From contig JAHQVX010000085.1 of assembly GCA_019634125.1 (NCBI GenBank), forward strand, positions 1 through 32,067: a stretch of DNA of 32,067 bases. Direction: 5' to 3'. The stretch is from Saprospiraceae bacterium (lineage in GTDB: Bacteria > Bacteroidota > Bacteroidia > Chitinophagales > JAHQVX01). Positions 1 to 32,067 of the stretch are shown here, in pieces; the stretch's first letter is position 1; each line of letters begins with the position of its first letter. The notes under the pieces were generated by a model. That model saw nothing but the letters and a program-made list of their open reading frames with translations. It was not told the origin of the DNA and did no database searches. A program made the translations under genes and the position numbers.

Positions 1-132
1 TCAATTCGAGTTGGTCACCGAGATATTATTCCTCCAAGCGATGAAGACGTAAACGATTTTTATTACATAGATATATGGCCAACTGATGAACCTCCAAGCA
101 CAGTTAAAGACAATGGTGTCTTAGAACAATAA
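1..132 (+). CDS. 3' end of a gene cut by the window edge
   Basis: Frame 1 is open from the first base to a TAA at 130-132 and encodes 43 residues ending in KDNGVLEQ. The start lies outside the window. The tail is acidic and proline-containing (IPPSDEDVNDF, WPTDEPPS), shows no membrane segment, and matches no family I recognise. It ends just before the first REP copy, so the REP lies in the 3' flank of this gene. It could be an intact gene end or a remnant; the short visible length prevents a decision. Confidence 0.45.
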   Translation, partial: SIRVGHRDIIPPSDEDVNDFYYIDIWPTDEPPSTVKDNGVLEQ

Positions 133-150
133 CCAAACGCCAGATCCGAG

Positions 151-220
151 AATTAAATTATTTTTTATGCACTGCAAGTGCTCGTCTCCTTCAACGCGCA
201 CTGAAAGTGCGCGTGATTAA
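151..220 (+). repeat. REP element copy 1 (two-hairpin unit)
   Basis: Two hairpins lie in tandem. The first is GCACT-GCA-AGTGC at 169-181. The second is a perfect 9-bp stem, ACGCGCACT-GAA-AGTGCGCGT, at 194-214. The unit starts with an AT-rich ATTAA/T-run and ends with GATTAAG. The same unit recurs in the same orientation at 991-1056 and inverted at 349-397, around the RAYT gene. Paired hairpins next to a RAYT are the standard arrangement of REP/BIME elements mobilised by this transposase family. Confidence 0.85.
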
Positions 221-342
221 GAGGAGCATATGAAGTTACTTTTAGTTATCCAATTATTGGTGACGGGATAGGTTATTCAGAGGAAATAAAAAGCATATGC
301 AACTTCTTAATTGATTATAAGTTTTTGGTGGGAAAAGAATAA
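217..342 (+). pseudogene. Orphan C-terminal coding fragment between REP copies
   Basis: After the stop at 214-216 one frame stays open to a TAA at 340-342 and reads like ordinary protein (AYEVTFSYPIIGDG, then IKSICNFLIDYKFLVGKE). It has no usable start and begins inside the end of REP copy 1, so it looks like the 3' tail of a gene whose 5' part was lost. Another frame offers ATG at 231 after an AGGAG-like sequence, with a signal-peptide-like start, but it stops after 13 codons. That would fit a frameshifted remnant of one small secreted protein. The function is unknown and the coding claim is tentative. Confidence 0.35.
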
Positions 343-348
343 TTTATT

Positions 349-397
349 GCACGCACTTTCAGTGCGCTGCTTAATGAGTTATGCACTTGTAGTGCAT
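349..397 (-). repeat. REP element copy 2, inverted
   Basis: This is the reverse-orientation counterpart of copies 1 and 3. It has hairpin CGCACT-TTC-AGTGCG at 352-366, then CTTAAT-like spacer sequence, then a 7-bp hairpin ATGCACT-TGT-AGTGCAT at 381-397. It lies just downstream of the RAYT stop codon. With copy 3 upstream of RAYT it forms an inverted pair enclosing the transposase gene. The stems have diverged slightly in length and loop from the other two copies, while the stem sequences are kept. Confidence 0.82.
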
Positions 398-426
398 TGA
401 ATTCATCGAACAATTAGTACTATAAA

Positions 427-978
427 TTACAAAATCACCTCCACATCCAACAAGCCCTTTCCCCCTGCATAGTCTATTGCTGAAGAATACAAATAATGTT
501 CTGGCTCAGACACAAATCCAGCCTTGACAGGATTAGCATGGATGTAGGTAAGCTTTTGATCGATCCAGTTATTATCATGGTAAGCTAATTCAATAGGGTG
601 AAGGCCATCTTGCCAGACTTTGTACTTTTTACCTCGCTGAGTTCGTTGTGCTTCAAACGAAAATTTGTCTAACAACCAATCCCGTCGACTTTCCTTTACC
701 GATTTAACGGCATTTACTAGCTCTTTGGAAGTATGGGCTTTCAAATGTTGTAGTGTTTTATTCAACGGCTCGACTTCATTAGATAAAATAGCATGAAAAT
801 GATTGGTCATAATAACCCACGCATATACGTTCAATCCTTTTTTTTGTTGGGCATATCTAAAACTGTCGACTAAAATTTCTCGGTAAACTGTACGTGTAAA
901 TAAATCAATCCATCCCACTATAGTAGAAGTAACGAAATACATGTGTGCTTTGCTTCGAATTTTGTATTTTTCAGACAC
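427..978 (-). CDS. REP-associated tyrosine transposase (RAYT, Y1/IS200-like)
   Basis: The 183-residue protein has the Y1 transposase layout. An N-terminal MSEKYKIR...YFVTSTIV strand pair leads to the HUH motif in MTNHFHAI (H60, H62), then a helical region, then the catalytic tyrosine in LTYIHANPVKAGFV (Y145). The KAGFV...YLYSSAIDYAG tail is typical of RAYTs in this phylum. By family knowledge it nicks single-stranded DNA at REP hairpins through a 5'-phosphotyrosine link. The start codon is GTG at 976-978; there is no better start upstream, because TAA follows nine codons back, and the alternative ATG at codon 13 would cut the first strand. The gene is framed by REP copies 2 and 3 in inverted orientation and has no accessory gene. 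All catalytic residues are present, so it is probably functional. Confidence 0.93.
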   Translation of the reverse strand: MSEKYKIRSKAHMYFVTSTIVGWIDLFTRTVYREILVDSFRYAQQKKGLNVYAWVIMTNHFHAILSNEVEPLNKTLQHLKAHTSKELVNAVKSVKESRRDWLLDKFSFEAQRTQRGKKYKVWQDGLHPIELAYHDNNWIDQKLTYIHANPVKAGFVSEPEHYLYSSAIDYAGGKGLLDVEVIL

Positions 979-990
979 ATGCCAAATGTA

Positions 991-1056
991 ATTAATTTTT
1001 TATGCACTGCAAGTGCTTATCTCGTTCCACGCGCACTGAAAGTGCGCGCGATTAAG
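991..1056 (+). repeat. REP element copy 3
   Basis: It repeats copy 1 in direct orientation: a T-run, hairpin GCACT-GCA-AGTGC at 1004-1016, a pyrimidine-rich spacer, a perfect 8-bp hairpin CGCGCACT-GAA-AGTGCGCG at 1030-1048, and then GATTAAG. It lies directly upstream of the RAYT start codon, where it could act as transposase substrate, as a regulator of RAYT expression, or both. Confidence 0.85.
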
Positions 1057-1174
1057 TGCAAAAGTTGCATCGATGCTAGTTCAAAATGCTGTTACAAAAA
1101 CATACGTAAATCCTGATACCAAACGGAGGTGGAAGGTTTCTATTTCATTAAACTACGGAAGAAAACTCAAATGA
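1040..1174 (+). pseudogene. Orphan 3' gene tail coupled to the next gene
   Basis: One frame is open from inside REP copy 3 to a TGA at 1172-1174, reading VQNAVTKTYVNPDTKRRWKV and then SISLNYGRKLK. The alternating hydrophobic/polar end in SISLNYGRK resembles the last beta-strand of an outer-membrane barrel, but this is only a resemblance. The stop overlaps the ATG of the next gene (ATGA at 1171-1174), the usual sign of translational coupling, so the fragment was probably the end of a longer upstream gene in an operon before the REP replaced or displaced its 5' part. An intact ORF from ATG 1073 (33 codons) is possible but less likely. Confidence 0.4.
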
Positions 1175-1659
1175 AAAACTGGATATTAATAATAGCTCTA
1201 ATCAATTTCCCAAGTTTCTTTTATGGACAAGATAAACTTGGATTTGAAGACAATTACGCAATTGAGTTTAAGACTGAAGCTATCGTCTATAAAGGGGATT
1301 GTGATTGTTCTTTCCCTAAAAAGAGTAAGTGCATTATGCTCAAAATAGATATTGAAGAAGTGCTTTTCGCTGTTGATGATGATTCTTATTACACTACCGA
1401 GGAAATCATGGAAAATATTAAGTTCCTAATTATTGACGAAGAATACTTATTTGATGTAATCGGAAAAGACACATACACAGCATATGTAAATAATAGCTCC
1501 ATAGAGTACCTCCTCAAGTATAATCGCAAAGCTCCAAATGAAGTTGAGAATGATACTCGAATAGCCTTTGGTTACGCTGATTGCAAGCGCAATAGAAAAC
1601 AAAAAAAGCTGAAAAAAAAGCTTACAGACCTTATTGATCTCAATCGTCTTATTGATTAA
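1171..1659 (+). CDS. Secreted protein of unknown function
   Basis: I start this gene at ATG 1171 rather than 1129. The resulting N-terminus MKNWILIIALINFPSFFYGQ is a clear signal peptide ending at a Gln-type cleavage site, whereas the longer ORF places charged residues before it. The mature part (about 142 residues) has a cysteine cluster near its start (DCDCSFPKKSKC), an acidic middle (DDDSYYTTEE) and a very lysine-rich segment near the end (RKQKKLKKKL), with another Cys in YADCKR. The ATG overlaps the stop of the preceding orphan fragment by 4 nt. The gene converges on hemB with a 33-bp gap. I do not recognise the family. The DCDC..SKC cluster could form disulphides after export. Confidence 0.7.
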   Translation: MKNWILIIALINFPSFFYGQDKLGFEDNYAIEFKTEAIVYKGDCDCSFPKKSKCIMLKIDIEEVLFAVDDDSYYTTEEIMENIKFLIIDEEYLFDVIGKDTYTAYVNNSSIEYLLKYNRKAPNEVENDTRIAFGYADCKRNRKQKKLKKKLTDLIDLNRLID

Positions 1660-1692
1660 ATTGAACCTGAAGATTAATGATCCTGTGCGTTT

Positions 1693-2670
<978 letters not shown>

Positions 2671-2677
2671 TTAGTTT

Positions 2678-2717
2678 ACAGTTTTAAGTAGACAGTCTAC
2701 AGTTCTAAGTATACAGT
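2678..2717 (+). repeat. Left terminal repeat of the S23 cassette (two tandem 19-bp units)
   Basis: Two direct units with a 21-bp period, ACAGTTTTAAGTAGACAGT (2678-2696) and ACAGTTCTAAGTATACAGT (2699-2717), agree at 17 of 19 positions. The inner unit overlaps the stop codon of the S23 ORF by one base. The reverse complement of the inner unit recurs on the other side of the ORF with 18 of 19 matches. The repeat fills most of the gap between the S23 ORF and the hemB start. Confidence 0.85.
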
Positions 2718-3082
2718 TAGAAATTTGACGAGGATTTTATTTTTCTAATGAGAGCCGCCAGCATTTTTTTAATCTCTTCAGCTAGTTGTAGGCACTCTTG
2801 AATGGCATCTTGGTTAGCGTATCCTAATTCCTTTGATAAGAACAATAAGTAATGGGACTCATGAGCTGAGCCGGAAGCAATATATAGGAATCGAACAAAT
2901 TCTTTATTCGTTTCTCTACCTGCTCCTTCAGAAATATTTGTTGGAATAGATGTAGCTGCACGTCTTAATTGAGCGATTAGATTAAATTTTTCCGAGTCAG
3001 GAAAAGACTTAGTTAGTTGATATACTTGTAAGGCAAAATCATGCGATTTCTCCCAAACTTTATATTTTCTGTAATCAACCAT
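2717..3082 (-). CDS. Four-helix-bundle protein, S23/23S rRNA intervening-sequence family
   Basis: The 121-residue protein carries the hallmark sequence of the S23/IVP family: YRKYKVWEKSHDFALQVYQL at the start, RRAATSIPTNISEGAGR in the middle, and the FVRFLYIASGSAHE segment followed by a C-terminal helix. Members form pentamers of four-helix bundles; the family was first seen inside 23S rRNA intervening sequences and includes the Avd accessory protein of diversity-generating retroelements. No reverse transcriptase or variable repeat is present here. The ORF lies between hemF and hemB and is bounded exactly by inverted repeats: the 3' one touches its ATG, the other its stop. It has no visible Shine-Dalgarno. 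Its cellular role is unknown; a nucleic-acid-binding role is family inference. Confidence 0.93.
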   Translation of the reverse strand: MVDYRKYKVWEKSHDFALQVYQLTKSFPDSEKFNLIAQLRRAATSIPTNISEGAGRETNKEFVRFLYIASGSAHESHYLLFLSKELGYANQDAIQECLQLAEEIKKMLAALIRKIKSSSNF

Positions 3083-3101
3083 ACTGTATACTTACAACTG
3101 T
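3083..3101 (-). repeat. Right terminal inverted repeat of the S23 cassette
   Basis: Read on the minus strand this is ACAGTTGTAAGTATACAGT, matching the left inner unit at 18 of 19 positions in inverted orientation. It abuts the ATG of the S23 ORF with no gap. A weaker extension (GTTAACAGTAC) continues outward to 3112 and includes the TAA stop of hemF, so the repeat is placed between the hemF stop and the S23 start. Confidence 0.85.
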
Positions 3102-3107
3102 GTACTG

Positions 3108-4031
3108 TTAACTCTTGAATTCTTTCTCAACTATCCATTCTTTCGGAGCAACTAATACGTTCATTAGCTTCTCTTCTTCGGGCCCGAAGGCTTTCAAATT
3201 GTAATCCCATCTTACTTGAGGGGGCAGGCTCATTAAAATACTTTCAATACGTCCATTGGTTTTTAGACCGAATAAGGTGCCTCTATCGTGAATGAGGTTA
3301 AATTCAACATATCGTCCTCGTCGAATTTCTTGCCAATACCGGTTTTGAGCGTTGAAGGGTAAATCTTTTCGCTTTTCTAAGATGGGCAAATAAGCTGGCA
3401 GAAAGGAATCTCCGACTTCGGTTACGAAATCGTACCATTGATCGTGTGAAAGGCCGTCATTTCCATCTTTAAGGTAATCGAAAAAGAGTCCGCCAATTCC
3501 TCGAGCTTCGTTTCTATGGCTATTATGGAAGTAGTCGTCGCACCACTTTTTGTAGTTGGTATAGAAGTCTGAATGGTGTTTGTCGCACGCATTTTTACAG
3601 ACTTGGTGCCAATGTTGGGCGTCTTCTTCGAAGAGGTAGTACGGGGTTAAGTCTAATCCGCCACCAAACCAAGCGTCGATTTTTTTGCCTTCGGCATTAT
3701 ACATCTCAAAGTAGCGCCAATTGGCATGACTGGTTGGGGCGAAAGGGTTTTTGGGATGGAGGACGAGTGAAATGCCACATGCAAAGAAGTTGGCTTCTTC
3801 TACGCCAAATTTTTGCTTCATGAGCTCGGGCAGTTGGCCGTGAACGATGGAGGTATTTACGCCGCCTTTCTCTAATACATTCCCGTTAGTAATGACGCGT
3901 GTTTTACCTCCGCCTCCACCTGGTCGTTCCCAGGCGTCTTCTACAAATTTGGCTTTGCCGTCGATGCGTTCCAGTTCCGCACAAATCGTATTTTGCAGCT
4001 CATGGATGTATGAGACAAAGCGCTCTTTCAT
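3108..4031 (-). CDS. hemF: Oxygen-dependent coproporphyrinogen III oxidase
   Basis: The 307-residue protein matches HemF throughout: a Gly-rich RPGGGGGKTRV segment near residue 40, the signature NWRYFEMYNA, the conserved block WFGGGLDLTPYYLFEEDAQHWH near 120-145, and RGRYVEFNLIHDRGTLFGL...MSLPPQVRW near the C-terminus. It oxidatively decarboxylates coproporphyrinogen III to protoporphyrinogen IX using O2, which implies an aerobic or microaerobic life. It starts 2 nt after the hemE stop, consistent with co-transcription. The extreme C-terminus (VEKEFKS) is the part next to the inserted repeats and its TAA lies in the repeat extension, so the last residues may have been altered by that insertion. 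Confidence 0.97.
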   Translation of the reverse strand: MKERFVSYIHELQNTICAELERIDGKAKFVEDAWERPGGGGGKTRVITNGNVLEKGGVNTSIVHGQLPELMKQKFGVEEANFFACGISLVLHPKNPFAPTSHANWRYFEMYNAEGKKIDAWFGGGLDLTPYYLFEEDAQHWHQVCKNACDKHHSDFYTNYKKWCDDYFHNSHRNEARGIGGLFFDYLKDGNDGLSHDQWYDFVTEVGDSFLPAYLPILEKRKDLPFNAQNRYWQEIRRGRYVEFNLIHDRGTLFGLKTNGRIESILMSLPPQVRWDYNLKAFGPEEEKLMNVLVAPKEWIVEKEFKS

Positions 4032-4033
4032 AA

Positions 4034-5068
4034 TTAGGCTTTATAGTTTTTTACGGCATCTACAAAGGCTTTCGCGTGCGGTACAGGTATATTCGGGATG
4101 ATTCCGTGGCCGAGATTGGCAATAAATCGGTCTTTACCGAAGCCATCGATCATTTCTTTGGTCAGTCGTTCAATTTCTGGGATAGGCGAAAGGAGGCGGA
4201 TCGGATCAAAATTCCCCTGAAGGGTAATTTTGTCCCCGGCTAATTCCCGCGCTGTTTTTGGCGCAATTGTCCAATCTACACCAATAGCCTGCGCACCCGA
4301 GTTCGTATACGAATCGTAGGCAAACCAACACCCTTTGCCAAAAACAATAACCGGAGCGCCTTCCACCTCATCAATAATCTGCTGAATATAATTCATGGAA
4401 TAGGCTTGGTAATCTACTGGACCAAGTAGTCCACCCCAGCTATCAAAAATTTGCACTGCAGCCACACCTGCTTTAATTTGCTCGTTTAGGTAGCCAATAG
4501 TGACATTGGTAATGGCTTGCAGGAGTTGGTGCGCCGCTTTAGGGTGTTCAAAGCAAAAGCCTTTGGCTTTTGCGAAGTTCTTCGAGCCCTGGCCTTCCAC
4601 CATATAACATAAGATCGTCCATGGACTGCCGGCGAAGCCAAGCAGCGGCACGCGGTTGTCCAAGGCCTTCACCGTAGCTTTAATAGCATCGTATACATAC
4701 TGCATATCGGCTACTGCGCCAGATTCTGTTAGGCGAGCTAAGTCGGCCGGCGATTGAATATGATCGGGAATCCACGGCCCTTTTCCTGGCACCATTTGCA
4801 CATCTAAGCCCAGTGCCTTAGGCACTGTGAGGATGTCGGAGAAAAGGATAGCTGCATCTACACCCACAATATCGATGGGTTGAATGGTGATTTCCGCGGC
4901 GAGATCGGGCGTTTGGATCCGTGTGAAGAAATCGTATTTCTTACGCAGTACCATGTACTCTGGAAGGTAGCGGCCTGCTTGGCGCATCATCCATACCGGC
5001 GGTCGTTCTACGGTTTCTCCGTTCAGTGCTCGGAGGATTAAGTCGTTTTTATAAGTAGTTTGGGCCAT
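4034..5068 (-). CDS. hemE: Uroporphyrinogen decarboxylase
   Basis: The 344-residue protein has all HemE blocks: the substrate-binding [16 protein letters not shown] at residues 22-37, the catalytic Asp in [32 protein letters not shown] in the middle, and [19 protein letters not shown] near the C-terminus. It removes four acetate carboxylates from uroporphyrinogen III to give coproporphyrinogen III. The gene is 2 nt from both hemD and hemF, so the three are clearly one transcription unit. A 7-bp hairpin in the PKALG codons (4811-4827) is within chance expectation for this length. Confidence 0.98.
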
Positions 5069-5070
5069 TA

Positions 5071-5751
5071 CTAGGCTTTATAGTAGTAATAAATAGTTTT
5101 TAATAAGTCGTCGATACTTGGCTCTGCCGCTACGATTGGCTTAACATCTAGTAGCCGCTCCGCGGCTGCTTTGGTCGTGTTGCCAATCACGAATACTTCT
5201 TGATCGGTTATTCGATTGAGCTGGGCAAATCCTTGCACGGCACTTGGGCTGGCAAATGCAATGCCTTCGAAGGCATTCATATTTACCACCTTATGTAATA
5301 TTTTGGTTTGGTAGACTTGGTGCTCGGCGACTTTTATGCCACCAGCAGTTAGGATGTCGGTAAATGTGTCTTGGGTTAAATTGCCTTTGAAAAAGGCAAT
5401 GCGTTCCATATCGGTGGTTAAGATATGTTCGGCCAAGCTTTTGGCGTCGGTTCCAGCATACTGAAATTGAAGGTTGAGTTGCTGAATAATTTCTGTAGAG
5501 CGTGGGCTAATGGCAAAGACTTTTTCGGGAATGAGTCGCTTGTCGATATCGTCGAAGTGGGTGCTGATGTAATTGGCTGCGTTCGCGCTTGTAAATGCCC
5601 AAGCGTCGCATTCGTGGAGCTCTACGAGGTCGTATTCGTAGGTGATTTTGATGAAGGGCTCCACGGCGATGTCTAAGCCCATAGCACCAGGCGAAGCCTG
5701 GTGCTTTTTACTCAACGGTCGAGTGAATAATATTTTAGCCTTCTGCTCCAC
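5071..5751 (-). CDS. hemD: Uroporphyrinogen-III synthase
   Basis: The protein begins [10 protein letters not shown] and shows the loose HemD pattern: [11 protein letters not shown] near residue 80, [11 protein letters not shown], a hinge, then [17 protein letters not shown] and [10 protein letters not shown] near the C-terminus. It cyclises hydroxymethylbilane to uroporphyrinogen III. HemD is poorly conserved, so position between hemC and hemE adds weight. I take the GTG at 5751 (17-nt overlap with hemC). The track ORF starts at TTG 5817, which would add 22 residues encoded inside hemC without family homology; TTG 5766 is another option. The codons for HQASPGA, close to the N-terminus, form a perfect 10-bp hairpin and may be an inserted palindrome. 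Confidence 0.9.
5683..5705. repeat. Perfect palindrome in hemD (10-bp stem, GAA loop)
   Basis: AGCACCAGGC, loop GAA, then its exact complement. It lies in the variable stretch right after the N-terminal TRPLS strand of HemD and encodes HQASPGA. The loop is the same GAA found in the strong REP hairpins of this window, and the stem also ends in a CAC/GTG-rich base, but the stem sequence is not a REP copy. Confidence 0.8.
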
Positions 5752-6661
5752 GATCGATCTTTTCAATAATTGCTTTCGCCCCTTTTGCCACAGCCATTTC
5801 ATAGGCGCGTTCACCAATATCTCCAGCTTCCGAAACTACTTCCGAAAGGGTGAAGCTCACTTCTTCTTTCCCGTCTGGACTGTGAACAGCTACCTCAAAG
5901 TGCATAATATCATCTTCAATTCTGCCGTAAGCACCAATTGGCGATATACATCCACCTTCCATAAGCCTCAAGAAAATGCGTTCTTGCTCTGCTGCTAAAG
6001 CAGAAAGCGAATGGTTGATGCTCAATAAGAGTTCTTTTATTGCGGCATCTGATTTCCGGGCTGCCACGGCCACAACACCTTGAGCAGGCGAAGGCACAAA
6101 GAAACTTGGATAAGCGATGTGTTCGGGCTCAATGCCTAATCGCTTTAATCCAGCGGAGGCAAATACAGCGCCATCCCAATCGCTTTTCTTCAGCTTGTCT
6201 AGCCGAGTAGGCACATTCCCGCGTAATCCAACAACATGTAAATCAGGGAAGTGGTTGAGTAATTGGGCTTTCCGACGAACACTGCCTGTAGCCACCGTGC
6301 CTTTATATTGTTTATTGGTGAGGAAGTCTACCTTGTGTAAGCCCACTAGGGCATCCCTTGGATCTTCACGTTCTAGGTAAGCGACCAATTCCAACTCCTC
6401 ATGAAGTTGAGAGGGCAAGTCTTTACACGAATGAACTGCAACATCTATCTCGTCGTTCAACAACGCATCGTCTAATGCTTTGGTAAATAATCCAGTGATA
6501 CCAATGCTATGCAAGGGCTGACTTTGATTGAGATCGCCATGGCTTTTAATGAAAACGATTTCGCTTCGAACTTTTTGCTTCGCGAGTTGACGCTGAACTT
6601 CTTCGGCTTGCCAAGTAGCTAGGGCACTGTCTCTACTACCAATTCGTAATTTTTCTGCCAT
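5735..6661 (-). CDS. hemC: Hydroxymethylbilane synthase (porphobilinogen deaminase)
   Basis: The 308-residue protein starts LRIGSRDSALATWQA, has the catalytic Asp in HSCKDLPSQL (D81), the substrate Arg cluster TGSVRRKAQL and GLRGNVPTRLDKL, and the cofactor cysteine in EGGCISPIGAYG (C238), which carries the dipyrromethane. It polymerises four porphobilinogens to hydroxymethylbilane. It begins 4 nt downstream of the hemA stop and its end overlaps hemD, a compact hemA-hemC-hemD arrangement common in Bacteroidota. Confidence 0.98.
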   Translation of the reverse strand: MAEKLRIGSRDSALATWQAEEVQRQLAKQKVRSEIVFIKSHGDLNQSQPLHSIGITGLFTKALDDALLNDEIDVAVHSCKDLPSQLHEELELVAYLEREDPRDALVGLHKVDFLTNKQYKGTVATGSVRRKAQLLNHFPDLHVVGLRGNVPTRLDKLKKSDWDGAVFASAGLKRLGIEPEHIAYPSFFVPSPAQGVVAVAARKSDAAIKELLLSINHSLSALAAEQERIFLRLMEGGCISPIGAYGRIEDDIMHFEVAVHSPDGKEEVSFTLSEVVSEAGDIGERAYEMAVAKGAKAIIEKIDRGAEG

Positions 6662-6665
6662 AGAA

Positions 6666-7904
6666 TTAGTTGTTGTCTAATTCGAAAATCTCTTGCATTG
6701 CAGTAATTGCAGTTCCGTTGTTCTTTTTGGCGTGTTTGATGAACTGTGTAGTGATTTTTTGAATCAGTTTTTCAGAAACTTCTTCAATCTCTTCTTTCGC
6801 CAAATCTGGATTCTTCTTCTGTAAGCGTTGAATTTCAATGGCTTTGAAGCTGTGTAGCTTTTCTTTTAATGCGTTGATGGTTGGCGACATATCTCTTTCT
6901 GCAATCCAGTTGTAGAAGGTGGCTAATTCTTCGTCGATAATCGCTTGAGCGGCTGGAATACTTGCTTTTCGCGCTTTGAAGGTAGCCGACTGTTGGTCTT
7001 TCAATACATCGAGGTTGACCAAGCGCAATCCGTTGTACGCTTCTAAATCTCGGGCAATGCTTCGAGGCATAGAAAGGTCTACAAAAACTTTTGTGCTCAA
7101 CGCCATATCGCCCAAAAATGCTTGGGTGAAAATCGGTTGATCTACAGCAGCTGTTGAAATCAGGAAATCGCAGTCTTGAATGAGCGTTTTTAAATCGGCT
7201 TCGTCTGCAAATTCAACAGCATATTTTTCGGCCAATTGTTGGGCTCTCGAAGCGGTTCGGTTCGCCACAAATACCATATTGCCATCCATGAGTTTAGACA
7301 GCTTCCGAACAACGGCACTGCCCATTTTCCCTGCGCCATAGACTACGGCTTTTTTCCCTTCAAGGCCACCGAATTCATTGTCTACGTATTGAATCCCGGC
7401 GTAGGCCATAGAGGCTACCCCAGAACTGAGTTTCGTTTCATTTTTAACGCGTTTACTCACTTTCAATAAGGTGTCAATCAACCGCGTGATTTTTCCATTG
7501 GATAAACCATCATCCACGGCTTTTTGATAAGCCGATTTCAACTGACCAATAATTTGGAAGTCGCCCAAGATTTGGGAGTCTAAACCGTTTCCAACCTTGA
7601 ATAGATAGTCGACCGCTTCAGTACCCGCGTAAGAAAAGGCATACTTGTCGAACATGGTTGTTGTGGCTTGGCTATTGGCTTTCCAAGTATTAACTACTTC
7701 TACAGGCTGGGAAGTGATACAGTAAATTTCTGTTCGGTTGCAAGTGCTCAATACAAAACCGCCTTTCACGAAAGGCTTCATCGCTTTATGAAGTTGCGTT
7801 GTAGACGTTTCGTTGAGGGTGAACGCCTCACGTACTTCTACAGGAGCCTTGTGGTGACTTATTCCAAATACAAAAAAGTGGTTGATGTTCTGATTGGTTG
7901 CCAT
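6666..7904 (-). CDS. hemA: Glutamyl-tRNA reductase
   Basis: The 412-residue protein has FGISHHKAPVEVREAF at residues 13-28, the nucleophile C55 in LSTCNRTEIYC, the GNGLDSQILGDFQIIGQ segment, the NADPH-binding GAGKMGSAVV near 190, and a C-terminal dimerisation helix bundle. It reduces glutamyl-tRNA(Glu) to glutamate-1-semialdehyde, the first committed step of the C5 haem route. It is the first gene of the hem operon. A TATTTTTG box lies 11 nt before its ATG, so expression of the whole cluster is probably set here. The next enzyme, hemL, is not in the window. Confidence 0.98.
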   Translation of the reverse strand: MATNQNINHFFVFGISHHKAPVEVREAFTLNETSTTQLHKAMKPFVKGGFVLSTCNRTEIYCITSQPVEVVNTWKANSQATTTMFDKYAFSYAGTEAVDYLFKVGNGLDSQILGDFQIIGQLKSAYQKAVDDGLSNGKITRLIDTLLKVSKRVKNETKLSSGVASMAYAGIQYVDNEFGGLEGKKAVVYGAGKMGSAVVRKLSKLMDGNMVFVANRTASRAQQLAEKYAVEFADEADLKTLIQDCDFLISTAAVDQPIFTQAFLGDMALSTKVFVDLSMPRSIARDLEAYNGLRLVNLDVLKDQQSATFKARKASIPAAQAIIDEELATFYNWIAERDMSPTINALKEKLHSFKAIEIQRLQKKNPDLAKEEIEEVSEKLIQKITTQFIKHAKKNNGTAITAMQEIFELDNN

Positions 7905-7915
7905 AAAATCGAGGC

Positions 7916-7923
7916 CAAAAATA
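7916..7923 (-). promoter_or_regulatory. Likely promoter -7 box of the hem operon
   Basis: On the minus strand TATTTTTG fits the Bacteroidota sigma-70 consensus TAnnTTTG. It lies 11 nt before the hemA ATG, with a TTTTC about 19 nt further upstream as a weak -33 element. The leader would be only a few nucleotides long. Confidence 0.45.
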
Positions 7924-8063
7924 GTTGAGGGCGTAGCGACTAGAAAACGCTATGTTAGATTCTTTCTAAATAAGGCTGTTGAGCTGGGCTTCATGAGCCA
8001 ATCGTGCAGAAAATGAGGGGGTTGCGTGCCCTATTCCACTTCGGAATGACATTTTTATGACAA

Positions 8064-9299
8064 TTACCAAAACCAGGTTCTGTAAGGGTAACGAACTTGG
8101 TACAAGTCTTTGACTCGTGAGATGACAGAATTTCGGAAGACATCGAAGTTTTCTTTATGGATGGCCGAGATGAAAATGCTGTCGCAATCCCCCGTTGGGT
8201 GATTGGCTTTAGACCGTTCAGTCCATTGTTGTTCAAATTCCTTGAGCAATCCCACTTTTACATCATCTGGAACAAGTTCGTCGAAATAATACGATCTGTA
8301 CGCATCCATTTTATTGAAGACCATGAGTGTAGGTTTATCGAAAACGCCTAAGTCTCTCAGGGTTTCGTTCACCACATGGATTTGATCCTCGAAATTGGGA
8401 TGACTGGCATCTACAACATGAATAAGTAAATCGCTTTCGATGCTTTCCGCTAATGTACTCTTGAAACTTTCGATTAAGTGAGTAGGGAGTTTTCGGATGA
8501 ATCCAACGGTATCGCTGAGTAGGAAGGGTACGCGGTCGATCACCATCTTCCGAACGGTGGTGTCGAGCGTAGCGAAGAGCTTGTTCTCTGCCAGGACTTC
8601 CGACTTGGAAAGGGCGTTCATAATCGTGCTTTTCCCCACGTTTGTATAGCCCACTAAGGCAGCACGAATCATTTCCCCACGATTTTTTCGGCGTTGAAAA
8701 TTCTGTTGATCGATTTTCGCCAGTTCGGCTTTGAGTCTGGAGATTTTCTTTTGAGCAATTCGCCGATCCGTTTCAATTTCTTTCTCCCCCGCACCGCGCA
8801 TTCCGATACCTCCTTTTACCCGGTCTAAGTGCGTCCACATTCCACGTAGGCGAGGCAAGAGGTACTGCGTTTGGGCAAGTTCTACCTGTGTTTTCGCTTG
8901 ATTGGTTTGAGCGCGTGTAGCGAATATGTCGAGGATGAGCATGGAGCGATCCAGGACTTTTACGCGAAATTCTTCCTCGAGATTTCGTTGTTGGGAAGGG
9001 GAGATTTCGTCGTCAAAAATGACCATGTCAATTTCTTTGACTTCGACATAATCTCTGATTTCTTCCATTTTCCCTTTTCCGACGAAGTAGCGGGTGTCGG
9101 GGTGTTTCAGCTTTTGTGTGAAACGCTTATGGGTTTCGGCACCTGCGGTTTCGGCGAGAAATTCGAGTTCATCGAGGTATTCTTCAATTTGCTCTTCGGA
9201 TTGTTGACCATGGATGAGCCCTACGAGCACTACTTTTTCTTTTTCAGAAGACGTGGTGTCGATTTCAAATTGGTGACTATCGTATCGGAGAATGGCCAT
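8064..9299 (-). CDS. hflX: Ribosome-associated GTPase HflX
   Basis: I start at ATG 9299 (MAILRYDSHQFEI, 411 residues). The track ORF's extra 41 residues overlap the lolE-like gene and have no family match. The N-terminal HflX domain includes ARAQTNQAKTQVELAQ and the glycine-rich GGIGMRGAGEKEIE linker; the GTPase domain follows with G1 GYTNVGKS, G3 DTVGFI, G4 NKMD and G5-like SAI. HflX splits stalled ribosomes, notably after stress, and binds the 50S subunit. It follows the permease gene by 20 bp on the same strand. Upstream is CACCTTTGCACT-ATG, close to the sequence before rbfA. Confidence 0.96.
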   Translation of the reverse strand: MAILRYDSHQFEIDTTSSEKEKVVLVGLIHGQQSEEQIEEYLDELEFLAETAGAETHKRFTQKLKHPDTRYFVGKGKMEEIRDYVEVKEIDMVIFDDEISPSQQRNLEEEFRVKVLDRSMLILDIFATRAQTNQAKTQVELAQTQYLLPRLRGMWTHLDRVKGGIGMRGAGEKEIETDRRIAQKKISRLKAELAKIDQQNFQRRKNRGEMIRAALVGYTNVGKSTIMNALSKSEVLAENKLFATLDTTVRKMVIDRVPFLLSDTVGFIRKLPTHLIESFKSTLAESIESDLLIHVVDASHPNFEDQIHVVNETLRDLGVFDKPTLMVFNKMDAYRSYYFDELVPDDVKVGLLKEFEQQWTERSKANHPTGDCDSIFISAIHKENFDVFRNSVISRVKDLYQVRYPYRTWFW

Positions 9300-9319
9300 A
9301 GTGCAAAGGTGGTGAAAAT

Positions 9320-10549
9320 TTACAATTCGAGCAGCTGTTTTTCCGCCTTCTTCGAAGGCGGAAGGGCAGCCAGCCAGGAAATGCCCACGATGGTGGTAAT
9401 AGTAAGCAGTACATCTTGCCATTTTAGGGTGGTGGGATAGGCATCAACTACGAACGAACCTTGCATTTTTATTAGGCCGAATTGTTGTTGTAAGAAAATG
9501 AGGCCGATGGCCAGGATGGCGCCGATTCCGGCGCCGACTAGGCCAATTAGGAAACCCTGCCAACGGAAAACACTGCCAACGGCAGTGTTTTCAAGTCCCA
9601 TCGACTTCAAAATGCTGATGTCCTTCTTCTTGTCCAGCACCATCATCGTTAAACTACTTATCAAGTTAAACGAAGCAATTAACATGACCAACGCAATGAT
9701 CCCAAACGTAGCCCACTTCTCAAACTGCATCACTTTATACCAAGACTTATTTTGTTGGAACCGATCTAGTACTTCCACCTCCTCACCCAATAAGCCACGA
9801 ATCGATTTCTGCACTTTCCGCTTTTTATTTTCATCACTCAATTTCACTTCTAAATGGGAAGCATGATTGGGGTAACTTAACAACGGTCGAAGCATAGAAA
9901 TCGGCACAAAAACATATTGATCATCAAACTCCTTTTGAATGGCAAACTCTCCGCCAGGGCGAATGCCTGTTGTGCTGAACTGACTGTCCATACCACCAAA
10001 GCTGACTCGAGCCTTACGCGTTGGGATGTACATCGTGAGCACTTCTAATGGATTTCTCAGATTAACAGCCAATTCGTTGGCAATGCCTAAGCCAATTACA
10101 GCATAATTGCCTTCTTCACGCTGAAGCTCAAAGCTGCCGCGTATTAAATTTTCTTCCATGTTCGATACCCGTAAAAAATTGCTGTCTACACCGCGTACTT
10201 TTCCCACTTTTTGTTTGTCGAAATACTCAAACAACGCCACTTCTTCTAAGACTTCTGCCACTTCTGCCACACCATCAATTGCTCGAATTTGGCCTAAGGT
10301 GGTACTGTCTAATTCGATCACCTTGCTTTTTAGCGGCGAGACTTTAATGTCGGGGTTAAATTGGGTGTTTAAGTCCCCTACCAAAGTCATCATGCCGTTC
10401 AAAACACTGAGAATCACGATGGCAGCTAAAGATACCGCTGCAGCCATGGCAATAGAAATGGCTGTGAGTAGTTGAATGGAATTCCATTTCTTGAAGAAAG
10501 TGAGCTTCCCTGCAAAATACTTTAACGCTATTTTAAACGGTAAATTCAT
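9320..10549 (-). CDS. LolC/LolE-type ABC permease (FtsX-like)
   Basis: The 409-residue inner-membrane protein has one N-terminal membrane helix (about residues 28-50), a MacB/LolE-type periplasmic domain (about 50-270) and three C-terminal helices (about 275-400). The region between the last two groups carries the typical VLDKKKDISILKSMGLENTAV coupling helix of LolC/E and MacB permeases. Such proteins work with a LolD-like ATPase in moving lipoproteins out of the inner membrane; no ATPase gene is adjacent. The ATG follows the rbfA stop immediately, so the two are co-translated. Two long perfect palindromes fall in this one gene, one after the coupling helix and one in the C-terminal tail (LPPSKKAEKQLLEL). 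Confidence 0.9.
   Translation of the reverse strand: MNLPFKIALKYFAGKLTFFKKWNSIQLLTAISIAMAAAVSLAAIVILSVLNGMMTLVGDLNTQFNPDIKVSPLKSKVIELDSTTLGQIRAIDGVAEVAEVLEEVALFEYFDKQKVGKVRGVDSNFLRVSNMEENLIRGSFELQREEGNYAVIGLGIANELAVNLRNPLEVLTMYIPTRKARVSFGGMDSQFSTTGIRPGGEFAIQKEFDDQYVFVPISMLRPLLSYPNHASHLEVKLSDENKKRKVQKSIRGLLGEEVEVLDRFQQNKSWYKVMQFEKWATFGIIALVMLIASFNLISSLTMMVLDKKKDISILKSMGLENTAVGSVFRWQGFLIGLVGAGIGAILAIGLIFLQQQFGLIKMQGSFVVDAYPTTLKWQDVLLTITTIVGISWLAALPPSKKAEKQLLEL
9341..9363. repeat. Perfect palindrome in the lolE-like C-terminus (10-bp stem)
   Basis: TTCCGCCTTC, loop TTC, exact complement. It encodes PPSKKAEK close to the end of the permease. It is not followed by a T-run and lies before the stop codon, so it is not an ordinary terminator. 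Confidence 0.8.
9567..9593. repeat. Perfect palindrome in the lolE-like gene (12-bp stem, AAC loop)
   Basis: GAAAACACTGCC, loop AAC, exact complement: the joint-longest perfect stem in the window. It encodes ENTAVGSVF directly after the permease coupling helix. The tip follows the GCC-NNN-GGC pattern shared by several other palindromes here. Confidence 0.85.
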
Positions 10550-10918
10550 TTACTCTTCACTATCCGAATCCACTGGTTCGGAGTCGTTTAATAAGGCTTC
10601 GATTTTATAGACCTCATCGAGTGAGGCGTCTTTTAGGAACGAAAGTTCTGGGATTCTTCGCACTTTATTGCGCATTTTGTTTCCAACAATTCGACGTATA
10701 CTTCCAATATTGGCATTTAAATTATTGACCACAACTTCTGTTTTTTCCGGCTGTAGGACGCTAACAAATACACGTGCTGTCAATAAATCCGGAGTGACTT
10801 TTACTCCAGAAACCGTCACGAAAGCCCCTTCCAATAACATCCTCGCGTCTTGCTGAAGTATTTCCCCAACAATACGTTGAATCTGACTCGCCACTTGCAA
10901 TTGTCGTTTACTTTCCAT
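10550..10918 (-). CDS. rbfA: Ribosome-binding factor A
   Basis: I start at ATG 10918 (MESKRQLQVASQIQRIVGEI, 122 residues), where RbfA homology begins; the track ORF adds 23 residues that read through the promoter region. The KH-type core includes VTVSGVKVTPDLLTARVFVSV and the C-terminal LRRIPELSFLKDASLDE-like block (here KVRRIPELSFLKDASLDEV). RbfA helps mature the 16S rRNA 5' end and the 30S subunit. The C-terminal tail is acidic (DSEPVDSDSEE). The start lies 6 nt after a TACCTTTG box, so the message may be leaderless. It is the first gene of an rbfA-lolE-like-hflX run. Confidence 0.95.
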   Translation of the reverse strand: MESKRQLQVASQIQRIVGEILQQDARMLLEGAFVTVSGVKVTPDLLTARVFVSVLQPEKTEVVVNNLNANIGSIRRIVGNKMRNKVRRIPELSFLKDASLDEVYKIEALLNDSEPVDSDSEE

Positions 10919-10924
10919 AGCGTG

Positions 10925-10932
10925 CAAAGGTA
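10925..10932 (-). promoter_or_regulatory. Likely rbfA promoter -7 box
   Basis: TACCTTTG on the minus strand fits TAnnTTTG and lies 6 nt before the rbfA ATG. With the usual few-base distance to the transcription start, the rbfA message would be leaderless or nearly so. Confidence 0.5.
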
Positions 10933-10970
10933 CACCGATCTTTTCGCATGCTTTAAAAAAATGGAAATGG

Positions 10971-10978
10971 TATTTTTG
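10971..10978 (+). promoter_or_regulatory. Likely promoter -7 box of the ABC exporter
   Basis: TATTTTTG on the plus strand fits TAnnTTTG and lies 17 nt before the exporter ATG, inside the 77-bp gap shared with the divergent rbfA promoter. Confidence 0.45.
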
Positions 10979-10995
10979 CTGCCGCAAATACGTGC

Positions 10996-12840
10996 ATGAA
11001 GAATATACTCAAGGCGTTTACTTATCTAAGAAATCATAAAGGCTTACTGTCCATTAATGTGTTGTTGAGCTTTATCACTTCATTTTTGGAAGTGGTGTCA
11101 TTAATGGCCATCATTCCGTTGCTTCAAATTTTGTTTAGCGATGCGTATAGCTCAAAACCGGTAGCACCTGCTGAAGAAGTGGAAGGCAAATTGAACAAGC
11201 TGAACCAACTCAAAGAACAAGCAGAGGCATGGTACGGAAACTTGGTGGCGAATAACGACCGAGCTGATGTCCTTTTTTGGATTTGTTTGGCGGTTTTTGC
11301 TTCCTTTTTGCTCAAAAACCTACTGATATACATCATCCGCTTAATCGATGCGAAAATTCGGTATTCTGTTTCTCGAGATTTGAGAAAGAACTTATTCCAA
11401 AAGATTATTCATCTACCGATTACGCAGCTTCGCGAAAAGAATAAAGGAGATTTGTTAACCCGTTTTTCAGCAGATATTAACGAGGTAGAGAACATGGTGG
11501 GCACCACAATGGATATGGCATTTCGGCAACCTATAATGATTTTATTCTACATCCTGAGCATGCTTTTTATCAGCGTAAAACTGACCTTGTTCGTATTCAT
11601 CTTAATTCCTGTACTAGGGATTGTGATTGGGCGGATTTCAAAGAGTTTAAGAAAAGCGAACTATTCTGGATTAAATCAACTGAGTAAGCTGACCTCCTTT
11701 TTAGACGAAGTGATTTTTGGGTCGAAAATCGTGAAAGCATTTAATGCTGAAGATCAGCAGACGCAACGATTCGATAAAGAAAATCAAAAGCTGTATCGCC
11801 TAAATCGAAAGATTTATGCTCGATATGATTCGGCATCGCCAGTCAGTGAATTTTTAGGGATTTGTGTTGTGCTCATTGTAATATGGGTAGGCGGAAATAT
11901 GATTTTCAATGGCAACCAAGCACTAGGTGCTTCATCTTTTATTGCCTTTATCATCTTGTTTGCTCGAATGAATACACCTCTGAAGGCTTTTTCAAAGAAT
12001 TATACCAATTTGATGAAAGCCCTTGCAGCTGGTCAACGTATTGAAGAAGTCCAGCAAATCCATAATCCGATACAAGATGCGGTCGATGCAGTTCCACTAA
12101 CTTCTTTTGAGCAAGGAATTGCCATAAACAATGTAACGTTTGGGTACACAGAAGACCGAGATGTACTTAAAAACATGAGTATTTCTGTTCCGAAAGGCCA
12201 TATGGTCGCCTTGGTCGGTCAGTCTGGTGCTGGAAAAACGACCATTGCCGATTTGATTCCACGATTTTATGATGTACAGACAGGTAGTATTACCCTAGAT
12301 GGCATCGATATTCGGAAGATTCAATTACAGTCGCTTAGAGAACAATTGGGTATTGTGACTCAGGATGCTATCTTGTTTAATGATTCCATCTTGAATAATA
12401 TATTATTGGGTCGACCTTCTGCAACTAAAGAAGAAGTCATTGAAGCGGCCAAGGTGGCAAATGCACATGATTTTATTGAGCAGTCGGAACAAGGCTACGA
12501 CACTATAATTGGAGAAGGTGGGAGTAAATTAAGTGGTGGTCAGCGTCAACGCCTGACCATTGCACGAGCTATCCTTAAAAATCCACCTATACTCATTCTA
12601 GATGAAGCTACTTCTGCGCTAGATACAGAATCGGAGCGTTTAGTGCAGGAAGCCTTGGAGAATTTAATGAAGGATCGAACCAGTGTCGTGATTGCACATC
12701 GATTAAGTACCATTCAGAATGCCGATCATATCTATGTACTTCAAGATGGTGAAGTCCTGGAAGAAGGTAGTCATGAAGCATTGCTGGCTAAATCAGGAGG
12801 TTATAGTAATTTGGTGAAACTACAAACCATTGCAAAGTAA
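10996..12840 (+). CDS. MsbA-like ABC exporter (fused membrane and ATPase domains)
   Basis: The 614-residue half-transporter has six membrane helices in residues 18-345, with a long charged extracytoplasmic loop between the first two (about 50-90, KLNKLNQLKEQAEAWYGNL), then a nucleotide-binding domain. The ATPase motifs are Walker A GQSGAGKTT (408-416), Q-loop VTQDAILF, signature LSGGQRQR, Walker B ILILDEATSALD and the switch His in IAHRLST. Homodimers of this class flip lipid A or other amphipathic lipids, or export drugs; the substrate cannot be read from sequence. It stands alone on the plus strand, divergent from rbfA, and ends at a strong bidirectional terminator. Confidence 0.92.
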   Translation: MKNILKAFTYLRNHKGLLSINVLLSFITSFLEVVSLMAIIPLLQILFSDAYSSKPVAPAEEVEGKLNKLNQLKEQAEAWYGNLVANNDRADVLFWICLAVFASFLLKNLLIYIIRLIDAKIRYSVSRDLRKNLFQKIIHLPITQLREKNKGDLLTRFSADINEVENMVGTTMDMAFRQPIMILFYILSMLFISVKLTLFVFILIPVLGIVIGRISKSLRKANYSGLNQLSKLTSFLDEVIFGSKIVKAFNAEDQQTQRFDKENQKLYRLNRKIYARYDSASPVSEFLGICVVLIVIWVGGNMIFNGNQALGASSFIAFIILFARMNTPLKAFSKNYTNLMKALAAGQRIEEVQQIHNPIQDAVDAVPLTSFEQGIAINNVTFGYTEDRDVLKNMSISVPKGHMVALVGQSGAGKTTIADLIPRFYDVQTGSITLDGIDIRKIQLQSLREQLGIVTQDAILFNDSILNNILLGRPSATKEEVIEAAKVANAHDFIEQSEQGYDTIIGEGGSKLSGGQRQRLTIARAILKNPPILILDEATSALDTESERLVQEALENLMKDRTSVVIAHRLSTIQNADHIYVLQDGEVLEEGSHEALLAKSGGYSNLVKLQTIAK

Positions 12841-12873
12841 AAACCCTGCTTCGATAAATCGAAACAGGGTTTT
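12840..12873. terminator. Bidirectional terminator between convergent genes
   Basis: AAACCCTG pairs with CAGGGTTT, with an inner TTCGAT/ATCGAA stem and an AA loop. There are A and T runs on both outer sides, so it can end the ABC exporter on the plus strand and the 85-residue protein gene on the minus strand. Confidence 0.85.
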
Positions 12874-12895
12874 ATCCACTCTACATCACTGCGTC

Positions 12896-13153
12896 TTAAA
12901 CCAACGCGATTATCGCTATTGCCATACCTGCAAAAACTGTAATTAATGGCAGTTTGCTGGCCAGGCTATTGAATCTTTTTTGCTCTGCGAATAAGTGTTC
13001 GTTCTTTTCGGTCCAGCTTTCATCTGGATTCGTGTTTTCTGAAAATGTAGTCGGATGTTCTCCGTTGTACAATTGCTCAAAAATTGGTTTGAATGCTTTT
13101 CTGGGTGTTCCTAAACCCCTTGGGTCTGAAATACCAAATCCTAAATAACTCAT
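12896..13153 (-). CDS. Small membrane protein, MSYLGFGI family, paralog A
   Basis: The 85-residue protein starts MSYLGFGISDPRGLGTPRKA and ends in one hydrophobic helix (about residues 68-85, PLITVFAGMAIAIIALV). A second gene at 17643-17900 has the same length and layout, with identical blocks SYLGFGI, PRGLG, PR.AFKP and PLITV. The middle is polar and variable. Its features suggest a tail-anchored inner-membrane protein with a conserved cytoplasmic start. I do not recognise a named family. Two TAAGTGTAACA direct repeats lie upstream, and a bidirectional terminator follows 23 bp after the stop. No TAnnTTTG box is visible. Confidence 0.8.
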   Translation of the reverse strand: MSYLGFGISDPRGLGTPRKAFKPIFEQLYNGEHPTTFSENTNPDESWTEKNEHLFAEQKRFNSLASKLPLITVFAGMAIAIIALV

Positions 13154-13169
13154 GCTAAAAGTGTTTGTT

Positions 13170-13214
13170 TGTTACACTTAATTATACGCATGAAACAAAA
13201 AAATGTTACACTTA
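13170..13214 (-). promoter_or_regulatory. Pair of 11-bp direct repeats upstream of paralog A
   Basis: TGTTACACTTA occurs at 13170-13180 and 13204-13214 (TAAGTGTAACA on the gene's strand), 34 bp apart, in the 132-bp gap before the small membrane protein gene. The spacing is close to three helical turns, which would suit a dimeric regulator, but no regulator is known. Confidence 0.4.
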
Positions 13215-13285
13215 AGTTCCAAAATATTTGGATTTTTGAAAAAATTTGTTATTTAGGACGACCTAAAGGATTTTTTAGGATTGGA

Positions 13286-14353
13286 TTACTCTAGAAGGCT
13301 GGACATGTTTACATTCTTGTAGTTGCGTTGTACAAAGTTCAAACCAGCCCGAATCAGCTTACCCATCCGATCACTACGTTTAAAGGCTATGTCTTGGGTT
13401 AACCCAAAGATTTCCAATTTCAGTCGTTCAATGTTTTCAGGTGTAGAGATTTCATGGCTCATCATACAATCTACTAGGCGTTCAATTCTTTTACCACTAT
13501 TGATAATTCTTTTGGCTACAATGGAACGTTCTTCAATTTTGTACTGATTGATAGATGTTTTTTGAAGTTTTTCTCGAACTAAGTCCATCATGGGGAAATT
13601 TTCCTTGAAGAAAAGTGGGCGATAGACTTTTAAATTGCCCTCATAGCATTGTTGATCGAAGTCGATCGCTCTAATCTTGTATACAACGTGATCGAAGTCA
13701 TGGGTGGGTACAATAACGTAGTTGTAAGCCCGCATATCGCCGAGTAGGCGAATCATGCAGCGTTCGTTAAACTTGACAAACTCTTTAGCAATTTGGGCTT
13801 TCTCGGACGACGAGCAGTGGGGCAAGTGCTCCTTGATGAAGACATCGCCCGGAATGCCTGTGATGTGTTCCTCGATCAATGTGTTTTGATAGACCAGGAA
13901 GTTGAGGTTGTAAGGCGATAGGAAGTGTTCGAGTTCCAGGCCATAGATCCGTGAGGCATCGGTTTTCTTGACATAGAAGTAGGTGTAGTTGTCGTTTAAG
14001 ATATTCCGAACTTTAACCCGAAAGGGTTTAGAATTCCCGAACGTACAGTAATCGATGGCGTCGATATTGAGGAATGGGAATGTGGACTCGTTTCCATCGG
14101 AGTGCAGTATGGTGTATACTTTTTTGAGGCTGTAGTCTATTTCTTCGCGCTCATATTCCGAGAAATAGACCCGAACCCATAGACTGTCTTCTTCGTTTTT
14201 GTCGTAGACAGTGGTTGAGCTTTGGAAGCGAAGTAAATGCTCATAGAAGATCGGAATTTTTATATTTCGATTGTATTCGGTGAGGTATTTATTGAGTTCC
14301 TCACTTACGGGAAAGGGCGGTTTTTTCTTGGATATCAGTTTCTCTTCGCTCAT
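13286..14353 (-). CDS. Protein-kinase-like protein of unknown function
   Basis: The 355-residue soluble protein is not one I can name. Residues 205-234 read LLGDMRAYNYVIVPT and then IRAIDFDQQ, which matches the spacing of a kinase catalytic loop (GDxxxxN) followed by a metal-binding IDFD in place of DFG. Upstream FYVKKTDAS could supply the beta-3 lysine and EEHITGIPGD the hinge. HipA, phosphotransferase and PI-kinase-like families share this pattern. No membrane segment or signal peptide is seen. It follows the propeller lipoprotein by 38 bp and may share its transcript; a small hairpin lies between them. Kinase activity is inference from a few motifs. Confidence 0.65.
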   Translation of the reverse strand: MSEEKLISKKKPPFPVSEELNKYLTEYNRNIKIPIFYEHLLRFQSSTTVYDKNEEDSLWVRVYFSEYEREEIDYSLKKVYTILHSDGNESTFPFLNIDAIDYCTFGNSKPFRVKVRNILNDNYTYFYVKKTDASRIYGLELEHFLSPYNLNFLVYQNTLIEEHITGIPGDVFIKEHLPHCSSSEKAQIAKEFVKFNERCMIRLLGDMRAYNYVIVPTHDFDHVVYKIRAIDFDQQCYEGNLKVYRPLFFKENFPMMDLVREKLQKTSINQYKIEERSIVAKRIINSGKRIERLVDCMMSHEISTPENIERLKLEIFGLTQDIAFKRSDRMGKLIRAGLNFVQRNYKNVNMSSLLE

Positions 14354-14358
14354 GTGGT

Positions 14359-14377
14359 CTATCTTATTTCAAGATAG
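14359..14377 (-). other. Small hairpin between lipoprotein and kinase-like gene
   Basis: CTATCTT, loop GAAAT (minus strand), AAGATAG lies in the 38-bp gap, 5 nt before the kinase-like ATG. It has no following T-run, so an attenuator, an RNA-processing site or chance are all open. Confidence 0.35.
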
Positions 14378-14391
14378 TCATTCTAATGGAC

Positions 14392-15759
14392 TTAGTGGAT
14401 GCCAACCATCCAAATGTCTGCCCCACCTTTGTTGGTAGCCAGGTCTTTGTCGTCGCTTTCGCTACTTCCTACTACAACGAGGTTGTTGGGAGTGGTTTCT
14501 AGGATATCGTATGCAAAATCGAGTCCGGAACCACCAAGGGTAAGTTGGTGTTCTAGGGAGCCATTTTCGGAGAGTTTGTAGACTAAGAAATCGTTTTCAC
14601 CTTGGTTGGTAGTAAGGTGTCCGTCGGCACTTCTGGAGTTTCCTGCGATCCAGTAACCCCCGCCTTCGGCGGGGGTAATGCCGTGGGCAACATCAAACTG
14701 ACTGCCCCCAAAAGAAGCTTCCCAAAGCAGCGTGCCGGAATCGTCAATTTTAATGACCCATGCATCCGTTACACCGGCATTGCTGCTCACATCTTTGTCC
14801 GTACTCTGGGTAGATCCAGCGATTACATAGGTATTGTTCGGGCCATTGGCCGCCGCATACGAAATATCGATAGCCGAACCCCCAAAGGTTTTTTGCCAAA
14901 GCATATTACCAGCTCCATCTACCTTAATGACCCAGAATTCGTACTCCCCATTAGTAGAGGTAATATCAAAATCATCACTTTCGGTAAAGCCGATGAGTAC
15001 TAATCCACCATCGTTGGCTTTTAGAATACTATGGATACGGTCATTGTTCGTGCCGCCAAAGAACTTTCGCCACATCAGCGAGCCATCCGCAGCGAGTCGA
15101 TGCACCCAATATTCCCCAACGCCATGCAGACCACCATTGTGCTGGATGTCGGGCGTATTGCCATTGATCAACGGAGTAGCGCCTTCTCCACCCGATGCGG
15201 TCACATCTAAAAAGCCGCCCATAGCGTAGCCGCCATCGTCCATTTGAACCAGTCCGTAGGCATGATCGTGGCCGGAAAAGCCGAAACTTCTTTCCCACTC
15301 GATAGCGCCTGTGCTCGTTAGTTTCAATATCCAATTATCGTGAAAGCCCTCATTATTCGAGCCGTCTCCATCTGCGCTCATGCTGTAGCCTACAATAGCA
15401 AAGCCGCCATCTTCGGTTTGGATAATGTCCCGACCTCGATCATCGCCACTTCCACCGTAGGTTTTGGTCCATTCCACATTCCCGAGCGCGTCGGTTTTAA
15501 TTAATAGGTAATCTCTTTCTTGCAATGTTTTGCCCACAATATCTCCATCAATACTGCTGGTAAATCCGAAAATGGCCAGGCCACCATCATTGGTAGCAAT
15601 GACCTTTCGGGCCACATCTTCATTGCTGCCCCCAAAAACAGTCGACCACTCAATCGCTCCATCAAAAGCTGTATCTAATTCAATAAAGTCGTCATCGGAA
15701 CAGCTGCCTACAACAAAAAGGAGTAGGAAGAAAAGGGGTAGAACAAAAATCGATTTCAT
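14392..15759 (-). CDS. Lipoprotein with seven GGS-D...DGG repeats (predicted beta-propeller)
   Basis: The 455-residue protein has a signal peptide with lipobox FVVGSC (C20), followed by SDDDF, which fits the Bacteroidota lipoprotein export signal for surface display. The rest is seven repeats of about 55-65 residues with the pattern W...FGGS..D.A...I.T.DGGY.I.G.S.S.DGD. The last four or so keep the pattern FGGS..D while the DGG turn varies. Seven such units suggest a seven-bladed propeller, as in the delta-60-like/large-repeat proteins of this phylum. Its ATG overlaps the stop of the thrombospondin-3 protein by one base, so the two are coupled. A 9-bp palindrome encodes PAEGGG in repeat six. 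The ligand is unknown. Confidence 0.85.
   Translation of the reverse strand: MKSIFVLPLFFLLLFVVGSCSDDDFIELDTAFDGAIEWSTVFGGSNEDVARKVIATNDGGLAIFGFTSSIDGDIVGKTLQERDYLLIKTDALGNVEWTKTYGGSGDDRGRDIIQTEDGGFAIVGYSMSADGDGSNNEGFHDNWILKLTSTGAIEWERSFGFSGHDHAYGLVQMDDGGYAMGGFLDVTASGGEGATPLINGNTPDIQHNGGLHGVGEYWVHRLAADGSLMWRKFFGGTNNDRIHSILKANDGGLVLIGFTESDDFDITSTNGEYEFWVIKVDGAGNMLWQKTFGGSAIDISYAAANGPNNTYVIAGSTQSTDKDVSSNAGVTDAWVIKIDDSGTLLWEASFGGSQFDVAHGITPAEGGGYWIAGNSRSADGHLTTNQGENDFLVYKLSENGSLEHQLTLGGSGLDFAYDILETTPNNLVVVGSSESDDKDLATNKGGADIWMVGIH
14656..14676. repeat. Perfect palindrome in the propeller lipoprotein (9-bp stem, TTC loop)
   Basis: ACCCCCGCC, loop TTC, exact complement, at the DGG turn of the sixth repeat, where other repeats have TNDGG or TEDGG. 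The tip is GCC-TTC-GGC. Confidence 0.75.
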
Positions 15760-17501
15760 TAAGTGCCTTGTTTCCGTACAATAAATAAGCCACGCTCTAT
15801 ATCACTGATTACAATATTTCCACTTTGGAAAAACGGATAGATGTTCCACGCCCCGTTAAACGAATTGTTGTTGTGGGCAGGGAAGGTGTCAAAAGAACCA
15901 ATCTCTTGCATTGTATTAATGTTCGAGACGTCAATTACGCGTAAACCAGCGGCATAATTGGCTAAGTAAAAGTCGTTTCCTTTTACATATCCATTATGGT
16001 CAATCGCCGGAGTAGGGCCAGTATACGTAGTATGAAGTACTGGGTTATCTAAGTCATTAAAGTCGAACACAAGCGTTCGAGTATTTATGCCGATTTGGAA
16101 TTCATCAAATTCATCTCCTAAGAGGAAATAACGCTGATCTTCCGTAAACCAACCTTGGTGGGTATAGCCTATATTGGAATAGGAAACAGTGGAAATGCCT
16201 TGAGGATTGTCTTTGTCGGTAATATCAACAATAACGATTTCATCGGCATTACTTCCAATCATAATCTCTCTTCCTTGATAGTCGGGATCTGGGCCGTTAT
16301 AGGTCACCACTTGCGCATCGTGGCTGTAATTGCCCATGGCATAGCCGCCTGCTGGCGTAGGGTTGAGCGGGTTCGAAATATCTATAAAGTGCGGCCCGCC
16401 GTTAAAAGTCGTCGTCCCAACTGCATATGCATAGCTACTCGATTCATTAATGACGATGTTATGCGCATTTCCAAACTCGAGATAACGTGCATCTTCATCG
16501 AAGGTAATACCAGTGCCAACAGTATTTAGCAATCGATTTAAATCGAATACTTGCATACCATGCCCAGAGGCTTCGCTAACGATAAATGCATAATGGTCGT
16601 AGACCTTCATGTCGCGCCAGTCACTATTCCCAGTGGCCGAAGGTAAAAATCCAATGACCACTGGGTTGGTCGGATCGGTAATTTCGACGAAGGTCGTATT
16701 GGAGAATGTTCCGAAAAGAACGAACTCACGTCCTGTAGCCGGATCGGTCCATCCCCAGCAATCGTTGCCGATGATGGAGCCAGACACATTCATATCGTTA
16801 ATATCTACATAGCCCATTAAGTCGTAGTCGTTACAGGCGTATTCCCCAGCCATTCCATTTTCGCAGCGTTCTAAAGGAATCCAGATTTGAGGATCACAAA
16901 GGTCGCCAATGCCGTCAAAGTCTAAATCAACTTGATCTTCATTTGGAATGTCTGGACAGTTATCGCAGGCATCACCAATGCCATCACCGTCTGTATCTTC
17001 TTGATTTGGGTTGCTGGTAGCTGGACAATTATCTAGGTCATCAATGACATTATCACTATCGCCATCGAATTCACAGGCATCTCCAATGCCGTCGTTATCT
17101 AAGTCAATTTGATCGGGGTTTGGAACGATGAGGCAGTTGTCAATATCATCGATAATTCCATCGCCATCTCCATCGGCTTCACAGGCGTCTCCGATACCAT
17201 CTTCATCAGTATCTAGTTGATCTGGATTGGGAAGTGTACGACAGTTATCTGTATCATCGGCTACACCATCTCCGTCTCCATCGGCTTCACAGGCATCTCC
17301 AATGCCATCTCCGTCTGAGTCGAGTTGGTTGGGATTGGATAATAATGCACAATTATCGATGTTGTCTGGAATACCATCACCATCGCCGTCGGCAATTGCC
17401 GTTCCTTCATCATCATTACACGATTGAATGAAACAGGTGGATGTTCCAAGAACTAGGAACAAGGTGGTGATAGACAGAAATCGTTTCAGAAGGTTGGCCA
17501 T
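15759..17501 (-). CDS. Choice-of-anchor-B lipoprotein with thrombospondin type 3 repeats
   Basis: The 580-residue protein has a signal peptide and lipobox IQSC (C28) followed by NDDEG, a surface-export-like tail. Residues 38-204 are four and a half thrombospondin type 3 repeats of 36 residues (DxDGxxDxxDNC...NPxQxDxDxDGxGDACE), each with two calcium-binding DxDxDG loops. The remainder is a propeller-like domain with WTDPATGREFVLFGTFSNTTFVEITDP and repeated DIS/DIT.NP blocks, the pattern of choice-of-anchor-B family proteins. Such proteins sit on the cell surface; no type IX C-terminal sorting domain is present, consistent with the lipid anchor. It is the first gene of the operon with the seven-repeat lipoprotein; a TACTTTTG box lies 21 nt upstream. 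Confidence 0.88.
   Translation of the reverse strand: MANLLKRFLSITTLFLVLGTSTCFIQSCNDDEGTAIADGDGDGIPDNIDNCALLSNPNQLDSDGDGIGDACEADGDGDGVADDTDNCRTLPNPDQLDTDEDGIGDACEADGDGDGIIDDIDNCLIVPNPDQIDLDNDGIGDACEFDGDSDNVIDDLDNCPATSNPNQEDTDGDGIGDACDNCPDIPNEDQVDLDFDGIGDLCDPQIWIPLERCENGMAGEYACNDYDLMGYVDINDMNVSGSIIGNDCWGWTDPATGREFVLFGTFSNTTFVEITDPTNPVVIGFLPSATGNSDWRDMKVYDHYAFIVSEASGHGMQVFDLNRLLNTVGTGITFDEDARYLEFGNAHNIVINESSSYAYAVGTTTFNGGPHFIDISNPLNPTPAGGYAMGNYSHDAQVVTYNGPDPDYQGREIMIGSNADEIVIVDITDKDNPQGISTVSYSNIGYTHQGWFTEDQRYFLLGDEFDEFQIGINTRTLVFDFNDLDNPVLHTTYTGPTPAIDHNGYVKGNDFYLANYAAGLRVIDVSNINTMQEIGSFDTFPAHNNNSFNGAWNIYPFFQSGNIVISDIERGLFIVRKQGT
16890..17390 (-). repeat. 108-bp tandem coding repeat (thrombospondin type 3)
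   Basis: Four full units and one partial unit of 36 codons encode the calcium-binding repeats. Several blocks are close to identical at DNA level (GATGGCGATGG and GGAGATGCCTG on the coding strand), so unit number may change by slippage or recombination. Confidence 0.85.
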
Positions 17502-17522
17502 AATTCATTGACTTGGGGTGTC

Positions 17523-17530
17523 CAAAAGTA
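17523..17530 (-). promoter_or_regulatory. Likely promoter -7 box of the two-lipoprotein operon
   Basis: TACTTTTG on the minus strand fits TAnnTTTG and lies 21 nt before the thrombospondin-3 lipoprotein ATG. No clear -33 element is visible. Confidence 0.45.
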
Positions 17531-17595
17531 TTAAAAGAAGAACTAGAATTGGCTGGGATTATTGTGTTTTTTTGACATTTAGGGTGGAATGCAAA

Positions 17596-17620
17596 AGCCC
17601 CCCGCCAAAGGCGGGGGGCT
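17596..17620 (-). terminator. Strong hairpin terminator after small protein paralog B
   Basis: AGCCCCCCGCC, loop AAA, exact complement (11-bp, very GC-rich). On the minus strand it is followed by TTTTGCATT. It lies 22 bp after the stop of the 85-residue protein gene. Its GCC-AAA-GGC tip is like that of the palindromes inside coding genes. Confidence 0.8.
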
Positions 17621-17642
17621 AATCACACGATGAAGACATTGC

Positions 17643-17900
17643 TTAAATTAACGCTGTAATCGTTGTAGATAGTGCCGCTAATACTGTGATTAAAGGCATT
17701 TTAGAGAATAAGTCTGCGAACAATTTCTCTTCGCTGTAAAGGTGCGCTCTTTGCTCGAACCAGCTCTTTCCATCTTGACGTTCTGTAGATGAAGACACCG
17801 GACTTTTGCGATCGAATAGTTGCTCAAATACTGGCTTAAATGCTTGTCTTGGCTTTCCTAATCCCCTTGGGCCTTGAATACCGAATCCTAAATAACTCAT
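17643..17900 (-). CDS. Small membrane protein, MSYLGFGI family, paralog B
   Basis: The 85-residue protein is a paralog of the gene at 12896-13153: same length, N-terminus MSYLGFGIQGPRGLGKPRQA, a variable polar middle and a C-terminal hydrophobic helix (PLITVLAALSTTITALI). Shared blocks at both ends and a diverged centre indicate an old duplication or a lineage-specific family under constraint at both termini. The gene stands alone, with an AT-rich leader (TTAACAAAAAAATTTAAACAA before the ATG) and a strong terminator behind it. The function is unknown; its form suggests a tail-anchored protein. Confidence 0.8.
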   Translation of the reverse strand: MSYLGFGIQGPRGLGKPRQAFKPVFEQLFDRKSPVSSSTERQDGKSWFEQRAHLYSEEKLFADLFSKMPLITVLAALSTTITALI

Positions 17901-17948
17901 TTGTTTAAATTTTTTTGTTAATGATTGATTTGATAGGTATTAGGCAAC

Positions 17949-17970
17949 GCCTGTGCCAGCTGGCACAGGC
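17949..17970. repeat. Perfect 22-bp palindrome downstream of hutU
   Basis: GCCTGTGCCAG and its exact complement with no spacer, in the 140-bp gap between hutU and the small protein gene. It has no T-run on either side, so it is a poor intrinsic terminator although it could still stop or stabilise the hutU message. It may belong to the palindrome set seen inside coding genes. Confidence 0.75.
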
Positions 17971-18040
17971 TTGATTGTAAGGCGATTACATGTGTTGTAG
18001 TTTTGTTATTTTGTCCGAAAGCGAACAATTGTGTACGTTT

Positions 18041-20050
18041 TTATGCAGAGGAAGAACCTTGAAACAAGGCATTGAGTACATCTTCTTTTACAAGATGGGG
18101 CAGGGTGACTCTTAATTGGTCTTCTGCTTCCATTGCTCGCTGAATAGCCGTCATGGCTGGCGCGTTCCGCGCCCAGCTTCTTCTGGCAATTCCATTATTG
18201 ACATCCCAGAACAGCATACTTTTCAACTTCTCGGCAGCTGAAGCACTGCCATCGAGGAGCAGGCCAAATCCCCCGTTAATGACTTCGCCCCAGCCCACAC
18301 CTCCGCCATTGTGGAGGCTGACCCAAGTCGCACCGCGGAAGCTATCACCCACGAAGTTGTGCACGGCCATGTCAGCCGTAAAGGCAGAGCCGTCGTAAAT
18401 ATTACTGGTTTCACGGTATGGAGAATCTGTTCCACTCACATCGTGGTGGTCACGGCCTAATACCACTGGGCCAATGTCGCCTGCAGCAATAGCCTTATTA
18501 AAAGCTTCTGCGATTTCCATTCTGCCTAATGCATCGGCATAGAGAATGCGCGCTTGCGAACCTACCACGAGTTGGTTTTCCTGGGCACCCTTAATCCATT
18601 GAATATTATCGGCCATCTGCTGGCGAATATCTGCAGGCGAGGTAGCCATTAAAGTTTCTAATACCTTCGTGGCGATCTCATCGGTCTTTACCAAGTCTTC
18701 TGCTTTACCCGAGGCACAAACCCATCGAAACGGCCCGAAACCATAATCGAAGCACATTGGGCCCATGATATCTTGAACATAACTGGGGTATTTAAAGACC
18801 TTACCGTTCATAATATCGGCATCGGCACGACTACTTTCCAATAGAAAAGCATTGCCGTAATCAAAGAAATACATGCCGTTTTTAGTCAGCGAACTGATGG
18901 CATTGACTTGTCTCCGGAGGGAGTCTTTTACTGCAGTTTTGAATGCTTCTGGATCTTCGGCCATGAGCTGATTGGCGGTTTCAAATGACATGCCTGCTGG
19001 GTAATAGCCCCCTGCCCATGGGTTGTGTAGGCTGGTTTGGTCGCTGCCTAATTCTACTTCAATATGCTCGGCGGCCAGTTTCTCCCAGAGGTCGACCACA
19101 TTGCCGAGGTAGGCGATAGAATAGGCTTGTTTGGCGGCTTTTTTCTCGAGTGCCCGTTGAATAACTTGGTCTAAGTCGTCGATAACTTCATCGACCCAAC
19201 CTTGTTCGTGGCGCTTATAGGCTGCGGCGGGATTGATTTCTGCGGTAATACTAACGACGCCTGCAATATTCCCAGCTTTGGGTTGGGCACCGCTCATGCC
19301 GCCCAGTCCTGAAGTGACAAATAACATACCTTGTGCTGAAGCCGCCCGCTTGCGGGCGGCGTTTAAGATCGTAATCGTTGTGCCATGTACAATGCCTTGC
19401 GGACCAATATACATATAACTTCCAGCCGTCATTTGCCCGTATTGCGTTACCCCTAATGCATTAAAGCGTTCCCAATCGTCGGGTTGGGAGTAGTTCGGAA
19501 TCATCATGCCATTCGTCACCACCACCCGGGGAGCGTTAGGCGAACTAGGGAATAAGCCCATTGGATGACCGCTATACATGACCAAGGTTTGTTCATCTGT
19601 CATCGTAGCCAAATACTGCATGGTGAGTACGTACTGAGCCCAGTTTTGAAAAACACCGCCATTCCCTCCGTAAGTAATCAACTCTTCCGGATGTTGGGCC
19701 ACCGCTGGGTCTAAGTTGTTTTGAATCATGAGCATTATCGCTCGAGCTTGTAGACTTTTTCCAGGATATTCCTCAATGGGGCGAGCGTACATATCGTACG
19801 TTGGACGAAATCGGTACATGTAGATTCTCCCATGTTCGTGCAACTCTTCCAAGAATTCTTTGGCTAATGTTTCATGCCATTCCTCAGGGAAATAACGCAA
19901 CGCATTCTCCAGGGCTAAGCGTTGTTCGTCCCGATTTAAGATCGACTTTCGTTTTGGCGCATGCGACCAGGTAGCATGTCGTAATTTTGAAGGAGGTAGC
20001 CGGGAAGGTAGCCCAGCAAGAATTTCGTTTTGGAAAGCAGATAACGCCAT
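18041..20050 (-). CDS. hutU: Urocanate hydratase (long form)
   Basis: The 669-residue protein matches urocanase: ITYGGNGGVFQNW near 125, YSGHPMGLFPSS, NAD-binding TSGLGGMSGAQPKAGNIA near 245, the active-site Cys region GFGPFRWVCASG near 440, and VLGRDHHDVSGTDSPYRET plus WVSLHNGGGVGWG near the end. It hydrates urocanate to imidazolonepropionate in histidine breakdown, with tightly bound NAD+. It is about 110 residues longer than the classical 555-residue enzyme, including an N-terminal addition, as in other Bacteroidota. No hutH, hutI or hutG lies nearby. A TACCTTTA box ends 4 nt before the ATG, so the message is probably leaderless. Two palindromes lie in the gene. Confidence 0.95.
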   Translation of the reverse strand: MALSAFQNEILAGLPSRLPPSKLRHATWSHAPKRKSILNRDEQRLALENALRYFPEEWHETLAKEFLEELHEHGRIYMYRFRPTYDMYARPIEEYPGKSLQARAIMLMIQNNLDPAVAQHPEELITYGGNGGVFQNWAQYVLTMQYLATMTDEQTLVMYSGHPMGLFPSSPNAPRVVVTNGMMIPNYSQPDDWERFNALGVTQYGQMTAGSYMYIGPQGIVHGTTITILNAARKRAASAQGMLFVTSGLGGMSGAQPKAGNIAGVVSITAEINPAAAYKRHEQGWVDEVIDDLDQVIQRALEKKAAKQAYSIAYLGNVVDLWEKLAAEHIEVELGSDQTSLHNPWAGGYYPAGMSFETANQLMAEDPEAFKTAVKDSLRRQVNAISSLTKNGMYFFDYGNAFLLESSRADADIMNGKVFKYPSYVQDIMGPMCFDYGFGPFRWVCASGKAEDLVKTDEIATKVLETLMATSPADIRQQMADNIQWIKGAQENQLVVGSQARILYADALGRMEIAEAFNKAIAAGDIGPVVLGRDHHDVSGTDSPYRETSNIYDGSAFTADMAVHNFVGDSFRGATWVSLHNGGGVGWGEVINGGFGLLLDGSASAAEKLKSMLFWDVNNGIARRSWARNAPAMTAIQRAMEAEDQLRVTLPHLVKEDVLNALFQGSSSA
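18156..18177. repeat. Near-perfect palindrome in hutU (9 bp with one bulge, TTC loop)
   Basis: GCTGGCGCG, loop TTC, CGCGCCCAGC: nine pairs with one extra C in the right arm. It encodes WARNAPAM near the C-terminal end of urocanase. Confidence 0.6.
19341..19360. repeat. Perfect palindrome in hutU (9-bp stem, TT loop)
   Basis: GCCGCCCGC, TT, exact complement. It encodes AARKRAAS just before the conserved NAD-binding block, in a stretch that is locally much richer in G and C than its neighbours. Confidence 0.75.
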
Positions 20051-20054
20051 GACG

Positions 20055-20062
20055 TAAAGGTA
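20055..20062 (-). promoter_or_regulatory. Likely hutU promoter -7 box
   Basis: TACCTTTA on the minus strand is one base off TAnnTTTG and ends 4 nt before the hutU ATG, like the rbfA arrangement. Confidence 0.4.
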
Positions 20063-20065
20063 AAA

Positions 20066-20073
20066 TAGATTTG
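20066..20073 (+). promoter_or_regulatory. Possible promoter -7 box of the Cys/His-repeat lipoprotein
   Basis: TAGATTTG on the plus strand fits TAnnTTTG, 49 nt before the chosen ATG, in the 72-bp gap shared with the divergent hutU promoter. Confidence 0.35.
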
Positions 20074-20122
20074 CTTTTTGAAGTGGGAAGAACTGGCCGG
20101 GTTTTTGCTAATTAAAAGTGTC

Positions 20123-20854
20123 ATGAGTATGAAATCGATACTTAGTATATTATTCTTAAGTGCTTTGGTGCTTGCCAGCTGTTCGAAAAAAGAGTCAACA
20201 GGCAAGAAGGGATTATTAGAACTTGGCAGCACCCGCTTAGATAATTCGGATATTAAGCATTATGTCTGTCCAAACGCTTGTGAGGGAAGCGGTGCTTCCG
20301 CTTCTGGGCAATGTCCAACTTGTGGCAGTGCCTACAATCACAATCCAGCCTTTCATGGAGATGCAGAAGGCATGTCGACGTTGAATTCATTAACCTTAGA
20401 TGCAGTAGGAAAAGCAGATCCGGTGAAACAACCAGTTACTCCTAGTCTTCAACCGAGTACAAGCAGTGCAACAACTCAACGCGCTTCTTCAGTATACCAT
20501 TATAAATGTGCAAACAGTGCATGTACTGGTGGGTCTGATGATAAAAACTCTGTTTGCGATAAGTGTGCCGGAAAGCTCACACATAATCAAGCTTATCACA
20601 ACACACCAAGCGATGTGCAAGCCCCTGTAGGTTCATTAGGTAGTCCGTTTCCACAGCCAAGTAATTTGTCGAAACCAGCTTCGCCAATTTCAACAACGAA
20701 TTCGAGTACTACAACTACTACTACCAATTCTGGTGGAATTCCACATTACATCTGCACGCAAGCAGGTTGTGGCAAAGGTACTGGTGTGAATAGAACCGAT
20801 AGTTGTTCGGCATGTGGCGAACCATTAAGCCATAACGAAGCCTACCACGGCTAA
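20123..20854 (+). CDS. Lipoprotein with three zinc-ribbon-like Cys/His repeats
   Basis: I start at ATG 20123 (MSMKSILSILFLSALVLASC), which gives a clean signal peptide and lipobox LASC; the track ORF's extra 15 residues precede it. The tail after the lipid Cys is basic (SKKES), so periplasmic retention is more likely than surface display. Three repeats of about 34 residues follow the pattern HYxCxxxxCxG...CxxCxxxLxHNxAYHG, separated by Ser/Thr/Pro-rich linkers of 45-60 residues. Four cysteines plus the HNxAYHG histidines could bind a metal such as zinc or copper; the layout recalls short heavy-metal-binding domains but is not one I can name. It ends on the next gene's stop codon (convergent, 4-bp overlap). 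Confidence 0.8.
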   Translation: MSMKSILSILFLSALVLASCSKKESTGKKGLLELGSTRLDNSDIKHYVCPNACEGSGASASGQCPTCGSAYNHNPAFHGDAEGMSTLNSLTLDAVGKADPVKQPVTPSLQPSTSSATTQRASSVYHYKCANSACTGGSDDKNSVCDKCAGKLTHNQAYHNTPSDVQAPVGSLGSPFPQPSNLSKPASPISTTNSSTTTTTTNSGGIPHYICTQAGCGKGTGVNRTDSCSACGEPLSHNEAYHG

Positions 20855-21519
20855 TCCACCTTCGTCCAATCCCGATTAATTTGATAAAAGGCATCGTCTG
20901 CTATACCTGATGCTCGAGCAATTTGTACGAACTCTACAGCCTCTGCTTTCGTTAGCCAACCTTCCAAAGTGACCGCATACTTCCTACTTACCGCTGTTTT
21001 ATAAATGTTGGCTGAAATATTTTTTTCACGAAGTACAGCATTTTGGCCGACCCGATTTTGTAGGGCTTTGGCTGCGGAGAGCTGATTTAATTCAAATGTG
21101 CCAATTACACAATACCATTGATTGGTTTGATCAATCCCTGCCGATGATTCTTGGAGAATTAGCCGCTGATTTCCAGAAATGGTTTCTTGCAGGGTAGAGT
21201 CGGATTGGATGGCGCGGTTTAAGATTTCTGCCAGATCAGGGAAGTTGTATTCCTCAGAGAGTTTCGCCGCAGAACTATTAATAATAGCGCGTGCAATTTC
21301 GCCTTGTTGGTCGGGACTGGAGTAAAAACTTAAGTTGTCGTTGACAATGTTTAGGATTTGAAATTTCCGCTGTTCAATTTGATTGCTGGTGCTTGCAACT
21401 TGTTGATTTTTCTGGATGGTGCGTTGGGTAATGCCTAAGAAAAGGGTGATGAGGAGTCCGACGATGCCTAAGCCGATTTTTGATAGGACATCGTACTTTT
21501 TGAGTTGATGTTCGGTCAT
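20851..21519 (-). CDS. Membrane protein with SPOR-like C-terminus
   Basis: I start at ATG 21519 (MTEHQLKKYDVLSKIGLG, 222 residues). The track start at 21540 is a TTG inside the promoter box. One membrane helix (about residues 15-33) is followed by a helical periplasmic region (about 40-125), then a domain reading WYCVIGTFELNQLSAAKALQNRV...YKTAVSRKYAVTLEGWLTKAEAVEFVQIARAS, which resembles the SPOR fold (paired beta-alpha units that bind denuded peptidoglycan). That assignment rests on pattern, not an alignment. The gene overlaps the stop codon of the convergent lipoprotein gene and has a TATTTTTG box 18 nt upstream. Confidence 0.65.
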   Translation of the reverse strand: MTEHQLKKYDVLSKIGLGIVGLLITLFLGITQRTIQKNQQVASTSNQIEQRKFQILNIVNDNLSFYSSPDQQGEIARAIINSSAAKLSEEYNFPDLAEILNRAIQSDSTLQETISGNQRLILQESSAGIDQTNQWYCVIGTFELNQLSAAKALQNRVGQNAVLREKNISANIYKTAVSRKYAVTLEGWLTKAEAVEFVQIARASGIADDAFYQINRDWTKVD

Positions 21520-21537
21520 GTTTTGGGAATTAGATCC

Positions 21538-21545
21538 CAAAAATA
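21538..21545 (-). promoter_or_regulatory. Likely promoter -7 box of the SPOR-like gene
   Basis: TATTTTTG on the minus strand fits TAnnTTTG and lies 18 nt before ATG 21519; it also explains why the TTG start used by the ORF track is not the real start. Confidence 0.45.
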
Positions 21546-21649
21546 ATGGATTGATGTTTTAGCTAATGCTTTAAGAGAGAAATCTTTTTTTGATCACTAT
21601 GACATTAGGCTGGGTTCAGCGTATTGATGGAATGCTATCGAATTGTGCC

Positions 21650-22462
21650 TTAATCCTCGAATATATTATGCTCTTGCAGTTGGAAGGGTTGGCTAAAGAA
21701 GAGCTGAGAGGTGTGCTGGAAGGTGTCGGTCATTTTTGACACGTAGAAGTGATGTTCGGGCTGGGGAGTAGTAGATAATAATCCTTTTGCCCCCAATTTA
21801 TCTTTGATGTATTCGGCGATTACCGTTGGTGTGTCCAGCACATCTACTTGGTAGTTGTAGTATGCTTCGATATCTCCTTTAATAAGCGGGTAGTGCGTAC
21901 AGGCCAGGATAAGGGCGTCTAGGTGTTGGAGTTGGGGGTGATTCAGGTACTTTTTGGTTACGATGCGGCTGACTTCGTCAGCCACAAAGCCTTCTTCAAT
22001 CATCGGGGCGAGAAGTGGAGTCGCCATGGCTTTAATTTGTAATTCAGGATTTGCGGCCTTTAGGCCTAGCTCGTACGCCTTGCTTTCAATTGTTCGGCGT
22101 GTTCCAATGACCCCAACGGTTTTTAAGTCGTGTAAGTGTTTTTCGATGTAGTAGACCGTAGGGGTAATCACATCTACAACGAGGGCGCGGTTGCCCACAT
22201 GTGCTTTTACGGCTTCAAACGCACTGGCCGATGCCGAGTTGCACGCAATCACAATGGATTTGCAACCCGCCGATAGTAGAAAATCTGAGATTTGAATGGA
22301 ATAAGCGCGAATACTTTCCTCGGTTTTCTCTCCATAAGGAAAGTGTAGGGAATCTCCGAAATAGATCAGATTTTCCTGAGGCAGGTGTTGCAAAATAGCA
22401 TTGGCGGCCGTTAGGCCGCCAATGCCGCTGTCAAATATTCCAATAGGTTGATCTGCCTTCAA
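21650..22462 (-). CDS. murI: Glutamate racemase
   Basis: The 270-residue protein has the two catalytic cysteines of MurI, C74 in VIACNSASA and the one in LILACTHYPL near residue 187, plus the N-terminal IGIFDSGIGGLT substrate motif. It converts L- to D-glutamate for peptidoglycan. It starts 6 nt after the ompH stop and is the last gene of the uppS-bamA-ompH-ompH-murI run. The conserved GIGGLTAANAI codons are part of a perfect 12-bp-stem palindrome, so here a palindrome coincides with an essential motif rather than with an added loop. Confidence 0.97.
   Translation of the reverse strand: MKADQPIGIFDSGIGGLTAANAILQHLPQENLIYFGDSLHFPYGEKTEESIRAYSIQISDFLLSAGCKSIVIACNSASASAFEAVKAHVGNRALVVDVITPTVYYIEKHLHDLKTVGVIGTRRTIESKAYELGLKAANPELQIKAMATPLLAPMIEEGFVADEVSRIVTKKYLNHPQLQHLDALILACTHYPLIKGDIEAYYNYQVDVLDTPTVIAEYIKDKLGAKGLLSTTPQPEHHFYVSKMTDTFQHTSQLFFSQPFQLQEHNIFED
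22398..22425. repeat. Perfect palindrome in murI (12-bp stem, GTTA loop)
   Basis: GCATTGGCGGCC, loop GTTA, exact complement. It encodes GGLTAANA next to the DSG active-site motif. There is no extra residue against the family pattern, which argues for palindrome formation by base change rather than insertion at this site. Confidence 0.85.
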
Positions 22463-22468
22463 AGCCGA

Positions 22469-22990
22469 TTAGTTTACCCCTAATTTCGTTTTAATCAAAG
22501 GAAGTAAATGCGCTGTGTCATCTGCATAAAGCAACGACCCTACAGAAGAGTCAATCACTACTGTATAGCCATTTTCCTTCGCTACCGCATTAATGGTTTC
22601 CCCTGCTTTCTTGTAAACCGGTGCCATTAATTCATTCTCCTTAGCAGTAATTTTTTGATTCAATTGGTTCGCCACATAAAACTGATTGATTTCTTGTTGT
22701 AATCGAACAATTTCTTGTTGAGCTACTTCTTTACGCGCTTCTCCCATCGTCTTTTCCTCTGCTTGATACGCTTTTAATTTTGTATCTAGTTGAGACGACT
22801 TATTCTTAATATCTGGCGTTAAAAGCGATTGCGCATATGTTTCCAATTGGTTCGCTATACTTTTCGTTTCAGGCATAATGCTAATGACCTCTGCAGAGCT
22901 CACATAACCTACCTTCTGGGCAAATACGCCAAAGGCAAAACATAGTGTAAAGAGCAAAGTTGCGCTGATTCGTTTCATCGATGTATTCAT
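22469..22990 (-). CDS. OmpH/Skp family periplasmic chaperone (second copy)
   Basis: The 173-residue protein has a signal peptide (from the fifth codon: MKRISATLLFTLCFAFGVFAQ), then KVGYVSSAEVISIMPE, a long charged coiled coil (about residues 45-125), and the closing NGYTVVIDSSVGSLLYADD. This is the Skp layout: two helical arms that hold unfolded outer-membrane proteins on the way to BamA. It lies 14 bp after a paralog, and both follow bamA, an arrangement conserved in Bacteroidota. Codon 1 or codon 5 could be the start. Confidence 0.92.
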   Translation of the reverse strand: MNTSMKRISATLLFTLCFAFGVFAQKVGYVSSAEVISIMPETKSIANQLETYAQSLLTPDIKNKSSQLDTKLKAYQAEEKTMGEARKEVAQQEIVRLQQEINQFYVANQLNQKITAKENELMAPVYKKAGETINAVAKENGYTVVIDSSVGSLLYADDTAHLLPLIKTKLGVN

Positions 22991-23004
22991 TGTTTAATTG
23001 ATTT

Positions 23005-23520
23005 TTATTTCATGTTTTTTACAATCCTAAGCACTTCATCACTCATATCGTACTTAGATTTTGCATATAGAATTGAAACCCCCTTTGATTTGTCTAACAC
23101 GAAATCGTAGTCTCGTTGTTCGGCCATTTTCTTAATGGCACTATACACTTTGTCTTGCAAAGGTTGAATCAAATCCTGTTGCTTCTTATATAGATCACCT
23201 TTTATGCCAAAACGTTTGTCTTTAAGCATAAACAGTTCTTTTTCTTTGCTTTTAATTTCAGAAGCCTTCTTTACCTTCTGAGCTTCAGTCAATAAGAGCT
23301 CATTTTGTTTGAACTCAGATTTCAACTCCTCAACTTGTGCGCGCAGGTTGGCAATTTCATCTTTCCATTGCAGCGTCATACCGTCTAAAGCGCTATTGGC
23401 TTCGGCATATTCTGGCATATTGTCTAAAATATATTTGGTGTCTACATACACGGTACGTTGAGCTTGTGTATAGACCTGTGCACCTAGAATCAATGCTAGT
23501 AAAAAAAGTAACTTCCTCAT
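23005..23520 (-). CDS. OmpH/Skp family periplasmic chaperone (first copy)
   Basis: The 171-residue protein has signal peptide MRKLLFLLALILGAQVYTQAQ, then VYVDTKYILDNMPEY, a charged coiled coil (about 50-130) rich in Lys and Glu, and the end DYDFVLDKSKGVSILYAKSKYDMSDEV. It follows bamA by 21 bp. It shares layout with the next gene, but the sequences have diverged strongly, so the tandem pair is old and the two probably differ in clients. Confidence 0.93.
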   Translation of the reverse strand: MRKLLFLLALILGAQVYTQAQRTVYVDTKYILDNMPEYAEANSALDGMTLQWKDEIANLRAQVEELKSEFKQNELLLTEAQKVKKASEIKSKEKELFMLKDKRFGIKGDLYKKQQDLIQPLQDKVYSAIKKMAEQRDYDFVLDKSKGVSILYAKSKYDMSDEVLRIVKNMK

Positions 23521-23541
23521 AGTTAAAAGTTGAATACGTTA

Positions 23542-26421
23542 TTACTGTGGTGGAACCCCAAGAATTAAATTAAATTGGCTTCGGTCTCCTAAACCAGCAC
23601 CACTTGGTAAATTCTTATCAAATCCTACGCCATAATCAAATCCGATGAGTCCGAAGAATGGAAGTTGTAAGCGCAAACCTATACCAGCACTACGATTCAG
23701 GTTAAATGGATCGTATTCGTCGAAGTTGGTGTATGCATTCCCCCCTTCTAAAAATGACAGCGCATAAATAGGTGTTGAGCCTTCTCCTGAAAGATTGTAC
23801 CTCAATTCTAAACCGAATTTATTGTAGATCGGATAACCCCCTTGTCGGTTCTGCGGATAATCGGTGTCATCATCATAACCTCGTTGAGAAATAATAGTGG
23901 TTCCAAATGTTGTAATTCCCTGGGCTAATCCATCGCCACCAAATCGAAAACGCTCAAAAGGAGATATTCCATCATTTGCGGGTCCTTCTGGTTCGTCCGG
24001 ATCAATAAACGCACTGGTATTATAAGCGCCTAAGTAACCGAGTTTCGCATATGGTCTCAATACAAAGTTGGTTCTTCCTAACTGTTGGTACCACTCTGCA
24101 TCAAAATTCCATTTATGGTATTCAATCAATTCATAGCGGTTTCTATTCTCCACATCTCGAATGAAATCGCCTTCGTAAGCAATTAATAATCGAGCCGGGT
24201 AATCAGCAGGGATGGCCTCACCATCTTGGATAAGTGGGAAGTTTCCATCACCAATCATTTCATTGGCTCTTCTGTCGTTCTCTTCAGCAATCGCTGTAGC
24301 AATTTCAGCATCAGTTAGCTTAAAATTAGAATCTCTCCAAAGACTCCACGGCGGTGTAATTTTCGCTGTAAGGGATATGTTAGATCCCGATTTCGGGAAG
24401 AAGGCAGCACTTACATTATTTCGACCAAATCCTTGGGTAATCGCAAAGTTTGTGGAGTTACCATTACGAATTAAGAACGCATTTGAGTTCACTAACTGAT
24501 AGCGCTGGTAACTTAGCCCTGCTCTATAAAAGAAGAATGGATCTGGTGCATTCAACGATCGACCCCAAAGTACATCCACACCTGTGGTATTTTGCTCTCC
24601 AATTTCCTCTTCAGGAACTGGATTAAACTGATTTTCAAAGAAGTTGAAATCTTGCTTGAAGAAAGAAGTTTGTAAAGAGTTTCTTCGTTTTCCTCCCAAC
24701 CAAGGCTCAGTAAAACTGAAGGAATAGGTTTGGTTGGTGGTACTATTTAAAGAGGCATTAATGGCTAATCGTTGACCATCTCCAGTAGGCAATGGACGCC
24801 AAGCCCCTTTCTTGAACATTTTATTGGCAGAGAAGTTGGTCAATGTCATTCCGAGCTGACCAATTACACCTACACGTTCACCTCCATAACCAAACTGCAT
24901 TTGAACTTGGTCGTTACTTTTTTCTACTACAGTATACTCTAAATCTACAGTTCCAGTCGCCTGGTCAACGTTAATCGGACGAATACCAATTTGAGTTTCA
25001 TCGAAGAAGCCCATGGTCGCAATACGTTGTTGGGAGTTAATAATGTCGGTTCGGTTAAAAGTATCTCCGGGTTTGGTAAATAGCTCACGTCGAATAACGT
25101 GTTCGTGGGTTTTATCATTCCCAAGAATCATGACTTCTCCAATCGTGGCTTGCTTTCCTTCATTGATAAAAATCTCAATGTCCACAGAATCGCCTACTAT
25201 TGATTTTTCAACCGGAATAGCTCTAAAGAAGAGGTAACCATTGTCCATGTATAATGAGCTAATGTCTCGTCCTGAAGGGTCTCTAGTTGTTCGCGCTTCT
25301 AAAAGGGATTCATCATAAATATCGCCTTTCTCAATACCCATGATTTGGTCTAGGTAGTCGTCGCTGTATTTCGTGTTTCCTTTGAAGGTGATATTTCGGA
25401 AGTAGTATTTTTCCCCTTCATCAATGCGAATTTTCACAATGGCATTCCGGGCATCAGCTTGGTAAAGCGTATCGAAAGTGACTTCAGCATCACGGAAACC
25501 ATCTGCATTGTACAATCTAATAAGTTCTCGTTTGTCATCATCGAAAGCCTCATCGATGTATTTTGAGCCATTGAAGAGTTGAAAACTTAATCGGTTATCG
25601 GCAAATGCTTGAAGGTCATCGATCGTGATGTAAGGCAGTTTTTGAATGACCTTGCCCACACGAGTTTTTGCCAAACTTGGTGGATCAGAGGGTAGGATCG
25701 GACGAAACTGTGTTTTCTCTTTGGTGCCTTTGAGTACTTTTTTCAGTTTATAGGAAGGAATACTTTTGTTGCCTTCGAAAATGATATTACTGATCTTTAC
25801 TTTCTGGCCCTTATCAACGTTGATTTCCAGGTAGGAACTGTTTAAGTTCACCGTATCGGGGCGTTCGAGGAAACTAGATGAAGCATTTAAAAATCCTTTA
25901 TCAGCATAATAGTCTTGAACAACTTTATTGATGTTCAGCTTCAACGAGCTGGTAATTGGCTTTCCTTTGATGAGCTTCAGGGACTCGGTCAAGTCTTCGG
26001 CTTCTAAATTCGTTGTCCCAGTAAACTTTACTCCTGCTACACGCGGTCGTTCTAGTAAATTGATGTTTAACCAAGCTAAGCGATCAGCGTTGACCTCATC
26101 GTAGCCAACTTTCACTAAGTTGATTTCGATATTCTCGAAAAGGCCCAGTTTCCAGAGTTTTTTAATAGAATTGGAAATTTCGTCCCCAGGAATGGATATA
26201 GAGCTACCTACTTTCAAGCCCGAGTTGTCAATTAAGAGCTCGTGGTTGAGGTAATCGGTTCCAGTTACGGTAATATTTTCAATTTTAAAGGTTTTGCTAT
26301 TCCGGTAATCGATCTCTACGACATCTTCTATCGGATTCACAATAGTATCTGGTGGCTCTTGTGCTAAGGCCACAGATGCTGATAATATTGTCAGGGAAAG
26401 GATTGTAATTAATCGCTTCAT
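23542..26421 (-). CDS. bamA: Outer-membrane protein assembly factor BamA
   Basis: The 959-residue protein has signal peptide MKRLITILSLTILSASVALA, then POTRA domains from about residue 45 to 480 (IENITVTGTDYLN, VAGVKFTGTTNLEAEDL, ISNIIFEGNKSIPSYKL, FRNITFKGNTKYSDDYL, IGEVMILGNDKTHEHVI), and an Omp85 barrel with the QRGYDDD lid-loop motif near residue 860. It inserts beta-barrel proteins into the outer membrane. It is longer than the E. coli protein (810), with extra barrel loops such as the acidic INDR/EENDRRANE stretch. It ends in GVPPQ rather than an aromatic residue. Its ATG overlaps the uppS stop by 4 nt. Confidence 0.96.
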   Translation of the reverse strand: MKRLITILSLTILSASVALAQEPPDTIVNPIEDVVEIDYRNSKTFKIENITVTGTDYLNHELLIDNSGLKVGSSISIPGDEISNSIKKLWKLGLFENIEINLVKVGYDEVNADRLAWLNINLLERPRVAGVKFTGTTNLEAEDLTESLKLIKGKPITSSLKLNINKVVQDYYADKGFLNASSSFLERPDTVNLNSSYLEINVDKGQKVKISNIIFEGNKSIPSYKLKKVLKGTKEKTQFRPILPSDPPSLAKTRVGKVIQKLPYITIDDLQAFADNRLSFQLFNGSKYIDEAFDDDKRELIRLYNADGFRDAEVTFDTLYQADARNAIVKIRIDEGEKYYFRNITFKGNTKYSDDYLDQIMGIEKGDIYDESLLEARTTRDPSGRDISSLYMDNGYLFFRAIPVEKSIVGDSVDIEIFINEGKQATIGEVMILGNDKTHEHVIRRELFTKPGDTFNRTDIINSQQRIATMGFFDETQIGIRPINVDQATGTVDLEYTVVEKSNDQVQMQFGYGGERVGVIGQLGMTLTNFSANKMFKKGAWRPLPTGDGQRLAINASLNSTTNQTYSFSFTEPWLGGKRRNSLQTSFFKQDFNFFENQFNPVPEEEIGEQNTTGVDVLWGRSLNAPDPFFFYRAGLSYQRYQLVNSNAFLIRNGNSTNFAITQGFGRNNVSAAFFPKSGSNISLTAKITPPWSLWRDSNFKLTDAEIATAIAEENDRRANEMIGDGNFPLIQDGEAIPADYPARLLIAYEGDFIRDVENRNRYELIEYHKWNFDAEWYQQLGRTNFVLRPYAKLGYLGAYNTSAFIDPDEPEGPANDGISPFERFRFGGDGLAQGITTFGTTIISQRGYDDDTDYPQNRQGGYPIYNKFGLELRYNLSGEGSTPIYALSFLEGGNAYTNFDEYDPFNLNRSAGIGLRLQLPFFGLIGFDYGVGFDKNLPSGAGLGDRSQFNLILGVPPQ

Positions 26422-27164
26422 AGTTGATTTACTTGCTCACTGGTTTTTCCAAACCTTCTTTCTCTCTTCTGGTAATCAATGATTGCTTGGAAGAGATCAT
26501 CTTTTTTAAAATCCGGCCAAAGTGTATCGGTAAAATAGAGCTCGCTGTAGGCAATTTGCCAGAGCAAGAAATTGCTGATACGTTTTTCACCACTTGTTCT
26601 GATAAGTAATTCCGGGTCGGGCATATTTGCTGTATTCAAGTGCTTGGAGATGAGTTCTTCATTGACTTGATTCGCCGAAATTTCTTTTCGTTCAATTTTA
26701 TGTGCAATGGTTTGCATTGCGTTTTCTAATTCCCATCGGGCGCTATAACTCAAGGCCAGAGTTAGTGTCATATGGTCGTGATTTGAAGTCTCTTCGATGG
26801 CTTCTTTCAGATTGATTTGACAGCTTTCTGGCAGTTCACTCAGGTTACCGATGGCGTTTAGTTGTATTTTATTTTTTTTAAGAGTACTCATTTCACTTTT
26901 GATGGTTTCAACTAAAAGTTCCATGAGTGCATTTACTTCATGTTTGGGTCTGGCCCAGTTTTCTGTTGAGAAGGCATATAGGGTAATATGCTGGATACCT
27001 AATTCTGCGGCAGCTTCTGCTACTTCGCGAACGGAGCCCACGCCATTTTTATGTCCTAGAACTCTGGACATACCTTGCTCTTTCGCCCATCTACCGTTCC
27101 CATCCATTATGATGGCGATATGCTGCGGAAGGTTGGTTCTATCTATTTGCGCTTCCAAACTCAT
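26418..27164 (-). CDS. uppS: Undecaprenyl diphosphate synthase (isoprenyl transferase)
   Basis: The 248-residue protein has the catalytic Asp and phosphate loop HIAIIMDGNGRWAKEQG (D21), the GHKNGVGSVREV helix, LYAFSTENWARP, and the C-terminal PELLIRTSGEKRISNFLLWQIAYSELYF signature with its conserved Arg pair. It builds C55 undecaprenyl diphosphate, the lipid carrier for peptidoglycan and surface glycans. Its stop overlaps the bamA start (ATGA), and a TAATTTTG box 11 nt upstream marks it as first gene of the uppS-bamA-ompH-ompH-murI transcript. Confidence 0.97.
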   Translation of the reverse strand: MSLEAQIDRTNLPQHIAIIMDGNGRWAKEQGMSRVLGHKNGVGSVREVAEAAAELGIQHITLYAFSTENWARPKHEVNALMELLVETIKSEMSTLKKNKIQLNAIGNLSELPESCQINLKEAIEETSNHDHMTLTLALSYSARWELENAMQTIAHKIERKEISANQVNEELISKHLNTANMPDPELLIRTSGEKRISNFLLWQIAYSELYFTDTLWPDFKKDDLFQAIIDYQKRERRFGKTSEQVNQL

Positions 27165-27175
27165 TTTAAAACGCG

Positions 27176-27183
27176 CAAAATTA
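27176..27183 (-). promoter_or_regulatory. Likely promoter -7 box of uppS-bamA operon
   Basis: TAATTTTG on the minus strand fits TAnnTTTG and lies 11 nt before the uppS ATG in a 75-bp AT-rich gap. Confidence 0.45.
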
Positions 27184-27239
27184 AAAAATCAATGCTAAAA
27201 AACCGCTTTATAACCAATGAATTAAAGCCGAAAAGGGAA

Positions 27240-27995
27240 TCATTCTCCAGGACAGCGGTATATGGGGATGACGTAAGTCAGCTGAAGGCCGAATAAGTTG
27301 TACGAATCGTTTTTGAAGCGATCGCCACGTTGACGGTTGACTTGATCGATCAAACCGATGTTTTCATCCAGTGATAGTGTGTTGTATACGGTGCTAATAT
27401 CCTCGTAATAATCAGTGAATAGCACGTTGGTGACCCATTCTCCTGAGAGAACAAAGTCATCGCTTAATTGGTATTTAACTCCACCACCGAGTGGAATATT
27501 GATTTGTGATGCAGAAAAGTCTTTTTCATCCTCGGTTTGCAGTGAACTGACGTCTGTCCAGCCTTGCGACCTTAAAAAGAGTTCTGGTTTAATGTTCGTA
27601 TACCCTATTCCGGCCGTTAAATAGGGCGTGTAGATCTGTGGGTCTAAAAACGCATCTGTGGCGTTAAAGTCGAAGAAATTAAACTCTCCTTTGGCCGACG
27701 CGGAGAAGGTAGTGGTTCTAGCTGCTTCATTTCGAAGTTGTTGGAAGTTGGTTTCTGCGCGCTTTTCATCGGTAGTAAATGCCCGACCGTAGCTGACATT
27801 AATACCTGCTCCAATCCTTGAATCGAAATTGTATTTGGCTACAATTCCACCAGAAGGACGCACATCGAATACCGAGGAATTGGTATTGATGTCGTTAAAT
27901 GAATTAATTCCACCTGCCCATACTCCGGCTTCGTAGGATTGACTGAAAATAGGGCACGCTAAAAGCAGGAAAATTCCGCTTAAGAGAGTTTTCAT
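27240..27995 (-). CDS. porG: PorG-like type IX secretion outer-membrane protein (DUF6089)
   Basis: I start at ATG 27995 (MKTLLSGIFLLLACPIFSQS), a clear signal peptide; the track ORF adds nine residues. The mature 230 residues form a small outer-membrane barrel: YEAGVWAGGINSFNDIN at the start, repeated amphipathic strands, PYLTAGIGYTNIKPEL, PLGGGVKYQLSDDFVLSGEW and LTYVIPIYRCP at the end. This matches the DUF6089/PorG family, an outer-membrane part of the type IX secretion system. Neighbours agree: in Porphyromonas porG also precedes uppS, bamA and two ompH genes. It implies a type IX system elsewhere in this genome. Confidence 0.85.
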   Translation of the reverse strand: MKTLLSGIFLLLACPIFSQSYEAGVWAGGINSFNDINTNSSVFDVRPSGGIVAKYNFDSRIGAGINVSYGRAFTTDEKRAETNFQQLRNEAARTTTFSASAKGEFNFFDFNATDAFLDPQIYTPYLTAGIGYTNIKPELFLRSQGWTDVSSLQTEDEKDFSASQINIPLGGGVKYQLSDDFVLSGEWVTNVLFTDYYEDISTVYNTLSLDENIGLIDQVNRQRGDRFKNDSYNLFGLQLTYVIPIYRCPGE

Positions 27996-28030
27996 AGAAT
28001 GATTTACGGAGAGAAAACGCATAATTTGGT

Positions 28031-28912
28031 CTATTTATTACGATTATCTAATCCCCACATGAGTTTATTTCGTAGGGTATCCATAAAGGTGTTCTCTTTG
28101 GGTCGAATAATATTGATGGTAAAATCGGCTTTTTTCACGGTGAATGTATAGGACGAATCGACGCTCCACGAATTGGAGTCGAGGGTGCAATAGCATTCCC
28201 CTCTATGTTCGGAGACTTGGAAGGATATTTCGGAAGAATCGGGCAGTACGATCGGTCTTAGGTTCAGGTTGTGCGGGGCAATGGGTGTAAGTACAAAGCT
28301 ATTGCTTTGCGGCAATACGATAGGGCCATTGGCACTCATGCTGTAGCCTGTGGAGCCAGTAGGTGTAGATACGATAACGCCATCTGCCCAATAGGAGCTC
28401 AAGAATTCGCCGTTGACATAGGCTTGTACCTTGATAACTGCAGAAGGCGTGGTTTTTTGGAGGGTAAATTCGTTCAGGGCGAAGTTGTTTTCACCAAATA
28501 GTGGTTTGTTGGAGCTGACTTCGAGTAGCGTTCTATGGTCTTCTGTGTATTGTTTGGAGATGATTAATTGCAGGGCTTCTTCGATTTGGTCGACGCTAAA
28601 ATTGGCGAGAAAGCCGAGTCGGCCCGTATTAATGCCTACGACTGGGATATTGGAATTTTTGACGAGTTCTACGGTATTGAGCAGGGTGCCGTCTCCACCA
28701 ATGCTGAACAAAGCAGTAACATCTTGCATGAGTTCGGTGAAATTGAGGAAGGCCTCACAGTTTCCCAATTCGTTGCATTGCGGAATAATTTGTTCAGCGA
28801 GTGGTTTAAAGAGCCGAACGGAGATATTATGTTGTTCTGCGCGTTCATACAGCCGCCGTACGGCGGCTGTGTTCTTGGCATTTACCAATCGGCCAAATAC
28901 AGCAATAGTCAT
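28031..28912 (-). CDS. nadK: NAD kinase
   Basis: The 293-residue protein has the GGDGT motif (FSIGGDGTLLNT, residues 72-76), the NTGRLGFLA block, the NE dinucleotide in FALNEFTL, and the glycine-rich TPTGSTGYSMSANGP loop. It phosphorylates NAD to NADP. It starts 3 nt after the short Omp85 gene and is 35 bp from porG. The codons NAKNTAAVRRLYER near the N-terminus contain a perfect 22-bp palindrome, just before the AAVRRLYE helix, in the least conserved part of the family. Confidence 0.97.
   Translation of the reverse strand: MTIAVFGRLVNAKNTAAVRRLYERAEQHNISVRLFKPLAEQIIPQCNELGNCEAFLNFTELMQDVTALFSIGGDGTLLNTVELVKNSNIPVVGINTGRLGFLANFSVDQIEEALQLIISKQYTEDHRTLLEVSSNKPLFGENNFALNEFTLQKTTPSAVIKVQAYVNGEFLSSYWADGVIVSTPTGSTGYSMSANGPIVLPQSNSFVLTPIAPHNLNLRPIVLPDSSEISFQVSEHRGECYCTLDSNSWSVDSSYTFTVKKADFTINIIRPKENTFMDTLRNKLMWGLDNRNK
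28849..28870. repeat. Perfect 22-bp palindrome in nadK
   Basis: ACAGCCGCCGT and its exact complement with no loop, encoding TAAVRR near the N-terminus of NAD kinase. Confidence 0.85.
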
Positions 28913-28915
28913 TGA

Positions 28916-30325
28916 TCAAAACGATTTTCCAATGCTGAAAGATAGATTATTTTCCTTTAAATGGTTTTGGGAGAACTCGAATCGAATCGGTAAGTTATAC
29001 AAGGTAACTAGATCGACTCCTGCTCCGAAACTATACAACAAATCATCATTCAATGGATTCGTCGTTTCCAATTGATCTGAGAAGGTGCGCCCAAAGTCTA
29101 CAAATAGTTTCGGGTAAATTTTGAACGGCACTGGCTCAAACTGCTTAGGCAGAACAGGTACTTTTTGGAATTGCTTATCGACAAGTGCGTACCTGAGTTC
29201 CGATTTCATTAGGAAGTAACTTTTCGGCACGAGCACATAATCCTCATAGCCTCGAAACACATCGTCGTCTAATCGTTTGCTGATTAAGTTGTTGAATGGA
29301 ATCGTTTCACCCCCAATGTAGAGGGATTGTAAGGAGCCAGATAAAAATGTCTTCTTCCCTACTTTGGAGTATTTATTCGCGATGAATCCCGAGGAGAAAA
29401 GGTCTAGGCCACTCGTTCCAATGCCTTCATAACGTGCAAAACCAAATAAATAATAACCCTCTGTGGGGTATTCGAGGAGGTTTCGATGTTCCATGTTAAG
29501 GGTGTATTGCGCATCGAAAAAGCTTTGTTTCAGGCTGTTTCCAGCGAAAAAATTAGAGCTCAAATCGAGTATAGTATCTGCAATCTCGGTGGTGCGTACG
29601 CCAATACTCAAACTATGTCGACGTGTAATTTCTTTCCGATACGTTACGATAACGTTCGCTTGGGTGCGCTGAAGCACGTCAGTATCAAAGAGAGGGGCGG
29701 TAATTTCGTGATTGTTGATGGAGGTGGTGGCTCCTTTATTTTCAAGGTGGGAAACGCCAAATCCAAGGCCTAAATTTCTAGCTTTATCGAGGCCAGGGAA
29801 GAAATACGATGCTGCATATTGCTGTTGAAAGCCAGTTTTGGCCACAAGTTCTAGCCGTTCGGCGCGTTTACGTGCATTAAAATGTTTGACTTCTAGTCCG
29901 TACGTGACGCGATCTAGATCGGCATCGAAATTATTGACCCATTCGCCAAACGTAATGCCTGTAAGCTCAAATACCGGAATGGGGTAGATGTACCAGCGTT
30001 CATCCACGGTGATTTGAAGTTCAATTTCATCGTCTTGCCAATCGGAAATGAGTAAGTCAACCTGATTGAATAAGCGGGTGTTTAGGATATTTTGTTGGCT
30101 GTTTTTTAGTTCTTTGGCCAGTTCTGTCAAGGAAATACTGTCGCCTACATTGAGTTTTGATTCGGCCAGGATGACGTTATCGATGGTTTTTTCATTGCCT
30201 TCTACTTGGATATCCTTGATAATGACATAAACGGCATCATTGTTTGCGGGCGGCATGCTTTCCTGCAACAAGGCTTTAAATGGAAGTAAAGCCACTAAAG
30301 CGGCAATGAGTAGTCCGAGTCTCAA
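28916..30325 (-). CDS. Short Omp85-family outer-membrane protein with one POTRA domain
   Basis: The 469-residue protein has a short signal peptide (MRLGLLIAALVALLPFKAL), one POTRA-like domain (about residues 33-105, VIIKDIQVEGNEKTIDNVIL and LFNQVDLLIS), then a 16-strand-size barrel with FRGYEDYVL near residue 365, the Omp85 lid motif, and a C-terminal Phe (LSFSIGKSF). It is about half the size of BamA and clearly distinct from it. Such proteins translocate or insert specific clients (TamA, TpsB and related). It sits between a CBS gene and nadK with 0-3 bp gaps, so it belongs to that operon. The client is unknown; surface lipoproteins are one guess. Confidence 0.82.
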   Translation of the reverse strand: MRLGLLIAALVALLPFKALLQESMPPANNDAVYVIIKDIQVEGNEKTIDNVILAESKLNVGDSISLTELAKELKNSQQNILNTRLFNQVDLLISDWQDDEIELQITVDERWYIYPIPVFELTGITFGEWVNNFDADLDRVTYGLEVKHFNARKRAERLELVAKTGFQQQYAASYFFPGLDKARNLGLGFGVSHLENKGATTSINNHEITAPLFDTDVLQRTQANVIVTYRKEITRRHSLSIGVRTTEIADTILDLSSNFFAGNSLKQSFFDAQYTLNMEHRNLLEYPTEGYYLFGFARYEGIGTSGLDLFSSGFIANKYSKVGKKTFLSGSLQSLYIGGETIPFNNLISKRLDDDVFRGYEDYVLVPKSYFLMKSELRYALVDKQFQKVPVLPKQFEPVPFKIYPKLFVDFGRTFSDQLETTNPLNDDLLYSFGAGVDLVTLYNLPIRFEFSQNHLKENNLSFSIGKSF

Positions 30326-30982
30326 TTAAATATCTAAATAGTGCATGAGCGAATTATACCGTTCTTTCATTAGGTCATCTCTTTCTGTAGACGATGAAGA
30401 ATACAAAATGGTATATCTAAAGCGCTCAAAAGATGAAATGATATCTTGCAGTTCGCTGGTGTTTAGGATCATGGTGATTTGCAGAAATTGCGCTTCGGGG
30501 TGCATAGATACGTAGAGGTGAAGGATAGATGCGCCGTTACTTTCTACGATTTTGCTGACTTCTGAAATCGAGAATTTGTTTTGTTGAATTTCTGCGATGA
30601 GCATGCTGCCATTTTCCATGAGGCCGCTGCTTAGAGCGAAATGGTGAAAGAGTTCTTTTAGTTGCACATAACCCATTAAGAACCCTTCTTCGTCGACTAG
30701 GAGTAGGCCTTCGGCATTTTTGCGAATACAATTCCGGATGCCTTCGATGATGTGTCGGTTTTCGGAGACGTAGAGCGGGGTGAGCATGTCGTTCACCGAG
30801 AAGTGGTTTGGCGAGGCGAATTGTATGCTGGTTTTGAGGATCGCTCCGTAGCACCAGCCTTCTTCGTTGACTACTGGGAGGAATTCCAGCTCGGAGAGCT
30901 GGAATTTTCGCTCAATAGTTTCCAAACTATCATGTATTAAGATAGTCGTCGTGCAAGCATGTGCTATATCTTTTACCCTCAT
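30326..30982 (-). CDS. CBS-domain protein
   Basis: The 218-residue cytoplasmic protein has two CBS motifs, residues about 1-60 (VKDIAHACTTTILIHDSLETI...LEFLPVVNEEGWCYGAI) and 65-125 (VNDMLTPLYVSENRHIIEGI...EGLLLVDEEGFLMGYV), and a C-terminal ACT-like region. It probably senses adenine nucleotides, as CBS pairs do, and regulates a partner. Its position directly ahead of the Omp85 protein and nadK is conserved for CBS proteins in Bacteroidota. A perfect 11-bp palindrome lies in FQLSELEF. Confidence 0.88.
   Translation of the reverse strand: MRVKDIAHACTTTILIHDSLETIERKFQLSELEFLPVVNEEGWCYGAILKTSIQFASPNHFSVNDMLTPLYVSENRHIIEGIRNCIRKNAEGLLLVDEEGFLMGYVQLKELFHHFALSSGLMENGSMLIAEIQQNKFSISEVSKIVESNGASILHLYVSMHPEAQFLQITMILNTSELQDIISSFERFRYTILYSSSSTERDDLMKERYNSLMHYLDI
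30882..30906. repeat. Perfect palindrome in the CBS gene (11-bp stem, GGA loop)
   Basis: AATTCCAGCTC, loop GGA, exact complement, encoding FQLSELEF just before the first CBS PVV strand. Confidence 0.8.
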
Positions 30983-30983
30983 G

Positions 30984-31739
30984 CTATAACTTAATCAAAA
31001 ACTCTTCCAAATATTTATTGAATAGCTCTGGCTGTTCCATCATTGGGGCGTGGCCGCATTTATCTACTAAATGAAGTGTAGAGTTTGGCATTAGTCGGTC
31101 AAATTCTTCACCTACAAATGGCGGCGTAATCGTATCGTTCATTCCCCAAATGAGTAAGGTAGGTGCGGTGATGTCACCAATCTTATCGCGAAGGTTCTGG
31201 CGGATGGCTGATCGCGCCATGGATAAAATTCGAAGTACTTTCATATTGTCCTGAACAATGGCAAATACTTCATCTACCAATTCTTTTGTCGCTGTTTTAG
31301 GGTCGTAGAAAGTCGCTTCTGTCTTCGTTTTGATATAGTCGTAATTCCCACGTTTCGGAAATGAATTACCCAATGAGTTCTCAAATAGCCCGGAGCTACC
31401 TGTTAAGGTGATCGACTCAATTTGCTCTAAGTTAGCCAGTGCAAAGAGTAGGCCGACGTGGCCGCCTAATGAGTTACCAATTAAATTGACTTTGTCATAG
31501 CCCTTGTGCGCAACAAATTGCTCTACATGATTGACCAAATCAGGCACAGAGGTTTTTTTCAATGGGAGTTCATATAAGGGAAGTATGGGGATGACCACTT
31601 TATAATTGGTTTTGAAGTGGTTGATTAAATCTGTAAAGTTGCTCAGCGCTCCAAAGAGTCCGTGGAGTAAAAGCAGTACTTTCCCTTCGCCTTCTTCCAC
31701 GTATTTAAAGCCATTTTCTTCAATTATAGTACTGTCCAT
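30984..31739 (-). CDS. Alpha/beta-fold hydrolase
   Basis: The 251-residue protein shows the alpha/beta-hydrolase set: oxyanion loop LLLHGLFGALSNF (about residue 25), nucleophile Ser90 in LIGNSLGGHVG, acid Asp in LIWGMNDTITPP, and His in KCGHAPMMEQPE. The cap region is short. The fold covers esterases, lipases, and C-C hydrolases; the substrate cannot be read from sequence. It is the first gene of the hydrolase-CBS-Omp85-nadK-porG run, with a TATCTTTA box 17 nt upstream. Confidence 0.92.
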   Translation of the reverse strand: MDSTIIEENGFKYVEEGEGKVLLLLHGLFGALSNFTDLINHFKTNYKVVIPILPLYELPLKKTSVPDLVNHVEQFVAHKGYDKVNLIGNSLGGHVGLLFALANLEQIESITLTGSSGLFENSLGNSFPKRGNYDYIKTKTEATFYDPKTATKELVDEVFAIVQDNMKVLRILSMARSAIRQNLRDKIGDITAPTLLIWGMNDTITPPFVGEEFDRLMPNSTLHLVDKCGHAPMMEQPELFNKYLEEFLIKL

Positions 31740-31756
31740 AAGTTGTTTGGTTGCGC

Positions 31757-31764
31757 TAAAGATA
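31757..31764 (-). promoter_or_regulatory. Possible promoter -7 box of the hydrolase gene
   Basis: TATCTTTA on the minus strand is one base off TAnnTTTG, 17 nt before the hydrolase ATG. A TTG follows upstream at a plausible -33 distance. Confidence 0.35.
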
Positions 31765-31798
31765 AATTAATCCCCGACAATAAAAATAGTAAAGAAGC

Positions 31799-32067
31799 TT
31801 AGGAAAAACTTACAGATTCGCCTTCTTTTGTGGGATTATATTGCTGAAAAAGTGCTTCAAAATTGGCCATCATGTTTTTTAGAAACGGCAGAACTTGCTC
31901 TACGATGGTTAAGATGGAAGGGGTGTAGCTATCGATCACGGGGAGCAGGCTAGAGCTGGTTGTGAGTTGTTCGGATAAGATGTTGAATCCGTTGATATAC
32001 CATAGCGCTAAGCTGAGTACGGTAAAGGCTAAAGCGGCGCCGATGGCGCCGCCTACCACCTTGTTCA
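31799..32067 (-). CDS. CvpA-like membrane protein, 3' part
   Basis: The frame is open from the stop at 31799 to the window end and reads NKVVGGAIGAALAFTVLSLALWYINGF, then a polar region and a final short helix ending in PTKEGESVSFS. The glycine-rich helix followed by an LS-rich one resembles the C-terminal part of CvpA family membrane proteins, which some Bacteroidota carry near hydrolase and nadK-type genes. The real start lies outside the window; the GTG used by the ORF track is not reliable. The identification is tentative. A palindrome with an 8-bp stem encodes GGAIGAAL. Confidence 0.6.
   Translation of the reverse strand, partial: NKVVGGAIGAALAFTVLSLALWYINGFNILSEQLTTSSSLLPVIDSYTPSILTIVEQVLPFLKNMMANFEALFQQYNPTKEGESVSFS
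32034..32052. repeat. Perfect palindrome in the cvpA-like gene (8-bp stem, GAT loop)
   Basis: GCGGCGCC, loop GAT, exact complement, encoding GGAIGAA in the last membrane-helix pair. The tip is GCC-GAT-GGC. Confidence 0.6.

Follow-up and report, generated by a model that had tools for sequence, protein, structure and literature searches.

A RAYT gene between inverted double-hairpin REP ends in a Saprospiraceae bacterium: a probable IS-like unit with MITE-like derivatives

The window, i.e., the whole stretch of 32,067 nucleotides that was analysed (contig JAHQVX010000085.1 of the Saprospiraceae assembly GCA_019634125.1), contains near its left edge a gene for a predicted REP-associated tyrosine transposase (RAYT, or TnpA-REP) surrounded by three REP copies, and further on the other genes listed in Table 1. 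A gene for a 23S rRNA intervening-sequence protein sits between hemB and the coproporphyrinogen oxidase gene; no rRNA gene was found among its immediate neighbours.

Table 1. Features of the RAYT locus and of its neighbourhood (positions in the window)
Feature	Position	Strand	Description
REP copy 1	160-221	+	inner hairpin 169-181, outer hairpin 194-214; homology back to 150
REP copy 2	about 342-402	-	outer hairpin 349-370 (one-base bulge), inner hairpin 381-397; unit end 3' of RAYT
RAYT (TnpA-REP) gene	427-978	-	ORF, GTG start, 183 aa
REP copy 3	995-1056	+	inner hairpin 1004-1016, outer hairpin 1030-1048; unit end 5' of RAYT
Putative whole IS-like unit	344-1056	-	about 710 bp; inverted double-hairpin ends enclosing RAYT
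hemB	1693-2664		
23S rRNA intervening-sequence protein gene	2717-3082	-	four-helix-bundle protein
Coproporphyrinogen oxidase gene	3108-4031		

Counted from the GTG start, the HuH motif of the RAYT is H60-F-H62 and the catalytic tyrosine is Y145 within YIHANP, exactly the residues (H60, H62 and Y145) that the preliminary description had named as intact. W122Q and S165-S166 are also present, and an extra helix (99-113) separates the two core halves. Among 35 relatives H60 and Y145 do not vary, and H60, H62, W122, Y145, N149 and P150 are invariant in 47 Bacteroidota homologues. The protein scores 98.2 bits with the NCBIfam model NF047646 (REP_Tyr_transpos, cut-off 80) and falls just under the cut-off of Pfam Y1_Tnp (21.7 vs 23); no further domain, such as a C-terminal HTH or Bac_DnaA_C, was found in its 183 aa with Pfam and NCBIfam. 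The alignment-based AlphaFold2 model (pLDDT 92.9) has as its closest PDB fold the E. coli TnpA-REP with a REP hairpin (4ER8, E 7.6e-8), followed by the ISDra2 and IS608 transposases. On these grounds of sequence and predicted fold the protein is assigned to the RAYTs; by motif comparison with Table 1 of PMC6006769, not by a tree with the sequences of that study, it fits TnpAY1 subclass 2.6, which is RAYT group 5 of Bacteroidota. The genome encodes only one other Y1 transposase (G000, C125:11544-11951, L033), whose C-terminal YIRKQEEHH is characteristic of TnpAY1 subclass 1.2, a relative within class 1 that is reported to be without IS features.

Each REP copy comprises two hairpins that share the 5-bp stem core GCACT-NNN-AGTGC and differ in their 3-nt loops. 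All three copies match the covariance model (copy 1 at 162-221 with E 4e-27, copy 2 with E 6e-24, and copy 3 with E 8e-28), and their folding is unusually stable on either strand (z -3.4 to -4.0, with at most one of 200 shuffles equally stable). Copies 1 and 3 repeat each other in direct orientation (141-221 vs 976-1056, 84% identity over 81 nt); copy 2 lies in the opposite orientation to both, with 25-nt arms at 343-367 and 1031-1055 (88%). Alignment and folding thus bear out the arrangement proposed earlier, in which three two-hairpin REPs surround the RAYT, copies 1 and 3 being direct and copy 2 inverted, and they support the enclosure of the gene by the inverted pair of copies 2 and 3. None of the hairpins of these copies has GTAG at its foot; a single GTAG in copy 2 falls across the inner loop by chance.

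The genome (2.2 Mb in 146 contigs, 83% complete) was searched for further copies. The pattern GCACTNNNAGTGC occurs at 18 sites, six of them within the window locus, vs one site for the reversed control. The covariance model yielded seven strong REPs in the whole genome, a solo copy that is degenerate but clear (C81, E 1e-16), and a weak match (C109, E 1e-5); hairpin pattern matches on C7, C45, C57 and C79, which fitted the full REP model weakly or not at all, were set aside as chance occurrences. Five or six REPs lie outside the locus, four of them making two RAYT-less inverted pairs and one or two being solo. According to the preliminary description, a lack of further copies would have pointed to a non-proliferating, local repeat; such copies do exist, namely the two pairs plus the one or two solo REPs, yet they are few, not the hundreds expected of a proliferated family. 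The copy number is low, about nine in a genome with 17% missing, and a high-copy REP family was rejected, a canonical family usually having more than 100 copies per genome (PMC2817692). Chance palindromes were also rejected, given the direct and inverted homology, the pattern counts against the reversed control, the shuffles and the covariance model. Homologues of the unit's own end were not found in 399 relatives from the order beyond this genome, and the search for carriage by phages gave no match in phages and one very remote match in a viral contig. The weak C109 match (2900-2960, L029) is a very degenerate REP-like hairpin directly upstream of an apparent hemL start; the window unit adjoins hemB, and this is probably a coincidence.

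Both ends of the unit could be delimited against the two RAYT-less pairs, C108:16505-16683 and C137:7165-7455. Both contain the copy 3 end joined to the RAYT 5' end (88% over 113 nt each), and the copy 2 end is found in C108 (95%, 61 nt) and in C137 (81%, 196 nt, extending into the 3' part of RAYT). The DNA between the REP ends of these pairs is RAYT sequence, not an unrelated spacer: C108 retains the 5' end of the gene, and C137 its 5' part plus roughly 80 nt from the 3' side of the coding sequence, the middle being deleted and the remnants decayed, with stop codons. Both pairs are, from what they retain, internal-deletion derivatives of the unit made of copy 2, RAYT and copy 3, whose tips are TTATTGC... 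and ...GCGATTAAG and whose length agrees with that of the 650-750 bp units of relatives. Over 72 nt, copy 1 matches the equivalent ends of C137 and C108 at 89-90% identity; since it has only an end of the type found 5' of RAYT, as in copy 3, and the upstream region, it is a solo end. The likening of the locus to a BIME holds only in part: copies 2 and 3 are the ends of one RAYT-bearing unit, with copy 1 as a solo end beside it. The 5' breakpoint is common to C108 and C137 (GCTTTGCTTCG, about codon 11), and the simplest account of C108 would be a second deletion, between two words ending in AG, in a C137-like derivative; from this we infer that a derivative changed place. No target duplication was apparent by eye at the window, C108 and C137 units. 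An 80-aa ORF of C137 (L026, 963-1205, + strand) with an antitoxin-like C-terminus (...GEVVSHDDVKQKF) continues directly into the derivative's REP end, which provides the stop region of the ORF.

The profile scan of GTDB genomes gave at least 303 relatives, and all the 80 that were kept belong to Bacteroidota. When upstream flanks were compared with the reverse complements of downstream flanks, with mispaired flanks as controls, the inverted-repeat score exceeded the 99th percentile of the controls in 48 of 78 loci (median 49 vs control mean 20). The plan of the family is an inverted pair around the RAYT, with an outer hairpin of 8-11 bp stem and a loop that is often TGC or TTA, followed in about half of the arms by an inner hairpin; the outer hairpin is present in both arms of 43 loci, 16 of which have the inner one in both arms too. 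The window unit fits this plan of inverted hairpin ends. The tips are pyrimidine-rich, often with CT beside the outer hairpin, and too variable for a terminal cleavage motif to be called. Most RAYT copies within one genome are diverged, which counts against movement as a unit and agrees with the published averages of 1.8 copies and 40.7% identity (PMC6006769). A group-5-like RAYT amid many GCATTCCCACGCAGGAGCGTGGGAACGAG repeats was found in a gammaproteobacterium, Salinivibrio kushneri (CP114587; L188, 3500-4700), which suggests horizontal transfer and a different end hairpin.

Near-identical whole units at unrelated sites, by which an IS is recognized, were found in relatives; the genome studied here has deletion derivatives alone. 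G002 contains two 752-bp units with 99.87% identity; G024, three full units and a truncated one (92-97%; full units 92-94% over 660-685 bp); G053, two units on different contigs (689 bp, 92.8%); G019, two units (680 bp, 86%); and Mucilaginibacter flavidus (G419), two unit families, which align over about 700 bp with 96.9% and 91.7% identity. Similarity breaks off at the hairpin ends and the flanks are unrelated; of seven pairs, one alone (G024ab) has short flank matches, of 47-61 nt. On the right side the shared sequence runs a few bases past the outer hairpin (AGGAGGGAA, AGCGGGGGG and ACGGAGAA); this tail resembles the right cleavage tail of IS200/IS605, the left-right asymmetry coming from few pairs. 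No evident target duplication was seen at the multi-copy units of relatives. Some near-identical units are close neighbours, 4.8 kb apart in G002 and 1.1 kb apart in G419, and recombination-based duplication is possible there. The dN/dS between unit copies is 0.06-0.15, with one copy having gained stops in the G419cd and G024 comparisons, and the RAYT family is under purifying selection in relatives. The earlier suggestion that the module may be active is favored by this selection and by the intact gene; against it, the single RAYT of this genome is accompanied by derivatives that are 10-20% diverged, and the element may therefore now be inactive here.

Several sites vary between related species. 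Beside recA of Mucilaginibacter some species carry the unit and three lack it, and exactly one outer hairpin is left in the species without it (L214, L215 and L216 vs L207 and L218). The remaining hairpin is either a target REP that was there beforehand or what a central deletion left behind; because the "empty" sites keep one hairpin, insertion is here indistinguishable from deletion of the middle. In an intergenic locus of Pontibacter (L197, L200) the spacer ranges from 81 to 2632 bp over about 45 species, with RAYTs in three species and short spacers in about fifteen, so that presence and absence are clear, but polarity is not. RAYTs that could not be aligned with each other occur at this same place in two species, and the locus is a possible insertion hotspot. 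A plasmid of Bernardetia (CP147018) bears inverted REP pairs that lack a RAYT and are about 190 bp long. Clean empty sites on Bernardetia plasmids and in Salinivibrio kushneri were considered and rejected, the right flank alone being in common in both cases.

We consider the locus likely to be an IS-like REPtron that moves as a unit, probably on single-stranded DNA, and that has given MITE-like derivatives. The HuH/Tyr transposase would recognize the end hairpins on single-stranded DNA, e.g., the lagging strand, and Y145 would cleave beside the outer hairpins; the whole unit could then be excised and inserted without target duplication, in the fashion of IS200/IS605. Deletion of the gene between intact ends would yield RAYT-less inverted REP pairs (MITE- or REPIN-like) that could be served in trans, and loss of one end would yield solo REPs such as copy 1. 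Movement on single strands is suggested because of the analogy with IS608/ISDra2 and TnpA-REP, at whose sites single-strand cuts are made beside hairpins (PMC8266576). The anatomy, the deletion derivatives, the purifying selection and, in relatives, the multi-copy units with sharp ends and unrelated flanks were observed; the single-strand chemistry, mobilization in trans and any activity that the element now has here are inferences.

Other explanations are less probable. The RAYT could belong to a classical domesticated REPtron, in which it is fixed, vertically inherited and itself immobile, and spreads only REPs or REP pairs. The genome does have one RAYT copy, two Pontibacter species (L196/L199) share an orthologous RAYT in the same position, and RAYTs in general have been described as single-copy and "incapable of self-mobilization" (PMC3116915). 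We nevertheless find this unlikely, as pure REP dissemination does not produce RAYT fragments within RAYT-less pairs, and at least five relatives have near-identical whole units in unrelated places. If, instead, the units had been spread through homologous recombination or gene conversion, acting on REPs already in place at many sites, no transposase would be needed for the spread of RAYT, and the solo hairpin at the "empty" Mucilaginibacter site, as well as REP arrays or extra REP copies beside several units (e.g., L205, L208 and L173), would be explained. This is more doubtful still: the alignments reach as far as the outer hairpin tips and do not stop inside the repeats, the right tail past the hairpin (AGGAGGGAA, AGCGGGGGG) belongs to the copied unit, and repeats of 50-60 bp are short for efficient recombination. 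Finally, oriented two-hairpin modules with homology extending into RAYT coding sequence at three places, an inverted-end plan that is family-wide, and a T-tract architecture that is not consistent make it very improbable that the hairpins, strong, GC-rich and intergenic as they are, represent ordinary bidirectional terminators or local regulatory palindromes around a relic transposase.

The present evidence points to IS behavior, with MITE-like derivatives, in at least some of group 5. A wider proposal, which we make tentatively, is that group 5 RAYT units of Bacteroidota could be living self-mobilizing single-strand transposons, the missing intermediate between IS200/IS605 and the immobile RAYT/REPIN systems, derivatives of the C108/C137 type showing the birth of a REPIN. 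REPs are among the commonest bacterial repeats; on their origin, a proposal of 2011 derives REPINs from the termini of an IS200-like ancestral element, present RAYTs being said to "appear to be incapable of self-mobilization" (PMC3116915). A multi-copy, sharp-ended RAYT unit with derivatives that hold gene remnants is a concrete system for testing this origin. The analysis also provides a usable definition of group 5 ends, which in earlier work were "atypical" and found by eye (PMC6006769).

Subclass 2.6 is characterized by NH[LIV]H, WQ, YIH[QN]NP and SS motifs, a median length of 179 aa, a 21-aa insertion between alphaC and beta4, and occurrence in Bacteroidota (PMC6006769); the RAYT of the window has NHFH, VWQ, YIHANP and S165-S166, a length of 183 aa and the helix 99-113. 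The hairpins of the subclass were described as "atypical", without GTAG and present also elsewhere in the genome (Quentin et al., 2018, PMC6006769), and those of the window likewise lack GT[AG]G at the foot and have copies elsewhere in the genome. However, weaker structures and no mobility are reported in PMC6006769, whereas the ends here are strong inverted double hairpins, with whole-unit copies and deletion derivatives. The preliminary description had taken the stems without GTAG for a possible distinct REP class; the class is indeed distinct, but group 5 REPs were already known to lack GTAG, and in outline the class is known from PMC6006769. What is new in this genome is that RAYT-less REP pairs hold remnants of the RAYT gene.

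The canonical REPs of groups 2, 3 and 4 have GTAG or GTGG 5' of the hairpin, which is absent at all feet here. With the E. coli TnpA-REP and its REPtron (4ER8) the unit shares the HuH-Y1 fold, inverted REP pairs and a REP-framed RAYT; the E. coli system has the GTAG foot, hundreds of REPs and a single immobile RAYT, whereas the window unit has no GTAG, about nine REPs, and RAYT fragments within REP pairs. TIRtrons with their TIRYT genes (Di Nocera et al., 2013, PMC3733652) are similar in that a Y1 gene is framed by terminal inverted repeats, some of which are repeated elsewhere; TIRYTs fall mostly in subclass 2.1 and have an HTH at the C-terminus and a GGGGWSAS repeat, whereas the window unit is without such a domain, each of its ends is a hairpin pair, and its tips are TTATTG/GATTAAG. 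The likeness to IS200/IS605 (IS608, ISDra2) consists in the HuH-Y1 transposase, sub-terminal hairpins, multi-copy units and no target duplication seen; the differences are a class 2 transposase (Y---NP, here YIHANP, the class 1 Y---Q signature of IS200/IS605 TnpA being absent from the RAYT), inverted double-hairpin ends, and no tnpB. REPINs, lastly, are also RAYT-less inverted REP pairs of non-autonomous appearance, but they were described without RAYT remnants and their RAYT was said not to self-mobilize (PMC3116915); unlike them, C108 and C137 keep the ends of the RAYT, as classical MITEs do.
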